A DNA stretch of 64,000 nt from Chamaesiphon minutus PCC 6605. GTDB taxonomy: Bacteria > Cyanobacteriota > Cyanobacteriia > Cyanobacteriales > Chamaesiphonaceae. The stretch is from NCBI RefSeq assembly GCF_000317145.1, contig NC_019697.1, positions 3,940,385 to 4,004,384 on the forward strand, written 5' to 3'. Below are positions 1 to 64,000 of the stretch, piece by piece. The notes under the pieces are model-generated. The model was not told where the DNA came from. It searched no databases and worked only from the letters and a program-made list of their open reading frames with translations. The translations under genes and the position numbers were made by a program. Position 1 is the stretch's first letter. The number at the start of each line of letters is the position of its first letter.

Positions 1-71
1 GTGGGCACTGCTCACCCTACTGGGACGAATTATATTTCTATCTACTATTCACTATTCACTATCTACTATCA
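1..71. repeat. Intergenic palindrome fragment and CTATTCA-type heptamer run
   Basis: The window opens with a sequence related to the GTGGGCAxTGCCCAC palindrome found again near 42134 and 52393. A run of about five imperfect 7-bp units (cactatt / ctactat) follows and ends directly before the first gene. Both belong to the dispersed short-repeat background of this genome. Confidence 0.5.
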
Positions 72-73
72 AG

Positions 74-781
74 ATGAACGAAATATCCGAAGAACCGCAA
101 CACATCTCCCGCCGTCAACTATTACAATGGGTGGGTGCTGGTTTATTTGTAAATGTAGCCGGAACTTTGCTCTACGATCCGATCGGGCGAATTTCGATGC
201 CTGCGAATGAGGCATTTGAAGCCTTGTTATTATCATCGAAACCGACACCAGAGTTCCCAATTTCGGCGATCGAACCCGATAAACTAATTGTCAATAGTTT
301 TCGCGGTACGCCTGCGATCGATTTAGCAAACTTTAAATTAAATATCTCTGGAGCGGTAAACAACCCCCTGAGTTTAAAAATGGCCGATATCCAACAGTTT
401 CCATTGACATCGATGGTCATCCGTCAGGTATGTGTCGAGGGCTGGGCGGCAATCGTGCAGTGGGGAGGCGTGAGAATGCGAGATTTATTAACTTTAGCCC
501 AACCTCGATCTGGTGCTAAATATGTCTATTTCAAATCTGCCGATGGCTATTATGAAAGCTGGGATTTAGCATCGGTAGTCCATCCGCAAACTTTATTAGC
601 CTATCAAATGAATGGTCGAGATTTACCCAAAGAGAATGGTGCTCCTTTACGATTGGCGGCACCGATTAAATTAGGTTATAAGCAGAGTAAATGGGTCACA
701 GAAATAGTCGTCACTGAGAAGTTGTTACCCAAGCGCGGCTATTGGGAAGATTTGGGATATGAATGGTTTGCTGGATTATAA
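74..781 (+). CDS. Molybdopterin-dependent oxidoreductase, sulfite-oxidase fold, Tat-exported
   Basis: A 235-residue protein of the sulfite oxidase / MsrP-like molybdopterin family. The N-terminus carries a twin-arginine motif (S12-R-R-Q-L-L) followed by a hydrophobic stretch, so folded export by Tat or membrane anchoring is likely. The Mo-ligating cysteine is probably Cys120 in VCVEGW, the family signature. The C-terminal GYWEDLGYEW motif also fits the fold. It is short: it has only the Mo-binding core, without the heme or dimerisation domains of true sulfite oxidases. The substrate cannot be told from sequence; relatives reduce methionine sulfoxide or oxidise small S/N compounds. It stands alone, with the next gene about 95 bp downstream. 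Confidence 0.85.
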   Translation: MNEISEEPQHISRRQLLQWVGAGLFVNVAGTLLYDPIGRISMPANEAFEALLLSSKPTPEFPISAIEPDKLIVNSFRGTPAIDLANFKLNISGAVNNPLSLKMADIQQFPLTSMVIRQVCVEGWAAIVQWGGVRMRDLLTLAQPRSGAKYVYFKSADGYYESWDLASVVHPQTLLAYQMNGRDLPKENGAPLRLAAPIKLGYKQSKWVTEIVVTEKLLPKRGYWEDLGYEWFAGL

Positions 782-875
782 AATGGGCGATTGGCGAACT
801 AGCGATTAAATTTGGGCATATTAGATGGACTAAGCTTACGTAAGTGCTGCTGTCAGATTTAATACTGCGAATTAT

Positions 876-3119
876 ATGGGCATATTCGTTTTCGTCCTGG
901 CCTTAGTTGCTTCGATTTGGGCATTGAGGTGGATTACGAGCGGACTCAACCTTGACATTGGTTCTTCACGAAAAGAACCGATCGTCCTCAATTACCCACG
1001 GGCAGCCATGTCAGTGGAGCCGATCGTCAAACCAGTTGATGAAGTAAAAATTCCCGAACGATTGCCTCAAATCTTTCTAGATTACGTGCCGAGTGTCGTA
1101 CCCACCCCGGCAAGTGAGGCTCAGTCAGAAATATCCGCAAACTTTACCATCGCATCATCAGCAGTCGAAGAATCCCTGTTATTTCGGCTTATGGTACTGG
1201 CACTATTTATCCTGAGCGTTATTAATACAGATTTAGCAGCGGGAACTCATTACAGCGCAATCTGCCTGCCCATCACTATCTTCGGGACATTTTGGAGCTA
1301 TACCCGTCGCCATCATGCCAAACATTGGCTGAATATCTCGGTATCCGTCGTTAGTAGCGCGCTCGTTATCGGGTATCTGACACCACTTTTAGTCAGACAA
1401 ACTCAGAATGCGATCGATGGAGCCGCACCAACAGCCAAATTAATCTTCGCGCTAGCATTGACACTGGGCACGATCTGTATCGGACTCCAGATGGGTTTGA
1501 GCTGCCATCTCTACAGTCGCCGCTTGTTGGGTTATTGCATGGTAGCGAGTATCACGCTCATGGCTGTTGCGGCTAGTTTGAGCCAGAATGGACTCTATTT
1601 GCTGCTATTGGCTGGTTTTATCGCGATCGGGATTCCTACTTTGATGCTCGATTATCGATCGAGACTAGGACTTAAACCAGTTGGCATTACGTCTGTAACG
1701 CAACTGGGACAACTACCCTATCACCATTTACCCTGGAAATATCTAAGTCAATTAGCCGCAATTGCGATCGGGTTAGGATTGGTAGTCGCATTATTTTTAC
1801 CCAACTTTTCGATTCCTCAGCTCTCATTGCAACCACCCGGATTGGATCGACTGCAAATTCCCCAAAAACCACTAAATTTGGGTAATAATTCTCGATTCTC
1901 CAATGGAGAGGCTTCGCCAACGAATTCATCACCGCAGCTTAGCCTTCCGCCCCAGCCAACCGCCAAAGAACTAGCCGCTCAGGTATTTGGGCAACCAGGT
2001 AACGATCGATACCCCGACACGATTTCTCAGCCGAATCTATCTCTACCGCCCGAACTTGCCAGTCAACTGCGACAATCTGTCCAAAACATTTTAGCCACCT
2101 CACCCCAACCGCTCAAATCCGACTACGATCGAGCCAGTTATTTAGGTGAGTATCTCCAACAACATTATCAATCCGATCCCAACCAAGTAAATACTGCCAA
2201 CCTCCCACCGCTCGATGCCAAATTAATCCAACAACTTACCGCCGCATGTGCGACGGCTCCCACAAATTGTAAATTGGTAGGCTCCGATCGGGATATTCCG
2301 GTAGTTTACACCTCCATGCTGCGATCGATCGGCATCCCCTCTCGCCTCAAAACTGGCGAAACACTCAGCCAAATCGATCCGCAAACCAAACTCTACCAAC
2401 GCCCACCAGCCCAATTCCCAGGTAAAACTGAGGTCTATATTCCCAATTGGGGCTGGCTCGGACTAAATTCCACACCTACTGGCAACCAGCAGCCAGCTTT
2501 ACTAAATCTCGATGCACGCCAAATAGCCCAACTTCAGGCACAAGTGCAGCAGCTCGCACCTACGCCACCGCCTTCGGTTACCCCGACACTCCCAACACCA
2601 CCAACATCTCCAGCCAATCCTGCATCTTTGCCCCCAACAACACCAGCAACTCCTGTCAATCTCGCCCCCTCGCCCCCAACTATCCCATCTCCACTCGATC
2701 GCTCCGATCTCCCACTCCCGCTCCTAAAAACTTTCGCGATCGTCGCCGCGATCGGCAGTGTTCTCGGTTGGTACTGGTGGCGCAATCATCTACAGCAACA
2801 GGAACTAGCGCGGCTACCACCAGTCGAGCAAATTTATCGATCCATGCTCGCCACTTTAAGCCAACAAGGTCGAACCAGACTACCAACACAAACGCAGTTA
2901 GAATACGCCCAAAGTATCGCCACTACCGAGCATCCCCAAATTGCTAAAGTTGTCTGGGAAATTTCCCAACTATATACAGCTTGGCGATATGGCAAACAAC
3001 CCATCGATATCCGACAGTTGGCCAAAAAACTGCAATATTTCCAACACCTACAGCAATTAGCTGCCGCCAGAAAACGCCAACAGTGGTTTGTAAGTCTCAA
3101 TCCCACCTCTAGCCGTTAG
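876..3119 (+). CDS. TgpA-type membrane protein with transglutaminase-like domain, probably inactive
   Basis: A 747-residue membrane protein built like the TgpA/DUF3488 family: a short N-terminal helix, a block of about six membrane helices (residues roughly 105-325), an extracytoplasmic transglutaminase-fold domain (about 400-545), a Pro/Thr-rich linker (about 555-610), another membrane helix (about 617-637) and a C-terminal DUF4129-like segment. The transglutaminase core is recognisable from LRSIGIPSRL and EVYIPNWGW. The catalytic Cys-His-Asp triad is not visible: the His position reads Thr518, the Asp position reads Asn531, and Cys465 is about five residues too far from the LRxxGIP motif. 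It may be a structural or binding version of the fold. The family is certain; loss of activity is inferred. Confidence 0.8.
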   Translation: MGIFVFVLALVASIWALRWITSGLNLDIGSSRKEPIVLNYPRAAMSVEPIVKPVDEVKIPERLPQIFLDYVPSVVPTPASEAQSEISANFTIASSAVEESLLFRLMVLALFILSVINTDLAAGTHYSAICLPITIFGTFWSYTRRHHAKHWLNISVSVVSSALVIGYLTPLLVRQTQNAIDGAAPTAKLIFALALTLGTICIGLQMGLSCHLYSRRLLGYCMVASITLMAVAASLSQNGLYLLLLAGFIAIGIPTLMLDYRSRLGLKPVGITSVTQLGQLPYHHLPWKYLSQLAAIAIGLGLVVALFLPNFSIPQLSLQPPGLDRLQIPQKPLNLGNNSRFSNGEASPTNSSPQLSLPPQPTAKELAAQVFGQPGNDRYPDTISQPNLSLPPELASQLRQSVQNILATSPQPLKSDYDRASYLGEYLQQHYQSDPNQVNTANLPPLDAKLIQQLTAACATAPTNCKLVGSDRDIPVVYTSMLRSIGIPSRLKTGETLSQIDPQTKLYQRPPAQFPGKTEVYIPNWGWLGLNSTPTGNQQPALLNLDARQIAQLQAQVQQLAPTPPPSVTPTLPTPPTSPANPASLPPTTPATPVNLAPSPPTIPSPLDRSDLPLPLLKTFAIVAAIGSVLGWYWWRNHLQQQELARLPPVEQIYRSMLATLSQQGRTRLPTQTQLEYAQSIATTEHPQIAKVVWEISQLYTAWRYGKQPIDIRQLAKKLQYFQHLQQLAAARKRQQWFVSLNPTSSR

Positions 3120-3329
3120 CTCCACCCGTTAGCATCGTCTGTGGTAGGTAATCTTTTCAGAACCACTCCTAAACTTAACTCCTAACCGCTCTCTAGCTGG
3201 CGGTCGTTATCAATTCTGGAGGCTGCCAACGAGCTACGGCTGTTGCTTGCGCGCCGATGGACAGTCTGGATCGCTTGTCTAAATTTTTGCTAGACATAGC
3301 TCGATCTATATGTTATTATAAAGAAATGC

Positions 3330-3402
3330 GCTGGCGTAGCTCAGTTGGTAGAGCAGCTGATTTGTAATCAGCCGGTCGGGGGTTCGAATCCGTCCGCCAG
3401 CT
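3330..3402 (+). tRNA. tRNA-Thr (anticodon UGU)
   Basis: A complete 73-nt cloverleaf. The acceptor arm GCTGGCG pairs with CGCCAGC (3395-3401), the anticodon loop reads TTTGTAA with TGT as anticodon, and the T-loop is TTCGAAT. The discriminator base is T and CCA is not encoded. The D-arm contains AGCTCAGTTGGTAGAGC. A strong hairpin follows at 3453-3486. Confidence 0.97.
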
Positions 3403-3452
3403 TACTAAAACTCTTATCTTTAGAAGATCTAAGCATGAGGGAGTCGATAAAG

Positions 3453-3486
3453 AAAGGGAGAATGACAATCGTCATTCTCCCTTTTT
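3453..3486. terminator. Bidirectional intrinsic terminator
   Basis: A perfect 14-bp stem (3453-3466 with 3471-3484), a 4-nt loop and a T-run on the plus strand. The minus-strand reading also ends in a T-rich tail. It lies between tRNA-Thr (plus) and the small secreted protein gene (minus), so it can serve both convergent units. Confidence 0.85.
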
Positions 3487-3595
3487 GGTTATTGCTAACA
3501 ATTCGATCTAATTAAGTGCCAATGCTTGGAGATTTGACCGCGTCGTATTTTCAGGGTCGGTACCCTCTGCAATCTGTAGAGTCAGGCTGGCAAGT

Positions 3596-3970
3596 TTAGT
3601 GACCGTAACGGGAGTCACCACGATAATCATTGTTGGAGTCGTTACGATAATCCTTGTAAGAGTTACCATGATAGTCGTCACGAGATTCAATGCGGTACTC
3701 ATTCTGCCGATGGTAGCGTTTGGAAAAATATTCCCAACGGCGGCGACGTGCTTCGCGCGCCCGTTCGCGCTGGATTTCCCACTGGCGGCGACGATATGAG
3801 TCGCCATGATAGTCTTGCTGTCCGCCGATTTTGATGATCAGTTGGGCGCGCAGATCTGCCGATGGTCTCTCAGTGGTGGCAGGATTGTTAGGCGTTGTTA
3901 GAGCTTGGGAGTCTGGAGCGATGGCGAGCATGGTGAGTAACCCAATCGCTAAGGCTGTGAATTTAGACAT
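3596..3970 (-). CDS. Small exported Arg/Tyr-rich protein, paralogue 1
   Basis: A 124-residue protein of no family I recognise. It has a clear Sec signal peptide (MSKFTALAIGLLTMLAIAP, then SQA) and a short conserved LIIKIGG patch near residue 45. A basic segment built on WEIQRERAREARRRRWEY follows, then a tail of repeated D-Y-(H/R)-(G/N)-(D/N)-S units rich in Tyr, Asp, Arg and His. The same plan (signal peptide, VIL/KIG patch, QRER block, Tyr/Arg tail) recurs in the two genes at 5355 and 5875, so these are paralogues. An exported, low-complexity, strongly charged protein could bind polysaccharide, nucleic acid or the cell wall, but nothing in the sequence proves this. Confidence 0.7.
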   Translation of the reverse strand: MSKFTALAIGLLTMLAIAPDSQALTTPNNPATTERPSADLRAQLIIKIGGQQDYHGDSYRRRQWEIQRERAREARRRRWEYFSKRYHRQNEYRIESRDDYHGNSYKDYRNDSNNDYRGDSRYGH

Positions 3971-4373
3971 AGTTAAGTTACGGTTGGAGGATAAAAATAG
4001 ATGATGGCATTACAACTTTAGGCCGATCCAGAGCTAGAGTCATCGAGCTAAGGTAATGCTTTTGGGTGAGATATATCTATATGTATATATCTTTAGTCAT
4101 GGTTGACAGTCAAACGTCGATTTTAGTTCGGCACCTAGTTACAAATCTTAACACTTTCCTTTAAAGGTCGAGATGTTTGGTAATTTGGGGGTTGGGGTTT
4201 GTGGGTACTCCCCAGATCTACATTAACTACTAATGTTGTTGTACTATTACAACGTGCGATCGATCGTACCTTAAATCGGCACAGCCGAAAAAATAAGCCA
4301 AAGCCGGATGTCGGCGTTGGCTCACAGATCGAGGAATTAATTGGCTCTGGGCAAGTTGCGATCGAAAGCGTCT

Positions 4374-4880
4374 CTAGAAGCGGAAACCAGCACCAACACT
4401 GAAACCTGTACCTTGACCGCGATCGGTACTCAAGGGAATGATTAACGATCCTTTTAAACGTAAGCTATCGGTGAGATCGAGATCGGCACCACCGACTAAG
4501 CTCACAGTAGTGACGTTATTACCGTTGCTACTGTTGTAATCTACAGAACCACCAACAAAGGGAGTAATCGCAAGAGAGCTATCATTATTTGTGAGCGGGA
4601 TATCGTAAGTCAGCGCGGTACCAAAGTCCGTACCGTTGCTAGGAAAGTAGATAAATGGGCGGAGAGAAAGATTATCGCTGATGCTAAATTTAGAATCAAC
4701 CCCAATTGCAGTTTGTCCGTTACCAAACAAGATAGATGGGCCGATCGAACTCTGACTTACTTGTGGAGAATTTGGAGGTAGAGGACTTGGAGGTTCGACT
4801 TGCGCGCTAGCTGGTGTAGTCATGCCGAGAGTGACGATCGAAGATAGCAGTGCAACAAAGGCAATTAGTTTAGTTTTCAT
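4374..4880 (-). CDS. Small outer-membrane beta-barrel-like protein
   Basis: A 168-residue protein with a Sec signal peptide (cleavage after PASA, about residue 26), a short Pro/Ser-rich linker, then alternating polar/aromatic strands (for example LSLRPFIYF, ITPFVGGSVDY, LRLKGSLIIPL) and a terminal Phe (VGAGFRF). A C-terminal aromatic residue after an amphipathic strand is typical of BamA-inserted outer-membrane barrels. The length would suit an 8-strand barrel. No enzyme motif is seen. It sits among minus-strand genes for small exported proteins. Confidence 0.65.
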   Translation of the reverse strand: MKTKLIAFVALLSSIVTLGMTTPASAQVEPPSPLPPNSPQVSQSSIGPSILFGNGQTAIGVDSKFSISDNLSLRPFIYFPSNGTDFGTALTYDIPLTNNDSSLAITPFVGGSVDYNSSNGNNVTTVSLVGGADLDLTDSLRLKGSLIIPLSTDRGQGTGFSVGAGFRF

Positions 4881-5354
4881 CTTGCTGTTTTTAATTGTTT
4901 AAATTTTGTCGATTTTGGAGGTGATTTCAGCACCTAAAATGAAGCTTTGCGTGGGGCATGAATTTGACATTCATACTTATAGGTTAATAATTTTCAGTGG
5001 ATATTTATATCCATCGATAGTTAGAGATTTAAACCGAGTATTGTCTACCCAAAGTAACGAGAGTAGTTTGTTCGTAGTCAGTAGAAAGCCGAAACACACC
5101 AAATCGTTATGATGCGTCGATCTACATTAGTAAACAGTCTTGGCAGTGGAGCTAGAGCAAATAAACAGCAATAACTCCTCGCTCTTTCAATTCGACTACT
5201 CGCTCTATATTTCGGTAGATTAAGATTGATTCTTCAATCGATTGCCGCTGGATCGATGCCCGAATAGAGTATTGTTGAAACTAAATATCTCCATCGACTG
5301 ATGCCGATTGAAGATTTTTAATTTGATACGTGCGCGATCGAAATGCGATCGGGT
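4881..5354. other. Intergenic region, 474 bp
   Basis: Lies between the start of the beta-barrel gene and the end of the next minus-strand gene. It should hold the barrel gene's promoter. Short open frames here (for example 4906-5112) have no coding character and I see no RNA gene. Confidence 0.5.
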
Positions 5355-5663
5355 TTAATATCTATAATTGAGGCGATCGCGACGATACTCACCATAAGAC
5401 CGTTCGTCCCGTCTGCGGGCACGCTCGCGACGGCGTGCTTGACGTTCGCGCTGTAGCTCCTGCTCCCGCCGACGCTGTAACATATTTCCACGCGAGTAAC
5501 CGCGATGGCGATCGCCGATCTTCAAGATAACTTGGGAGTGGAAGTTAGCGGCTGGCTGTGAAATCGAGACAGGAGAAACGTTTGCGGTTATTGCTTCAGA
5601 CTTGGGAGCTATCGCGATGACTGTTAATAAGCCGATCGCCACTGAGGTCAGTTTTAACATGGG
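5355..5663 (-). CDS. Small exported Arg-rich protein, paralogue 2
   Basis: A 102-residue protein starting at MLKLTSVAIGLLTVIAIAP. An upstream in-frame ATG at 5711 would add 16 residues in front of an otherwise perfect signal peptide, so the inner start is preferred. After the signal comes VILKIGD, then a highly basic helix-like block (QRRREQELQRERQARRRERARRR) and a tail with YGEYRRDR. It shares the layout of the genes at 3596 and 5875. The last coding bases contain a GCGATCGC (HIP1) site that is shared, with its flanks, by the paralogue at 5875. Function unknown. Confidence 0.7.
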   Translation of the reverse strand, partial: PMLKLTSVAIGLLTVIAIAPKSEAITANVSPVSISQPAANFHSQVILKIGDRHRGYSRGNMLQRRREQELQRERQARRRERARRRDERSYGEYRRDRLNYRY

Positions 5664-5874
5664 TAAATTGTAGTTAGTTATGGAAAGTAAGAAGCATGGT
5701 CTCGATAGCAATCTTTCCTTTAAATAGATTCATCGCATCAATGGGATAGATCTACTTCAAAGATGATTTGACTCCTTCCAAAACACTAGCTCCCGCCCCT
5801 TCTTTGAAAGATAGATAGAGGAAGGTGTAATCTAGGCCGTAAATTGAAACCGCCATCGGCAACTAGAGTATCGA

Positions 5875-6183
5875 TTAGTAGCGATCGCGACGATACTCAC
5901 GATGGTAATCAGAGTAACGGTCTTCTCTAGAATAGTACCTGTTGCGGCGGCGGTCGGCTTCGCGTTCGCGTTGGATCTGCCATTCGCGGCGGCCCCGTCC
6001 TTCCCAACGATTGGAGTATTCAGGCTGCGTACCGACGCCAATGACAGCTTTAACTTTGGTGCTGCCATCCCAGCGCGGGCCGATATAAATGGATTCGAGG
6101 TTAATCGGGATAGCTTGCGATTGGGGCGCAATAGTGAGGACTGTGAGGGCGGCGATCGCGATCGGCGTAATGAGTTTTAACAT
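5875..6183 (-). CDS. Small exported Arg/Tyr-rich protein, paralogue 3
   Basis: A 102-residue protein with a Sec signal peptide (MLKLITPIAIAALTVLTIAP, then QSQA). A middle part with KAVIGVG follows, then EWQIQRERE, an Arg cluster and a Tyr/Arg/Asp tail ending YRRDRY. It matches the genes at 5355 and 3596 in length, order of segments and composition, and is the third member of this local family. It is only 52 bp upstream of the Spy-like gene, which reads the same way. No family is recognised. Confidence 0.7.
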   Translation of the reverse strand: MLKLITPIAIAALTVLTIAPQSQAIPINLESIYIGPRWDGSTKVKAVIGVGTQPEYSNRWEGRGRREWQIQREREADRRRNRYYSREDRYSDYHREYRRDRY

Positions 6184-6234
6184 CTGTTGAGTATTAATTA
6201 ATCGATAACTACTGGAATAAAGTTGAGTGCAACA

Positions 6235-6963
6235 CTAGACAGAGTTGCGTCTGCCACCATATCTGTGATGGGAGGATTTACGTTGAACTTGTTGCTCTGG
6301 GGTGAGAATGGCGTCTAACTGCTGTCTGCTAGCTTGACGGATCGTTCTAATTTTGAGTTGTTGGTCGGCAGTCAAGTTAAGGCTTTTCCATGCGTTTCGC
6401 ATGGCTTGACGACGTTCGTAACGAGATTGAGCTTGCTGTTGTTGTTCGGGGGTGAGAACTGTTTTCAGACGATCGCGAGCAGATGCCCGCAGTTGCGACA
6501 TTTTGGACTTTTGTTCGGGAGTGAGATTCAACCGAGCCATCGCGCCCTCTCTGCGCCACCTACCGCTGCCTTGCACGAGCTGCGCTTGTTGTTCGGGGGT
6601 CAAAATTGACCTAAATTGAGCTTTGTTGGCTGCGCGAATAGCTTTGAGTTGAGATTTTTGGTCTGCGGTGAGGTTCATTTGCTGGCGACCTTGGCGGTTA
6701 GCTTGGCGTTGCGCCTGTAACTGCGAGTATTGTTGACGTTGTGTGGGGGTGAGGACTGCTTCAATCTGACGGATAGTAGTCGCTTGAAGCTGCTCTATTT
6801 TAGTTTTTTGGTCGTTAGTCAGATTGAGATTAGAGCGGGTGCGCTTGCCCATTTCACCAGCGATAGTCCGTTCCTGGGGGGTACGATAGAGATTGTCGGC
6901 AAATGCTGGTGCAGCAATCGCGATCGCTATTAACGGAATTAAGTTCGCGAGTTGTTTGTTCAT
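6235..6963 (-). CDS. Periplasmic Spy/CpxP-like protein with four LTxxQ repeats
   Basis: A 242-residue protein; the start MNKQLANLIPLIAIAIAAPAFA gives a proper Sec signal, whereas an in-frame ATG at 7008 would place 15 polar residues before it. The mature part has four copies of a roughly 45-55-residue unit made of L-N-L-T-x-(D/E)-Q-K-x-K, a helix, and (I/V)-L-T-P-(E/T)-Q. LTxxQ motifs mark the Spy/CpxP family of periplasmic stress-response chaperones, which normally have two such motifs per chain. The doubled or quadrupled layout, with Gln/Arg-rich spacers, is unusual. A chaperone or envelope-stress role is inferred from the family. Confidence 0.8.
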   Translation of the reverse strand: MNKQLANLIPLIAIAIAAPAFADNLYRTPQERTIAGEMGKRTRSNLNLTNDQKTKIEQLQATTIRQIEAVLTPTQRQQYSQLQAQRQANRQGRQQMNLTADQKSQLKAIRAANKAQFRSILTPEQQAQLVQGSGRWRREGAMARLNLTPEQKSKMSQLRASARDRLKTVLTPEQQQQAQSRYERRQAMRNAWKSLNLTADQQLKIRTIRQASRQQLDAILTPEQQVQRKSSHHRYGGRRNSV

Positions 6964-7525
6964 GGAAGAAATCGGGGTTTGGAGTAGGGTAAAATGTTTG
7001 CTTTCCATGTCTATATCTTATGATTTGGGCCAGATCTCGGCATCAGGCTAAGGTCACGATCGATTGACCAAAGATTCGACCTCTAGTCATAGATCTAAAT
7101 CACTCAAAGCATGACTAAGGTAACGCTCGAATTGGAACAAATCCAGTTATGTTAGAAGAAATATCTTAGATCGATCGCTCAGATGATGTTTTAAAAGTTA
7201 GTTTTGTTGCCGCTATAGTCAATCGCAGCAATAACATCAGTTGCTTATTATGAGTTACTGGTAAATTTAGGGAGTAGAGGGTAGGAGTGAAAATGCTCGC
7301 CTTTTTCCCGCTCGCTACTTTCTACACACACTGAGAATTAATAATTAGTACTATGTGGCAGAAATTAACCAACCATTCCTTTCCCCGCTCCCCGCTCCCC
7401 GCTCCCCGCTCCCCGCTCCCCGCTCCCCGCAAAATAGTAACCTTATTTACGCCATAGACTACTAGCAATATATATTAATCGATCGATTGCCATCCACTCG
7501 ATACCGACCCCATCACCCCATTTGA
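6964..7525. other. Intergenic region between divergent genes, with MITE-like element
   Basis: This 562-bp space separates the minus-strand Spy-like gene from the plus-strand histidine kinase gene and should contain both promoters. Its right half holds the inverted-repeat element with a CCCCGCT heptamer core described at 7340-7475. No further gene is seen. Confidence 0.5.
7340..7475. mobile_element. MITE-like element with CCCCGCT heptamer core, copy 1
   Basis: A run of about seven CCCCGCT units (7382-7430) lies between imperfect inverted arms: the right arm (aaaatagtaacc ... ggcgtaaat in reverse ... tagtactag) matches, in inverted form, the left arm around 7346-7378. A second copy lies inverted at 51238-51342 with better-preserved arms. 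No transposase is encoded, so it would be a non-autonomous element. Confidence 0.5.
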
Positions 7526-8818
7526 ATGCAGATCGAACTTTTCATGCGCCACCCTTTGAGATCGCTACTATATATCGAGTGGATTTTATTTGCAGTAGTA
7601 ATGGCCATCGAAGTATCTCCGCGCGATGGGCAAGCGATCGAACTAAAGTGGCTTAATGTAGGGATTGTGGTGGTGCTAGCGTTGATGGGGTTGCACCTGC
7701 CTTTAGGTAAATTGTTGGTGAGGGTGCTATATACGATCGCTCAAACGATCGTCATTTTCTTAGCCGCTTATGTCGGAATGCGTCAAGTGGGTTTGCTCTG
7801 CGTCATTGTCCTGATGCGTAGCTACTTGGTATTTGGACGACAATATCGGTTGTGGGTGACTGGGGGAATATTCGTGCTGTATCTGATCGCAACAACTTTA
7901 TTTCCTTACCGTCAACGTTCGCGCGCCTATCGGGGATTGCCGCCACGCACTAACATCACCAATGGTAACTCCCGACCGCAGCCCTTACCTGGAACTAGCG
8001 CGCCACCTGTCGATCCACAGGGAGAATCCGCACAGGAGACTCGCCGAGAACGGGATGGGTTCAAGTGGGGCTTTGTCTCTTTATTTGCAGGCATCTTATT
8101 GAGCCTGCAATTGTTGGTAGATCGCATTTTAGCTGAAAAACAGGCCAAAGAAGAACTCGCGATCGCCAATCAACGCATCCGTACCTATGCCCTCAGAGCG
8201 CAAGAAAATGGCAGCTTGCAAGAACGCAATCGGATCGCCCGCGAAATCCACGACTCGCTGGGACACTCCCTGACAGCTCTCAATCTCCACCTCGAAATGG
8301 CTGTCAAACTCTCCCAAATTCAACCCGAAAAATCGCGCGAAGTCTTGCTCGAAGCCAAACGACTTGGGTCGATCGCGCTCAAAGATGTCCGCGAATCAGT
8401 CTCGACGCTCCGCTCCGATCCGCTCCACAACCAAGATCTAACTACAGCAATTTATAAATTAGCCGATGAATTTAAGCTCTCTAACCAAATTCGACCCGCT
8501 TGTTACTTAGATTTACCGCTCAACTTACCTCAACCGATCGCCATCACTATCTACCGCATCATCCAAGAAGCATTGACAAACATCAGTAAATATGCTCAGG
8601 CAACAGAAACGATTGTCGAAATTCGCACCGAACCTACTACGATCGAACTAAATATCGTCGATAATGGTCGCGGCTTTATTCCCGATCACAACATGAGTGG
8701 ATTTGGCATCCAAGGAATGCGAGAACGCGTATTATCATTACAAGGCGAATTTAAAATTATTAGTAATACCGACTTAGGCTGTCAAATCGTCGTTAGTATT
8801 CCGTTTGTGAAGGAGTAA
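7526..8818 (+). CDS. NarL/DesK-type sensor histidine kinase
   Basis: A 430-residue kinase. The N-terminal part has about five to six membrane helices (residues 14-120 and 178-197) with a Pro/Arg-rich loop between them. A coiled linker leads to the HisKA_3 domain with phospho-acceptor His242 in REIHDSLGHSL. The HATPase domain shows the N box (IIQEALTNISKYA), the G1 box (IVDNGRGF) and the G2 box (GFGIQGMRERV). Kinases of this class normally pair with LuxR/NarL-type response regulators, but none lies next to it here, so the partner must be elsewhere. The sensed signal is unknown. An alternative start at Met7 is possible. Confidence 0.88.
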   Translation: MQIELFMRHPLRSLLYIEWILFAVVMAIEVSPRDGQAIELKWLNVGIVVVLALMGLHLPLGKLLVRVLYTIAQTIVIFLAAYVGMRQVGLLCVIVLMRSYLVFGRQYRLWVTGGIFVLYLIATTLFPYRQRSRAYRGLPPRTNITNGNSRPQPLPGTSAPPVDPQGESAQETRRERDGFKWGFVSLFAGILLSLQLLVDRILAEKQAKEELAIANQRIRTYALRAQENGSLQERNRIAREIHDSLGHSLTALNLHLEMAVKLSQIQPEKSREVLLEAKRLGSIALKDVRESVSTLRSDPLHNQDLTTAIYKLADEFKLSNQIRPACYLDLPLNLPQPIAITIYRIIQEALTNISKYAQATETIVEIRTEPTTIELNIVDNGRGFIPDHNMSGFGIQGMRERVLSLQGEFKIISNTDLGCQIVVSIPFVKE

Positions 8819-8849
8819 AAGAGTGGATGGGTATATAGGGAAACGCTTA

Positions 8850-8882
8850 AAGCTAAGACCTAAAGCCTAGAGCCTAAAGCCG
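8850..8882. repeat. GCCTAAA heptamer run
   Basis: Imperfect units of the TTTAGGC family, read here as CCTAAAG, between the kinase gene and the next small gene. Same family as the arrays at 9281, 12030, 18445, 19226 and 38926. Confidence 0.6.
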
Positions 8883-8967
8883 ATTTTTAGAGGCAGGCTA
8901 TTTTAGGCTTAAAATATTCTTAATGTCGTAAACCCCTATCCCTCTCCATCCCTATAGCCCCTAACTC

Positions 8968-9270
8968 ATGGCAGAACAAAGCAAATTACCCCAACGTCAT
9001 CCACAAGAGAAGCTAGATCGGCTAATTGTCGATCGATTATTGGAGAGCGACCCTCAAGAAGCGATGGCTTTGGCTGAATTAGCCAGACTCAGAATTAGAT
9101 ACAACGGGTTTCCGGGTGCGACAGACATTCAAGCCAATCTCGATCGATTGTTGATTGAATGGCACCTCACTGAGGAACAGCTATTCGCCAAAACTCGCGA
9201 ACTTCACAACACCGAACCAATCTATCAAGTCAAAGCCAAAAAATATCAAGAACAAGAAGATTGGAATTAG
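8968..9270 (+). CDS. DUF3288-like conserved cyanobacterial protein
   Basis: A 100-residue soluble protein with no signal or membrane segment. The body LAELARLRIRYNGFPGATDIQ followed by an amphipathic helix (LDRLLIEWHLTEEQLFAKT) resembles the DUF3288 family, which to my knowledge is confined to cyanobacteria and has no assigned function. The assignment is from memory of the family pattern. It stands alone between two heptamer-repeat tracts, upstream of the PIN/TRAM gene. Confidence 0.7.
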   Translation: MAEQSKLPQRHPQEKLDRLIVDRLLESDPQEAMALAELARLRIRYNGFPGATDIQANLDRLLIEWHLTEEQLFAKTRELHNTEPIYQVKAKKYQEQEDWN

Positions 9271-9280
9271 GGTAGGGGAC

Positions 9281-9325
9281 AGGCTTTAGGTTTTAGGCTT
9301 TAGGCTTTAGGCTTTAGGCTTTAGG
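9281..9325. repeat. TTTAGGC heptamer array
   Basis: About six tandem copies of the 7-bp unit TTTAGGC, with one unit altered (ggttttagg), lying 10 bp after the DUF3288-like gene. Confidence 0.8.
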
Positions 9326-9504
9326 GAAAAGGAGAAATAAGCTACATTGCCTATTACTGTTCCCCTTTACGCATTCCATTACCCATCCACCCTCCTGTAT
9401 GGGATAACCGATCCAGTAGAGCCAACGCTTTGCGAACGGCACCGGATATAATAGCAAATAGAGAGATCTATTTATAAATACTCGACTCGATCGGAAGCTT
9501 ACCC

Positions 9505-10584
9505 ATGCTCGACTTTACTATTATCCTGCTACTAATCCTCGCAGCGGCAGGGATTGGCTACGACATCGTGGAGTTACTACCCAGCGAAGTACTGGAAAAG
9601 GTTACCAATCAGGACGGTTTACGAATAGTCTCAGCGGGGTTTGCCGCACTATTTGGTGGCATCTTTGGCATCGTTGTCAAAACAGCCTATCGGCGGCTAG
9701 AATTTCAGGTACGGCAGTTGCCTGTAGATGTCCTTTTGACTAGAGCTGTTGGCTTAGTTATCGGCTTACTGATTGCCAATTTGATGTTGGCTCCAGTCTT
9801 TTTATTGCCAATGCCTCTAGAATTCACCTTTCTCAAGCCCCTATTGGCAATTTTGGGAAGTGTGATGTTTTGCTATTTGGGGGTGACACTTGCCGATACT
9901 CATGGCAGTGCATTTTTAAGATTGATTAATCCACAAAATGTGGAAACAATGCTGGTTGCTGAAGGTACTTTAAAAGCTATTTCACCTAAAGTAATCGATA
10001 CGAGTTGCATCATCGATGGACGGATTGAAGAGTTATTAAATACTGGCTTTGTAGAGGGACAAATTTTAGTGCCCCAATTTGTGATTCAAGAATTGCAAAC
10101 CCTCGCCGATGCCGCCAATGATATGAAGCGGATTCGCGGACGCCGGGGTTTAGATATTCTCAATCGGATGAAAGATGGGTTTCCCGATCGCATTATCATT
10201 CACCCGATCGACTATCAAGATATTACAACCGTCGATGCTAAACTAGTTCACTTTGCTAGTGAAATTCATGCCACGCTCCTGACTAATGACTACAACTTAA
10301 GCAAAGTAGCCAATCTCCAAGAAGTTTCGGTATTAAATGTCAACGATTTAGCACACGCCGTGCGTCCGATTTATTTACCTGGCGATTGTTTAGAAATCAA
10401 AATTATCAAAGATGGTAAAGAAGCCGCTCAAGGTGTTGGCTACTTAGACGATGGTACGATGGTAGTAGTCGAAGAAGGTGGCAAATATATTGGCGGCGGA
10501 CTCAGAATTATCGTGACATCTGCACTTCAAACCTCTGCTGGACGCATGATTTTTGCCAAACCATACGCCTCTATGATGGCGTAA
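9505..10584 (+). CDS. Membrane PIN/TRAM-domain protein (YacL-like)
   Basis: A 359-residue protein with four predicted membrane helices in the first 130 residues, then a PIN nuclease domain (starting near VIDTSCIIDGRIEELL, about residue 165, with the conserved acidic residues) and a C-terminal TRAM domain (VGYLDDGTMVVVEEGGKYIGG). This arrangement matches the YacL/PIN-TRAM family found across cyanobacteria, Firmicutes and chloroplast lineages. PIN domains cleave RNA and TRAM binds it, so a membrane-bound RNase is likely, but no substrate is known from the sequence. It is not part of a toxin-antitoxin pair. Confidence 0.88.
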   Translation: MLDFTIILLLILAAAGIGYDIVELLPSEVLEKVTNQDGLRIVSAGFAALFGGIFGIVVKTAYRRLEFQVRQLPVDVLLTRAVGLVIGLLIANLMLAPVFLLPMPLEFTFLKPLLAILGSVMFCYLGVTLADTHGSAFLRLINPQNVETMLVAEGTLKAISPKVIDTSCIIDGRIEELLNTGFVEGQILVPQFVIQELQTLADAANDMKRIRGRRGLDILNRMKDGFPDRIIIHPIDYQDITTVDAKLVHFASEIHATLLTNDYNLSKVANLQEVSVLNVNDLAHAVRPIYLPGDCLEIKIIKDGKEAAQGVGYLDDGTMVVVEEGGKYIGGGLRIIVTSALQTSAGRMIFAKPYASMMA

Positions 10585-10742
10585 ATGATGGTTGGGAAAA
10601 TATAATAAAATCAAAAATGCCTAAATTAAATCGCTATTCAATACATCGGAACTTTTCCATGTACTAATAAAACGATCTGGTGTTGGGAATAGTTTGTTTG
10701 CGATCGATCGACAGATATTTTTTCGAGCCAAATCCAACAACC

Positions 10743-11852
10743 TCAAAAGTCTAACTTCTGTTCCGATTTATCTAGATAACCCTGTATTAAAATATCTGTC
10801 CCGATTTGTTGCCAAGATACCCGTTCTAATACCATTGCATCAGACATCGATCGAATATTCAGATTGCCGACTGGCGAAGGTGCCGAACTCCCGCCGACAA
10901 TTTTAGGCGCGATAAAGGCTAATACTTTCTGAATCGCACCATCAGCGATTGCACTAGCGGCTAAAGTCCCGCCGCATTCCCACAATACCGACAAGCAACC
11001 GCGATCGTAAAGATGTTGCATTACCTGCACTGGTTTGAGAGCATCTAATTCTAAGACTTGGACGCCGCGATCGCGCAATCGTGCTAATGTTTCGGGATTG
11101 ACACCAATTTTAGTTACTACTAAAGTGGGCGCGACACTGATGTCCCACAAAATTGCGTCTAGCGGCACATCCAGACTGCGAGTCATCACCACTCGCAGAG
11201 GATTGGGTGCATCGGGATCGTGACTGGTGAGGTAGGGGTTGTCCCTACGTAAGGTATTCCCACCAATAACGATCGCATCACACCCCGCACGCAAATGATG
11301 AACGTAATGACGAGATGGCTCGCTGCTCACCCACGTACTATGTCCGCTATCGGTGGCAATTTTACCATCGAGCGTCATGGCATATTTGAGAATCCCCAAC
11401 GGACGACGATGGACGATCCGCTGCACGAATCCTTCATTAAGTTCTTCACACGTTGCTGTTTCTACCCCAACGACTACCTCGATGCCAGCCTGCTGTAGCG
11501 TAGCAATACCGCCGCCAGAAACGAGCGGATTGGGATCTATCATCCCGACAACTACTTTGCCAATTCCCGCCGCTACTAGAGCCGCTGCGCAGGGGGGAGT
11601 TCTACCGTAATGATTGCAAGGTTCGAGGCTGACATAAATTGTCGCTCCACGCGCCCTATCCCCCGCTGCCCGCAATGCAAATACTTCGGCATGAGGCTGC
11701 CCTGCGCCGGGATGAAAACCTTCGCCGACAACTTCGCCATCTTTGACAATTACCGCGCCGACAAGGGGATTAGGGGCGGTCTTTCCCCAAGCTTGTTTGG
11801 CAAGATGCACACATCGTTGCATCATCTGGCGATCGAATTCTGTAGATTGCAT
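10743..11852 (-). CDS. ribD: Bifunctional riboflavin biosynthesis protein RibD
   Basis: A 369-residue protein with both RibD domains. The N-terminal deaminase has the zinc site H54-A-E56 and PCNHYGRTPPC (Cys79, Cys88). The C-terminal part is the NADPH-dependent reductase (GILKYAMTLDGKIATDSGHS, then VVTKIGVNPETL). Together they convert 2,5-diamino-6-ribosylamino-pyrimidinone phosphate to the ribityl intermediate of riboflavin synthesis. Length and domain order are normal. It is monocistronic here and convergent with the PIN/TRAM gene. An octamer repeat tract (GGTGGATG) lies just upstream of its start. Confidence 0.95.
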   Translation of the reverse strand: MQSTEFDRQMMQRCVHLAKQAWGKTAPNPLVGAVIVKDGEVVGEGFHPGAGQPHAEVFALRAAGDRARGATIYVSLEPCNHYGRTPPCAAALVAAGIGKVVVGMIDPNPLVSGGGIATLQQAGIEVVVGVETATCEELNEGFVQRIVHRRPLGILKYAMTLDGKIATDSGHSTWVSSEPSRHYVHHLRAGCDAIVIGGNTLRRDNPYLTSHDPDAPNPLRVVMTRSLDVPLDAILWDISVAPTLVVTKIGVNPETLARLRDRGVQVLELDALKPVQVMQHLYDRGCLSVLWECGGTLAASAIADGAIQKVLAFIAPKIVGGSSAPSPVGNLNIRSMSDAMVLERVSWQQIGTDILIQGYLDKSEQKLDF

Positions 11853-11865
11853 AAGCTGGGAAGGA

Positions 11866-11942
11866 GGGGACGGGTGGATGGGTGGATGAGTGGATGGGTG
11901 GACTGTACCACCGGAGGATGAGTGGATGGGTGGATGGGTAAA
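11866..11942. repeat. GGTGGATG octamer array
   Basis: Two blocks of an 8-bp unit (gggtggat / gagtggat) separated by a short palindromic insert (gtaccaccggagg). Related octamers occur at 27653-27682 and, inverted, at 62783-62812 and 19384-19433. Confidence 0.65.
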
Positions 11943-12000
11943 GGGTAATAGGTAATGTAGCTTATTTTTCCTTTTCCTTAAAACCTTGCTTGGTGAAACA

Positions 12001-12084
12001 CATGCGGAGGAGACCTCCGCGTGATTTCATCCGCAAAACCTAAAGCCTAAAACCTAAAGCCTACCCCCTAATCCCTAATCCCTA
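12001..12084. repeat. Palindrome plus CCTAAAG/CCCTAAT heptamers
   Basis: A hairpin (10-bp arms 12001-12010 and 12014-12023 with one G-T mismatch, AGA loop) is followed by CCTAAAG-type units and then CCCTAAT-type units, all with 7-bp spacing. It lies between ribD (minus) and the HAD gene (plus). Confidence 0.65.
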
Positions 12085-12221
12085 TCCTCTATTCCCGATA
12101 TCTGTATACTTTGATAAGTTTTATCGATGATTAGATCGTGTTAATACCAATGACAACTTATCAAGAAGCTGTTATTGTTAAGAAATCTTGCGAAATAAAT
12201 CCTTCTGGTAGTATAAACTTT

Positions 12222-13004
12222 ATGGCAGGTTTCTCCCGTAGCTTGTCAAAATCCATTACTGTATTTTGTGATTTTGACGGCCCGATTGTCGATGTATCCG
12301 ATCGATACTATAGTACTTACTGTCTAGCGTTAACCGATACTGCTAAATATTATCGCGAGTTTTCCACGCCTGCACGCGCAAATTTACATTCCTTGCTCGA
12401 TCTGACAACTCTGACCAAAGCGCAATTTTGGCAGATGAAGCAAGATCGTATCCCCGATCGAGAAATTGCTCGCCAGTCTGGATTAGATGGCGAACAAACC
12501 GAATTCTTTTTGCGGCGGGTGGTCGAAATTGTCAACTGTGTCGATTTACTCGCACAAGATAAGATCCAGCCTGGTGTCACTTGGGCATTAGGTTTGTTGC
12601 AGTCTCAAGGTGTGAGGTTAATTCTAGTAACTTTACGCGATCGCAACGAAGCAATTTCGATTCTCGAACAAAACGGACTCCGCCAGTTATTTACTGGGAT
12701 TTACGGTACCAGCAATAGTGAAGCTGCCTATCAAAACTATACAGAAGTTAAAACCAAACTGCTCCAACGAGCAATGCGGGAACATCGCATCACATCGATA
12801 AACTCGCCACATAGTTGGATGATTGGCGATACTGAAGCTGATATCTTAGCAGGACAAGCGATGGGCATTGCCACGATCGCCTTAACTTGTGGCATTCGTA
12901 GCGAAATACAGCTCCGCCAGTTGCAACCAACAACCGTCGCGGCAGACTTACTACGGGCCGCTCATTGTTTAATTGGTAACAATTATCTCCAAGCATGTAG
13001 TTAA
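12222..13004 (+). CDS. HAD-superfamily phosphatase
   Basis: A 260-residue hydrolase from the chosen ATG. Motif I is FCDFDGPIVDVSDRYY, with the two catalytic Asp residues. A helical cap follows (about residues 45-115), then motif II (LILVTLRDRNEA), and motif III/IV near SWMIGDTEADILAGQAMG. The frame extends upstream to an ATG at 12150 and a GTG at 12138. Those starts would add 24 or 28 residues without a recognisable feature before a domain that normally begins within about 15 residues of motif I. The substrate is unknown; phosphoglycolate-phosphatase-like proteins share this layout. Confidence 0.82.
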   Translation: MAGFSRSLSKSITVFCDFDGPIVDVSDRYYSTYCLALTDTAKYYREFSTPARANLHSLLDLTTLTKAQFWQMKQDRIPDREIARQSGLDGEQTEFFLRRVVEIVNCVDLLAQDKIQPGVTWALGLLQSQGVRLILVTLRDRNEAISILEQNGLRQLFTGIYGTSNSEAAYQNYTEVKTKLLQRAMREHRITSINSPHSWMIGDTEADILAGQAMGIATIALTCGIRSEIQLRQLQPTTVAADLLRAAHCLIGNNYLQACS

Positions 13005-13063
13005 GGGAGCTAGGTTGACCCTGACTGCGGCAAGATGCACGCTCCCTCTTGACTTCTATCGAT

Positions 13064-14080
13064 CTAATTCGTACCCACTAGCTCTTGGGCGGCTAGGGAT
13101 TGAAAATTGAGCTTTTTTTCCCATGCTAAGGCTGTCCGAACGATAATGTCTAGATCGTTGAAACGTGGTTGCCAGCCCAAAGTCTGAGCGATCTGCTCGG
13201 CTGAGGCGATTACGCAAGCCGGATCGCCAGCACGGCGTTCGGCTTCGATGACGGCAAAATCTACCCCAGAAATCTCTTTAACTTTTTCGATAACTTGTCG
13301 GACGCTGTAGCCTTGTCCGTAGCCACAATTTAAAACTTGACTCGCACCATCCCTATTGAGATAGGCAAGCGCATCGACATGTGCCCTAGCAAGATCGTCA
13401 ACATGAATATAGTCCCTAATTCCCGTGCCATCTGGGGTATTAAAATCAGTCCCAAAGATGCTGACACTCGGACGTTTGCCTAAAGCAGCATCGCAAGCTA
13501 CTTTAATTAGATGGCTGGCTTTTTTACCCGATTGCCCCAACGTGCCACCGATTTCAGCACCAGCAACATTAAAATACCGCAATATCACGTATCTCAGATT
13601 AGAAGCACTCGCATAGTCCCCAATCAGACGTTCGCTCATCAATTTGGAACTACCATAAGGATTGAGTGGTTGTGGGATGGTATCTTCGGTAATCGGGTTT
13701 ACTTCTGGCTGTCCGTACACAGCCGCAGTGCTAGAGAAGATAAATTTATTTACTCCAAATTGCTGACAACAATGAAGAAGATTGAGGGTGTTAGCTGTAT
13801 TATTACTATAGTAAGCTAATGGCTCGACAAGCGAATCAGGAACTGAAATACTGGCAGCAAAATGTAAGACAGCATCAAAATTATATTCAGCAAAAACTCG
13901 TGATAGCTGCTGTCGATCGCCTAATTCGCCCTCGACTAACGTGCCATAAGAAATCGCATCGATATTGCCTGTAGAAAGGTTATCATAAACGACAATATCG
14001 TAGCCAGTTTCGCCTAATTGTTTGACGGTATGCGAACCAATATAACCTGCGCCACCAGTAACTAAAATTTGCTTTTTCAT
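13064..14080 (-). CDS. galE: UDP-glucose 4-epimerase GalE
   Basis: A 338-residue protein, the usual GalE length, when started at MKKQILVTGGAGYIGSHT. An upstream ATG at 14173 would add 31 unrelated residues. The Rossmann motif GGAGYIGS, the catalytic YGSSK (YxxxK), and the substrate region YFNVAGAE all fit an extended SDR epimerase. It interconverts UDP-glucose and UDP-galactose for polysaccharides and galactolipid supply. A hairpin in its 5' leader (14112-14135, 8-bp stem) is the only regulatory feature seen. It is convergent with the HAD gene. Confidence 0.95.
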   Translation of the reverse strand: MKKQILVTGGAGYIGSHTVKQLGETGYDIVVYDNLSTGNIDAISYGTLVEGELGDRQQLSRVFAEYNFDAVLHFAASISVPDSLVEPLAYYSNNTANTLNLLHCCQQFGVNKFIFSSTAAVYGQPEVNPITEDTIPQPLNPYGSSKLMSERLIGDYASASNLRYVILRYFNVAGAEIGGTLGQSGKKASHLIKVACDAALGKRPSVSIFGTDFNTPDGTGIRDYIHVDDLARAHVDALAYLNRDGASQVLNCGYGQGYSVRQVIEKVKEISGVDFAVIEAERRAGDPACVIASAEQIAQTLGWQPRFNDLDIIVRTALAWEKKLNFQSLAAQELVGTN

Positions 14081-14459
14081 CGGGTCGGATTCGTATGAGA
14101 TATCGATATAACTGTTCGGAGGCTGACCCGAACAGTTTAACACCCCAGACCTGGTGGATAGCAACACAGTCAAGACTTTTGGCTGTTAGCGTATCAGCTT
14201 TTTAAGCAACAATATAAGATAATATACTTATTAATTGCGATACCCAACTTCTATTCTCAGAATATAGCTAAAAACTAGCGATTATTAGTCGATCGGGACT
14301 ATACGCTCGAATCATTTTACTAGGAATCGATTGCCCCGATCGCTCGGATTATTCATAATTTAGTTGCTAGCATAGGAGCCGACTAATTGCTAAATTTGGA
14401 TCGGGATCGAGCCGATCGGCATTAAATTTCTAGATGGAAGATAATACACAAAAGACAAA
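14081..14459. other. Intergenic region upstream of galE
   Basis: This 379-bp space holds the galE leader with the 8-bp-stem hairpin at 14112-14135 (arms CTGTTCGG / CCGAACAG). The rest is AT-rich with several CGATCG sites. No gene seen. Confidence 0.5.
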
Positions 14460-14915
14460 TTACTTCCACCGTTTGGCTAATAGCTGCTCTTCCAAAGCAG
14501 CAATCCGGTTGTAAGCAGCCGTTAGTTGAGCTGTCAATCGTTGAATTTGAAATTCAGGTGACAAATGTTGTTCTTTAACCTGATGATGGCCGATCTCTAA
14601 ACCGTTATTGTCCATCGACATCCCTTGTCGATCGATCGCCCAATTAGCCGTTTCCTGGCGATCGGGCGCATCTTTAGGTAAATCTACATATCCATTGGTA
14701 CGATAGCTCGCAATCTCCTGTTTCACCCTTCTGGCATCGCTGCTATTGAGCGGCGGTGTCTGCCGATTGAGGGGATGTTCGATCGATGTCTCTTCGCCAC
14801 CAATGGTTTGTGTATCTAGATTCTGAAAGACATGCTGTTGCAATCGATCGATAATCTGATAAACTCGATCGACTTTGCGGGTCAAGGTACTAATCTGTTG
14901 TTGGATTGATTCCAT
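14460..14915 (-). CDS. Hypothetical protein with N- and C-terminal coiled coils
   Basis: A 151-residue soluble protein that I do not recognise. Residues 1-32 (ESIQQQISTLTRKVDRVYQI onward) and about 118-148 (FQIQRLTAQLTAAYNRIAAL) have heptad-like hydrophobic spacing typical of coiled coils. The middle is polar and probably disordered. There is no signal peptide. It is a lone gene. A scaffold or oligomerisation role is only a guess. Confidence 0.65.
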   Translation of the reverse strand: MESIQQQISTLTRKVDRVYQIIDRLQQHVFQNLDTQTIGGEETSIEHPLNRQTPPLNSSDARRVKQEIASYRTNGYVDLPKDAPDRQETANWAIDRQGMSMDNNGLEIGHHQVKEQHLSPEFQIQRLTAQLTAAYNRIAALEEQLLAKRWK

Positions 14916-15211
14916 CTTTTACCCTATATTAACTTCCACCAATCTTAAGTAATAAATCAATAAAAGTTGATTTATTGCTGAATTATTTAACTTTTAGTAA
15001 TAATTTTGACGGAAATAATTAAGTAATTATGTAGAAATCAATTAATGTGTAGTAAGTAACTATGAGCGATATTTTTGTTACATCTACTTAAGTTTATTAA
15101 CTAAGTTGGGAGTTGGGAGTAGTGGATAGTGCATAGCAATTTAAGACGCAAGCGTCTGGATTATTAATAATTTTTCTCACTCCCCCCTCTCCCTCTCCCC
15201 TCATCCACCCT

Positions 15212-15850
15212 TTACGGCGCAAGGCGATCTATCTGCCATTTACCCGCTACCAATTGATAGCGCAACCTGTCATGAAGGCGACTGGGACGACCTTGCCAGA
15301 ATTCGATCTCCTGGGGAATCACCCGCACGCCACCCCAGTACGGCGGTTTGGGAATTTCTCGATTTTGATACTCAGTTTCGAGTTGTTGTAGTCTTTGTTC
15401 GAGGACAAATCGATCGTGAATAATCGCACTTTGTTCTGATGCCCAAGCACCTAGTTGACTGCTGGCCGGACGACTGTGAAAATATTCAGTCGCTTCTGAT
15501 TCTGAAACCAGCTCTACCCGACCTTCAATCCGCACTTGCCGCTCTAAATCGCCCCACAAGAAGACTAGAGCGGCATAAGGACAATTTTGCAGTTCGACAC
15601 CTTTTTGGCTGTTGTAATTGGTATAAAACACAAATCCGCGATCGTCAACAGCCTTGAGCAGCACCACGCGAGCCGAAGGTTTGCCCTCAGCAGTGACAGT
15701 GGCAAGAGTCATCGCATTTGGTTCTAATATATCTGCTGCCACAGCTTGCTCGAACCACAATTTGAATTGCTCGAACGGATTGGCAACGACATCTGATTCT
15801 AGTAATCCAGCCTGAGTGTAATTTTTGCGTAAATCGGCAATTTTAGTCAT
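15212..15850 (-). CDS. pdxH: Pyridoxamine 5'-phosphate oxidase PdxH
   Basis: A 212-residue protein from MTKIADLRKNYTQAGLLE, the normal PdxH length. It makes pyridoxal 5'-phosphate from the pyridoxine or pyridoxamine phosphate forms with FMN. Visible family features are PFEQFKLWFEQAV, the FMN-binding segment ARVVLLKAVDDRGFVFYTN, and the C-terminal EFWQGRPSRLHDR. The frame stays open for 103 more codons upstream, but that part is made of repeats (a GTTGGGA heptamer run and a palindrome cluster) and is not coding. A weak spot: the heptamer run begins almost at the start codon, so the ribosome-binding region is repeat-derived. Confidence 0.95.
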   Translation of the reverse strand: MTKIADLRKNYTQAGLLESDVVANPFEQFKLWFEQAVAADILEPNAMTLATVTAEGKPSARVVLLKAVDDRGFVFYTNYNSQKGVELQNCPYAALVFLWGDLERQVRIEGRVELVSESEATEYFHSRPASSQLGAWASEQSAIIHDRFVLEQRLQQLETEYQNREIPKPPYWGGVRVIPQEIEFWQGRPSRLHDRLRYQLVAGKWQIDRLAP

Positions 15851-16203
15851 GGAGTTGGGAGTTGGGAGTTGGGAGTTGAGAGACTGGGGAATCGGGGGAC
15901 TGAGAACGATTATTAACAACAGGATGCTTGCACCTAAACTTGCTATCCACTGTCTTGTCTTGTCTCGCTGCTTGCTGCGCTTCCATGGTCGGGGCGCATC
16001 CGCATAATCCGGGAGCGGCGCATCGACAAAGGAGGTTCCCTCCGAGTTGTGTGCGTCAAGAGAGGGAACTTCACGGCTGCGATCCGCTCCCGCCCATACA
16101 ATTGCGACAAGACAGCAGTAAACCGTCGGGTTTCCCAACAAGTGCAAATCGTTGTCCACTATCCACTATCCACTATCCACTATCCACTCTTCAATACTCC
16201 CAA
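15851..16203. repeat. Repeat-rich spacer between pdxH and the PPK2 gene
   Basis: This 353-bp space is almost entirely repeats. It has a GTTGGGA heptamer run (15851-15880), a palindrome-containing block (15951-16015) shared with 59422-59500 apart from an extra hairpin there, further short palindromes to about 16130, and a CCACTAT heptamer run (16154-16189). The open reading frame that crosses it is fortuitous. Confidence 0.7.
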
Positions 16204-17091
16204 CTACTCCTCCTGCTCCAGCATCTTCTTAGCAATTGCTAGTTGTGCTAGTTGATTTTCACTAATTTTAGGATAGGCTAATTCCATTTGCTGGAGGCGA
16301 TTGCAGATAATATCTGATACGGCTAGGCGCATAAACCATTTGCGATCGGCAGGAATGATATACCATGGGGCGACTTCGGTACTAGTATGGTTAAAAATAT
16401 CTGTATATGCTGCTTGATAATCATCCCAATAAGCACGTTCTTGGATATCTTGGGCACTAAACTTCCAGTGTTTTTCTGGTTCGTTAATTCGCTCTAGAAA
16501 TCGCTTCTTTTGCTCTTTTTTGGAAACGTGTAGAAAGAACTTGAGGATGACAGTCCCATTATTGGTGAGATACCGCTCGAAATCGTTGATTTCTTGAAAT
16601 CTTTGCGGCCAGATCTGTTTGAGGTCGATATGCGGTAAGTTTTGCGCGGCCAAAAGTTCGGGGTGGACGCGCACGATTAGGGCTTCTTCGTAGTACGAGC
16701 GATTGAAGATGCCAATGCGACCCCGTTCGGGCAATGCTTTATATGTGCGCCATAAATAATCGTGGTCTAATTCTTCGGCAGAGGGACTCTTAAAACTATA
16801 GACTTGACAACCTTGAGGATTGATACCGGACATGACATGTTTGATGGTACTATCCTTCCCCGCAGCATCCATTGCTTGGAAAATAATTAAGACAGAAAAT
16901 TTATTTTGGGCGTAGAGGATATTTTGATACTCTGCCAATTGCTGGATACCTGCGGCTAATTCGATCTGAGCGGCTTCTTTACTCTCGAAGTTGTCTGTAT
17001 CTGCGGGATCGTAATCTTTGAGATCGATTTTTTTGCCCGGTGGCACGATCGTGTGGCGCACGATCGACGGATTAAGATGGCTAATTGTCAT
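16204..17091 (-). CDS. Polyphosphate kinase 2 family protein
   Basis: A 295-residue PPK2-family enzyme. The Walker A-like loop FQAMDAAGKDSTIKHV (Gly78-Lys79-Asp80) and the lid region FNRSYYEEALIVRVHPE are diagnostic. RYLTNNGTVILKFFLHVSKKEQ is the usual central strand/helix. One-domain PPK2 proteins transfer phosphate from polyphosphate to ADP/GDP or AMP; which subclass this is cannot be settled without alignment. It is divergent from sqdB, and its end lies beside the CCACTAT heptamer array. Confidence 0.9.
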   Translation of the reverse strand: MTISHLNPSIVRHTIVPPGKKIDLKDYDPADTDNFESKEAAQIELAAGIQQLAEYQNILYAQNKFSVLIIFQAMDAAGKDSTIKHVMSGINPQGCQVYSFKSPSAEELDHDYLWRTYKALPERGRIGIFNRSYYEEALIVRVHPELLAAQNLPHIDLKQIWPQRFQEINDFERYLTNNGTVILKFFLHVSKKEQKKRFLERINEPEKHWKFSAQDIQERAYWDDYQAAYTDIFNHTSTEVAPWYIIPADRKWFMRLAVSDIICNRLQQMELAYPKISENQLAQLAIAKKMLEQEE

Positions 17092-17278
17092 GGTGCTGCT
17101 AAAATTTTTGAGCGACTGCGAGCGCGATCTTTGAGTATTGTTCGGAAAATTTTCAGCTATATAGCTGAGTTTGGTGTCGGGCTTAACTCGTTCTTAACCT
17201 GGTTTTTTGGCGATCGTGGTTTACTCGATCGCCCTTATCCTGATACATTGAGCGAATACTGGCTCATAAAATTAATAA

Positions 17279-18634
<1,356 letters not shown>

Positions 18635-18685
18635 TTGAGGTAAAATAATGAAACTTAAGATGCTGTGTTAGGAGAAATACATTAT

Positions 18686-19108
18686 ATGAAACGGTTCGCT
18701 CGTCTACTCGTTGCCTTTAGTCTCTGCTTGACTTGTTTGATGGGTGTTACTCAACAAGCAATGGCAGCTAGTTGGAATAGCTCGATGGTATTGGCTGCTA
18801 CTTCAGCTCCTGAAGAAGTCATCCGCAACAGTGCCGATAGCAAATTAGGCACGGAATTTGGTAAAAAAATCGATTTAAATAATACTAACGTTCGGGCATT
18901 CCGCAAATATCCTGGTCTCTATCCTACCTTGGCACGCAAAGTAGTAGACAACGCTCCTTATAAGAGCGTAGAAGACGTACTGAATATTCCTGGTTTGAGT
19001 GAAAAGCAAAAAGAAGCTCTCAACGCCAACCTCGATAAATTCACTTTAACTTCTGTGGATGATACCTTCACCGAAGGTGGCGATCGTTATAACAATGGTT
19101 ACTACTAA
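18686..19108 (+). CDS. psbU: Photosystem II extrinsic 12 kDa protein PsbU
   Basis: A 140-residue lumenal subunit of the photosystem II oxygen-evolving complex. It has a Sec signal peptide ([20 protein letters not shown], cleavage after QAMA) and a mature part with two helix-hairpin-helix-like motifs ([20 protein letters not shown], then [14 protein letters not shown]). The ATG at 18686 follows a GGAG ribosome-binding site at 18671. The GTG at 18665 lies upstream of that site and is not the start. A good intrinsic terminator follows at 19150. Confidence 0.97.
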
Positions 19109-19149
19109 CTACAATCGGTAATTCATCATTTTACCCTCATACTTCATCT

Positions 19150-19176
19150 CCCACCCAGAATTGGTGGGATTTTTTT
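19150..19176 (+). terminator. psbU intrinsic terminator
   Basis: A 6-bp GC-rich stem (CCCACC 19150-19155 with GGTGGG 19163-19168), a 7-nt loop, then an A and a run of seven T. Confidence 0.8.
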
Positions 19177-19194
19177 GTGCCGCTCATCACAGAT

Positions 19195-19433
19195 AATAGG
19201 GGATAGGGGATAGGGGATAGGGGGTAGGCTTTAGGCTTTAGGCTTTAGGCTTTAGGCTTTAGGCTTTAGGCTTTAGGCTTTAGGCTTTAGGCTTTAGGGG
19301 AAAGTGGATAGTGGATAGTGAGTAGTAAATACTCAACTTTCAACTTTCAACTTTCAACTCTCTAATCATTACCGATTACCCATTACCCAACCACCAATCC
19401 ACCCAATCCACCCATCCACCCAACCCACTCACC
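19195..19433. repeat. Composite heptamer tract upstream of nadB
   Basis: Four different tandem repeats follow each other: GGGGATA (about 19197-19223), TTTAGGC (about ten units, 19226-19298), GTGGATA (19303-19320) and CAACTTT (19334-19358). A CATCCACC-like octamer tract then reaches nadB. All but the last have a 7-bp period. The 328-bp spacer contains no gene besides this and the psbU terminator. Confidence 0.8.
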
Positions 19434-19436
19434 CTT

Positions 19437-21164
19437 ATGTCCCTAACTACCAGCTTTGATGTCATCGTCGTAGGAGCTGGAGCGGCTGGATTATATGCCG
19501 CGCTGTGTTTGCCAGCTTCATTGAGAGTGGCGATCGTCAGTAAAGCTAGTTTACCCCTGTCAGCAAGTGATTGGGCGCAGGGGGGGATTGCCGCCGTGGT
19601 AGATCCGCAAGATTCGGTAGACTTACATATTGCCGATACATTACGGGCGGGGGCGGGATTGTGCGATCGAGCTGCGGTAGAATTTTTAGTCACTCATGCA
19701 GCAGAGTGTATCGATTCACTGGTAAATTTTGGGGTGGGATTCGACAGGGTAAATGAGAAATTAGCTTTGACGCTCGAAGCAGCACATTCGCGTCCGCGCG
19801 TGCTCCACGCCGCCGATACCACAGGCAGAGCTTTAGTAAGTACTTTAGCCGATCGAGTGTTAGCGCAACCAAATATTACCGTATTTACTCACGCCTTCGC
19901 CTTAGATTTGTGGCTCGAAGCTGGCATCTGTCGGGGAATTAGTCTTCTGTATCAGGGACAAATTACCTGGGCAACAGCTACCGCCGTTGTTTTGGCAACT
20001 GGTGGCGGCGGACAAGTTTATGCACAGACTACCAATCCAGAAGTTAGTACTGGCGACGGTGTGGCCATGGTACATCGAGCTGGCGGACTGCTGCGCGATC
20101 TCGAATTTTTCCAGTTTCATCCTACCGCGCTCACCAAGGCTGGCGCGCCCCGCTTTCTGATTAGCGAAGCAGTACGCGGTGAAGGTGCTCATTTAGTAGA
20201 CGATACTGGTTATCGGTTTACTTTTGACTATCACCCAGCAGGCGAACTCGCCCCTAGAGACGTCGTCAGTCAGGCGATTTTCCGTCATTTGCTCAAACAT
20301 AGCCCAGACCCCAGTCAAGGCTGTGTCTGGCTCGATCTCAGCCCGATTCCAGAGGCAAAAATTCGGCATCGCTTCCCCAATATCATTCAAGTCTGTCAGT
20401 ACTGGGGGATCGATATTTTACATGAGTCGATCCCAGTGGCTCCAGCCGCACATTATTGGATGGGGGGCATTCATACAGATTTGATGACGCAAACTAGTAT
20501 CCCTGGAGTCTATGCAGTCGGAGAAACAACTAGTACTGGCGTACATGGAGCCAATCGATTGGCTAGTAATTCGCTCCTCGAATGCGTGGTATTTGGTGCT
20601 CAGTTGAGTAAAATACCAATCGAGTCTCGATTCTCTACGGGCGATACCCGATCGACTATTTCTACCTCGTTGGCGAAGCCTATCGGAACGATAATCGATC
20701 TTACACCAACAGAGTCTTCATCCCTAAATCTTCAGCTCGATATATTATCTAAAACTCCAAATGATTGGACGGAAAAAGTCCGATCGATCCGCCAAGAATT
20801 ACCGCGATTGATGTGGCAAGCTGCGGGAATTTGTCGAGATCGTCATAGTCTAGAAACAGCAATCGATCGAGTCAAACTTTTACAAAGCGAATTCGATCTT
20901 TTACCGATCGGTAAACTAATTAGTCAACTCAGTCCACAATTAACTCTGACTTTGCCAACATCAATTTCGCAACAAGATCTGTGTACTTGGGGCGAGACTA
21001 GAAATTTACTAGATATCGGACTGACAATTTTAACTGGCGCACTCATGCGCACCGAAAGTCGTGGCGGACACTATCGGACTGATTTTCCCTTACTCGATCC
21101 CCACTGGCAATTACATACTCTAGTTCGTGGAGATCGGTGGTCTAAATCTTTGCCGATCGAGTGA
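19437..21164 (+). CDS. nadB: L-aspartate oxidase NadB
   Basis: A 575-residue flavoprotein that oxidises L-aspartate to iminoaspartate, the first step of NAD synthesis. The FAD dinucleotide fold is at residues 7-35 (VIVVGAGAAGLYAALCLP). SDWAQGGIAAV, HSRPRVLHAADTTGRAL and the family signature HPTAL / GEGAHLVDDTG are visible, as is the second FAD contact YAVGETTSTGVHGANRLASNS. The C-terminal helical domain is longer and less conserved. It is a single gene with its start inside the CATCCACC-rich tract, so its translation start region is repeat-derived. Confidence 0.95.
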   Translation: MSLTTSFDVIVVGAGAAGLYAALCLPASLRVAIVSKASLPLSASDWAQGGIAAVVDPQDSVDLHIADTLRAGAGLCDRAAVEFLVTHAAECIDSLVNFGVGFDRVNEKLALTLEAAHSRPRVLHAADTTGRALVSTLADRVLAQPNITVFTHAFALDLWLEAGICRGISLLYQGQITWATATAVVLATGGGGQVYAQTTNPEVSTGDGVAMVHRAGGLLRDLEFFQFHPTALTKAGAPRFLISEAVRGEGAHLVDDTGYRFTFDYHPAGELAPRDVVSQAIFRHLLKHSPDPSQGCVWLDLSPIPEAKIRHRFPNIIQVCQYWGIDILHESIPVAPAAHYWMGGIHTDLMTQTSIPGVYAVGETTSTGVHGANRLASNSLLECVVFGAQLSKIPIESRFSTGDTRSTISTSLAKPIGTIIDLTPTESSSLNLQLDILSKTPNDWTEKVRSIRQELPRLMWQAAGICRDRHSLETAIDRVKLLQSEFDLLPIGKLISQLSPQLTLTLPTSISQQDLCTWGETRNLLDIGLTILTGALMRTESRGGHYRTDFPLLDPHWQLHTLVRGDRWSKSLPIE

Positions 21165-21256
21165 TAAATAGTTGTTAGGATAAGATAGCTATAGCTCTTT
21201 TGCCAAACGGAGCGCGATAAAAATTACTTTTTACTAAGAATCAGGTGTAAAATCTC

Positions 21257-21320
21257 CCCGAACGGGAAGGATCGAACCCGATCGTTCATTATTGCCATCC
21301 TCTGTCCTGCACAGAGGTGA
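21257..21320. other. Two hairpins in the lepB leader region
   Basis: A 7-bp-stem hairpin at 21299-21317 (CCTCTG / CAGAGG) is preceded by a second imperfect hairpin around 21259-21290 containing GGATCGAACC, which looks like the complement of a tRNA T-loop. No cloverleaf can be completed. They lie 30-90 bp before the lepB start and may be leader structures. Confidence 0.35.
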
Positions 21321-21349
21321 TTATCAATTATTAATTATCAAACTCCTCC

Positions 21350-21940
21350 ATGAAGACCAATCCAAAGCAATCCCAACCAGAATCGACGTCACCTCAACCT
21401 TTGCTGGTGCAATGGTGGCAAAAATGGAGCGAAAATATCACTATCTTAGTTGTAGCGATTGGATTGGCTTTTTTCATTCGGACATTTATTGCAGAGCCGC
21501 GCTACATTCCCTCCGAATCCATGTTACCGACTTTGGAAGTCGGCGATCGCGTCATCGTCGAAAAACTCTCTTACTATAGCCATCCACCCCAACGCGGCGA
21601 CATTATCGTCTTTGCGCCACCGCCACAGTTACAAGCGCAAGGATATCTAAAAGATCGGGCTTTTATCAAACGCGTCATCGGTTTACCAGGCAATACGATC
21701 GAAGTTAAAAATGGTCGCGTCTATGTCGATCGTGAATTATTGACCGAATCATACATCGCCGAGCCGCCTAATTATGCCATGTCGCCTGTCGTCGTCCCGT
21801 CCGACCAAATATTTGTGATGGGCGACAATCGCAACAATAGCAACGATTCTCACGTTTGGGGTTTTTTGCCTAAGACTAATATTATCGGTCATGCTTGCTT
21901 CCGCTTTTGGCCGCTAGAACGTTGGGGTGGCATGAGATAA
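21350..21940 (+). CDS. lepB: Signal peptidase I
   Basis: A 196-residue type I signal peptidase that removes Sec and Tat signal peptides at the outer face of the membrane. One N-terminal membrane helix (about residues 33-50) is followed by box B with the nucleophilic Ser in YIPSESMLPTL. Box D has the general-base Lys in DRAFIKRVIGLPG, and box E is MGDNRNNSNDSHVWGF. Length is normal for cyanobacterial LepB. No neighbour suggests a dedicated substrate. Confidence 0.95.
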   Translation: MKTNPKQSQPESTSPQPLLVQWWQKWSENITILVVAIGLAFFIRTFIAEPRYIPSESMLPTLEVGDRVIVEKLSYYSHPPQRGDIIVFAPPPQLQAQGYLKDRAFIKRVIGLPGNTIEVKNGRVYVDRELLTESYIAEPPNYAMSPVVVPSDQIFVMGDNRNNSNDSHVWGFLPKTNIIGHACFRFWPLERWGGMR

Positions 21941-22318
21941 CGCCTCAGCTTGCCACAAAAAAGACCGACAGTTAGTTACCTAACAATCGATCCAAAAGCT
22001 AAAAACCCCGATTTTCCCTAGCAATGAAGTATCAATATGAGACTTACAGTACTAAAAAAATATTGTTGAATTTTGGTGACTTAATGATTAATCTAGATTA
22101 AGCTTGCCAACCTTCTGTCTCAAATATAACCTGTTAGAGATCGCACAGGCATCAGCCATTTAGATGACCGATCGCCGAATGTTAGACTCTAGATCCAAAG
22201 GTAGATTATTGTGTAAAGGGGACTTTCAGCTCTTAGCAATAAATTTTCCCAGTTCTCTGTCTCGATGCGCTCGAGCTTCGGTTTGAGTACGTCGCTATCC
22301 CCTATCTTTTATCCCCTA
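21941..22318. other. Intergenic region downstream of lepB
   Basis: A 378-bp space without a recognisable gene. Short CCCCTAT-like heptamers precede the next start codon (about 22298-22318). Confidence 0.45.
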
Positions 22319-22696
22319 ATGTATTACTTTCCTCAAGATCCGCCATATTTTATTTTATTTGCTGGTTTATTTGCTGGCATAGCTTGCGGAGCCGCTTTCG
22401 ACAGCACCCTACGCCAGAACGTCAAAGCTTGGTCGGCAGATCGAAACAACATCATTCTTGCCAATAGCGATGGGATTAGCTTGCGGTTGCCCTTTTTGGG
22501 TATTTGCGTGGGGATTATTTTCTTTCTCTCGGCTGGGTTAGAAATTTTCGGATTTCCAACCTGGCTGGCATATAGTATCGCCTTGCCATTGACGTTGTTA
22601 ATTGCCATCTTGCTGTGGTTTCAGCTCCGAGTAGTCTTCAGACAACTCGACAGAGGTGGTTCGCCCGCACTGGATCTAGACTCCTGGGAAGAATAA
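22319..22696 (+). CDS. Small conserved-looking membrane protein
   Basis: A 125-residue protein from MYYFPQDPPYF. The frame opens earlier at 22265, but those 18 codons lie in repeat-like CCCCTA sequence. Three membrane helices are visible, at about residues 10-25, 60-80 and 85-107, with a polar loop between the first two. The C-terminus ends in an acidic LDLDSWEE tail. I recognise no family. It is followed by a long hairpin shared with the convergent patatin gene. Confidence 0.65.
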   Translation: MYYFPQDPPYFILFAGLFAGIACGAAFDSTLRQNVKAWSADRNNIILANSDGISLRLPFLGICVGIIFFLSAGLEIFGFPTWLAYSIALPLTLLIAILLWFQLRVVFRQLDRGGSPALDLDSWEE

Positions 22697-22755
22697 TCTC
22701 AGGTCGGCACATCGTCGAGAGATATCTATACTGCCAAAACATGAGTGTTACATTA

Positions 22756-22791
22756 GAGGCACCCCTACAGGTTAACCTGCACGGGTGCCTC
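22756..22791. terminator. Hairpin between convergent genes
   Basis: A 9-bp outer stem (GAGGCACCC 22756-22764 with GGGTGCCTC 22783-22791) encloses a 12-bp perfect palindrome, CAGGTTAACCTG (22768-22779). There is no strong T-run on either side, so termination is likely but not certain. Confidence 0.55.
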
Positions 22792-22841
22792 TCATCTAGG
22801 TAACCACAGTTGTAGCTAGCTCGTAAGATCTACTCCATAAC

Positions 22842-25800
22842 TCAAGATTCTCGCGATTGTGGTAAAAACCAACTACTCCTATTGCCAGTCAACCGTTTGA
22901 GGCGCATAGTTTGTAAAAACCAGCAAGTAATCGCCCCTGGTAATGATAATAGCAACCACAGCGGCGATAATAAAAAGGCTAAAATTATGCCGCAAATTGC
23001 AGTTATCAACCCGACAAACTGTAGTAGAATAATTCTGGGTCGTCTGTGAACCGTACCTAGTTTGATACTACCGCCTTGCAACCACCAATAAATTGATTGC
23101 AAACTCCCATCGAGCCAATGATAGAGAGGATGACGGATAGTTTGGGTACGAGACGAAGATCTAAATATTTTGACTAATAGATTTCGTAGAAATAATACGA
23201 TTTTGGTACATAAACTAATCAATGTTGCCAAAGGCATATTCTCCCACAGTTTATCTACACCAATGCGATATTGATAGCGAAAGAAATGCTGTTGTTGTGT
23301 GGCTAAATTGGCGAGAGATTGTTGAATAATTCGGACAATCGTATTGGGATTAGATGTTGGTAATGATGAAACAGTGTTATTGAGATCGATCTTATCTAAA
23401 ATCCAATTTTCGGTCGCGGTGGGGCTGTTTCCACCAGGCGATCTCCACCACCCAGTTTGTTCGTCCATCCCTTCGATGACTGAGTGAACATCGCTAGTGA
23501 GAATTTCATGCTGTCCAGCGAGCACGAGATCTGCTAAAACTTGCCGAAGTTCGGCTCGTTCGATTTTTAGTGCTGGCTGAGCTAAATATTCCAGATGGCT
23601 GACGATCTTTTGACGTTCGGCTCCGGATAAGTGAGGGAGCGATTCACTAACTAGCCAGTCAATATACTGAGTGGGAGTACAATTAGTTTTGGTAGATTCT
23701 CGTCGAACGAAACCAGCAAAGGCCGTTACGGATTTTGGTGTAATCGTACCTTCTAAAATTCGATTTAAACCATCCAAACGTCCCCAGAGTAGGTCGTTAG
23801 ATCGCCAGGATTTTTTAAAAAAACCACCGATATTATAAAGTTTATCGCCACCTAGTTTTTCTTTGGTATTTTTACCGCTACCGATACCTAATTGGGCAGT
23901 ATCTGGACTGATACAGATGGGACTGATAATTTCTTTTTCAGTTAAATTGGTCAAATATTCAAATGGATATAATTCTCGATCGATAAATTCAAAAGTATGC
24001 CATTGTTTGAGCAACAGATCGGCATATCGATCGCCCAATTTAGAGATTGTCACTTCTGCTGCGAGTGAAATTTGTTTTAAGATACTCGGAAAGCTTTGAT
24101 TGCGATCGTTATCGTATGCTAATTGTCGATCCATCCATATTAATGGGTGCAGATCGCTACTTTGCCCGATTCTACTAATACGTTGTTTGAATTGAGCGAA
24201 GACGCTGGAAATTCTCGCCTGAGATAACCAACGATCGCGTTGCCGACTATCACCAGAAAAATGGTTTTCTGCGGCTAATTCTGGTAAGTCTAACCAAAAA
24301 TAAACTGGAATAGTTTCTAGATGCGAGCCTGAAGCATCATTGGGTACGAAGGTGTGAAATCTAGTACCATCTAATAAGAATCTATGCAACCTAAAGAGCA
24401 ATTCGTAAACTAAAGCGCGCAGTCGTCGATCGTTTGATTCTTGAGCGATTAAATAATAAAAGTAGTTACACACAGAGCTGTCGCTCAGTAATAGCTCGAT
24501 ACTAGCTCGCACTACTTCTAACAATTTAATGTTGCAGCCAAGTTGTTTGGATAAATACTGAAGTCTCAGTCGATCGTTTTCATCAATTTCACTATTTAAT
24601 AGATTATTAATAGTCTCGATTAAATAAAAATGCTGTCTGATACTATATTCGACATCTAAATCGATGACTTGAGACTCAAATCGATCGAGTAACTTATAAT
24701 AGTTGTGTCGATCTTGGCCGCTAGTAAATTTGCTAGTCAATACTCGATCGATCTTATCGAGAATGACAGAATATTGGCTGTTTTGGGCGTTTAGATCTGC
24801 TTGAAGCAGGAGCGGTAAATTGCGATCGCGAAAATCAAACAATCTACCTCTAAGATAAATTTGAGATTGAGTGCGATCGGTACTTTCTAATATTTGTTGT
24901 GAGTCTAACGCACTTTCAACTCGATCGATCGAAGCGTGATAGCGACGAACTTTATGATTGTGTTCGTGAATTGTTTGCAGGTCGTTAGTAATACTTTGAT
25001 GGATCGGAATCGACAAAGCTGCCGCTTGCAAAATTTGCCCCATCCGATTTTGTTTTTTTCCGGTAACTTGCAGTCGATCGTTTAATTGTTCGGGATTGGG
25101 ATCGATGTAAAATAATTTTCTTTGACCGCACCGATTTGGCAATCGATAGTATGCTGCTTTCATCAAGCAAGTTAGCGGCGTACTATCGAGTAAGCCACCA
25201 TCTAAAAAGTATAATTTGTCGCTACGAGTGGAAATATCTGGCGTGTAATGCTTGGCTAATTTTCCCCAAGTTATTAACTGACGATCGACTAAATTGTGGC
25301 GATTGTGCAACTCTACTTCTACTAACGGAAAAATAACTGGAGTTCCCGCCGTAATTTGACATAATTTGACTAAAGCTTGATAAGTATCCTTAGACGAGCG
25401 CGGTAATTCTGGATCCTGATAATAAGGATTGAACGGCTCCTTCCGCCCTTTACGATGTTTGAGTCGAAACATGGCGCGATGATTTTTTGCCCTAAAATCG
25501 AGCGAACCCTCAGTGAAAGTTCGATCGACTTTACCTAAATAATCTGTACCAGCAATCGCTAAATCTAACTCTTGCGTAGGTGAGAACCATTCTTGCGGCG
25601 ATCGTGGTAGCTTGTGTTCGATTCCTTTGATAAGAGTTGCGAGCAACCCCCGTTGATAAAAACTTTCGTTAGGAGAGTTCGATTCGTCTACATGCGCTTT
25701 AAAGAGATTCGGCTTTTGGAGGATCTTCAGGAGTTCGCCACTACTACGCCAAATGCGGGCAAAGGCACTAAAATCTACCACTTCTCGATCGTTGCTATTG

Positions 25801-26048
25801 GCGATCGCATAAGCCAATAAAATTCCATTAATGCCGCCTGCCGAACTGCCAGAAATGATATCGACTACTAGATCGGAGTCAGTCAATGCCTTCACTAATT
25901 TATAAATGCCACGACCGCGCACTGCATGATAAAATTCCTGACACACACCATGTGTATAGATTGCCAAAGACACACCACCATAGACCACCAACCCTAACTG
26001 CATTTCCCGCAAAAACTTTGGCTGATAATAGCTACGTTGATTAGACAT
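22842..26048 (-). CDS. Large patatin-like phospholipase-related protein
   Basis: A 1068-residue protein from MSNQRSYYQPKFLREMQLGL. A more distal ATG at 26141 would add 31 residues. The N-terminal patatin domain has the oxyanion motif VYGGVSLA, the nucleophile elbow GSSAGGING (Ser69 from this start) and the dyad Asp in LDGGLLDSTP. The roughly 600-residue middle is helical and has no motif I can name. The C-terminus has two closely spaced membrane helices (FVGLITAICGIILAFLL and SPLWLLLSLPGAITCWF). The layout matches the large patatin-related protein family (about 1000 residues, scattered in bacteria). A membrane-associated lipid hydrolase is likely; the substrate is unknown. Confidence 0.85.
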   Translation of the reverse strand: MSNQRSYYQPKFLREMQLGLVVYGGVSLAIYTHGVCQEFYHAVRGRGIYKLVKALTDSDLVVDIISGSSAGGINGILLAYAIANSNDREVVDFSAFARIWRSSGELLKILQKPNLFKAHVDESNSPNESFYQRGLLATLIKGIEHKLPRSPQEWFSPTQELDLAIAGTDYLGKVDRTFTEGSLDFRAKNHRAMFRLKHRKGRKEPFNPYYQDPELPRSSKDTYQALVKLCQITAGTPVIFPLVEVELHNRHNLVDRQLITWGKLAKHYTPDISTRSDKLYFLDGGLLDSTPLTCLMKAAYYRLPNRCGQRKLFYIDPNPEQLNDRLQVTGKKQNRMGQILQAAALSIPIHQSITNDLQTIHEHNHKVRRYHASIDRVESALDSQQILESTDRTQSQIYLRGRLFDFRDRNLPLLLQADLNAQNSQYSVILDKIDRVLTSKFTSGQDRHNYYKLLDRFESQVIDLDVEYSIRQHFYLIETINNLLNSEIDENDRLRLQYLSKQLGCNIKLLEVVRASIELLLSDSSVCNYFYYLIAQESNDRRLRALVYELLFRLHRFLLDGTRFHTFVPNDASGSHLETIPVYFWLDLPELAAENHFSGDSRQRDRWLSQARISSVFAQFKQRISRIGQSSDLHPLIWMDRQLAYDNDRNQSFPSILKQISLAAEVTISKLGDRYADLLLKQWHTFEFIDRELYPFEYLTNLTEKEIISPICISPDTAQLGIGSGKNTKEKLGGDKLYNIGGFFKKSWRSNDLLWGRLDGLNRILEGTITPKSVTAFAGFVRRESTKTNCTPTQYIDWLVSESLPHLSGAERQKIVSHLEYLAQPALKIERAELRQVLADLVLAGQHEILTSDVHSVIEGMDEQTGWWRSPGGNSPTATENWILDKIDLNNTVSSLPTSNPNTIVRIIQQSLANLATQQQHFFRYQYRIGVDKLWENMPLATLISLCTKIVLFLRNLLVKIFRSSSRTQTIRHPLYHWLDGSLQSIYWWLQGGSIKLGTVHRRPRIILLQFVGLITAICGIILAFLLSPLWLLLSLPGAITCWFLQTMRLKRLTGNRSSWFLPQSRES

Positions 26049-26430
26049 GATTGCAGGTAAAAAGCAACAAATGAGCGAATTCGGGGGCAAAAGCGGGGTG
26101 TGTTCAAGCCCATCGGATGGCTTAGAGTCTAAGACCTTCATTACTAGAGATCCAAAAAATCTCCAGACGATCGTCTCCCATTTTAACAGGGTCTGTAGCG
26201 ATTAGTAGTAGATAGAGCTGATGCTTGTACCAATCATTCTCATAAGATTAAAAGTTTTCACGGTTGCCAAAAGCACTACAATAAGGTAACTTTATCCAGA
26301 TTGTCAATTGCTGACAAGATCTTAAAACACTTCGCACGCAAACAGCCAGCTCGATCGCCTACTAAAATGACCAAATTGTGGCAAGCTGAAGATGAGATAA
26401 TCGTATTCACATCCTCACCGTTGTTTCTCT
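26049..26430. other. Divergent promoter region, patatin gene and ispG
   Basis: A 382-bp region between divergent genes. An inverted repeat TTGTCA-attgc-TGACAA lies at 26301-26317, a possible operator about 115 bp before ispG. No gene seen. Confidence 0.4.
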
Positions 26431-27651
26431 ATGCAGACCCTGCCAGTAGCCGATCGGTTCGCTTATAGTAATTTAGGTACAGACACCACGATTCATCGCC
26501 GTAAAACCCGGCCTGTAGCCATTGGCAGCGTTATTATCGGTGGAAACAATCCAGTGGTCGTTCAGTCGATGATCAATGAAGATACCTTAGATATCGATGG
26601 GGCGGTGGCTGGAATTCGCCGTCTCCACGAGATCGGCTGTGAAATTGTCCGCGTGACAGTACCGAGTATGGCTCATGCCAGAGCTTTGGCCGAAATCAAA
26701 CAAAAACTGATCGATACATATCAAATCGTCCCCCTCGTGGCTGACGTCCATCACAATGGCATGAAAATTGCCCTCGAAGTTGCCAAACATGTAGATAAAG
26801 TCCGCATCAACCCTGGATTGTACGTCTTTGAAAAGCCCAAGCCCGATCGCACGGAATATACCCCTACTGAATTTGCCGAAATTGGCGAGCAAATTCGCGA
26901 CATGCTCGAACCATTAGTCGTCTCTTTACGCAACCAGAATAAAGCGATGCGGATTGGCGTCAATCACGGTTCTCTCGCCGAACGGATGTTATTCACTTAC
27001 GGCGATACTCCCGAAGGCATGGTTGAATCAGCCTTAGAGTGCATCCGCATCTGTCAATCATTTGATTTTCACAACCTCGTCGTCTCGATGAAGGCATCCC
27101 GCGTCCCCGTGATGCTTGCCGCTTACCGACTCCTGGCACAACGGATGGACAAAGCTGGCATGGATTACCCGATTCACTTAGGCGTCACCGAAGCTGGCGA
27201 TGGCGAGTACGGACGGATCAAATCTACGGCTGGCATCGCCACCCTCTTAGCCGAAGGCATCGGCGATACGCTGCGAGTATCGCTCACTGAAGCTCCCGAA
27301 AAAGAAATACCCGTGTGCTACAGCATTCTCCAATCGCTGGGGCTACGGAAGACAATGGTAGAGTACGTAGCTTGCCCATCTTGCGGTCGAACATTATTCA
27401 ACCTCGAAGAAGTCCTCCATCAAGTGCGCGAAGCTACCAAGCACCTGACGGGACTAGACATCGCCGTGATGGGGTGCATCGTCAATGGCCCTGGCGAAAT
27501 GGCTGATGCCGACTACGGTTATGTCGGCAAAACACCAGGCTACATCTCCCTTTATCGCGGTCGAGATGAGATCGAGCGCGTCCCCGAAGCCGAAGGCGTC
27601 GCCAAATTAATTGCCCTGATTAAGGCCGACGATCGTTGGGTAGATCCATAA
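26431..27651 (+). CDS. ispG: 4-hydroxy-3-methylbut-2-enyl diphosphate synthase IspG
   Basis: A 406-residue [4Fe-4S] enzyme of the MEP isoprenoid pathway that reductively opens methylerythritol cyclodiphosphate; it supplies carotenoid, quinone and chlorophyll side chains. The TIM-barrel part has [29 protein letters not shown] and the RIGVNHGSL motif. The cluster domain shows [14 protein letters not shown] and [13 protein letters not shown] with the three Cys ligands, the fourth ligand being a Glu in this family. In cyanobacteria and plants the electron donor is ferredoxin. Monocistronic here. Confidence 0.97.
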
Positions 27652-27652
27652 T

Positions 27653-27750
27653 GGTGGATAGGTGGATGGGTAGATGGGTAATGTAGTTTGTTTCCCCTCT
27701 TCCCTTCCCCCTTCCCCCTTTTCCCTAAAGCCTAAAGCCTAAAGCCTAAC
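27653..27750. repeat. GGTGGATG octamers and CCTAAAG heptamers
   Basis: Four GGTGGAT(A/G)-type units start just after the ispG stop codon. A C/T-rich stretch (CCCTTCCC units) and then three CCTAAAG units (27725-27748) follow. Confidence 0.6.
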
Positions 27751-27826
27751 CCTGCCAATCCCGATCGAGATAGAGGTAGGTGGCGATCGTGCTAACATCG
27801 AAGTATTACGATAAGTTCGCCGATCG

Positions 27827-27850
27827 CACTTGACATTTTGTCAAATGTGC
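27827..27850. promoter_or_regulatory. Inverted repeat upstream of the processing protease
   Basis: GCACTTGACA and TGTCAAATGTGC form an inverted repeat around TTT, with two bulged bases. The left half contains a TTGACA hexamer. It lies about 60 bp before the start codon at 27911, so it may be an operator overlapping a promoter. No known regulator site is matched. Confidence 0.35.
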
Positions 27851-27910
27851 TAACTTAGGTATAGTTCGACAGCATTCACTTTTCCTTTCCTGTTAATCTC
27901 AGACAGAATC

Positions 27911-29200
27911 ATGAAGATCGAAAAACACGGGTTAGTCATTGGTGCCACCACATTAGTACTCACAGCAGTAGCCGTTACTGGTGCGGGGCTTCATCTTCCC
28001 AGAGGTGTTGCCTTCTTCAAAAACAGCCCCAAGGAACTGCTAGACGAGGTGTGGCAGGTTGTCGATAAACAATACGTCGATGCCACCTTCAATCAAAAAG
28101 ACTGGCGAGCGATTCGCACTCAGTACGTAGTTAAAGGTAACTATAAGAGTAAAGAAGAGGTTTATAAAGCAGCACGGTCGATGCTCAAAAATCTCAACGA
28201 TCCATATACCCGCTTTATGGACCCTAAAGAATTTAGAGATCTGCAAGTCGAAACATCCGGGCAATTAATCGGTGTAGGGATTCAACTGAGCCAAAACGAG
28301 AAAACCAAAAGACTCGAAGTAATCGCCCCGATCGAAGATACATCGGCATCTAAAGCGGGAATCCTATCCAAGGATATCATCACGAAGATCGATGGTAAAA
28401 GTACCGTTGGTATGGACGTGAATAAAGCAGTACAACTCATTCGCGGCAAAGAAGGCACTACCGTCAAACTTACGATCCTCCGCGACAATCGTCAAACCCT
28501 CGAATTTAATTTACTCCGCCAACAAATCGAGATTCATCCCGTCGAAGCTAAATACCGTCCGAAAGAACTCAACGGCATCGGTTACATCCGACTCAAACAA
28601 TTTAGTGCCAACGCATCAACTGAAATGGGTGCGGCGATTCAAAAACTTGAAAGCCAAGGTGCTAAGGGCTACGTGTTAGACCTTAGATCGAATCCTGGTG
28701 GCTTGCTATATGGTGCGATCGATATCGCCCGGATGTGGCTGGACGATGGCAAAATCGTTTCTACCGTCAACCGTAGGGGTACAGACGATATCAGTGTGGC
28801 CAATAATACCGCGATTACCAAAAAACCGTTAGTAGTACTAGTCGATGGTGGTTCGGCGAGCGCGAGTGAAATCCTCTCTGGCGCACTGCAAGATAACAAG
28901 CGCGCTCAATTAGTTGGCGTGAAGACCTTCGGTAAAGGTTTGGTGCAATCCGTTCGCCCCTTGTCCGAAGGTGCCGGAATGGCAGTCACGATCGCTAAAT
29001 ACTTTACTCCTAGCGGCAAAGATATCAACCGTGCCGGAATTAAACCAGACGTAGAAGTTAAACTCAGCAAGACACAAATCCAAGCCTTAGTCAAAGATCG
29101 GGCCAAGGTAGCGACTGTTGCCGACCCTCAGTACGCTAAAGCCTTGCAAGTTTTACAAGTCGAGATCGCACGTAATGGTAGTTCAGCCCAAAAAAAGTAG
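27911..29200 (+). CDS. ctpB: C-terminal processing protease, Ctp family (S41A)
   Basis: A 429-residue exported serine protease with an uncleaved or cleavable N-terminal helix (GLVIGATTLVLTAVAVTGAG). An N-terminal helical domain, a PDZ domain (about residues 105-195, LIGVGIQL to RDNRQTLEF) and the S41 catalytic domain follow. The Ser-Lys dyad is in VDGGSASASEILSGALQDN and GVKTFGKGLVQSV. Cyanobacteria encode CtpA, which matures the D1 protein, and CtpB/CtpC of less clear role. The N-terminus suggests the CtpB/C group, so the symbol is tentative. A strong bidirectional terminator follows. Confidence 0.9.
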   Translation: MKIEKHGLVIGATTLVLTAVAVTGAGLHLPRGVAFFKNSPKELLDEVWQVVDKQYVDATFNQKDWRAIRTQYVVKGNYKSKEEVYKAARSMLKNLNDPYTRFMDPKEFRDLQVETSGQLIGVGIQLSQNEKTKRLEVIAPIEDTSASKAGILSKDIITKIDGKSTVGMDVNKAVQLIRGKEGTTVKLTILRDNRQTLEFNLLRQQIEIHPVEAKYRPKELNGIGYIRLKQFSANASTEMGAAIQKLESQGAKGYVLDLRSNPGGLLYGAIDIARMWLDDGKIVSTVNRRGTDDISVANNTAITKKPLVVLVDGGSASASEILSGALQDNKRAQLVGVKTFGKGLVQSVRPLSEGAGMAVTIAKYFTPSGKDINRAGIKPDVEVKLSKTQIQALVKDRAKVATVADPQYAKALQVLQVEIARNGSSAQKK

Positions 29201-29381
29201 TAGGTAGTTTACCGACGGATATCACAGATGCCGCCTGTAAACCCAATACGAATCTTGAAGATTGCCAGCTCGAGCGAGCGGTCACTACTACAACCAATCG
29301 TTATCTATCTAAGGCACTATATTATTTGTGGTTTACTACTAATAATAGTGAGTGAGTTAGCCAGAGCTAGACTTGAAACAC

Positions 29382-29410
29382 AAACCCGACTTCTTAGAGA
29401 AGTCGGGTTT
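29382..29410. terminator. Bidirectional terminator after the processing protease
   Basis: A perfect 13-bp stem (29382-29394 with 29398-29410) with a 3-nt loop. The plus-strand arm ends in TTT and the minus-strand arm in TTT-TG. It is placed between the convergent protease and acetyltransferase genes. Confidence 0.8.
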
Positions 29411-29442
29411 ATAGTCTGATTTGTTAGTTGCCAATATTCGCT

Positions 29443-29943
29443 TTAAAGATCTCGCATCATCGAAATCGATCGAGGTTGATAGCCTAATTGCTGATATAAA
29501 TCTAGTGCGGGTTGATTATTGGTAAATACTTGCAGCCCGATTTGAGTATAGCCTTCGGCTTTAGCCCAAGTTTGGGCGTGTTCTAATAGAGCGCGCCCGA
29601 TGCCTTGGCGACGATAGGTAGGATTGACATACACCAGAAAAATATTCGGATGGCGAATACCACTAACCTGATCGATAGCCAATCCCAGCCACAAACAGGC
29701 AATCTTCACAGAACCATGTGGCGCGGGCGTAGTCACAAACCACAATGGTGTTTGACTATTGAAATATCGCTCTACTGTAGATTGTAAATGCTGATAATCT
29801 TGCTGCTGGGGGTACAACTCTCTGTAAGTAGTTTGGAGAAATTCTAACAGGGTTGCCATATCGCGAGCATAGCTTCTCCCGTTGAGCATTGGCTCGCTGG
29901 CGATTAACTTGTACTCAGTCAGGTGAGGGGGTAAATCCGGCAT
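29443..29943 (-). CDS. GNAT-family N-acetyltransferase
   Basis: A 166-residue protein from MPDLPPHLTEYKLI; a start at 29994 would add 17 residues. The acetyl-CoA binding motif A is VNPTYRRQGIGRALLEHAQTW. The closing strand/helix is LQVFTNNQPALDLYQQLGYQ, both typical of GNAT enzymes. The N-terminal half carries ATLLEFLQTTYRELYPQQQD, which may form the acceptor side. The substrate is unknown. It converges on the processing protease gene. Confidence 0.85.
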   Translation of the reverse strand: MPDLPPHLTEYKLIASEPMLNGRSYARDMATLLEFLQTTYRELYPQQQDYQHLQSTVERYFNSQTPLWFVTTPAPHGSVKIACLWLGLAIDQVSGIRHPNIFLVYVNPTYRRQGIGRALLEHAQTWAKAEGYTQIGLQVFTNNQPALDLYQQLGYQPRSISMMRDL

Positions 29944-30937
29944 TATGCGGGTATGTGGATGTCCGATTGCAGCATTTAGCTGCTGGTTTGGCAAACAATG
30001 TAGGGTGTTTAACTCGATTCGAGCGACTGCAATTCTAGATTAGGAAGATAATTGACACCGACATAGTCGAGCGAGCGAGCGAAGGCTAGATTGGCGGTTG
30101 CGCTCTTGCCAGCGCATTGCCGATCCGGCAAGCTCGATCGGCAAATTGCCAAGGCTATTTGTTTACCTTAACATAGAGCGATCTCGGTTAGATAATTCAA
30201 GTGCAAGTTAGTAATCCGGATGGTGTTAACCGATCTTACCAAGCTACTACAATTTTATTTAATGGAGGTTTATTCCTTCTAAAAAACTTTGCTAGCTCCT
30301 AACTACTCGATCCCCAAAATAATTTAATTTAAATCTATTTTTGGATCTCATTTCGATCGAATACTGTGATAAGTTGGGTATGCTAAATCATAACTCTACC
30401 TTTTCTGCCTACTGGAATAGCAATATAATATAGTACTTCCGATCTCTGGCTTAGTCCCCGCACAGATTTTAGCATCTGAGCCAGCATGTAATACTCTGAG
30501 TCAGCATGTAATACTTCACGTTTCTTGTCAGTAGCAAAGCATAGGCAATTCGGCAAAGCTGACGCTCGGTGTTGGCGAAACCCCACTCCTGACAAAGTAA
30601 TGCGCACGACTTAGTTCGATTTTTCAGCCTCAAGCTTCGATAAGTATAAATACTTGTTCGCGGAGCGTCTCCAAGGGAGAATCGCGTCGCGATTGCCGGA
30701 ATGACATGTGGCTAAATGGTAGTCAATATTACCAAAATAAATTTCACGCTCGGATGAAACTTATTTAGCCAAAATCATTCATTGTTCCTAAGTGAATAAT
30801 TAAGCAATCCGATCTCGATAAAATTGCTACGCTGTTTTCTCGCAGTCTGAAAATTTTGGCTCTCTTCGCTGAAATTTTAACTGTGATGGTTTTGTCTGGA
30901 ATTAATTATCCCATCTTGAATATTGACTTGGTAGAAA
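29944..30937. other. Long non-coding stretch, 994 bp
   Basis: No convincing gene. Visible items: GC-rich short palindromes around 30095-30150 (TTGCCGAT / ATCGGCAA arms), a short direct duplication of CAGCATGTAATACT at about 30482 and 30503, and a palindrome cluster at 30658-30700 (GGAGCGTCTCC, AATCGCGTCGCGATT). A 74-codon minus-strand frame (30383-30607) has no signs of coding. It probably contains degraded sequence. Confidence 0.5.
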
Positions 30938-31921
30938 ATGCTCACCCTCGCTCCAGAATTTAGCTATCCCACGCTACAACACCCCGATCGCCATGTTTGG
31001 GACTTTTGGTATCATTACGATGCAGATACAGAGATTTTTCATCTCTTTTATTTAAATGCCGATCGATCGTTAGTCGCAACCGACAAGCATCATTTCAGCT
31101 CTCAAGTAGGTTACGCAACTACCAAGGATTTTTTGACGATCGATTGGGCGAGCGATCGGGTATTGGGTGCAGATCCGCATGGGTGGGACGATACATCGAT
31201 TTGGAGTGGGGATATCATCAAAATTGACGGTGGGTATTTGATGTTTTATACATCCAGAAATCAAGCCACAGATGATGGGATGACTCAAAATATTGGTGTC
31301 GCCTTTACTCATCACATTCAGAGTTTCGATCGGTGGTTTCGGATTCCAAGTATTCGGATTAAACCCGATGCTCCATACGAATTGCACCACGTACCAGAAG
31401 ATCTGACAATTCATGCTTGGCGCGATCCATTTTTATTCCGCCATGAAGAACAGATTTATATGTTGCTATCGGCGAAAGATCCGGATCGAGCATTAGGTAA
31501 AAAAGGTGCTGTCGCCCTGCTCAAAGCTAAAAATAATAACTTTGAAGATTGGGAATACCTACCAGCGATCTGTCACCCTGGCTTTTATGCTGAGATGGAA
31601 GTGCCTCAGCTATATAAATCGGCAGCGGATGAGTATACATTGGTCTACAGTACTTGGGCTAAGTATGATTTTGCGCCGACAACTCAACAAAGTGGTGGCT
31701 TGCAGGGTCTTTCCTCCTCATCCTTATTTAACTTCCCCTCAGTAGCTCCTAAAGTGTTTTTACCAGAAACCGCCAACCTATATGCTTGTAGAATTATTCC
31801 CGAACTAGACGGGGAAATTGTCGGCTTCGACATTACTACTGGCGGCATCCGGCGCAGTGGCGTGCGGACTGGCTTGCAGCATGTCGATCGGGACTTTAGT
31901 GGTTACTCGATCGAGATGTAA
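30938..31921 (+). CDS. GH32/GH-J-like beta-propeller glycosidase
   Basis: A 327-residue protein with the sequence marks of the five-bladed propeller glycosidases (GH32/68 and relatives): WDFWYHYDADTEIFHLFYL at the start, the WRDPFLF motif (about residues 160-166, the Arg-Asp-Pro signature) and EMEVPQLY (about 219-226) holding the probable acid/base Glu. Family members hydrolyse or transfer fructosyl residues, including sucrose, though related propellers act on other sugars. No signal peptide is present, so it would act in the cytoplasm. It has no sugar-metabolism partner next to it except the convergent aldolase. Confidence 0.75.
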   Translation: MLTLAPEFSYPTLQHPDRHVWDFWYHYDADTEIFHLFYLNADRSLVATDKHHFSSQVGYATTKDFLTIDWASDRVLGADPHGWDDTSIWSGDIIKIDGGYLMFYTSRNQATDDGMTQNIGVAFTHHIQSFDRWFRIPSIRIKPDAPYELHHVPEDLTIHAWRDPFLFRHEEQIYMLLSAKDPDRALGKKGAVALLKAKNNNFEDWEYLPAICHPGFYAEMEVPQLYKSAADEYTLVYSTWAKYDFAPTTQQSGGLQGLSSSSLFNFPSVAPKVFLPETANLYACRIIPELDGEIVGFDITTGGIRRSGVRTGLQHVDRDFSGYSIEM

Positions 31922-31992
31922 AGGGTAGAGGATAGTAAATAGTGGACGCAAGTGTCCTGTCGTTCTTAGTTACCACATCCACCCATATACCC

Positions 31993-33033
31993 TTACACCA
32001 TCGACATCTCGCGCTCCATCTCTGGCATATATTGCCCCATGCTGGCGGCGGCGTTAAGTTTGGCTCGTTGATAGAGCCGCCGTTGGGCTTCGGGAATATT
32101 GGCGTCATCGCCGTGCCAGTGGTCGAGGGCGGGTTGTTGGATGGCGCGGGCATAGGAAAAGGTCACTGCCCAAGGGCACTCAGAGCCATACTGAGTATGA
32201 ATGGCATTTAGATGTGCTGTGGCACGTTCGTTGCTTTGTCCGCCAGAGAGAAAGGCAATCCCAGGCACGGAGGTAGGAACATTATCTCGCAGACAGCGCA
32301 CCGTCATTTGGGCGACTAGATCGACAGACGCTTGTTCCGAACAGCTTTCGCCCGATAGCACCATACTGGGTTTGAGAATCATTTTGTCCAATTCCACCCG
32401 ATTCAAGCGCAATTGTGCGAACACGACTTGGAGAGTGCGATCGGTCACTTCGTAACAACGTTCGATCGAGTGGTCGCCATCAATGAGCACTTCAGGTTCG
32501 ACGATCGGAACTAAGCCACCTTCTTGACAAAGTGCGGCATATCGTGCTAATGCGTGCGCGTTAACTATTAGACAAGTATCGCTAGGAATACTGGCATCAA
32601 TGGCGATGACAGCGCGCCACTTGGCAAAACGGGCACCCATTTGATAGTATTCGGCAATGCGTTCTCGCAAGCCGTCTAAACCTTCGGTGACTTTTTCGCC
32701 GGGACAGCCAGGAAGATCTTTGGCTCCGAGATCGAGTTTGATTCCAGGAATCATGCCAGCGGCTTCGAGCATTTTGACCAGGGGAACGCCAGCTTGAGAT
32801 GATTGTCGGATCGTCTCATCATACAAAATTGCCCCGCTGATATAATCGGCTAAATTTGGCGTGCCAATAATTAGTTCCCGATAGGTGCGGCGACGTTCGA
32901 TTGTCACTGGAATGCCGAGTTTCTCGAACCTTTTGGCGCAGGTACCATTGCTTTCATCCATGGCTAACAGACCTTTACCCGGTGCGACCATGGCGCGCGC
33001 GGTAGCGATTAATTCTCGATCGTATGTACCCAT
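31993..33033 (-). CDS. Class I fructose-bisphosphate aldolase
   Basis: A 346-residue plant/animal-type class I aldolase. GKGLLAMDESNGTCAKRFE near the N-terminus, AIDASIPSDTCLIVNAHALA, VPIVEPEVLIDGD and the Schiff-base lysine segment KMILKPSMVL are characteristic. It cleaves fructose 1,6-bisphosphate, working in glycolysis and the Calvin cycle alongside the class II enzyme usually dominant in cyanobacteria. Length is typical. It overlaps no neighbour and is convergent with the GH32-like gene. Confidence 0.94.
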   Translation of the reverse strand: MGTYDRELIATARAMVAPGKGLLAMDESNGTCAKRFEKLGIPVTIERRRTYRELIIGTPNLADYISGAILYDETIRQSSQAGVPLVKMLEAAGMIPGIKLDLGAKDLPGCPGEKVTEGLDGLRERIAEYYQMGARFAKWRAVIAIDASIPSDTCLIVNAHALARYAALCQEGGLVPIVEPEVLIDGDHSIERCYEVTDRTLQVVFAQLRLNRVELDKMILKPSMVLSGESCSEQASVDLVAQMTVRCLRDNVPTSVPGIAFLSGGQSNERATAHLNAIHTQYGSECPWAVTFSYARAIQQPALDHWHGDDANIPEAQRRLYQRAKLNAAASMGQYMPEMEREMSMV

Positions 33034-33332
33034 AGGTCGATCCTCATGACAAACGGCGATAGTAATAGTCTAATAATTTCGCGCTGAAAATGGGATGGCT
33101 CGATCGGTGGTTGACAAATGCGTCATTTAGTTTTTGGATCGATCGTGACGATACCTACGAAGAATCCATGCGGATGATAAACTAAGTTATTCTAAAATTG
33201 GATCTCGTCAGCATCGCCTTTCCCGTGCCGATCGAGACTTTACTGGTTGCCACTACCACTCCACTCGCATTTAGACTTCGCAGGCATCCTTTTAGGGAAA
33301 GATAATTCTCAATTCTCAATTAACTTTGACCT

Positions 33333-33758
33333 GTGAACGCCGCTCAACAAGCTACCGATATCACCCTTACCAGTAAAATCGCCTCTGCCGTCAGTCTGTT
33401 TCGGAGTGAGTTTCCCGATGCCAAGGTAGATCTAAAACCATGGGCTGAGGATATCGATACTCAAGAGTTAGTCGATCCAGATTCGATCGATTTTAGCTTT
33501 CATTTTCCCGGTTGGAGTCGGCGGTGGCAAAGTCGGAGTATTTTAGTCCAGATTCGGTTTAACGACGATCGCCAGCAAGTGGATTCTACCCGTAATTTTA
33601 TCGGGTTAGAAATTGCTGGATTCGATTATCGTGGCAAACAATGGCGATTATCGACTGTCAGCGATTGGCAATTTGAAGGCGAGATTCAACCACAACCAGA
33701 AATAGCGGACAAATTAAAACAATTTTGTCGGCAAATTTTTGAGCTATTTAGCTTGTAA
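33333..33758 (+). CDS. Conserved-looking hypothetical protein
   Basis: A 141-residue soluble protein starting with GTG. The composition is ordinary and it is rich in acidic and aromatic residues (WAEDIDTQELVDPDSIDF, FPGWSRRWQ, WRLSTVSDWQFEGE). It has no signal, membrane helix or motif that I can name. Codon use looks like its neighbours, so it is likely a real gene. Function unknown. Confidence 0.65.
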   Translation: MNAAQQATDITLTSKIASAVSLFRSEFPDAKVDLKPWAEDIDTQELVDPDSIDFSFHFPGWSRRWQSRSILVQIRFNDDRQQVDSTRNFIGLEIAGFDYRGKQWRLSTVSDWQFEGEIQPQPEIADKLKQFCRQIFELFSL

Positions 33759-34228
33759 ATATACATCGCGATTCATGGTGACTGGATTTGAGCCGATCGA
33801 TCCCGAAATATATCTATCTGAACTTTGCTATGGTTGATTGCGATCGTGGGGATTGCGATCGCGATTTCCGTCAAAATTGCCATCCCGATCGGTCGAGTCG
33901 GCGCGCGATTCAGTATTATCGATCTTTCCAAATACAGAAATCGTGGTTCGAGTGATTTTTTTGATGAATTTACTATCGCGAAAGTTTCTTTACAGGAGAC
34001 TTTTTTCGTGCTAGCGATTGTAGAGCGTGCAGATCGATCGCGATCTTGGCTGGATTCTGGCTGCATTCGCACGCCAGAAGCTAGATTGAGGCAGTCGAAG
34101 ATTGACTGCCTTGAAGATTATAAAAAAAATATAAATTTGGGCTATATCTTGATATACTGAACGAATTCTGGCTTCAAGTTAAATTTGTCAATTTCAACTT
34201 TTACCCCGTACTAATTTTCACTGCATCT
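33759..34228. other. Intergenic region, 470 bp
   Basis: Contains CGATCG-rich sequence and a hairpin at 34089-34111 (AGGCAGTC / GACTGCCT, 7-nt loop) followed by an A/T-rich stretch. A 111-codon plus-strand frame (33825-34160, TTG start) crosses this hairpin and is not accepted as a gene. Confidence 0.45.
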
Positions 34229-35359
34229 ATGCGTATAAACAAATCTCTGAGATTTTTAATGATTGCGGGTACCTTTTTAGGTGCTGACACTACACTTGCA
34301 CGGAATTCGGATTCAACCGTACAAGATTTAGTAACAAACAACACATTAAAAACTCAATTATTGGGTACAAATCGGATTGATAATCCCAATCCGGCAGATA
34401 TTCTAGCTCCGCAAACAGAACAGGATATTAGCAAAAATACTGAGGCAAATAGCTTTTCTAGCGATCGCGTCAACGCTGTCGCTACTGCTGCTGGAGCTAC
34501 TAGCTCGACGACTGCCTCTCAATCGCAAGCTGCTGACTTAGCAATCGATGACGATACTAGTGAAGCTGCTGCCAAACATTTCGCCCAGAGAGAGGCATCT
34601 GGTACTCAGCAAAAGTCAACCAGTGTTTTTGCTAGCGATGTATCGAATCTCGGACAGCATAATTGGATTAGTTCGGTACCAACTGACGCACCAATAGAAG
34701 CTTCAGTCGTAATTCCCGTGCCACCACCACGCACCCAAATAATTAAGGTCCAACCTGTAACGCGCTTACCTCGCGTCATCAAATCGAACTACATCCCCAG
34801 TGTTAGTAAGATACCCACAATCCGCCCCACAAGCACTCAGACAACATTCTACCCGCCAACAGCCTATGTCAATAATGGTGAAACCGAAGCACCCACAGAA
34901 TTAATCTATCCATTAATGAATCCCGCGCGGACTACTTCTCGCTTTGGCTGGCGGACGCATCCTCTGACTGGAACTCGTCGTTTTCATTCGGGAATTGATA
35001 TTGGCGCGCCATCTGGTACGCCAGTAGTTGCAACCGCCACGGGTACAGTGGTCTCAGCAGGTTGGAATGGTGGCTATGGTAAAGCGATCGTCATTCAGCA
35101 TAACGACACCTTGCAGACTCTGTACGGTCATCTTTCCGAGATTGCCGTCCAACCAGGACAACAAATTATTCAAGGTACGGTCATCGGTTTAGTCGGCAGT
35201 ACTGGTAACTCTACTGGGCCGCACTTACATTTTGAAACCCGTACTCCTGGTGCTAATGGTTGGGTAGCTGTAGATCCCACTCAAGATATTCAGTATGCTA
35301 TCGACAATCTGCGTCGATCGATGCCATATGCTGGCAAAGATACCCGACAAGGGCTTTAG
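34229..35359 (+). CDS. Exported LytM/M23 peptidase
   Basis: A 376-residue protein with an N-terminal signal-like helix (LRFLMIAGTFLGADTTLA), a long Ala/Ser/Thr/Gln-rich disordered region and a C-terminal M23 domain. The zinc motif is visible as RRFHSGIDIGAPSGTPV (H..D) and GPHLHFETR (HxH). FGWRTHPLTGT and YGHLSEIAVQPGQ are standard. M23 enzymes cut peptidoglycan cross-links, and some are regulators of amidases; all metal ligands are present here. The stop codon (ctt TAG) lies in the first unit of a TTTAGGC repeat. Confidence 0.9.
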   Translation: MRINKSLRFLMIAGTFLGADTTLARNSDSTVQDLVTNNTLKTQLLGTNRIDNPNPADILAPQTEQDISKNTEANSFSSDRVNAVATAAGATSSTTASQSQAADLAIDDDTSEAAAKHFAQREASGTQQKSTSVFASDVSNLGQHNWISSVPTDAPIEASVVIPVPPPRTQIIKVQPVTRLPRVIKSNYIPSVSKIPTIRPTSTQTTFYPPTAYVNNGETEAPTELIYPLMNPARTTSRFGWRTHPLTGTRRFHSGIDIGAPSGTPVVATATGTVVSAGWNGGYGKAIVIQHNDTLQTLYGHLSEIAVQPGQQIIQGTVIGLVGSTGNSTGPHLHFETRTPGANGWVAVDPTQDIQYAIDNLRRSMPYAGKDTRQGL

Positions 35360-35386
35360 GTTGTGGGTTTTAGGCTTTAGGCTTTG
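35351..35386. repeat. TTTAGGC-family run at the end of the M23 gene
   Basis: Three to four TTTAGGC-type units with two degenerate ones. The first supplies the stop codon of the upstream gene. Confidence 0.7.
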
Positions 35387-35455
35387 GGTAAATGCACATC
35401 TACTATGTTCGCGAAATGCTAGAATAGTAGGCTCGTGAATACCTTTTCCATAGTT

Positions 35456-36328
35456 ATGACAGTTAAGCCAGAATGGTTGCGTGTAAAAGCACCGCAGTGG
35501 GAACGAGTAGGTAATGTCAAAGAGATCCTTCGTGACTTACAACTCAACACTGTATGTGAAGAAGCCTCTTGCCCGAATATTGGTGAGTGCTTTAGTGCGG
35601 GAACGGCGACATTTCTGATTATGGGGCCAGCATGTACTCGTGCTTGTCCTTACTGTGATATCGATTTTGAGAAAAAACCTCAAGCATTAGATCCGACCGA
35701 ACCATTGCGGTTAGCAGAAGCTGTCAAACGGCTCAATCTCAAGCATGTCGTAATCACATCGGTGAATCGAGATGACTTAGCAGACGGGGGTGCGGGTCAA
35801 TTTGAATCCTGTATTCAGGCTGTACGCGCCCTTTCACCCCACACGACGATCGAAGTACTCATTCCAGACCTCTGCGCCAATTGGCAAGCCTTAGAGACGA
35901 TTTTAGACGCCGCTCCAGAAGTCCTCAATCACAACACCGAAACCATTCCCCGCTTGTATCGCCGGGTCAGACCCCAGGGCGATTATCAACGCTCCTTAGA
36001 AGTTTTAGCTCGATCGCGAGCGCATCGTCCCAAAGTTTATACTAAATCAGGCATTATGGTCGGTTTGGGCGAAACGGATGAAGAAGTTCGCCAGACCATG
36101 CGAGATTTACGATCGGCAGATTGCGATATCATCACGATCGGGCAATATCTCCAACCCTCAGCCAAACACCTTGGTGTCGCCGAATTTATCACTCCCGCCC
36201 AGTTCGATGCGTGGCGAGTATATGGCGAAGAAATTGGTTTTCTTCAGGTGGTTTCGACACCTTTGACGCGTAGTTCTTATCATGCGGAAGAGGTTCAGAA
36301 GCTGATGGTGAAATACCCACGGGGGTAA
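35456..36328 (+). CDS. lipA: Lipoyl synthase LipA
   Basis: A 290-residue radical-SAM enzyme from [13 protein letters not shown]; a GTG at 35435 would add seven residues. The auxiliary cluster motif [12 protein letters not shown] and the radical-SAM motif CTRACPYC are both intact, as is the C-terminal TRSSYHAEE with the serine ligand. It inserts sulfur at C6 and C8 of octanoyl groups on pyruvate dehydrogenase E2 and glycine cleavage H proteins. Many cyanobacteria carry two LipA paralogues; which type this is was not resolved. Confidence 0.95.
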
Positions 36329-36360
36329 TTAATAATCGATCGGTTTTAATGTTAATTGCA

Positions 36361-36480
36361 GCTCTATTTTTAGTCCGCCTACGCGGACTCTTCAACAGTA
36401 GCAGCGGTTTGCGGATGCAATCACGCGGAGGTTCCCGACCCATGTTTTGCACCAAGCAAGTGCGACAAGACATAACCGCT
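36361..36480. repeat. Palindrome cluster between lipA and gpsA
   Basis: Contains AGTCCGC-ctac-GCGGACT (36374-36391), a TGCGGATGCAATC block and CACGCGGAGG. The first hairpin recurs with a different loop at 59173-59190, followed in both places by a related CAACAxTAGCxGCGGTTT stretch. Confidence 0.6.
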
Positions 36481-36531
36481 GTCTAATTGTCTAGCCGAAC
36501 CGTATTGGAACGACTCTCCACTCACCACTCT

Positions 36532-37443
36532 ATGAACGATCGAATTATAATTATCGGTGCAGGTGCATGGGGTGATGCCTTAAGTAAATTGACGCAAATT
36601 AATGGTTGCGAGCCGATAATTTGGTCGCGGAGTTGTGGGCGAGTATTAGCAGAAATGGTAACAGATTGCGTGGCGATTATTTCGGCAGTTTCGATGTCGG
36701 GAGTACCTGCAATTATCGAGCGATTGCGTGACTCGATCGCACCACATCAAATTATCGTCACGGCAACTAAAGGTTTAGACGCGCGCACTAATTTGACACC
36801 CGCCCAACTTTGGCATCAAGCTTTTCCAAATAATCCGATCGTAGTCTTATCGGGGCCAAATTTATCTCTAGAAATTCAACAAGGATTGCCTGCGGCAACA
36901 GTCGTTGCTAGTCAGAGTGCTGATGCAGCCAATACCATTCAAGAGATATTTTCTTCGCCTAAATTTAGAGTTTATACTAATGACGATCCGATCGGCGTAG
37001 AACTAGGCGGTACGATCAAAAATGTCATCGCGATCGCAGCGGGAACTTGCGATGGTTTGAAATTAGGTAATAATGCCAAGTCTGCACTATTAACGCGCGG
37101 CTTGGCAGAGATTATTCGGATCGGTCAATATTGGGGTGGTAAAACCGAAACATTTTATGGACTATCGGGTTTGGGCGATCTATTGACGACGTGTAATAGT
37201 CCTTTGAGTCGCAATTATCAGGTTGGTTATGGTTTAGCTCAAGGTCGAACTCTGACTGAAGTTTTAGCCAATCTTCAGGGAACAGCCGAAGGAGTGAATA
37301 CGACTAAAGTATTAATTCAGATTGCCGATCGCAATCAAATTTATATGCCGATTACTGTATTAGTCGATCGATTATTGCAAGGGCAGATTACCGCACCAGA
37401 AGCGATCGTTGCGTTAATGTCCCGCGATCGAAAATCAGAATAG
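36532..37443 (+). CDS. gpsA: Glycerol-3-phosphate dehydrogenase GpsA
   Basis: A 303-residue NAD(P)H-dependent enzyme from MNDRIIIIGAGAWGDAL. The frame opens 15 codons earlier at 36487 within the palindrome cluster and lacks similarity there. The family's GAGAWG loop, VLSGPNLSLEIQQGLP, and the catalytic Lys in GGTIKNVIAIAAG are present, followed by GLGDLLTTC. It makes sn-glycerol 3-phosphate for all glycerolipids. Confidence 0.94.
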   Translation: MNDRIIIIGAGAWGDALSKLTQINGCEPIIWSRSCGRVLAEMVTDCVAIISAVSMSGVPAIIERLRDSIAPHQIIVTATKGLDARTNLTPAQLWHQAFPNNPIVVLSGPNLSLEIQQGLPAATVVASQSADAANTIQEIFSSPKFRVYTNDDPIGVELGGTIKNVIAIAAGTCDGLKLGNNAKSALLTRGLAEIIRIGQYWGGKTETFYGLSGLGDLLTTCNSPLSRNYQVGYGLAQGRTLTEVLANLQGTAEGVNTTKVLIQIADRNQIYMPITVLVDRLLQGQITAPEAIVALMSRDRKSE

Positions 37444-37446
37444 TAA

Positions 37447-37480
37447 GTTAGGCTTTAGGTATTAGGCTTTAGGCTTTAGG
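37447..37480. repeat. TTTAGGC-family run after gpsA
   Basis: About four imperfect TTTAGGC units within 40 bp of the gpsA stop codon. Confidence 0.7.
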
Positions 37481-37534
37481 GATTTGGTTTAACGTAAGGG
37501 ATTGAAAATCTGCTTATTTATAGTTTAAAGTTAA

Positions 37535-38944
37535 ATGATGAATCAGTTTCCAGAAGATTCTGTAAATCTCACAGATACGATCGCCGAGTTTAATACAATT
37601 CAGGCGGAGCGAAATTATCAACAGGCTCAGGATACTTTGCGGCGAATTTTGGTAGAGCTAGATCTGACTCAGCGAGAAAGATTTGGATTGGAGTCAGAAA
37701 TTGCCGAATTAAGCGATATGCTGCGCAAATTAGATCGCGCGGTGTTTCAAGTCGCGGCATTTGGAATGGTAGGACGCGGTAAATCTTCGCTATTAAATGC
37801 TTTAATCGGACAAACAGTTTTTGAGGCTGGTGTGTTGCATGGCGTTACTAAGGAACGCCAGCAGGTAGTTTGGGAAGTTGATAATTGGCAAGATGAATTC
37901 GATTTAGATAAAGATACACCAGCGACGCTCCAAGAAGCGATCGAATTTATCGATACTCCCGGTATCGATGAAGTGGATGGTAACAAGCGACAACTACTTG
38001 CCTATGATATCGCCCGACAAGTAGATTTAATTTTATTTATTATTGCTGGCGATATTACCGAACTCGAACTACAAACACTCTCGCAACTCCGAACTGCGGG
38101 CAAACCGATGTTATTAGTATTTAATAAAGTCGATCTTTTTCCCGATCGCGATAAACTGGCAATATATGCCAAAATCCGCGACGAACGAGTGCGAGAAATT
38201 CTCAGTCCCAGTGAGATTATGCTAGTAGCCGCTGCGCCACAAGTCGTCCGCGCCGAGCCGCGCGCTGATGGTAGTATGGGCGTCAGCTATCATCCTGGTA
38301 CCCCGCAAATCGCCGAACTCAAGTGGCGGATCGTCGAAATTCTCCAACGTGAGGGTAAATCTCTCGCCGCGCTTAATGCTATGCTAGCCGCCGATCGCAT
38401 CCAAAAACAAGTCATCGATCGCAAAATGGATAGTCGCGACGAAGCTGCCAATGATATTATCTGGCAATCGGTGATGACTAAAGCGATCGCGGTTGCCATC
38501 AATCCGATTATCGCGGCGGATTTGATTGGCGGTGCAGCTATCGATATTGCGATGATTATCCGATTATCTAAATTTTACGGCATCTCGATGACTCGATCGG
38601 GTGCGCTGAAACTCCTTCAGAGCATTGCTATGGGCATGGGCGGCATTACAATTAGCGAATCGATCGCTAAATTAGGATTGAGCGGTATTAAGGGCTTAAT
38701 GGGCATTTTTGCCCCCGCTACAGGCGGAATTACGATCGCACCATATACGGCTATCGCCCTCACACAAGCGGGAATTGCTGGAGTCTCTACTTATGCCATC
38801 GGACAAGTTACCAAAACTTACCTCGCAAATGGTGCTTCCTGGGGTGAGGATAGCCCTAAATCCGTCATCGCCCGAATTCTTGCTACCATTGATGAACACT
38901 CGATCGTCGATCGAATTAAACAAGAATTAGGCTTTAGGCTTTAG
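37535..38944 (+). CDS. Era/dynamin-like membrane GTPase with DUF697-like C-terminus
   Basis: A 469-residue GTPase. The G1 loop is AAFGMVGRGKSSLLNAL (about residues 73-89), G3 is FIDTPGIDEVDG, and G4 is LVFNKVDLF. The C-terminal half has several hydrophobic segments (MTKAIAVAINPIIAADLIGG, ITISESIAKLGLSGIKGL and further) resembling the DUF697 module, so membrane association is likely. The last four residues and stop (GFRL, TAG) are encoded by the beginning of a 13-unit TTTAGGC array, so the natural C-terminus may have been altered by repeat growth. Confidence 0.82.
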   Translation: MMNQFPEDSVNLTDTIAEFNTIQAERNYQQAQDTLRRILVELDLTQRERFGLESEIAELSDMLRKLDRAVFQVAAFGMVGRGKSSLLNALIGQTVFEAGVLHGVTKERQQVVWEVDNWQDEFDLDKDTPATLQEAIEFIDTPGIDEVDGNKRQLLAYDIARQVDLILFIIAGDITELELQTLSQLRTAGKPMLLVFNKVDLFPDRDKLAIYAKIRDERVREILSPSEIMLVAAAPQVVRAEPRADGSMGVSYHPGTPQIAELKWRIVEILQREGKSLAALNAMLAADRIQKQVIDRKMDSRDEAANDIIWQSVMTKAIAVAINPIIAADLIGGAAIDIAMIIRLSKFYGISMTRSGALKLLQSIAMGMGGITISESIAKLGLSGIKGLMGIFAPATGGITIAPYTAIALTQAGIAGVSTYAIGQVTKTYLANGASWGEDSPKSVIARILATIDEHSIVDRIKQELGFRL

Positions 38945-39016
38945 GCTTTAGGCTTTAGGCTTTAGGCTTTAGGCTTTAGGCTTTAGGTGTAGGCTTTAGG
39001 CTTTAGGCTTTAGGTT
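38926..39016. repeat. Longest TTTAGGC heptamer array
   Basis: About 13 tandem TTTAGGC units over 91 bp, with one variant unit (GTGTAGG). The array starts inside the GTPase coding region and encodes its last codons. It ends in a C/T-rich tract leading to the SRPBCC gene. Confidence 0.9.
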
Positions 39017-39125
39017 TTGAAATAACTGCGTTCTTTTCTCCCAGTCTCCCCCTCTCCCCCTCTGTCTTGTCTTGACGCACACAACCGGGAGGGAGCCGAT
39101 CCCCCTCTCCCCGTCCCCATAATCA

Positions 39126-39578
39126 ATGCCGATTTTTGAACAGTCGATTCAGATTAAAGCAAGTGCCACAGCCGTAGATAAATGTATTACAGACTTAGAA
39201 TTGATGCAGCGATGGCTCAATCCCCTACTCAAGTGCGAACCGATGGGAGTATGGGGAACTAGTGTCGGTAGTAAAAGTAGATTTACGATTCAGATTCCAG
39301 TTATTAAACCGACGCTAAAAAATACCGTTCTTGCTAGAGAACCTGGATTAATTGTGTGGGGATTTGATGGCTTTTTTAAAGGTAAAGATCGGTGGGAATG
39401 CCAACCGAACGAGCGCGGTACGCGATTGATTAATAGTTTTGAATTTAACATTCCCAATCGCACAATTGCGTGGGGGTTTGACAAATTTGCGGCTAAATGG
39501 ACAAAAGCAGATATGGAAGCACAGCTACGACGATTGAAATTAGTTGCTGAAGAATTACATCAAAGCTTTGATGATTAA
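39126..39578 (+). CDS. SRPBCC-family (START-like) protein
   Basis: A 150-residue protein with the helix-grip pattern of SRPBCC proteins: an N-terminal beta strand (FEQSIQIKASATAVDKCITD), a helix, then a seven-strand antiparallel sheet (KSRFTIQIPVI, LIVWGFDGFFKG, GTRLINSFEFN) and a long C-terminal helix (DMEAQLRRLKLVAEEL). Such proteins form a hydrophobic pocket and bind lipids, pigments or cyclise polyketides. No catalytic residue or ligand can be proposed. Confidence 0.78.
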   Translation: MPIFEQSIQIKASATAVDKCITDLELMQRWLNPLLKCEPMGVWGTSVGSKSRFTIQIPVIKPTLKNTVLAREPGLIVWGFDGFFKGKDRWECQPNERGTRLINSFEFNIPNRTIAWGFDKFAAKWTKADMEAQLRRLKLVAEELHQSFDD

Positions 39579-39617
39579 AAACTAAATAAATTTTGATTTT
39601 CAAAAGTGATAAAAGTA

Positions 39618-40910
39618 TTATTCTCTAATTCCACCAAGAGATTGCAGAAAATTAAGAGAAGATGCATCCATTTTGCCAAAATGAATTGCCCCAGCGACAT
39701 TCCAAGTTTCTAGAGATTTGACCAGCCATGGTACGCCCTTACACTTAGAAGACTCATAATGGTTGAATAAAATTGACAACCTACTTTCTAACAAAGGTTT
39801 TACCTTTTGACAAATCAAGACAACCTTGAGGAGCAAGCCAGTTGTGAATACAGTTCCTAAATTATTAATCATATCCACAAACACGAAATGTTGCGGCTTG
39901 CTATGACTTTCTATAACTAGATGGTTGAGAACGTGAGTGCAAGTTCTCAGTAAGCCAATTTCATCGAGTGGTTGATAATCGCGATCGGGTGAAATGTTAT
40001 AAATAGCTTTGTACAAGCGATCGTTAAAGCTCCGTCGGCCATAACTGCTATCGACACCAGAAACTATATAATCGTATAAGTCTCCCTTAAATGTTTTAAT
40101 AATCGGCTGCATCTCAAGCTGAGACACAAAACCGCGAGATAAATCTCTATAAGTAGCATCACCTTCAGCTTTTCCGGCAAATTGCCCGAATGCCAAACCT
40201 AATTCCTTGGTAGACAACAAAGTCGGATTGGACACAGCGGGTAAATTATTTGCAGCCTCTCTACCTAATTGAGCCTTGATCCGCGATCGTCTGACTTGAT
40301 AAGTTAGATAGTGAGAAAGATTGGTTTCTTGTTCCTGACGTAAATTGCGTTGGACTCTTTTAATCGTCTCGACATTTTCAAATGTGCGTTCTTCTGAGAC
40401 AAGAGTATGTTCGTATAAGTAAGGGTAGCGCGAAATTAATGTTCCCAATTGTTTTTCGCCGATCGTATCTTTGGCAGAACTCTCGCCATTAAGAACGGCA
40501 TTTAACCGCCTGAGCTTGGGATAGTCATCGCTTTGCAAATATACCTGAAGCAATTGACGCAACCGCCGCACGGTGCGCGAATAAGTCATCCGCACATCAT
40601 GGAGATTGTCGAGCATATTAACCAAACTGGTGATGTTAGGATGCCCAGATGGCTGCATTTGCCAGTGATTGACGAGAATATAGCAACAACGGTTGATAAT
40701 TAAGGGAAAATTTTGTTCGGCAGTTTTTTCAAATGCTAGACTTTCGATCGCCGACCAAATCCGGCTATCTACATAATTAACACCCTCGATAAATAAACTC
40801 CGAAATCTTTCGAGTACGTTAGATGGTGACTCAGTTCTAACTATATATATAAAATGTTCGTAAATAATTTGCTCCAGACCACTACCAACTTTTTTGCCAA
40901 CTGCAAACAT
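39618..40910 (-). CDS. Conserved-looking hypothetical helical protein, 430 residues
   Basis: A soluble, mostly helical protein with no signal peptide and no motif I recognise. It has marked segments FEKTAEQNFPLIINRCCYIL, TYSRTVRRLRQLLQVYLQSD, LSHYLTYQVRRSRIKAQLG and SYGRRSFNDRLYKAIYNISPDRDYQ. The even conservation-like composition and good codon use suggest a real core cyanobacterial protein. It is convergent with the SRPBCC gene, 40 bp away. No function is proposed. Confidence 0.7.
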   Translation of the reverse strand: MFAVGKKVGSGLEQIIYEHFIYIVRTESPSNVLERFRSLFIEGVNYVDSRIWSAIESLAFEKTAEQNFPLIINRCCYILVNHWQMQPSGHPNITSLVNMLDNLHDVRMTYSRTVRRLRQLLQVYLQSDDYPKLRRLNAVLNGESSAKDTIGEKQLGTLISRYPYLYEHTLVSEERTFENVETIKRVQRNLRQEQETNLSHYLTYQVRRSRIKAQLGREAANNLPAVSNPTLLSTKELGLAFGQFAGKAEGDATYRDLSRGFVSQLEMQPIIKTFKGDLYDYIVSGVDSSYGRRSFNDRLYKAIYNISPDRDYQPLDEIGLLRTCTHVLNHLVIESHSKPQHFVFVDMINNLGTVFTTGLLLKVVLICQKVKPLLESRLSILFNHYESSKCKGVPWLVKSLETWNVAGAIHFGKMDASSLNFLQSLGGIRE

Positions 40911-41230
40911 ATTAAATCTCCATAGTTATTTCTAGTGAATAATTACCGCAAGTCACTTCTGGCGATCGGGGCTATGCCAATAACCGCAAGCTGCTTGCAA
41001 GGAGAGTATAGGCTGCAATAATAAACATGGGATTTTAATCGGGGTAAATGGGGGTGTAACTGTAAACTTACCCCCGATTTTACTGATAGATCGACATAGT
41101 GAGTGTGAGATCGATCGCTTCTAACTTACCCACCTTCGTAACCCAATCTGTCATCGCGCCCAAAAATTCCGCTAGATGTCGGTACCGATCGATGATAATT
41201 TAAGCTGAAGAAGAACCAACAGTGCGTGTA
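40911..41230. other. Divergent promoter region
   Basis: A 320-bp space between the minus-strand hypothetical and the plus-strand hydrolase. It contains an imperfect hairpin with AATCGGGGTAA / TTACCCCCGATT arms at about 41037-41083. No gene seen. Confidence 0.4.
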
Positions 41231-42016
41231 ATGGCTCAAGTGCAATCCAACACCGTCCAATTAAACACCGTCCGACTGGGTAATAACGGTCATCCCCTCG
41301 TCATGCTCCACGGTTGGGGACAAAATCTCCAATCTTTGCAACCGATGGGAGAATTACTCGCGACAAAATCCCAAGTACATATTATCGATTTACCTGGGTT
41401 TGGAAAGTCGCCGCCACCGCCCGAAGATTGGGATACCGCGAACTATGCCGATCGAATTTACCAGTATTTAGAAGAAAGCGGCATCGAATCCGCCGATATG
41501 TTGGGACATTCTTTTGGCGGGAGAGTCTCGATTCGGCTCGCACACAAATACCCCCAAAAAGTGCGATCGATTACACTTGTCAATGCTGGTGGATTGCAGC
41601 GTCAGCGCACGCTCCAGCAATCTATGCGCAGTCAGTGGGTGCGGAATATGCGTAATGCTTTCAAAATCTCTCCCCTCTATCGCGACGCACTGCTAACTTG
41701 GCACACGCAGAAGTACGGTTCTCGCGATTATCTCAATGCTGGGGCGATGCGCGGTACCCTCGTTAAAACCGTCAGTGAAGATCTCACGGAACTCGCCAAA
41801 CAAATCTCCGTCCCCGTCTTGCTACTTTGGGGCGAAGCGGATACAGAAACTCCCGTGGAAATGGGACATCGCTACCACAGTCTGTTTGCTAATTCCGAAT
41901 TAATTACAATTCCCAACCGCGATCATTTCATGTTTCAAGCCGAAGGCTCTCATCTTTGCTCTTATTATGTAGAGAAATTTCTGGCTCAGTTATCTAGCAA
42001 AGAGTTGTCAAAATGA
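41231..42016 (+). CDS. Alpha/beta hydrolase
   Basis: A 261-residue alpha/beta-fold hydrolase; ATG at 41231 is preferred, although a GTG three codons upstream is possible. LVMLHGWGQNLQSL supplies the oxyanion HG motif, GHSFGGRVS the nucleophilic Ser, LLLWGEADTETPV the Asp and NRDHFMFQ the His. The triad is complete. The substrate is unknown; esterases and C-C hydrolases share this form. The stop codon overlaps the start of a 26-residue membrane ORF by the ATGA arrangement. Confidence 0.85.
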   Translation: MAQVQSNTVQLNTVRLGNNGHPLVMLHGWGQNLQSLQPMGELLATKSQVHIIDLPGFGKSPPPPEDWDTANYADRIYQYLEESGIESADMLGHSFGGRVSIRLAHKYPQKVRSITLVNAGGLQRQRTLQQSMRSQWVRNMRNAFKISPLYRDALLTWHTQKYGSRDYLNAGAMRGTLVKTVSEDLTELAKQISVPVLLLWGEADTETPVEMGHRYHSLFANSELITIPNRDHFMFQAEGSHLCSYYVEKFLAQLSSKELSK

Positions 42017-42093
42017 TTACGCTCATTCTACTTGTTATCATTCCCATTGGCGCGCTGTTATTGATTGCCTTGCTCAACTCTAAATCTGATTAG
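42013..42093 (+). CDS. Candidate 26-residue single-pass membrane protein
   Basis: A tiny frame with ATG overlapping the hydrolase stop codon (ATGA), a layout that normally means translational coupling. The product is MITLILLVIIPIGALLLIAL followed by LNSKSD: one continuous hydrophobic helix with a short polar C-terminal tail, the design of small thylakoid or plasma-membrane subunits. An AAAGAG stretch about 10 bp upstream could be its ribosome-binding site. It does not match PsbM, PsbT, PsbI, Psb30, PetL, PetN, PetM or PsaM as I know them. Confidence 0.5.
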   Translation: MITLILLVIIPIGALLLIALLNSKSD

Positions 42094-42119
42094 GTAAGCG
42101 TAGTCGCAAATTGTAGAAG

Positions 42120-42336
42120 TAGCAAATTGTAGGGTGGGCACTGCCCACCATCTGAGTTTCAGACAAATAACCGTGGGGTGGGTGGGTTTGAATGAAAGCT
42201 CTAGTCCAAACGGAATCTCTAGCATTGTCTTTTCGCGCTAACCCGTCGGGTTTCCCGACGTGGGCGAAGCCTCTCCCAATGAGTTACGCGCGCCGCAAAC
42301 CCGCCCCTACAGATCCTTGTCACCATCACAACATCA
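42120..42336. repeat. Dispersed palindromes before the MurF-like gene
   Basis: Contains GTGGGCACTGCCCAC (42134-42148), a palindrome of the family seen at 52393-52412 and at the window start, and CGTCGGG-ttt-CCCGACG (42244-42260). An 87-codon frame through it has no coding character. Confidence 0.6.
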
Positions 42337-43974
42337 ATGCTTACCCTCATCTGCCTTACCATTATCTCGGCTGCTACGATCCTGTTCTTCACCCGTCGGG
42401 GATTGAGATACTTGCGTTATTTTCAGCAAGAAGAATACAATGGCACTCGCTTTAAGGCTTGGTTCCTCGAAAAACGCACTTTTGATACTAAAGGCACTCT
42501 CATTGCCCTTATAGCAGCCGCTCTGAGTCTATTTGCGACTGGGGGGGATATGTTTGTTTGCGTGGCAATTTGTGCAGGTGCCGCAGCTACTCTAGTATTC
42601 CTCGGTTTTCAAGAAGAAGATCCGCGCAAGGTGGGCAAGATTAAACTGAATATGACCGATCGCGCGACAGCCATTTACAATCTTGCGCTAGCTTTATACT
42701 CGATCGCAACGCTCCTTATCGTTACAGGTACTTATTTCTTAGGAGCTGGAGATAGTATTTACATCTACTGGTTTATCGCGATCGCGCTCATCCAATCTTC
42801 ACCGATTTGGATTGTAATCGCCAATGCCATGCTCTGGCCGAACGAATATAAAAAACAACAAGCTTTCCGGCAAGAAGCTAAAGACATCCTTGCCGACTAC
42901 CAGCCCTACACGATCGGGATTACTGGCAGTTATGGTAAAACCAGTACTAAAGCCATCTTAGGCAGTATTTTAGAAGCGATTGAGCCGACATTTTGGACGC
43001 CGGGAAGTATCAATACCGAAATGGGCATCACCCGCCAGATTCGCGAACAGCTCAAACCCCAACAGCAAATCGCCATCATCGAAATGGGCGCGTACCAAAT
43101 TGGATCGATCGCCAAATTGTGCCGTTTTACGCCACCCAAAGCCGGATTGGTAACTGCTGTGGGTGTAATGCACCTCGAACGCTTCGGCGGTGCAGAAAAT
43201 ATTTATAAAGCTAAATGCGAACTCGCTCAGGCGATTCCTACCGATGGTTTACTCGTTTGTAATGGCGATAATCCTGGCGCGCGGAAGATGGCTGAGGAAT
43301 ATCCCAAAGCAACTACGCTCCTCTACGGATTAGAACCCGAACTCGGACACCTCGACTGCTGGATGTCAGATATTCAAGCTGGTATGGATGGCACCACCTT
43401 TAATATCCATTGGCAAGGTAAAGAATATCCAGGGTTCACCAAGTTACTAGGCGCGCCGATGCTCTCCAATCTCGTCGGCTCGTTTACGATGGCTTGCGCG
43501 TTGGGTAAAGATCCCGATTATGTCATCGCCGCCATTCACAATCTCGAACCTGCCAATAACCGTCTCAACCTTCGCAAAAATGGCGACGGGTTCATTCTCG
43601 ATGACTCTTACAACTCTAACCCGATCGGGTTTGCCTCAGCTCTAGAAGTGCTCGAAGCCCTCGAAGGCGGACGCAAAATCTTGATGACGCCAGGAATGGT
43701 AGAACTCGGCGAGATTCAAGCTGCTGAGAACCGCCAGGTGGCTCTTAAGGCTGCCTCGATCTGCGATTTGGCACTGGTAATCGGCGATACGAATAAAGAT
43801 GCCCTCAAAGCCGGATTGCTCGAAGGCGGTTTGGCTCCCGATAAGTTGATGGAATTTGCCGATCGCGATCTCGCGCTGGCTTATCTAACTAGTCCCGAAC
43901 ACCGTCAGCCGAAGGATACGATTTTAATCGAGAACGATCTGCCCGATTTGTATGAGGCAATTTCGAGGTTTTAA
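42337..43974 (+). CDS. Membrane-anchored MurF-like Mur ligase
   Basis: A 545-residue protein. The first roughly 175 residues hold about four to five membrane helices (at about 3-20, 48-66, 70-88, 113-133 and 143-162). The rest is a Mur ligase: ATP loop TIGITGSYGKTSTKAILGSI, then EMGAYQIGSIAKLCRFTPP, GVMHLERFGG, and the C-terminal domain ILDDSYNSNPIGFASALEVL with ILMTPGMVELGEIQ. The catalytic part resembles MurF, which adds D-Ala-D-Ala to UDP-MurNAc-tripeptide. True MurF is soluble, so this may be a paralogue acting at the membrane. Fusion is direct in one frame with no sign of assembly error. Confidence 0.82.
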   Translation: MLTLICLTIISAATILFFTRRGLRYLRYFQQEEYNGTRFKAWFLEKRTFDTKGTLIALIAAALSLFATGGDMFVCVAICAGAAATLVFLGFQEEDPRKVGKIKLNMTDRATAIYNLALALYSIATLLIVTGTYFLGAGDSIYIYWFIAIALIQSSPIWIVIANAMLWPNEYKKQQAFRQEAKDILADYQPYTIGITGSYGKTSTKAILGSILEAIEPTFWTPGSINTEMGITRQIREQLKPQQQIAIIEMGAYQIGSIAKLCRFTPPKAGLVTAVGVMHLERFGGAENIYKAKCELAQAIPTDGLLVCNGDNPGARKMAEEYPKATTLLYGLEPELGHLDCWMSDIQAGMDGTTFNIHWQGKEYPGFTKLLGAPMLSNLVGSFTMACALGKDPDYVIAAIHNLEPANNRLNLRKNGDGFILDDSYNSNPIGFASALEVLEALEGGRKILMTPGMVELGEIQAAENRQVALKAASICDLALVIGDTNKDALKAGLLEGGLAPDKLMEFADRDLALAYLTSPEHRQPKDTILIENDLPDLYEAISRF

Positions 43975-44340
43975 CTGCTAATTTTGCTGGTTCAGCTAAA
44001 AAATTACAGATGGATTGGGGTACTTAACTACGACAGAGTTGCTGCGCCTACACCATTGTTTTGCGATGCTTTGCGGCTGTGCGAAGCCGGAGACAATGGC
44101 TGTTTGACGATCGAGACAACAGAGCCAATCACCCCCGATCTCGACAATGCTTAAATTCCGAACCTTTGACAAGTATTTATTTAGAGATGTTAATTGGGTA
44201 AATTCATGGTATTTTATTTGAAAGTAATCAGCAATTTTGCTTAAAAAACTCACTTCACTCTGTCTCTCTAAGCATAAATGCTTAAAAAAGCACGATCGAT
44301 TCACATTGCCTGACACAAAATTCTCCCCCCGATCTTAAAA
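43975..44340. other. Intergenic region, 366 bp
   Basis: Contains repeat-like palindromic sequence around 44050-44090 (CCATTGTTTTGCG ... GGAGACAATGG arms) and the leader of the PEP-CTERM gene. A 106-codon minus-strand frame (43996-44316) is not accepted. Confidence 0.45.
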
Positions 44341-45228
44341 ATGAAATCCCTCAAATCGCTATGCCACAATGCTGGCTTGACCCTCGTGGGTGCATTAACA
44401 TTGGCTGCTGCTTCGGCTGTTAGCCACAGTGAAAAAGCTGCTGCGATCGATCTGAAGTTTGACACTCCAGTCGGAACAGCAAACATCCCTGATATCCTTG
44501 GCCGAGGTCCTGGATTTAGCAGCAATGAAATCCGCTACACTAATGTGGCTCCAGGGGTTGATGCCAAGATTACCGCTACGGTGACTGGAACCAATTACTC
44601 CTTTCTAGGACATTACCCGAATTACTCTGCTAATACTGCCGAACCGAACGATGATGAGGCATTCAGATATCAAATTGCTACTAACCAAACTGGTCAGGGT
44701 CAAATGACCTACAAAATCGACCTCTTTAATAGTGGCGGCACTTTTACAACTGCTTTTCTTGCACCAGAGCTGAACTTTTTAATCTATGACGTAGATGGAG
44801 AAGCTATTCAAAATGAAGCTGTGCGAATCGCCAAAGGTACTGGCTTAGTCAGTTATCAAGTTGGTAGTTCGACTGCTGCATTGATTCCTACCGAAGATGC
44901 GACCAGCTATCTTTTTTCTGGACGGGGTGCAGACCAAGCTGAGAACAATACAAGCGGGGCTGCCATCTTTCGTTTTCAGAATGTGAACTCAGTCACGTTC
45001 CAATTTGAGGCAAATACAACAATACCGTTTGCTACTGCTCCTAATGTCGTGTTTAGTGCGCTCGACGGTGACTTGAGCTACATACCCTCATTCACTGGAA
45101 CTTTCAATGCAGCGGTTGATACCAGTGCTACCGCAATTCCCGAACCCTTTACCATTATTGGCACCCTCATCGGTGGTACCGCAGCATTCCGCATGAGAAA
45201 GAACCTAAAAATTGGCAACAAAGCGTAA
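44341..45228 (+). CDS. PEP-CTERM exported protein
   Basis: A 295-residue secreted protein. The signal peptide is MKSLKSLCHNAGLTLVGALT followed by LAAASA. A beta-rich extracellular body of about 230 residues follows, with no known domain. The last 30 residues are a PEP-CTERM sorting signal: IPEP (266-269), hydrophobic helix FTIIGTLIGGTAAF, then basic RMRKNLK. Such proteins are processed by an exosortase and usually go to the outer envelope or matrix; no exosortase gene is in this window. A terminator follows at 45267. A nearly identical tail survives as a relic at 58804. Confidence 0.88.
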   Translation: MKSLKSLCHNAGLTLVGALTLAAASAVSHSEKAAAIDLKFDTPVGTANIPDILGRGPGFSSNEIRYTNVAPGVDAKITATVTGTNYSFLGHYPNYSANTAEPNDDEAFRYQIATNQTGQGQMTYKIDLFNSGGTFTTAFLAPELNFLIYDVDGEAIQNEAVRIAKGTGLVSYQVGSSTAALIPTEDATSYLFSGRGADQAENNTSGAAIFRFQNVNSVTFQFEANTTIPFATAPNVVFSALDGDLSYIPSFTGTFNAAVDTSATAIPEPFTIIGTLIGGTAAFRMRKNLKIGNKA

Positions 45229-45266
45229 CTTAGGGAATATTGAATCAATTGATATTTTACTCAGAG

Positions 45267-45297
45267 AGACATCGTAATTAATTGCGGTGTCTTTTTT
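45267..45297 (+). terminator. Terminator of the PEP-CTERM gene
   Basis: An 8-bp stem (AGACATCG 45267-45274 with CGGTGTCT 45285-45292, one G-T pair) and six T residues. Confidence 0.75.
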
Positions 45298-45361
45298 GGT
45301 GTTGTTGGATGGTAGAGATTTCAGTAAGATCTAAATACGATCGTTCTATAGCTTACCGATC

Positions 45362-45720
45362 GATTCGATCGGAGTTGGTGGTGCGATGCGGAGATCTACC
45401 CACCCCGCCCTACGGGCACCCCTCCGAGGAGGGGATTTTTTAGAATAGCCCTGTGGGCTAATGTGCATAAAAAAGATTAGTTAGGAATAAGCTACTCCTA
45501 GTCTTCTCATCAAAGAGCATTTGCTCTAGCCATTCCCTTGGGGAATAGCTAATGAAAATCCCCTCCTCGGAGGGGTGCCCGCAGGGCGGGGTGGGTAAAA
45601 ATCCCCTCCTCGGAGGGGTACCCGCAGGGCGGGGTGGGTAAAAATCCCCTCCTCGGAGGGGTGCCCGTAGGGCGGGGTGGGTTAGATCTCCGCATCGCAC
45701 CACCAACTCCCGATCGAATC
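45362..45720. mobile_element. 359-bp MITE-like element with 80-bp inverted arms
   Basis: The left arm (45362-45441) and right arm (45641-45720) are near-perfect inverted copies over about 80 bp, differing by two single-base indels. Each arm has an outer part (GATTCGATCGGAGTTGGTGG and onward) and an inner 43-bp unit that itself contains the palindrome CCCCTCCTCGGAGGGG. Two more direct copies of the 43-bp unit precede the right arm (45555-45640). The centre (45442-45554) holds further small palindromes. No transposase is encoded. Confidence 0.75.
45555..45683. repeat. Three tandem 43-bp palindromic units
   Basis: Units begin at 45555, 45598 and 45641, with exact 43-bp period and only a few substitutions. 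Each reads AAAATCCCCTCC-TCGGAGGGG, then GCCCGCAGGGC and GGGGTGGGTA. An inverted copy is at 45398-45440 and a diverged single copy at 59018-59060. There are no spacers between units, so this is not a CRISPR array. Confidence 0.85.
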
Positions 45721-45735
45721 TTCACACCCCCACAC

Positions 45736-45773
45736 ATGCCCACAGATCGACACTTACCAATTTATCTCGATCG
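45736..45773 (+). pseudogene. Duplicated 5' fragment of the cysteine desulfurase gene
   Basis: The first 38 bp from ATG match the start of the desulfurase gene at 46683 at 36 of 38 positions (MPTDRHLPIYLDR versus MPTDRQLPIYLDR). Resemblance extends about 25 bp upstream of each ATG. After it the frame continues with unrelated residues and stops. It is a relic, not a gene. Confidence 0.75.
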
Positions 45774-45829
45774 CCTATCAATAATGCCATACAATAGATA
45801 TATCACAACAAACCGAGCAGCCAAACATC

Positions 45830-46156
45830 ATGCAAGCTCACCAAAATAGTATCAAAGTCAATATTCTGCTCCAGCAACGAGCAGACGGAAAAACTGTTGC
45901 TTCTGTGTTAGAAGTCCCTGACTGTACCGCTGAAGAAAATAGTCGAGAACAGGCTATTAGTAGTCTGCGAGACAATCTCATTAAGAAACTAGAGACAGTC
46001 GAAGTAGTTTCGCTAGAATTGCCCATGAATCAGCACAGAGAGAAGGATCGGGGATGGTTGAGATCTATAGGAATATTCAAGACAGATCCACAATTTGAAG
46101 AATTTCAACAAGGGATTCAATCTTACAGAGATGAATTGGATAGTTTTAATTCTTAG
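45830..46156 (+). CDS. Probable antitoxin, HicB-like N-terminus
   Basis: A 108-residue protein upstream of a PIN-domain toxin. The N-terminal part (VNILLQQRADGKTVASVLEV followed by PDCTAEENSREQAISSLRDN) has the strand-strand-strand-helix pattern of HicB-like antitoxins. The C-terminal part is charged and could wrap the toxin. It ends 21 bp before the toxin start on the same strand, a typical type II pair. The family call is by pattern and could be wrong in detail. Confidence 0.65.
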   Translation: MQAHQNSIKVNILLQQRADGKTVASVLEVPDCTAEENSREQAISSLRDNLIKKLETVEVVSLELPMNQHREKDRGWLRSIGIFKTDPQFEEFQQGIQSYRDELDSFNS

Positions 46157-46177
46157 TACATCGAGCAGATAACCATT

Positions 46178-46615
46178 GTGAGTATATGGATTTTAGATAC
46201 CGACCATTTATCTCTCTTACACAGAGAAAACTCACAACTTATAGAGCGGTTATCATTGCACCAACAGGATCGAGTAGTCATCACTATTGTTACTGCAGAA
46301 GAGCAATTACGCGGAAGGCTGAGTGTAATTAGCAAAGCATCCGACCCTAAAAGCAAAACATCGCTTTCTTTAGCTTATCAAAATTTGCGGTTGACTATTG
46401 AGAGTTTACAAGAATTTGAGCAAATAGATTTCGATCTTGAAGCAGAATCAATTTATCATCAACTGCGACAGCAAAAAATTAGAATTGGCACACAGGATTT
46501 ACGAATTGCCTCGATTGCCTTAGCAAATCAAGCTACTTTACTAACTCGTAACTATCGAGATTTTTCGCAAGTTCCTAATTTAATCATTGATGATTGGACG
46601 AGAGCGGATCGGTAG
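46178..46615 (+). CDS. VapC-like PIN-domain toxin
   Basis: A 145-residue PIN-domain ribonuclease starting with GTG. The acidic site is seen as Asp7 in ILDTDHLSLL, Glu41/Glu42 in TAEEQLRGRL, Asp107 in GTQDLRIASIAL and Asp128 in TRNYRDFSQ. These positions fit VapC toxins, which cleave tRNA or rRNA loops when freed from their antitoxin. With the gene at 45830 it forms a probable type II module. The pair lies between two copies of the desulfurase 5' end. Confidence 0.88.
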   Translation: MSIWILDTDHLSLLHRENSQLIERLSLHQQDRVVITIVTAEEQLRGRLSVISKASDPKSKTSLSLAYQNLRLTIESLQEFEQIDFDLEAESIYHQLRQQKIRIGTQDLRIASIALANQATLLTRNYRDFSQVPNLIIDDWTRADR

Positions 46616-46682
46616 GGGCGGCTAGATTCACACATCCAACCCCACCAGTCCAGATCGCATCTACATTCTTACACACCACCAC

Positions 46683-47858
46683 ATGCCCACAGATCGACAG
46701 TTACCAATCTATCTCGATCGACATGCCACCACACCAGTAGATCCGCGTGTCTTGGCGGCGATGCTGCCGTATTTTACCGAACATTTTGGCAATCCGACTA
46801 GTACTACCCACGAGTATGGGTGGACGGCAGAAGCGGCGGTAACTGGAGCTAGAGAAACGATCGCCACTGCTATCGGTGCCAGTCCTGAAGAAATTGTCTT
46901 TACCAGCGGTGCGACTGAAGCTAACAATCTCGCGCTCAAAGGTGTCGCCGAAGCTTATTTTGCCAAAGGGCAGCATATTATTACCCTGCAAACCGAACAT
47001 AACGCGGTTTTAGATCCTTGTAAATATCTCGAATCATTAGGATTTACAGTTACTTATTTACCAGTTCAGTCTGATGGATTAGTCGATCTTGACGAACTAA
47101 AAAATGCGTTTCGTCCCGATACGATCTTGGTATCGATAATGTCAGCTAATAATGAGATCGGCGTACTTCAGCCCTTAGTAGATATTGGTAAATTGTGTCG
47201 AGAAAACGGCGTTTTATTTCATACCGATGCCGCCCAATCGATCGGTCAAATTCCGCTCGATGTGGAGTTATTAAATATCGATCTGATGTCGATGACCGCT
47301 CATAAAGTGTATGGACCCAAAGGCATCGGCGCGCTCTACGTCCGTCGCCGCAATCCGCGCGTGAAGTTGTCGCCGCAGTTACACGGTGGCGGACACGAAC
47401 GGGGAATGCGATCGGGTACGCTCTATCCACCCCAAATCGTCGGCTTTGCCAAGGCTGTCGAATTCGGTATCGCCGAAATGGAGGTAGAAACAGCTAGATT
47501 GACGCAGCTCAGAGCGCGATTATGGTCGCAATTGAGTCAAATCGATGGCATCTATCTCAACGGCCATCCGACTCTCAGACTGCCCGGAAATCTGAATATT
47601 AGTATCGCTGGCGTCGATGGCAATGCCTTGTTATTGGGATTGCGTCCGACGGTGGCTCTTTCCTCTGGAGCCGCCTGTAGCTCGGCCAAAATCGAGCCTT
47701 CGCACGTCCTCAGAGCAATAGGACGCAGCGAATCTTTGGCATATGCAGCACTACGGTTCGGAATTGGGCACAATAATACAGTAGAGCAAATCGATCGAGT
47801 TGCCACTGCCACGATCGCCACGGTTCAAAGTCTGCGGAAGTTAGCTTTGAGATCGTGA
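46683..47858 (+). CDS. Cysteine desulfurase, IscS/NifS type
   Basis: A 391-residue PLP enzyme that takes sulfur from cysteine for Fe-S clusters and thiocofactors. The N-terminus YLDRHATTPVDPRVLAAM is normal apart from its copy upstream. PLP contacts are in TSGATEANNLALKG, HTDAAQSIGQIPLDV and the lysine of MTAHKVYGPKGIGALYV. The active-site loop LSSGAACSSAKIEPSHVL carries the persulfide Cys. Among cyanobacterial desulfurases it is of the IscS/NifS (group I) kind rather than SufS. It starts 67 bp after the toxin gene. Confidence 0.93.
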   Translation: MPTDRQLPIYLDRHATTPVDPRVLAAMLPYFTEHFGNPTSTTHEYGWTAEAAVTGARETIATAIGASPEEIVFTSGATEANNLALKGVAEAYFAKGQHIITLQTEHNAVLDPCKYLESLGFTVTYLPVQSDGLVDLDELKNAFRPDTILVSIMSANNEIGVLQPLVDIGKLCRENGVLFHTDAAQSIGQIPLDVELLNIDLMSMTAHKVYGPKGIGALYVRRRNPRVKLSPQLHGGGHERGMRSGTLYPPQIVGFAKAVEFGIAEMEVETARLTQLRARLWSQLSQIDGIYLNGHPTLRLPGNLNISIAGVDGNALLLGLRPTVALSSGAACSSAKIEPSHVLRAIGRSESLAYAALRFGIGHNNTVEQIDRVATATIATVQSLRKLALRS

Positions 47859-48789
47859 CAATTTACAGGTATAATCGAAAGTAACCAGGAGCGATCGCAT
47901 CTATAGAAGAATAAGCTCAGCCAATCTTCTCAGCACTCCGGTAATCCAAACTGGACGCGATCGCCTACTTGACAAAATTTTCGTGGATTCTGGACATACC
48001 ACCATCCTTGTAGCTAATTACTAAGTGCAATGGATTTAGTGAGAATTGGAGGATCGCTCCAGTTCGCTCTATTTTAGGCAGCTACAAATCCAACTCTTAT
48101 CGGAGTTGAATTTTCAATCGCTGGGGCAATCGTCTGAAGATTGAAGCCCAACTTCTATGAATCTTTGTTCGTAGACGATTTTTGGGTAAACGATCCGTTG
48201 GTTGTTGGCATAGCCGTATAGCCGAGAAGACTTGCCTTCGGCACGACAGACGCCATAGCACGAGCATCGAGTAGCTAAGGTCTGAGATTAGAGAGAAATA
48301 ATGAGTCGATCCGTCAGCGCAAAGTTTAGACAGTCAGTCCACATTTTGGTTAAAACTACCTAGCTTTAGAGTTGACGCAGCACCTCCCCTGGAGCCTTGC
48401 TTGTCTATTTCCCGATCGGAGGTAAAGCTGCACCTAAGTCGCAGTGGCTACTTTTGAGAACTTTAATTTAAGATCCAAGCGATCTCGCCTTCCCCGCTCG
48501 CCCGATCGATAATTGGGGCTAAGCATCTAGATGTCTGGTTGTGAGTGTATCATTTAGCACCACCAACAAAGTATCGATGTCAACCATTTAGTTTCCCAAT
48601 CAGATCCGCAAGCCGACGATTTGTATCCCTAGCCCGATCGTACCTGCTTTGGCGATCTATCCATTATCAGCACACAACAGTTAGCTACTGGGACAAATTC
48701 GGATAAATTACGTTACATCATACCAGCACCGTTCGAGCATCTATCGATTCTAGGCGATCGAGCGCGCTGCTAATTTTCGAGGAAATTGA
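47859..48789 (+). other. Long leader/intergenic region before rne
   Basis: A 931-bp region with no open gene between two plus-strand genes. It includes inverted short sequences (for example around 48200-48260) and AT/GC alternation. RNase E mRNAs carry long 5' untranslated regions through which the enzyme controls its own level, in E. coli and, as reported, in cyanobacteria. Part of this stretch is therefore likely rne leader. I recognise no 6S RNA, tmRNA or RNase P RNA in it. Confidence 0.5.
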
Positions 48790-51120
48790 ATGCCAAAGCA
48801 AATAATTATTGCGGAGCAACACCGCATTGGTGCCGTATTTGGAGAAGACCAAATTCAAGAATTGGTAGTAGCGACCGGACAACATCAGGTCAGTGACATC
48901 TATCTTGGCATCGTCGAAAATGTGTTGCCAGGGATTGACGCTGCGTTTATCAACATCGGCGATCCTGCTCGGAATGGATTTATCCACGTTACCGATTTAG
49001 GGCCGCTCCGACTCAGACGCAGTTCGGGTTCGATTACCGAATTGCTCGCACCGCAGCAAAAAGTGCTGGTGCAGATCATGAAGGAACCAACCGGAAATAA
49101 AGGCCCCAGATTGACGGGGAATGTCAGTCTTCCCGGTCGTTATGTCGTCTTAATTCCCTTTGGTAAAGGGGTAAATCTCTCTCGCCGCATTCGCTCTGAA
49201 GGCGAGCGCAATCGACTCAGAGCCTTAGCAGTACTAGCCAAACCAGCCGGAATGGGTTTGCTGGTGCGGACTGAAGCTGAAGACACGACAGAAGAGGCCA
49301 TTTTAGAAGATCTCGAACAACTCCAAAAACAGTGGGAGATCGTCCAACAGGATGCTAACTCCACTCGCGCGCCAGCACTACTCAATCGCGATGATGATTT
49401 CATTCAAAGAGTCTTGCGCGATATGTATTCGCAAGATGTCAATCGGATTGTCGTAGACTCCGAACAGGGACTCAAGCGGGTTAAGCAGACACTTTCAGGC
49501 TGGACAGACGGTCAGTTACCTCAAGGCGTTGTCGTCGATCGTCACCGCGAACGCCAACCGATTCTCGAATATTTCCGCGTGAATGCAGCGATTAGAGAAT
49601 CATTAAAACCCAGAGTAGATCTGCCGTCTGGCGGATATATTATTATCGAACCGACAGAAGCACTAACTGTCGTCGATGTCAACTCTGGCTCGTTTACCCG
49701 ATCGAATACTTCGCGCGAGACGGTACTGTGGACGAATTGCGAAGCCGCTACCGAAATCGCCCGTCAGTTGCGACTGCGGAATATTGCGGGGGTAATCATC
49801 ATCGACTTTATCGATATGGATTACCGCAAAGATCAACTGCAAGTTTTAGAGCATTTTAACAAACAGTTGCGAGTCGATAAAGCTAGACCTCAAATCGCCC
49901 AATTGTCCGAATTGGGACTAGTAGAGCTAACTCGCAAACGCCAAGGTCAAAATATTTACGAACTCTTTGGCGAAACCTGTGCCACTTGTGGCGGTTTGGG
50001 ACATTTAGCTCACGTTCCTGGCGAAACCGTTTACGGTGCCGATGGCGAAGCAGTGCCAATTTCGTTAGTGTCTACCACTCCCGTCCGCGAACATCGCACT
50101 CGCAACAATGTCGATCGTGATGGGGTAACTGGGAGAGGATTGACTAGAGGCCCCCGCCGCAACGATCGCACCTTACCCGATCTGCGTCCATCGGTAGTCT
50201 CAGTCCCAGAACCATGGGAAAACTTCGAGTCAGAAGGAACTGAAGGTGAAGACGACTTCAATTTGGTCAACCATCCTAGCTATCAACAGCAGAATGGAGT
50301 TGGCAAAAAACGCCGCCGTCGCGTGGGTCGCACCGAGCGCGAAGAAGTAGTGCGAAATGTGGTACCGCGTCCGACACCGAATGGCGACACCCTCCGCACG
50401 CCAATTCCCAATTCTAATTCGCCAAGTCGCGGCGTCGTCACGAATAATCGCGGTATTCCCACCTCGATCGAGAATAATAACCGCGCTACTCTCATTAGTA
50501 GTGACTTTGCCCCTCCGCCACTCGAAGCCTACGTCCCCGATGAGCCTACTGGAGCCGAAGACTCATCCGAATTGACAGATGATGCTGCTAAGGAGCGGGA
50601 TCGACCGGGGAAACCACAGCGAGTTAAGCCGACCCGACCGACGATCGAACCGCCAGAGGTAGTCTCTGTCGAAATGTCGGATTTGGAAAAGGAAACCTAC
50701 GCGTGGATGGGAGTTTCACCACTGGTAAAGTTGGGACGGGAGTTAAATAATCCTAAAACAGCGATCGTCCATGTCGTACCGATCGGAAGTTTACCCCCCG
50801 AACCGAGCGTTTCTGCGCCAAGTCCTACCGTGGAAGCGATCGACACAGAGGATATCGCCACACCCGAAGCACCCACTAGCGAGATCGTGGAACGGGAATT
50901 TACAATTCCGGTAGCTCCACCAGAGATCGCGCTAGAACAACCTGAAGCTGAGGAAGAAGTGGCTGCGACTCCTCAATTTGCCAGTAGCGATGCAGCGATC
51001 GAGTCTGCACCAATGGCAGATCCGCTCGAGAGTGAGACATTGACAGCGGTTGCAGAGGTGCCAGAAGAGTTGCCTGAGAATCGACGGCGCAAACGCCGTT
51101 CTTCGGCGATCGTCGATTGA
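48790..51120 (+). CDS. rne: Ribonuclease E
   Basis: A 776-residue endoribonuclease that starts mRNA decay and processing. The N-terminal catalytic half (about residues 1-410) contains the S1 domain, the RNase H-like and DNase I-like parts with VVDVNSGSF and IIDFIDMDYRKD (metal-binding Asp residues), and the zinc-link CATCGG. The C-terminal half is long, disordered and Pro/Glu-rich. It ends in RRRKRRSSA, the cyanobacterial nonapeptide (usually RRRRRRSSA) that binds polynucleotide phosphorylase. A GAGGA ribosome-binding site precedes ATG 48790. In many cyanobacteria rnhB follows directly; here it is 2.2 kb away. Confidence 0.97.
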   Translation: MPKQIIIAEQHRIGAVFGEDQIQELVVATGQHQVSDIYLGIVENVLPGIDAAFINIGDPARNGFIHVTDLGPLRLRRSSGSITELLAPQQKVLVQIMKEPTGNKGPRLTGNVSLPGRYVVLIPFGKGVNLSRRIRSEGERNRLRALAVLAKPAGMGLLVRTEAEDTTEEAILEDLEQLQKQWEIVQQDANSTRAPALLNRDDDFIQRVLRDMYSQDVNRIVVDSEQGLKRVKQTLSGWTDGQLPQGVVVDRHRERQPILEYFRVNAAIRESLKPRVDLPSGGYIIIEPTEALTVVDVNSGSFTRSNTSRETVLWTNCEAATEIARQLRLRNIAGVIIIDFIDMDYRKDQLQVLEHFNKQLRVDKARPQIAQLSELGLVELTRKRQGQNIYELFGETCATCGGLGHLAHVPGETVYGADGEAVPISLVSTTPVREHRTRNNVDRDGVTGRGLTRGPRRNDRTLPDLRPSVVSVPEPWENFESEGTEGEDDFNLVNHPSYQQQNGVGKKRRRRVGRTEREEVVRNVVPRPTPNGDTLRTPIPNSNSPSRGVVTNNRGIPTSIENNNRATLISSDFAPPPLEAYVPDEPTGAEDSSELTDDAAKERDRPGKPQRVKPTRPTIEPPEVVSVEMSDLEKETYAWMGVSPLVKLGRELNNPKTAIVHVVPIGSLPPEPSVSAPSPTVEAIDTEDIATPEAPTSEIVEREFTIPVAPPEIALEQPEAEEEVAATPQFASSDAAIESAPMADPLESETLTAVAEVPEELPENRRRKRRSSAIVD

Positions 51121-51509
51121 GTCATGCTTCCGATATTGTTGCAGTTTAGGATTCACGGGTGTGAGTGAAACCTATATCTGGCAAAGGCTGTCTTATCTTG
51201 ACGCAGTGTGGGCGGTTTTCCCGCTCACACTGCGCTGCTAGTAGTCTACGGCGTAAATCTAGTTACTATTTTGGCGGGGAGCGGGGAGCGGGGAGCGGGG
51301 AGTGTGAAATAGTAACCTAACTTGCGCCGCGCAGTACTAGTCAACGGAAGATCGATTTAGTTTGTTACAAGGAGATATCGAGTTTAATATGACGTCTTGA
51401 CTCGTTGCCGTTCTTTTTAGGTAACGAGCGTTTTATAAGGCAAGCTCGATCGGTTGTAGGTTTAGCCCAGATGAGTTAAGATTTACCTACAACTATCGAT
51501 AGATCTCTT
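51121..51509. other. Intergenic region with MITE-like element, left edge of accessory island
   Basis: This 389-bp space after rne begins with a possible rne terminator region, then holds the inverted element of 51238-51342. A further AT-rich stretch precedes the HNH module. No gene seen. Confidence 0.5.
51238..51342. mobile_element. MITE-like element with GGGGAGC heptamer core, copy 2
   Basis: Arms of about 35 bp (CTAGTAGTCTACGGCG and onward; the inverted partner ends at CAGTACTAG) match each other at roughly three quarters of positions. They enclose four GGGGAGC units (51275-51302). The arms match those at 7340-7475 in the opposite orientation, including TAGTTACTATTTT / AAAATAGTAACC. Confidence 0.55.
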
Positions 51510-51869
51510 ATGCGATCGACACTAGAAATAGAAGGAACTTGGGAAGAAATTCTTGCTAAGGCTAATGAATTTTCTGGCAAACGAGTTAGATTGACTCTAT
51601 TAGAAAAAGTAAATAGTAAAGAATCAGATCTTCTTAAGGAAATTAATCTTGGAGTTTCGACAGATACTTGGACTAAATATCATACTCTAATTGCTAAACG
51701 CCAAGCTGAAATCATGACAGAGGAAGAGCAGCAGCAACTAATTGAAATTAGCGATCGATTGGAATTAGCTAATGTTCGCCGGATGAAAGCATTAATCGAA
51801 CTCTCAGATCTGCGTGGTCAGTCTTTGTCTACAGTTATGCAAGATTTGGGGATTTCAGAGTTTCATTAA
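51510..51869 (+). CDS. Small protein paired with an HNH nuclease
   Basis: A 119-residue soluble protein. The N-terminal part (STLEIEGTWEEILAKANEFS followed by GKRVRLTLL) looks like a short beta-alpha-beta module found in small antitoxin-like or regulatory proteins. The C-terminal half is helical (YHTLIAKRQAEIMTEEEQQQ, then RLELANVRRMKALIELSDLR). It is directly followed by the HNH gene with no gap between stop and start. Similar proteins next to HNH genes are, as I recall, common in cyanobacteria, but I know of no tested function. Confidence 0.7.
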   Translation: MRSTLEIEGTWEEILAKANEFSGKRVRLTLLEKVNSKESDLLKEINLGVSTDTWTKYHTLIAKRQAEIMTEEEQQQLIEISDRLELANVRRMKALIELSDLRGQSLSTVMQDLGISEFH

Positions 51870-52289
51870 ATGCCCGAACTAACTGCTAGACAAAAAGAAC
51901 TTATTAACGAAAGAGCGCAAAGATGTTGTGAATATTGTTGGAGTCAACTTAAGTTTTCACCCGATCCTTTTTCCATCGAACATATTATTCCTTTGTCTAA
52001 AGGTGGAACTTACGACCTCGATAATCTAGCTCTGTCTTGTCAAGGGTGCAACAATCGTAAGTATAATCTGACAGAAGCAATCGATCTGATCGATGGTAAA
52101 CTCGTACCGCTATATCATCCCCGCCAACAATTGCATGTGGAACATTTTGTGTGGAGTGATGATTTTACCGAGCTGATTGGGATTAGTCCGACTGGGAGAG
52201 CGACGGTAGTTAGGCTGCAATTAAATCGGGAAGGGGTTGTTAATTTACGAGGGTTATTAAGAGAGAAAAATCTTCATCCTCCCGATTAA
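51870..52289 (+). CDS. HNH endonuclease
   Basis: A 139-residue HNH nuclease. The zinc ligands are C20-EY-C23 and C57-QG-C60, and the metal-site residues are FSIEHIIPLSKGGTYDLDNL (His38 general base, Asn52) and CNNRK. The C-terminal 65 residues have HVEHFVWSDDFTELIGISPT, a small extension common in cyanobacterial stand-alone HNH proteins. Translation is probably coupled to the upstream small gene. The target is unknown; it could be DNA repair, defence or a selfish module. Confidence 0.9.
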   Translation: MPELTARQKELINERAQRCCEYCWSQLKFSPDPFSIEHIIPLSKGGTYDLDNLALSCQGCNNRKYNLTEAIDLIDGKLVPLYHPRQQLHVEHFVWSDDFTELIGISPTGRATVVRLQLNREGVVNLRGLLREKNLHPPD

Positions 52290-52379
52290 ATATTCGATCG
52301 ACCCAAATAACCCTCGATCGATATCTACAGTAGCGATCGAGTATGCCAAGGTTGATAAAATAAGCCGAAGTCATTGCTC

Positions 52380-52440
52380 CGCTTAGGTTTGAGTGGTGGG
52401 CAATGCCCACCCTACGGCTAAAAATGTGGGCATTCAGAAC
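52380..52440. repeat. GTGGGCAxTGCCCAC palindrome
   Basis: GGTGGGCAATGCCCACC followed by CTACGGC at 52393-52415, then a nearby partial copy (GTGGGCATTC, about 52426). Same family as 42134 and the window start. Confidence 0.7.
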
Positions 52441-52515
52441 TCTAAAAAGTACAATCGGTAATATTTTGAGCGATCTCTTTACCCACAGTTTTAGTCTGGT
52501 CGCGCCACTACGGCT

Positions 52516-53160
52516 CTACTCACTACCTTCTTCTTCATAAGAATCTATGTCAAAAATATCATACATTTCTTCTATTAAATAAGTCCACAATCCATCATAG
52601 TCAAGTTTACCTGGACTAGAACCTACAATGGTGACATCAACGTTTTTCAAATCAACTTCTAATTTAAGCAGTATACTATGCCTTTCTTCTTCTGTTTTAA
52701 TATAGCAATCATCCATGATATCTTTATTACTGACAAAAAAGATATCATATATTTTCAAGCATTTAGCAAAACCTTCAATATCTGAATTGATATACGTTGT
52801 TTTTTGCAGAAATTTTTCTCTGTCTTTATATATTGGGTTCTCAGCTAAATATATTCCACCATCTGATTCTTGAATAGATATAAACATACCCATAGCAACA
52901 TGTTTGCCGATTTTATATATAAATTCTAAATTATTCTTTTCATCTTCTTCGTTTATATATTCTGTACAATCTTGCTTGCTATCAATACAAGCATACTTTT
53001 TTACTTGTGATAGGTCGAACGCCCACTCCAATGATTCAACCAACTTTGGCAAACCCGTATTACACAAAAAAATAATATCGTTACTTGGTATATTAATGAT
53101 TACTTCTTTGGATAAAAAAGCAATTTTATTTAGGTCTAAATTATAAAATTTGTCTTCCAT
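52516..53160 (-). CDS. AT-rich hypothetical, SUKH/SMI1-like immunity candidate
   Basis: A 214-residue acidic, AT-rich gene unlike its neighbours in base composition. It has many Asp/Glu/Ile/Lys residues and many AT-ending codons. There is no signal or membrane helix. Segments such as LPKLVESLEWAFDLSQ and GGIYLAENPIYKDREKFLQK resemble the SUKH (SMI1/KNR4) superfamily of immunity proteins by feel only. Such genes travel with polymorphic toxins, but no toxin is next to it. It lies in the accessory island between rne and rnhB and was probably acquired. Confidence 0.6.
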   Translation of the reverse strand: MEDKFYNLDLNKIAFLSKEVIINIPSNDIIFLCNTGLPKLVESLEWAFDLSQVKKYACIDSKQDCTEYINEEDEKNNLEFIYKIGKHVAMGMFISIQESDGGIYLAENPIYKDREKFLQKTTYINSDIEGFAKCLKIYDIFFVSNKDIMDDCYIKTEEERHSILLKLEVDLKNVDVTIVGSSPGKLDYDGLWTYLIEEMYDIFDIDSYEEEGSE

Positions 53161-53299
53161 TAATTTAACCTCATCTGCCGCTGGGAGGGGTAAAGATGTG
53201 TAGCAGTAATTTAATAATTGGCATTAATCGATCGACTATCGATCGATCGAGCTATTATAGCAAGATAGTTATGCCGAATTCAGGTTGGTTGAGCTGCTG

Positions 53300-53908
53300 A
53301 TGATTAGTTACGAATTAACTCGTCCCGAAGAACTGATTGCTGGTGTCGATGAAGTCGGGCGGGGTGCTTTATTTGGAGTAGTGGTGACAGCGGCGGTGAT
53401 TTTGCCTAAAGATGCGATCGAGCAATGTCAAAGTTGGGGAGTTAAAGATAGTAAAAAGCTGTCCCCACAACGTCGAGAACTTTTGGTACCGAAAATTCAA
53501 CAAATTGCGATCGCGTATCAGATTGGGATTGCTACGGTTGCCGAAATCGATGAGATTAATATTCTTCAGGCGACGCTAGTGGCGATGCGGAGGGCGATAA
53601 CTGGTTTGGCGGTGACGCCGGAATTATGCTTGGTAGATGGCAATCGTGAGATTCCCCAGCTCGATGTGCCCCAACAAACTTTGGTTAAGGGCGAAGATCG
53701 ATCGACCTCGATCGCGGCTGCAAGTATTTTAGCGAAAGTGTGGCGCGATCGGGCTACCAGTGAATTAGCAGCGATTTACCCATTGTACGATCTAGAAAAT
53801 AATAAGGGTTATGGTACTGCTCAGCATCGTAATGCGATCGAGAAATATGGCATTACTCCAGAACACCGTCAGTCGTTCAGTCCTTGCAATCGTCATGTTT
53901 GCCCTTAA
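53300..53908 (+). CDS. rnhB: Ribonuclease HII
   Basis: A 202-residue enzyme that cuts RNA in RNA-DNA hybrids, including single ribonucleotides. IAGVDEVGRGALFGVVV contains the catalytic Asp-Glu, LCLVDGN the next Asp, and SIAAASILAKVWRDR the last. The ATG at 53300 is preferred over a TTG at 53285. One small difference is GALFGVVV where most family members read GPLAGPVV. In many cyanobacteria it follows rne; here they are separated by the island. Confidence 0.94.
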   Translation: MISYELTRPEELIAGVDEVGRGALFGVVVTAAVILPKDAIEQCQSWGVKDSKKLSPQRRELLVPKIQQIAIAYQIGIATVAEIDEINILQATLVAMRRAITGLAVTPELCLVDGNREIPQLDVPQQTLVKGEDRSTSIAAASILAKVWRDRATSELAAIYPLYDLENNKGYGTAQHRNAIEKYGITPEHRQSFSPCNRHVCP

Positions 53909-53930
53909 TGAGGCGAGTGAGATTTTGGAT

Positions 53931-53975
53931 TTTGGAGTTCGCTCTCCCAACTCCCAACTCCCCGCTCCCAACTCC
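53931..53975. repeat. CTCCCAA heptamer run
   Basis: Imperfect 7-bp units (CTCCCAA / CTCCCCG / CTCCCAA) lie between rnhB and the DUF1997-like gene. Confidence 0.55.
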
Positions 53976-53979
53976 TTCT

Positions 53980-54567
53980 CTATCCCAAATGCGGAGCTTG
54001 AGGCTGGGTTGATGGCTTGGTGCTGGTACCTTCAGTTCCGGTATTAGCCCATAAAATATAATCGGCAATTAGTTGGTGCAGCAATCGCTGTTTGAAAGTG
54101 TTGAGAATCCCTTTGAGCAGACTATTTCCTGCCGATTCTACCATCGATCGAGGCATGAAGTTTAATGGTGGTGGGAGATCTACTCGAACTTGAAGATCTG
54201 CCAATCCTTCTAGATATGTTTGCCCGTTTTCTTGATAGGGGGATAACTTACCCATCAGTTGCAGACTAAAGCGACGATCGATGTAGTCGATGCCGCGAAT
54301 TTCGCATTTGGTAGAGGCGATCCGCACCGTTCCATCTGCTTCCGTCCACACGCGCAAAAATACCGTTGGCTGAAGCTCGAATCCAAAAAAGTTTAGGGTG
54401 CGCATAGCTAGCCGAAACTCGTCCTCGCTGAGTTGTTGGACGCGACTGGGATCTACTAGCGCATTAACTAACCGATGTGGTTGGCGCAGATAATGCCCGA
54501 TCGGGATCGGTTGCTTGGGTACGGCAATATCGACCGATCGATCCGCTGAGAATTTAACGATTTGCAT
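53980..54567 (-). CDS. DUF1997-family protein
   Basis: A 195-residue soluble protein of the DUF1997 type, found in cyanobacteria and plant plastids. Segments VQQLSEDEFRLAMRTLNFFG, VFLRVWTEADGTVRIASTKC and VDLPPPLNFMPRSMVESAGN fit it from memory. A long C-terminal helix (LLKGILNTFKQRLLHQLIADYI) ends in a polar tail. Relatives are suggested to be lipid-binding, but no activity is established here. It is convergent with rnhB and divergent from pheA. Confidence 0.75.
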   Translation of the reverse strand: MQIVKFSADRSVDIAVPKQPIPIGHYLRQPHRLVNALVDPSRVQQLSEDEFRLAMRTLNFFGFELQPTVFLRVWTEADGTVRIASTKCEIRGIDYIDRRFSLQLMGKLSPYQENGQTYLEGLADLQVRVDLPPPLNFMPRSMVESAGNSLLKGILNTFKQRLLHQLIADYILWANTGTEGTSTKPSTQPQAPHLG

Positions 54568-54847
54568 ATCTAAAGCAAGGAGTTAGAACCGATACTACTA
54601 TGCAACATTATTGGCTGTCAAAGATCGACATTGAAAAAATTGTCTTAGAAGTAAATATTTAAAAGCTAAGTAAAAATTTTAGTTCTAATCGATCGCTCTC
54701 TAATCGCGATAAAATACATTCATCTATAATTTTATCGCATCTCGGTTCTTTGGGGGATCGGCTTTACTGCCTAGATCTCTAGCTCGAATTTAATGCTCGG
54801 TAGTTTATCAAATTAGTACGGCATATAGTACTAATTAGCAACTGTAT

Positions 54848-55696
54848 ATGACTCTAAAGATCGGCCATTTAGGGCCTACGGGTACTTATTCTGAAGCGGC
54901 GGCATTAGCCTACGCGCGCGCCAAACTTGCTGGGGTGGAGTCGTGCTTGCAACCCTATCCCAATATTGCCCAAACGCTCAAAGCTGTTGCCGCCAAAGAA
55001 GTTGCCTTGGCGATCGTCCCAGTCGAAAACTCGATCGAAGGTGGCGTGACGATGACTGCCGATACGATCTGGCAACTCGTCGCCAGTCTCCAAATCCAAC
55101 AGGCGATCGTCTTACCGATCCATCATGCCTTAGTTTCGGTCGCTGAGGACTTGAGCCACATCGAGACGGTGTATTCGCATCCGCAAGCTCTGAGCCAATG
55201 TCAGCTTTGGTTGCAGCAGCATCTCCCCCAAGCGGTGCGGATTGCAGATAATTCTACTACCGCAGCACTGGCAACTTTGGCTGCCAATCCTCAAGCTGCT
55301 GCGATTTCTTCGGTACGTGCGGCTAATTTGTATCAATTGCCAGTCTTGGTACGATCGATTAATGATTACCCCGACAACCAAACTAAATTCTGGGCGATTA
55401 GTTTGCAGCCGACTCTGGCGGGTAACCGTACTTCTGTGGCTTTCAGTTTGCGATCGAATACTCCAGGCGGATTAGTCACGGCATTGGGGTTCTTTGCCAA
55501 TCGGGGACTGAATTTGAGCCGAGTCGAATCGCGTCCGAGCAAACGCTCTTTGGGCGATTATTTATTTTTTATCGATATCGAAACCGATCGCTACAATTGT
55601 CGCCAACTCAAATCTGCACTAGCCGATCTCGATGCTTATGCTGAAACAGTCAAAAATTTTGGCAGTTATGACACTACCATCATCGAAGTTCTCTAA
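54848..55696 (+). CDS. pheA: Prephenate dehydratase PheA
   Basis: A 282-residue single-function prephenate dehydratase that makes phenylpyruvate on the way to phenylalanine. The periplasmic-binding-like catalytic domain shows HLGPTGTYSEAAALAYA, VPVENSIEGGVTMTADTIWQ and the NDYPDNQTKFWAI motif. The C-terminal ACT domain has SRVESRPSKRSLGDYLFFID, the ESRP site that binds phenylalanine for feedback control. No chorismate mutase domain is fused. Monocistronic. Confidence 0.96.
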   Translation: MTLKIGHLGPTGTYSEAAALAYARAKLAGVESCLQPYPNIAQTLKAVAAKEVALAIVPVENSIEGGVTMTADTIWQLVASLQIQQAIVLPIHHALVSVAEDLSHIETVYSHPQALSQCQLWLQQHLPQAVRIADNSTTAALATLAANPQAAAISSVRAANLYQLPVLVRSINDYPDNQTKFWAISLQPTLAGNRTSVAFSLRSNTPGGLVTALGFFANRGLNLSRVESRPSKRSLGDYLFFIDIETDRYNCRQLKSALADLDAYAETVKNFGSYDTTIIEVL

Positions 55697-55777
55697 GCGG
55701 TCGCAATTAAAGTAATATTTAATACCAAGTACGATAACCACTTTTAAAATAAATCCACTCAAGATAGGAATTTAATT

Positions 55778-57382
55778 ATGCTGGTTGCCATGACTCCAGA
55801 CTTGCTATTGCAATCTGAGCACATCGCTCAGACAGGGTTACCCGATCTCACTCAACCCCAATACCTCAACCAACTTGCCGATCGATTGCCCCTCGCGCTG
55901 GCAATTTTCGCGCTCTTAGCGATCGGATTGGGTGCGGGCATGGCTTTGTTCAACTTTTCGCTCCGTAACTATCCCCCAAATGTCGTCATTGGCGATTGGG
56001 TGATGCAGTCGGCTCAACTGATGCGCGGATTGCAGCAAATCTTCCTCGTTACGGCGATCGTGCTGTTGGGGTTTGGATTGTGTTCGACGCTAGCCAACCG
56101 TCAGAGCAATTGGGAGCAAGCACGAGTAGCTCAAAAAACGCCAACGCTGGCTGCTGGGGAATTAATCCAACAATCTTCGCCCCAAGTCAGCTATATTACC
56201 CAAGAACCTTTTACTTATACCACGCAGCTCGATGGCAAACTGGTAAAAGTTCAAGACAAAAGAGATGTCACCCGTCAGTCATCAGTCAGCGGCTCGAATC
56301 TGCAAGTGACAATCTCGCCGCTCAAAACAAATACCAGCAATAGCAATAATTTCACGCTCGACTTTAGAGGCGATTATCAGATTACCAATCCGATTGGTAC
56401 TACCAATCGCTTTGTCTTTCAAATCGCGCCCCCGACTGGTTATTCACTCCTCCAAAACTTTGAAGTCGAGCGCAATGGTAAAAAATTAGCTTCGACTTCT
56501 CCTGGTGAATACCGCTTCCCACTTCAGATCGCGCCTGGTAGCATCAGCAAACTCCGCGTTAACTATCGCGCGCAAGGATCGCCGCAATGGGTTTATAGTG
56601 CTAAGGCTGGCTCTCTAGACAACTTTCGGATGACGATCGCCTCTTCAGTCCCTCGACTCAATTTTGTCAGCGACGTCGCACCCACCAAAACAACAACTAA
56701 TGGCGATCGACAAACGTTTACTTGGGCATTCGATCGAGATGCCTCGGTGCAAAAGCCTTTCGGGGTAGCGATTGGGGCACCTGTAGCCGCACAGACGGGC
56801 ACGTTGCCGCTATTATTACTGCTAGCTCCTGGCATTTTTGGCTGGTGGATGCTCCTGTTATGTCTGTCGATACCGATGCGACTCCAAGACATCGCGATCT
56901 CTGGATTGGCATTTTTCGCGGGGATGTTTGCCCTCACCTATTTCAGTCGGATCGGTGATTTTGTATCCGTGTGGAGTGGCGTTTCGATCGTGTTGTTACT
57001 GCTAGTGTGGGGCTTGGGGCGCGGTAATTGGCGGATTGCTCTAGCTGCGATAATTTCGACGCTCGTGGGTGCAGTTATTCCCATCTATAGCTTTTCGATC
57101 GCCGAAGGTAGCTCTGTTAACGGTACGCGCGGGATGGTACTCAGTGCCGTGGCACTGCTATCGGTATTCTGGTTGGTGGCGCGCAATTGGTACGATTGGT
57201 ATCGTCTAGAACCCAGCGAGCGTCCGCTACCAGAGCGATCGCATTCCGAACCTGAAGCTATTTTCACCCGTCACGATCTGCTCGAAGAATCAGCCAAATA
57301 CAATCAGCTCAATCCCGGCTCCCCGACTCAAGAAGAGATCGAGCGGCGGCGACTGCGGGATGAAGGGATCGAAAATAAATAG
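55778..57382 (+). CDS. Conserved-looking membrane protein with large extracytoplasmic domain
   Basis: A 534-residue membrane protein. Two N-terminal helices (about residues 38-60 and 88-107) are followed by a roughly 230-residue domain rich in Ser/Thr/Asn and beta strands (for example FTLDFRGDYQITNPIGTTNR, LRVNYRAQGSPQWVYSAKAG). Five or six C-terminal helices (about 345-490) and a charged tail ending RRRLRDEGIENK come next. The C-terminal helices recall CreD-like inner-membrane proteins, but I would not assign the family. A strong terminator follows. Confidence 0.65.
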   Translation: MLVAMTPDLLLQSEHIAQTGLPDLTQPQYLNQLADRLPLALAIFALLAIGLGAGMALFNFSLRNYPPNVVIGDWVMQSAQLMRGLQQIFLVTAIVLLGFGLCSTLANRQSNWEQARVAQKTPTLAAGELIQQSSPQVSYITQEPFTYTTQLDGKLVKVQDKRDVTRQSSVSGSNLQVTISPLKTNTSNSNNFTLDFRGDYQITNPIGTTNRFVFQIAPPTGYSLLQNFEVERNGKKLASTSPGEYRFPLQIAPGSISKLRVNYRAQGSPQWVYSAKAGSLDNFRMTIASSVPRLNFVSDVAPTKTTTNGDRQTFTWAFDRDASVQKPFGVAIGAPVAAQTGTLPLLLLLAPGIFGWWMLLLCLSIPMRLQDIAISGLAFFAGMFALTYFSRIGDFVSVWSGVSIVLLLLVWGLGRGNWRIALAAIISTLVGAVIPIYSFSIAEGSSVNGTRGMVLSAVALLSVFWLVARNWYDWYRLEPSERPLPERSHSEPEAIFTRHDLLEESAKYNQLNPGSPTQEEIERRRLRDEGIENK

Positions 57383-57821
57383 TCGCTCCTGTTGTACGAT
57401 TGCTCAAGCATCTTAATCGATCGAGCCGTTTCGGTCCTCGATCGCCAACAAGCCCAGCTAGTCTATGGACTAGCTGGGCTTGTTTTGGCAATTTAACTTT
57501 CTCGATCGCCGAGTAAATTTGCTATTTTTGCGGATGATTAAGCTCTGATGAGGGCAGTCAATCGATCTGCAAAATCTAGAACATTTAAGGGGGTAACGCT
57601 TACAGAGGATGTTTCGACACTGCAATCCATCATTTTGTATAGACAATTGGCTTAAGAAAGAGTATTGTAATTAGCATCGCTTCAGTCAAATGGCGTAGAA
57701 ATTGAAGATAAACTTATTTAGTCTTTTTGTACTAGTGCCAAGGGTGAGGTAAGCGATAGACGGTCTAATTGTGGGGATTTTAGCTAGTCAGGTCAGCAAA
57801 CATATTTTTTACATTAAATAA
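57383..57821. other. Intergenic region between membrane protein and GT8 genes
   Basis: A 439-bp space containing the terminator at 57449-57486 and the AT-rich leader of the GT8 gene. No gene seen. Confidence 0.45.
57449..57486 (+). terminator. Strong intrinsic terminator
   Basis: A perfect 15-bp stem (57449-57463 with 57468-57482) with a TATG loop and a TTTT tail, 67 bp after the membrane protein gene. Confidence 0.9.
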
Positions 57822-58763
57822 ATGAAGCCCCCAATATCAGTTGCTTTGTGTGCGGATAAGAATATTGAAGTTAGTTTACATGTAACCTTATACTCTCTAA
57901 TGAATAGCTCTCGATCGCCGATCGAAATTAATTTAATACAGAAAGATTATAGCTCTACAGATATAGAAAAGATTCACAAAACATTAAAGCCATTCTCAAA
58001 CAAATATCAATTAAATGTGATTGAATTTGATGAGACTACATTATTTAATAAATATTATGGCCTGCATGGGAATAAGTTTAACTTTACTAAGCTCATGCTT
58101 GCAAATCTGTTACCAAAAGATCGGATTATATATCTAGATAGCGATCTATCGATCGGTAAAGATCTTAGCGAACTTTTCAATTTAGATCTGAATAATTGTG
58201 TAATTGGTGCTGCTTCGATCGAGACTATTGGTGATTCGTTACGAAGCAAGTTTTATACATCGATCGGCATGAAAGAAGAAGCTAGATATTTTAATTCTGG
58301 CGTAATGGTGATGGACTTGAAAAAATGGCGAGAATTGGATATTACTACTCAATGCCTAGATTGGGCTAATAAGTATATCGATCGATTAACATTTGGAGAT
58401 GAAGCTATTTTAAATTGTATTTTTTATGAAAATTTTCAAACTATAAATTCTTCTTATAATTACCCACTATATCCAACTTCGGACGTAGTCGCCTCAAATT
58501 CAGAAAATATCTTTCATTTTGTCGGTTCGCCCAAGCCATTCGATTTTATGGGAGAGATAGTACATAGTAATTATGATGTTTTTAAAAAAACACTAGTTCA
58601 AACTAGCTTTAGAAATTACAAAAGCTATGTTAATTTATCTGTGCGTAAGTTAAAGCGGACAATCCGATTGTCTCGCTCTTATTACAATTGTTTTGCAAAG
58701 CATATAATACAGAGATTGAGTAAGAATGTTAGATATGTTTCTCTTTTGGAGAAACATATCTGA
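57822..58763 (+). CDS. Family 8 glycosyltransferase
   Basis: A 313-residue GT8-type (retaining, GT-A fold) transferase. NIEVSLHVTLYSLMNSS is the usual start, IIYLDSDLSIGKDLSELF holds the DxD metal site, YFNSGVMVMDLKKW and DEAILNCIF follow, and FHFVGSPKPF is the closing sugar-nucleotide motif. It probably adds glucose or galactose to a surface glycan; the acceptor is unknown. The gene is distinctly AT-rich with codons unlike nearby genes, which suggests acquisition. It stands alone beside a repeat-rich region. Confidence 0.88.
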   Translation: MKPPISVALCADKNIEVSLHVTLYSLMNSSRSPIEINLIQKDYSSTDIEKIHKTLKPFSNKYQLNVIEFDETTLFNKYYGLHGNKFNFTKLMLANLLPKDRIIYLDSDLSIGKDLSELFNLDLNNCVIGAASIETIGDSLRSKFYTSIGMKEEARYFNSGVMVMDLKKWRELDITTQCLDWANKYIDRLTFGDEAILNCIFYENFQTINSSYNYPLYPTSDVVASNSENIFHFVGSPKPFDFMGEIVHSNYDVFKKTLVQTSFRNYKSYVNLSVRKLKRTIRLSRSYYNCFAKHIIQRLSKNVRYVSLLEKHI

Positions 58764-58803
58764 TATAGCAGTTAAAAAATCTCCAAGCTGCCCTTGTATT
58801 TGA

Positions 58804-58974
58804 TATCAATCATCCTCTTTTGGCTCTTTTACAAACACGATCTCTGGCGTAGGTAATATTTCACCTTCTACTACTACAGCAGTCCCCGAAGCATTTTCGA
58901 TCGTGGGGACACTAATTGGTAGCGCAGCCGCCATGCGCATGAGAAAGAAACTAAAATTTGCAAGTAAAGGTTAG
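58804..58974 (+). pseudogene. Relic of a PEP-CTERM protein gene (3' end only)
   Basis: An open frame of 56 codons after an in-frame TGA, without a usable start. Its last 30 residues are a complete PEP-CTERM tail: VPEA, hydrophobic FSIVGTLIGSAAAM, then RMRKKLKFASKG. Aligned to the gene at 44341, the tail matches almost residue for residue (VPEAFSIVGTLIGS versus IPEPFTIIGTLIGG). The 5' part of the gene is gone. A copy of the 43-bp palindromic unit starts 44 bp after its stop. Confidence 0.8.
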
Positions 58975-59017
58975 ATCGCAATAAGTTTAGCAGTCCCAAC
59001 CAACAATCTACCGCATT

Positions 59018-59060
59018 TAAATCCTCTCTGAAGAGGGGTGCCCTTAGGGCGGGGTGGGTT
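59018..59060. repeat. Single diverged copy of the 43-bp palindromic unit
   Basis: AAATCCTCTCTGAAGAGGGG, then GCCCTTAGGGC and GGGGTGGGTT: same order of palindromes as the 45555-45683 units, with several changes. Confidence 0.8.
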
Positions 59061-59169
59061 CGCCATCTTCGATCGAGAGATAATATGCGATCGAACGATA
59101 AATTATTTACATGCCAACCTGGTAGGAGTGGAGACAATACGGTTCGGTTAAACCAATTTTTGTTCTAGG

Positions 59170-59620
59170 TTTAGTCCGCGAAGGCGGACTTTGCAACACT
59201 AGCGGCGGTTTCAACCGCTGACTGACTGACTAACCGAACCCTCTTGGGAGTGGAGATAGTTGGGAGATGGTTTGCTCACATCTTGCACCAATACGGAAAG
59301 ACTAGTGCTTAGTAGAGATAGTCGGGTACCCACAAGCGGCGTTTTTATTCGGGGGTTCCCCCCGAATAAAAAAACGACAAGACAGGGGCACCCCTACGCA
59401 ATTAATCTGTAGGGGTGCCCCTGTCTTGTCTTGTCTCGCTGCAAGGTTGCGCTTCCATGGTCGGGAAACCCGACCGGAGCGCATCCGCATAATCCGGGAG
59501 GAAACCTCCCGGATTATGCGAGCCGCTGACGCACACAAACGGGAGGGAGCGATGCATCGCTGTCTCGCTAAACCCTCGGCAAAGCCGAGGAGCGCGAGCC
59601 GCTCCTGGGAGAGGATTTTT
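59170..59620. repeat. Cluster of short perfect hairpins
   Basis: At least seven hairpins: AGTCCGC/GCGGACT (about 59173-59190), a TTTTATTCGGGGG/CCCCCGAATAAAA type (59343-59371), a 21-bp stem (59377-59397 with 59409-59429), GGTCGGG-aaa-CCCGACC (59459-59475), a 16-bp stem with AAA loop (59486-59501 with 59505-59520), GCGATGCATCGC (59549-59560) and CCTCGGC-aaa-GCCGAGG (59574-59590). The block 59422-59500 recurs at 15951-16015. No gene is present between 58975 and the ftsH terminator. Confidence 0.75.
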
Positions 59621-59628
59621 CGATCGAC

Positions 59629-59668
59629 AAAAAGCCCTGCTAGTTTAATAACATTAGCAGGGCTTTTT
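59629..59668 (-). terminator. ftsH terminator
   Basis: A perfect 14-bp stem (59629-59642 with 59655-59668) with A- and T-runs at its ends, so it can act on the minus strand (ftsH) and on plus-strand transcripts. Confidence 0.85.
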
Positions 59669-59693
59669 GAATGATTAAAATGTCAAATCAAAT

Positions 59694-61580
59694 CTACAGC
59701 ATCGGTGCGAATTGAGGCTTCTCAGGTACCACTGTGTACTCAGCGACGATTTGACGGAACTCTTCACCGTCGATCGTTTCTTTCTCGATTAAGATATCGA
59801 CTAAGCGATCGATCACCGAGCGGTTTTCGCGCATGATTTGGATTGTTTCTTGATGACAACCAGCGATGATTTCGCGGACTTGTCGATCGATCTGAGCGGC
59901 TACTTCATCGGAGTACTCAGAACGCGCGCCCCAGTTACCACCTAGGAATACTTCACCAGATTGGCTTTCTAAAGACAGAGGGCCGAGTTTGGACATCCCG
60001 AAGCGAGTGACCATTTGACGAGCCATAGAAGTAACTTGTTGCAAGTCTCCACCAGCACCAGTCGTGACTTCCGAGTCGCCAAAGATGATTTCTTCAGCCG
60101 CACGTCCGCCCAGAGCACCACAGATCCGAGCGCGGAGTTGAGTCCGAGAGATCAAGGATTGGTCTTCAGCAGGTGTGAACCAGGTCAAACCAGCAGCTTG
60201 TCCGCGTGGAATTAAAGTTACTTTTTGGAGTGGATCGTGAGCGGGAATTAGAGTAGCGACGATCGCGTGACCGACTTCATGGTAAGCGATCAGACGTTTG
60301 CTCTTACCATCGACTAATGGCGTGCCTTCCATCCCTGCTACCACGCGATCGACTGCATCGTCGATTTCGAGGTTAGTAATTGCATCTTTGCGACGACGTG
60401 CGGTCAAGATTGCAGCTTCATTGAGCAAGTTAGCTAAGTCAGCACCACTAAATCCGGGCGTCCGACGCGCGATCGCATCTAAAGAAATGTCTGCACCTAA
60501 TTTTTTGTTGCGAGCGTGAACGTTAAGAATTTCAACCCGTCCAGCGACATCGGGTGGATCTACTTGGACTTGGCGATCGAAACGACCGGGACGTAACAAT
60601 GCAGAGTCTAACACGTCAGGACGGTTAGTTGCGGCGATAATAATGATTCCGGTATTTCCTTCAAAACCATCCATCTCGGTGAGCATCTGGTTGAGAGTCT
60701 GCTCGCGTTCGTCGTTACCACCACCGATACCCGCACCGCGTTGGCGACCGACGGCATCAATTTCATCGATAAAGATGATACAAGGAGCGTTTTCCTTGGC
60801 TTTTTTGAACAAGTCGCGGACGCGGGATGCACCCACACCGACAAACATTTCTACAAATTCCGAACCAGAGATACTAAAGAAGGGGACGCCAGCTTCACCT
60901 GCGATCGCTTTAGCAAGCAAGGTTTTACCAGTACCTGGAGGGCCGACTAACAATACACCTTTAGGAATCTTGGCACCAACAGCCGTAAAGCGTTCGGGCT
61001 GTTTGAGAAATGTCACTACTTCTTGTAATTCTTCTTTAGCTTCGGCAATACCCGCGACGTCATCGAACATCACCCCAGTTTTGGCATCCATCTGAAACTT
61101 CGCTTTGGATTTACCAAAGTTCATCGCTTGACCTGGGCCACCAGGCATGTTGTTGGAGCGGCGGAATAGCAAGAACAAGCCACCGATTAACAATATTGGA
61201 AATACTAAGTTACCCAGAAATCCCCAGACAGCACCGTCATTGCGCACGGGATGGCTGTCAAAAGAGATGTTCGAGTCTCTGAGTTTGGCAATCAATTCGG
61301 GGGCGTTGGTGGGCAGATCGACACGCAAGCGTTGCATCCGATTCTCGAGGTCTGGATCGACTGCTTCAACGATCGCGGTTCTACCACCATCGTAGAGATC
61401 TACTGTTCTGACTCGATTTGCATCGAGATACTCCAAAAACCTGCCATAGGTCATCCGAGTACTGGCTGTATTTTTACCGACTTCAGCGGTGACGGGTGTG
61501 AACGCCCCTTGCCAGACGAAGAAGCCAATTACTAGAACGGGTATCGTCCACAGTACTGCTAGTTTCCACGAAAACTTCAT
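59694..61580 (-). CDS. ftsH: ATP-dependent zinc metalloprotease FtsH, photosystem-repair type
   Basis: A 628-residue membrane AAA+ protease. Two N-terminal helices (about residues 5-25 and 118-138) flank the lumen/periplasm domain. The AAA module has Walker [20 protein letters not shown], Walker [12 protein letters not shown] and the [21 protein letters not shown]. The protease has HEVGH and the downstream Asp. The N-terminus ([20 protein letters not shown], then [20 protein letters not shown]) is like Synechocystis FtsH2 (slr0228), which degrades damaged D1 as a hetero-oligomer. Single gene with its own terminator. Confidence 0.97.
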
Positions 61581-61731
61581 AAAATTGTTTGCCTTTGGTT
61601 ATGGGGTGATGAGCGATCTAGCGAGAGTTATAAATTTCAGCTTGTCTTACTACAGTTTAAAAATATCTTAAAACATATCTTAACTAAATTTAACGTAATT
61701 CTCAGATTTCGGAAAGGGGGGGAGTAGGCGA

Positions 61732-61762
61732 TCGGGGATCGGGGATCGGGGAGCGAGGAGCA
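61732..61762. repeat. CGGGGAT heptamer run
   Basis: Three CGGGGAT units and one variant (GGGGAGCG), between ftsH and the PhzF-like gene. Confidence 0.6.
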
Positions 61763-61832
61763 AAATGCGGGGTGGGCATGACTCGCCATATATGTTTGAA
61801 ACAGTTTTAGGAGCGAAGTTGCCGGAGCCTAA

Positions 61833-62747
61833 TTACAGGATAAATTCACCTTTGGCGATGGTGATGACGCGACCGCCAATACTGACGGGGCAGCGAGTGG
61901 GTGTATACTCGGCACGGAGATAGAGCAGTGAAGCTCTTCCCATTTCTACGCCTTGCTCGACAGTGATATCTAGCTTGGGGCTGCCGAAGTACTGGTATTT
62001 GGCTAGATAAGCCGCCAGACAACCATTCGCACTCCCCGTCGCCGGATCTTCGGGAATCCCAAACCATTCTGTAAATACCCGGACGTGTAATTGTCGATCG
62101 GGATTGACAGTTTCCGCGCAAAATACCAAAATTGCCTGAGCGGGAAGAGTGGCAACGGTCTTAGCATAGATAGCTAGATCTAATTTTGCTCGACTCACTG
62201 CGGCTATCGTTTTTAGCGGCACTATTATTGATGGTAACCCAGTCGTGACAGGCTCGATCGGATACCGCTCGTCGATATCTGTAGGGTTTACACCAATGAC
62301 AGCAGCTAGATCCTCGACATTGACGCGATCGAAGAATTGGGGTTGTTGTTGGTGCATCCACAAAATATCTGGCTCGCCATTGCGGTAGTGAATATCCACC
62401 CCAATTTGTCCGATTTTGTAGTTGAGTGCGATCCGCTCGATTGTCTCCCCGACAGCCGCCGCTGTAGATTTGCCGACTAGTTCCCGTGCGATGACAAAGG
62501 CCGTCCCAAGCGTCGGATGTCCCGCAAACGGTAGTTCTGTCGTGGGCGTAAAAATGCGGGTGTTGTAGCCGCCATTAACAGGCTCCGAGCTGGTGACGAA
62601 CGTCGTCTCGGAAAAATTAATCTCGCGAGCGATCTGCTGCATCTGAAGATCCGTCAAGTTTTCAGCATCCAGACATACAGCCAACTGATTCCCCGTATAC
62701 TTCTCCGTCGCAAACACATCCAGAATCAAAAACGGAATATTAGTCAT
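61833..62747 (-). CDS. PhzF-family isomerase/epimerase-like protein
   Basis: A 304-residue protein from [20 protein letters not shown]. The frame opens at 62801, but its first 18 codons fall in octamer-repeat sequence. The DapF/PhzF fold is seen twice: [13 protein letters not shown] with the catalytic Glu in NFSETTFV, and [17 protein letters not shown], mirrored in the second half by [19 protein letters not shown]. PhzF proper isomerises a phenazine precursor; most relatives, including this one, have no known substrate and no phenazine genes nearby. It is divergent from apcA. Confidence 0.87.
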
Positions 62748-63006
62748 TTTTGTTACTAAACTTGACTCCCCTCTAATTGTCCCACTCATCCATTCATCCA
62801 CCCATCCACCCCCAATCCTCGATCGTTACAAACTATTAAGACTTTACTCAGAAACTAGTAATAATGCCGGAAAATGTTTGCGGAAGGTATAAAAATCGTG
62901 ACTGACTCATACTCGATTGTGAGTAATAGCGATCCGCCTCAGACCTAAATGGCTTCTAGCCAGTTAATATAAGTCTGGTAACAAACTTTTTTGGAGCAAA
63001 CCCACA

Positions 63007-63492
63007 ATGAGTATCGTCACCAAAGCGATCGTCAATGCAGATGCTGAAGCTCGTTACTTGAGCCCAGGCGAATTAGATCGGATCAAAAACTTCGTCACTT
63101 CTGGCGAACGCCGTCTCCGCATCGCTCAAACCCTAACTGACTCTCGCGAGCGTTTGGTTAAAGGTGCTGGCGACAAGCTGTTCCAACAACGTCCTGATGT
63201 TGTTTCCCCAGGTGGAAACGCTTACGGCGAAGAAATGACTGCAACTTGCTTGCGCGACCTCGATTACTACCTCCGGTTGATCACTTACGGTGTAGTTGCT
63301 GGTGATGTTACTCCGATCGAAGAAATCGGTGTAGTTGGCGTGCGTGAAATGTACAGATCTTTAGGTACTCCGATCGATGGCGTTGCGACTGGCGTCCGTG
63401 CGATGAAAGATGCTGCTACTTCAATGATGTCTGGTGAAGACGCTGCTGAAGCTGGTGCTTACTTCGACTACCTAATCGGTGCAATGAGCTAG
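63007..63492 (+). CDS. apcA: Allophycocyanin alpha subunit ApcA
   Basis: A 161-residue phycobiliprotein of the phycobilisome core, which passes excitation energy to photosystem II. The phycocyanobilin-binding Cys81 is in [32 protein letters not shown] and the [15 protein letters not shown] segment identify the alpha chain. The gene leads the apcAB operon, with apcB 78 bp downstream. apcE, which often precedes apcA in cyanobacteria, is not immediately upstream here. Confidence 0.98.
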
Positions 63493-63570
63493 TTTAAAAC
63501 TAGTTTATCGACAAGTCCGATTATATTTCGCAACATAGGCAACTAGAGACTAGATAAGGAATTTAGGAAA

Positions 63571-64000
63571 ATGCAAGACGCAATTACTTCTGTTATCAAT
63601 TCATCCGACGTTCAAGGTAAATACCTTGACTCCTCCTCGTTAGACAAGCTCAAAGCTTACTTCGGTACTGGCGAACTCCGCGTTCGTGCTGCTGGTACGA
63701 TCAGTGCTAACGCTGCTACCATCGTTAAAGAAGCTGTAGCTAAATCCTTGTTGTACTCGGATATCACTCGTCCCGGTGGTAACATGTACACCACTCGTCG
63801 TTATGCAGCTTGCATCCGCGACTTAGACTACTACCTCCGTTATGCTACCTACGCAATGCTAGCTGGCGACCCTTCTATCTTGGACGAGCGCGTTCTCAAC
63901 GGTTTGAAAGAAACTTACAACTCCTTGGGAGTACCTGTTGCTGCTACCGTTCAAGCAATCCAAGCCATCAAAGAAGTTACTGCTAGCTTAGTTGGTGCTG
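63571..64000 (+). CDS. apcB: Allophycocyanin beta subunit ApcB (cut by window end)
   Basis: The first 143 codons of the beta chain; the normal length is 161. Cys81 in [12 protein letters not shown] carries the phycocyanobilin. Asn71 in [15 protein letters not shown] is the conserved asparagine methylated in allophycocyanin beta. It is preceded by an AGGA-like ribosome-binding site (about 63557-63560 and 63565-63568) and is co-transcribed with apcA. Confidence 0.98.

Follow-up and report, generated by a model that had tools for sequence, protein, structure and literature searches.

The window, by which we mean the whole 64-kb stretch of Chamaesiphon minutus PCC 6605 DNA analysed here, contains a 359-bp intergenic element (Table 1). 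To its left lies a gene that has no Pfam match and appears PEP-CTERM-like by eye, and to its right a cysteine desulfurase gene, likewise identified by eye. Between element and desulfurase gene stands a toxin-antitoxin-like pair, whose first frame has no Pfam match and whose second carries a PIN domain. Two copies of the desulfurase start region, 80% identical (45700–45773 and 46642–46720), flank this pair, the DNA of which is 90% identical in the relative G004 (L069); the left-flank gene and the element have no match there.

A preliminary description had singled out near-perfect inverted arms, and alignment bore this out: 45362–45440 and 45640–45720, 79 and 81 bp long, share 79 matches over 81 columns, interrupted by two single-base gaps (98% identity by BLAST). 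Its 43-bp unit was likewise found in three direct tandem copies on the right, of which the second shares 98% and the third 95% identity with the first, and once inverted on the left. For the suggested folding into one giant hairpin, the predicted single-strand energy is -145.2 kcal/mol, as compared to a mean of -57.1 kcal/mol for 100 dinucleotide shuffles of the element, none of which came as low (z = -21). The unit had also been called palindromic; it is not one palindrome and consists of two short hairpins, CCCCTCC/GGAGGGG and GCCC/GGGC, together with a trailing GGGGTGG. Many copies of the unit share the AGATCTYCGC-like start of the right outer arm. An Rfam search returned nothing near the gathering score, the top match being anti-hemB (25.4 vs 49.5 bits).

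Table 1. Features of the 359-bp element and its surroundings (window positions)
Feature	Position	Strand	Remarks
Left-flank gene (295 aa)	44341..45228		
Left outer arm (GATTCGATCGG...GGAGATCT)	45362..45397	-	inverted copy of right outer arm
Left 43-bp unit	45398..45440	-	triplex core 45400-45434
Spacer	45441..45554	.	between the units' inward-facing T/A tails
Right unit 1	45555..45597	+	triplex core 45560-45594
Right unit 2	45598..45640	+	triplex core 45603-45637
Right unit 3	45641..45683	+	triplex core 45646-45680; makes the right arm with the right outer arm
Right outer arm (AGATCTCCGCATCGCACC...GAATC)	45684..45720	+	
Toxin-antitoxin-like pair, first frame	45830..46156		
Toxin-antitoxin-like pair, second frame	46178..46615		
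Cysteine desulfurase gene	46683..47858		
Degenerate unit-core copy	59032..59059 (G000:C1:3999416-3999443)	+	1 mismatch to the core pattern; not triplex by the detector

Closer reading of the unit pointed to a three-stranded fold. CCCCTCC-TC-GGAGGGG forms a hairpin, and the GGGGTGG that follows repeats GGAGGGG in mirror order, a T facing the A, like the third strand of a purine-motif intrastrand triplex. Judged by sequence layout, each 43-bp unit is thus an intrastrand-triplex motif, all four in the window having the order Y-loop-R-loop-R' with a mirrored third strand. A detector for this layout, written with the window unit and the flanks of DUF559 genes of the same genome already seen, returned four sites in the 64-kb window, exactly the four units; five mononucleotide shuffles gave no site. 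Across all 146 standalone DUF559 loci described below, including 11 loci of the second scan that lack a motif, 26 of 80 distinct asymmetric purine arms have, on their 3' side, a third strand in exact mirror order (seven of these 26 match in direct order too, and no arm in direct order only), as compared to one of the 80 on the 5' side. Since an exact third strand is absent from 54 of the 80 arms, and the advantage of the mirror order falls to 31 vs 21 arms when one mismatch is permitted, mirror symmetry is supported yet not universal.

The preliminary description had asked for other copies of the element. At full length and with the same ends, the 359 bp have no second copy in the genome, whereas the building unit proved to be a dispersed family. 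The core pattern (28 positions, up to 3 mismatches) matches 61 places in the genome and its reverse none. The fetched loci, which exclude the copy at window position 59032, hold 61 units (up to 4 mismatches; longer consensus AAAAATCCCCTCCTCGGAGGGGTGCCCGTAGGGCGGGGTGGGTAGATCTCCGC) at 46 sites: 33 solo units, nine convergent pairs, two tandem pairs, one wide divergent pair and the '-+++' arrangement of the window, so that the usual pair is convergent (9/46) and the window layout is found nowhere else among these sites. Of 60 genomes searched, every one of the nine from the genus has unit matches, as do two from another genus in the same order. At seven of the 46 sites (240301, 969730, 1027260, 2397589, 2726438, 2850517 and 4062826), triplex motifs of other families lie within ~400 bp, as if the sites had been re-used.

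Unit and family resemble a repeat class already described. According to Holder 2015 (PMC4666352), intrastrand triplex motifs (TM/TM_ECO/PIT) are present in many copies in cyanobacteria and form inverted A/B-type pairs in E. coli. The likeness to TM/PIT repeats as portrayed there comprises a pyrimidine arm, a purine arm and a mirrored G-rich third strand, many dispersed intergenic copies, and inverted pairs; compared with TM_ECO, the window unit has a different first loop, an additional GCCC..GGGC hairpin in loop 2 and an AGATCT end.

With respect to the history of the site, the near-identity of the arms had been taken as a sign of recent formation or gene conversion. Recent formation is not supported, because the orthologous site of relative G003 already holds the same tail-to-tail, divergent pair, with one right unit in place of the window's three and a different left hairpin loop; in G003 (L072), further repeat-like sequence lies within that loop. 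G007 has other C-rich repeats at the orthologous site, and G005 a short palindrome before the desulfurase gene, with an apparent motif remnant and with arms that differ from those of the window element. For reading a target-site duplication, the eight relatives offer no clean empty counterpart of the site: these three carry repeats there, and in the other five a different gene (bcp-like by eye) precedes the desulfurase gene and no such element was seen. Gene conversion fared somewhat better: in the outer arms, the left and right sides of the window element match in 36 of 39 columns, the left sides of the window element and G003 in 32 of 39, the right sides of both in 36 of 39, and the two sides of G003 in 29 of 38. 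The left outer arm of the window element is therefore nearer to its own right arm than to its orthologue, which, over so short a stretch, lends weak support to homogenisation of the arms inside the window palindrome. In our reading, the window element is a non-autonomous inverted pair that was inherited; one of its units has been triplicated, and its arms were perhaps homogenised.

Variation of this kind extends to other members of the family. Of eight unit sites taken up, five were compared across species, and the two that were readable over both flanks both vary. The first holds a solo unit in the window's genome (G000), a divergent pair in G005, a motif of another family in G007 and no unit in G008 and G006; the second has a solo unit in G000, two motif types in G002 and G004, a divergent pair in G005 and no unit in G007. 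Re-use of the same places fits these data, because sites hold different families in different species and seven of the 46 sites in the window's genome are mixed.

Triplex motifs of this and other families turned out to accompany a nuclease gene. Four DUF559 matches are present in the window's genome; three (L064, L065, L066) adjoin triplex motifs, and the fourth (L067), in which DUF559 is part of a 341-aa frame, has no adjacent one. A phylum-wide sample of Cyanobacteriota comprised 83 DUF559 matches in frames of up to ~210 aa, of which 60 were hand-picked and 23 left for last as a hold-out; L164 and L165, both from the window's genome and with flanks already seen, are among the 60, and L065, also seen, is among the 23. 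A motif lies no more than 250 bp from 53 of the 60 hand-picked standalone loci, and no more than 50 bp from 48 of them; control ORFs of the same regions have one in 59 of 746 cases (14/234 size-matched, 44/465 larger). Gene bounds in this first set are longest-ORF calls, and at least L138, L157, L161 and L199 look like shadow frames; domain bounds, used for the hold-out and non-redundant counts, give 51 instead of 53 of 60. The same detector found a motif at 15 of the 23 hold-out loci vs 8 of 273 controls (p 3e-14), making 66 of 83 standalone loci under the uniform rule for gene bounds. As the hold-out association was lower in rate and unchanged in sign, we kept our odds.

A second scan, of GTDB genomes, extended this pattern. 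Among the best 80 of 575 confirmed matches, assigned to phylum groups by hand from their record titles, standalone loci carry a motif in 21 of 25 gut Cyanobacteriota-like or unnamed cases (controls 2/195) and in 32 of 39 cases from other phyla (controls 18/351). Merging 60 and 64 loci of the two sets and thinning them to <70% identity left 94 non-redundant loci from several phyla, 77 with a motif within 250 bp vs 61 of 1003 control ORFs (Fisher p ~1e-62), and 43 with motifs on both sides. Control ORFs with an adjacent intergenic gap of at least 150 bp have a motif in 47 of 577 cases. DUF559 domains in long frames are also above their controls in the first set (4/20 vs 4/240), and have a motif in 1/8 and 3/8 cases of the two groups of the second scan. 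No motif within 250 bp accompanies 17 of the 94 non-redundant and 8 of the 23 hold-out loci, so that the hand-picked loci gave a better result than those outside that set. In several phyla, triplex motifs adjoin standalone DUF559 genes at a far higher rate than they do other genes. One genome (G019) has unit matches and no DUF559 match at E 1e-15. In a literature search, with subscription journals mostly outside its coverage, none of the papers returned connects DUF559 with triplex or palindromic repeats. The sections of Holder 2015 (PMC4666352) considered here name no gene class associated with TM/PIT repeats, in contrast to the nuclease family linked to them here.

As to the protein, Vsr uses a set of E, D and H residues, and the I-Bth0305I-type homing endonuclease bears the label EDxHD. 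Compared with the PDB, a structural model of DUF559, built on 28 sequences (mean pLDDT 90), matched NGO0050 and the domain of the I-Bth0305I homing endonuclease, with a weaker match to Vsr; three residues of the model, E18, D47 and H64, do not vary across the alignment. The gene beside the repeats is thus predicted to encode a nuclease of the homing/Vsr fold, and we infer that DUF559 may cleave the motif. The likeness to I-Bth0305I-type and Vsr enzymes lies in this fold; the difference is that here a standalone gene is flanked by repeats, and that the target would be the repeat and not a unique gene site. PADLOC yielded weak partial matches only. The closest named protein family is E. coli YcjD (DUF559), the motif of which differs in sequence from that of the window; cyanobacterial proteins fall below the cut-off in the YcjD model of NCBIfam. 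TM_ECO no. 9 (Holder Table 1) lies, by coordinates, 168 bp from the 3' end of ycjD (L087, 10408–10761), and the motif was confirmed in the sequence.

Motifs of related nucleases resemble each other across families. Protein distance correlates with motif distance over 53 loci (rho 0.37), and does so for pairs from different host families as well (rho 0.34), with none of 2000 permutations as high in either case. For the window's own unit, an intact DUF559 gene in G004 and G006 directly adjoins an inverted pair of this very unit; the orthologue in the window's genome has an internal stop, and the same 385-aa gene neighbours all three, in each of which the reading frame passes through a unit. G003 retains a fragment of this partner nuclease, with no unit match in the fetched stretch. 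Because the matching gene in the window's genome is interrupted, present nuclease activity may be low there. L140, from another family, ranks second closest to the putative cognate among 60 cyanobacterial DUF559 domains, and its motif is the closest to the window's unit among the 53 loci. Over all 53 loci, similarity to the cognate nuclease shows no relation to motif distance from the window unit (rho -0.07, p 0.6), so that only the closest relatives of the presumed cognate fit. Two DUF559 ORFs (L228, 1297–1842; L229, 828–1358) run through a triplex unit, giving ..DLPTPPVGHPSEEGI.. near the N-terminus.

Joint movement of gene and repeat is suggested by one locus, L066, in the window's genome. 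Here, a motif on the plus strand, a motif on the minus strand and DUF559 follow the stop codon of metH (named by eye), and a 155-bp, 97% identical copy of the metH 3' end comes after this cassette (1128–1283 and 1901–2055). Seven metH matches were found in six of eight relatives; all six readable metH ends (G001, G002, G003, G006 and two in G004) are free of DUF559 DNA matches and of motifs, and the seventh match (G007) ends at a contig end. The simplest reading is that the cassette would have inserted at metH in this lineage. It is the one case of joint insertion of gene and repeat at an otherwise empty site, and its motif family differs from that of the window. As a general mark of DUF559 insertion, target duplications did poorly: among the 112 of 124 loci flanked on both sides, nine have one, as compared to 11 of 375 controls (p 0.03), and some of these may be unmasked repeats.

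These observations have to be set against a passive origin, in which motifs arise and shift through faulty replication where the DNA is folded, and DUF559 genes do no more than settle or persist beside such unstable sites. Holder 2015 (PMC4666352) links the motifs with rearranged loci and reports no association with mobile elements, and both the 33 solo units among the 46 sites and the 8 of 23 hold-out genes without a motif would fit such an origin. However, it leaves unexplained why related motifs accompany related nucleases across host families, why motifs adjoin DUF559 in long frames less often than standalone genes (4/20 vs 53/60), and why gene and repeats appear together at metH. We consider it unlikely on balance.

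Improbable, in our view, is a MITE with 80-bp terminal inverted repeats moved by some transposase. The long, near-identical inverted arms and the intergenic position would suit it, as would another G005 site with a similar pair, the outer arms of which also look inverted by eye, yet the sequence past AGATCTCCGC is not common to the other copies read and G003 already has a pair at the same site. At full length, only the element itself is present in the genome; lacking a second copy that shares their ends, the 359 bp do not make a MITE with defined ends.

Movement of a REP/BIME-type element by RAYT, the Y1 tyrosine transposase, is more doubtful still. As described in PMC3733652, REP/BIME repeats share with our units the short palindromic form, the occurrence as solo copies or inverted pairs and a cognate nuclease gene flanked by them; the pairing of short palindromes in inverted orientation is how REP elements are laid out, and the genome has five Y1_Tnp matches. 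The nuclease here, in contrast, is DUF559, with a Vsr-like and not a Y1 fold, and units in the window's genome lack an adjacent RAYT. None of the five Y1_Tnp loci has a triplex motif, 1.5-kb flanks included, or a convincing unit match, and four adjoin other, GTAG-like repeats by eye. These four (L060–L063) are RAYT-like genes next to GTAG-like palindromic repeats of other families. The earlier statement that no transposase accompanies the element thus holds for a search of the Y1 type, which gave none with matching ends; a candidate partner nuclease, DUF559, was found instead. Least probable of all is that the element terminates transcription in both directions or regulates its neighbours at the RNA level: a T run follows each hairpin and four of five terminator-like matches are units (0.8 expected in shuffles), but the upstream gene already has a terminator-like hairpin of its own (45263–45296), kept in G003 and G007, and such a role would leave the link to DUF559 unexplained.

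The element is, we think, probably a non-autonomous, tail-to-tail pair of triplex repeats belonging to a family that goes with a standalone DUF559 nuclease of the Vsr/homing-endonuclease fold. The nuclease would recognise and nick the folded motif; through repair, a copy of the motif, with or without the gene, would reach a new site or one already occupied, much as in homing. In the window, one unit of an inherited inverted pair would then have been joined by two further tandem copies, and the likeness of the arms may be due to gene conversion or to template switching within the hairpin.

Beyond this locus, it seems to us an even call whether standalone DUF559 genes and triplex repeats form one widespread, homing-like mobile class in bacteria, in which the nuclease reads the three-stranded fold and spreads the repeats, nuclease clades have diverged together with motif families, and the PIT/TM repeats of E. 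coli, Neisseria and cyanobacteria, like the window element, are non-autonomous members. Triplex repeats themselves were already known, without a mobiliser; our data suggest nuclease-linked repeats to be a so far unrecognised mode of spreading. The tie between DUF559 and triplex motifs gives both nuclease and repeat a testable role, and if a nuclease does recognise the triplex fold, this would be a new route by which repeats spread.
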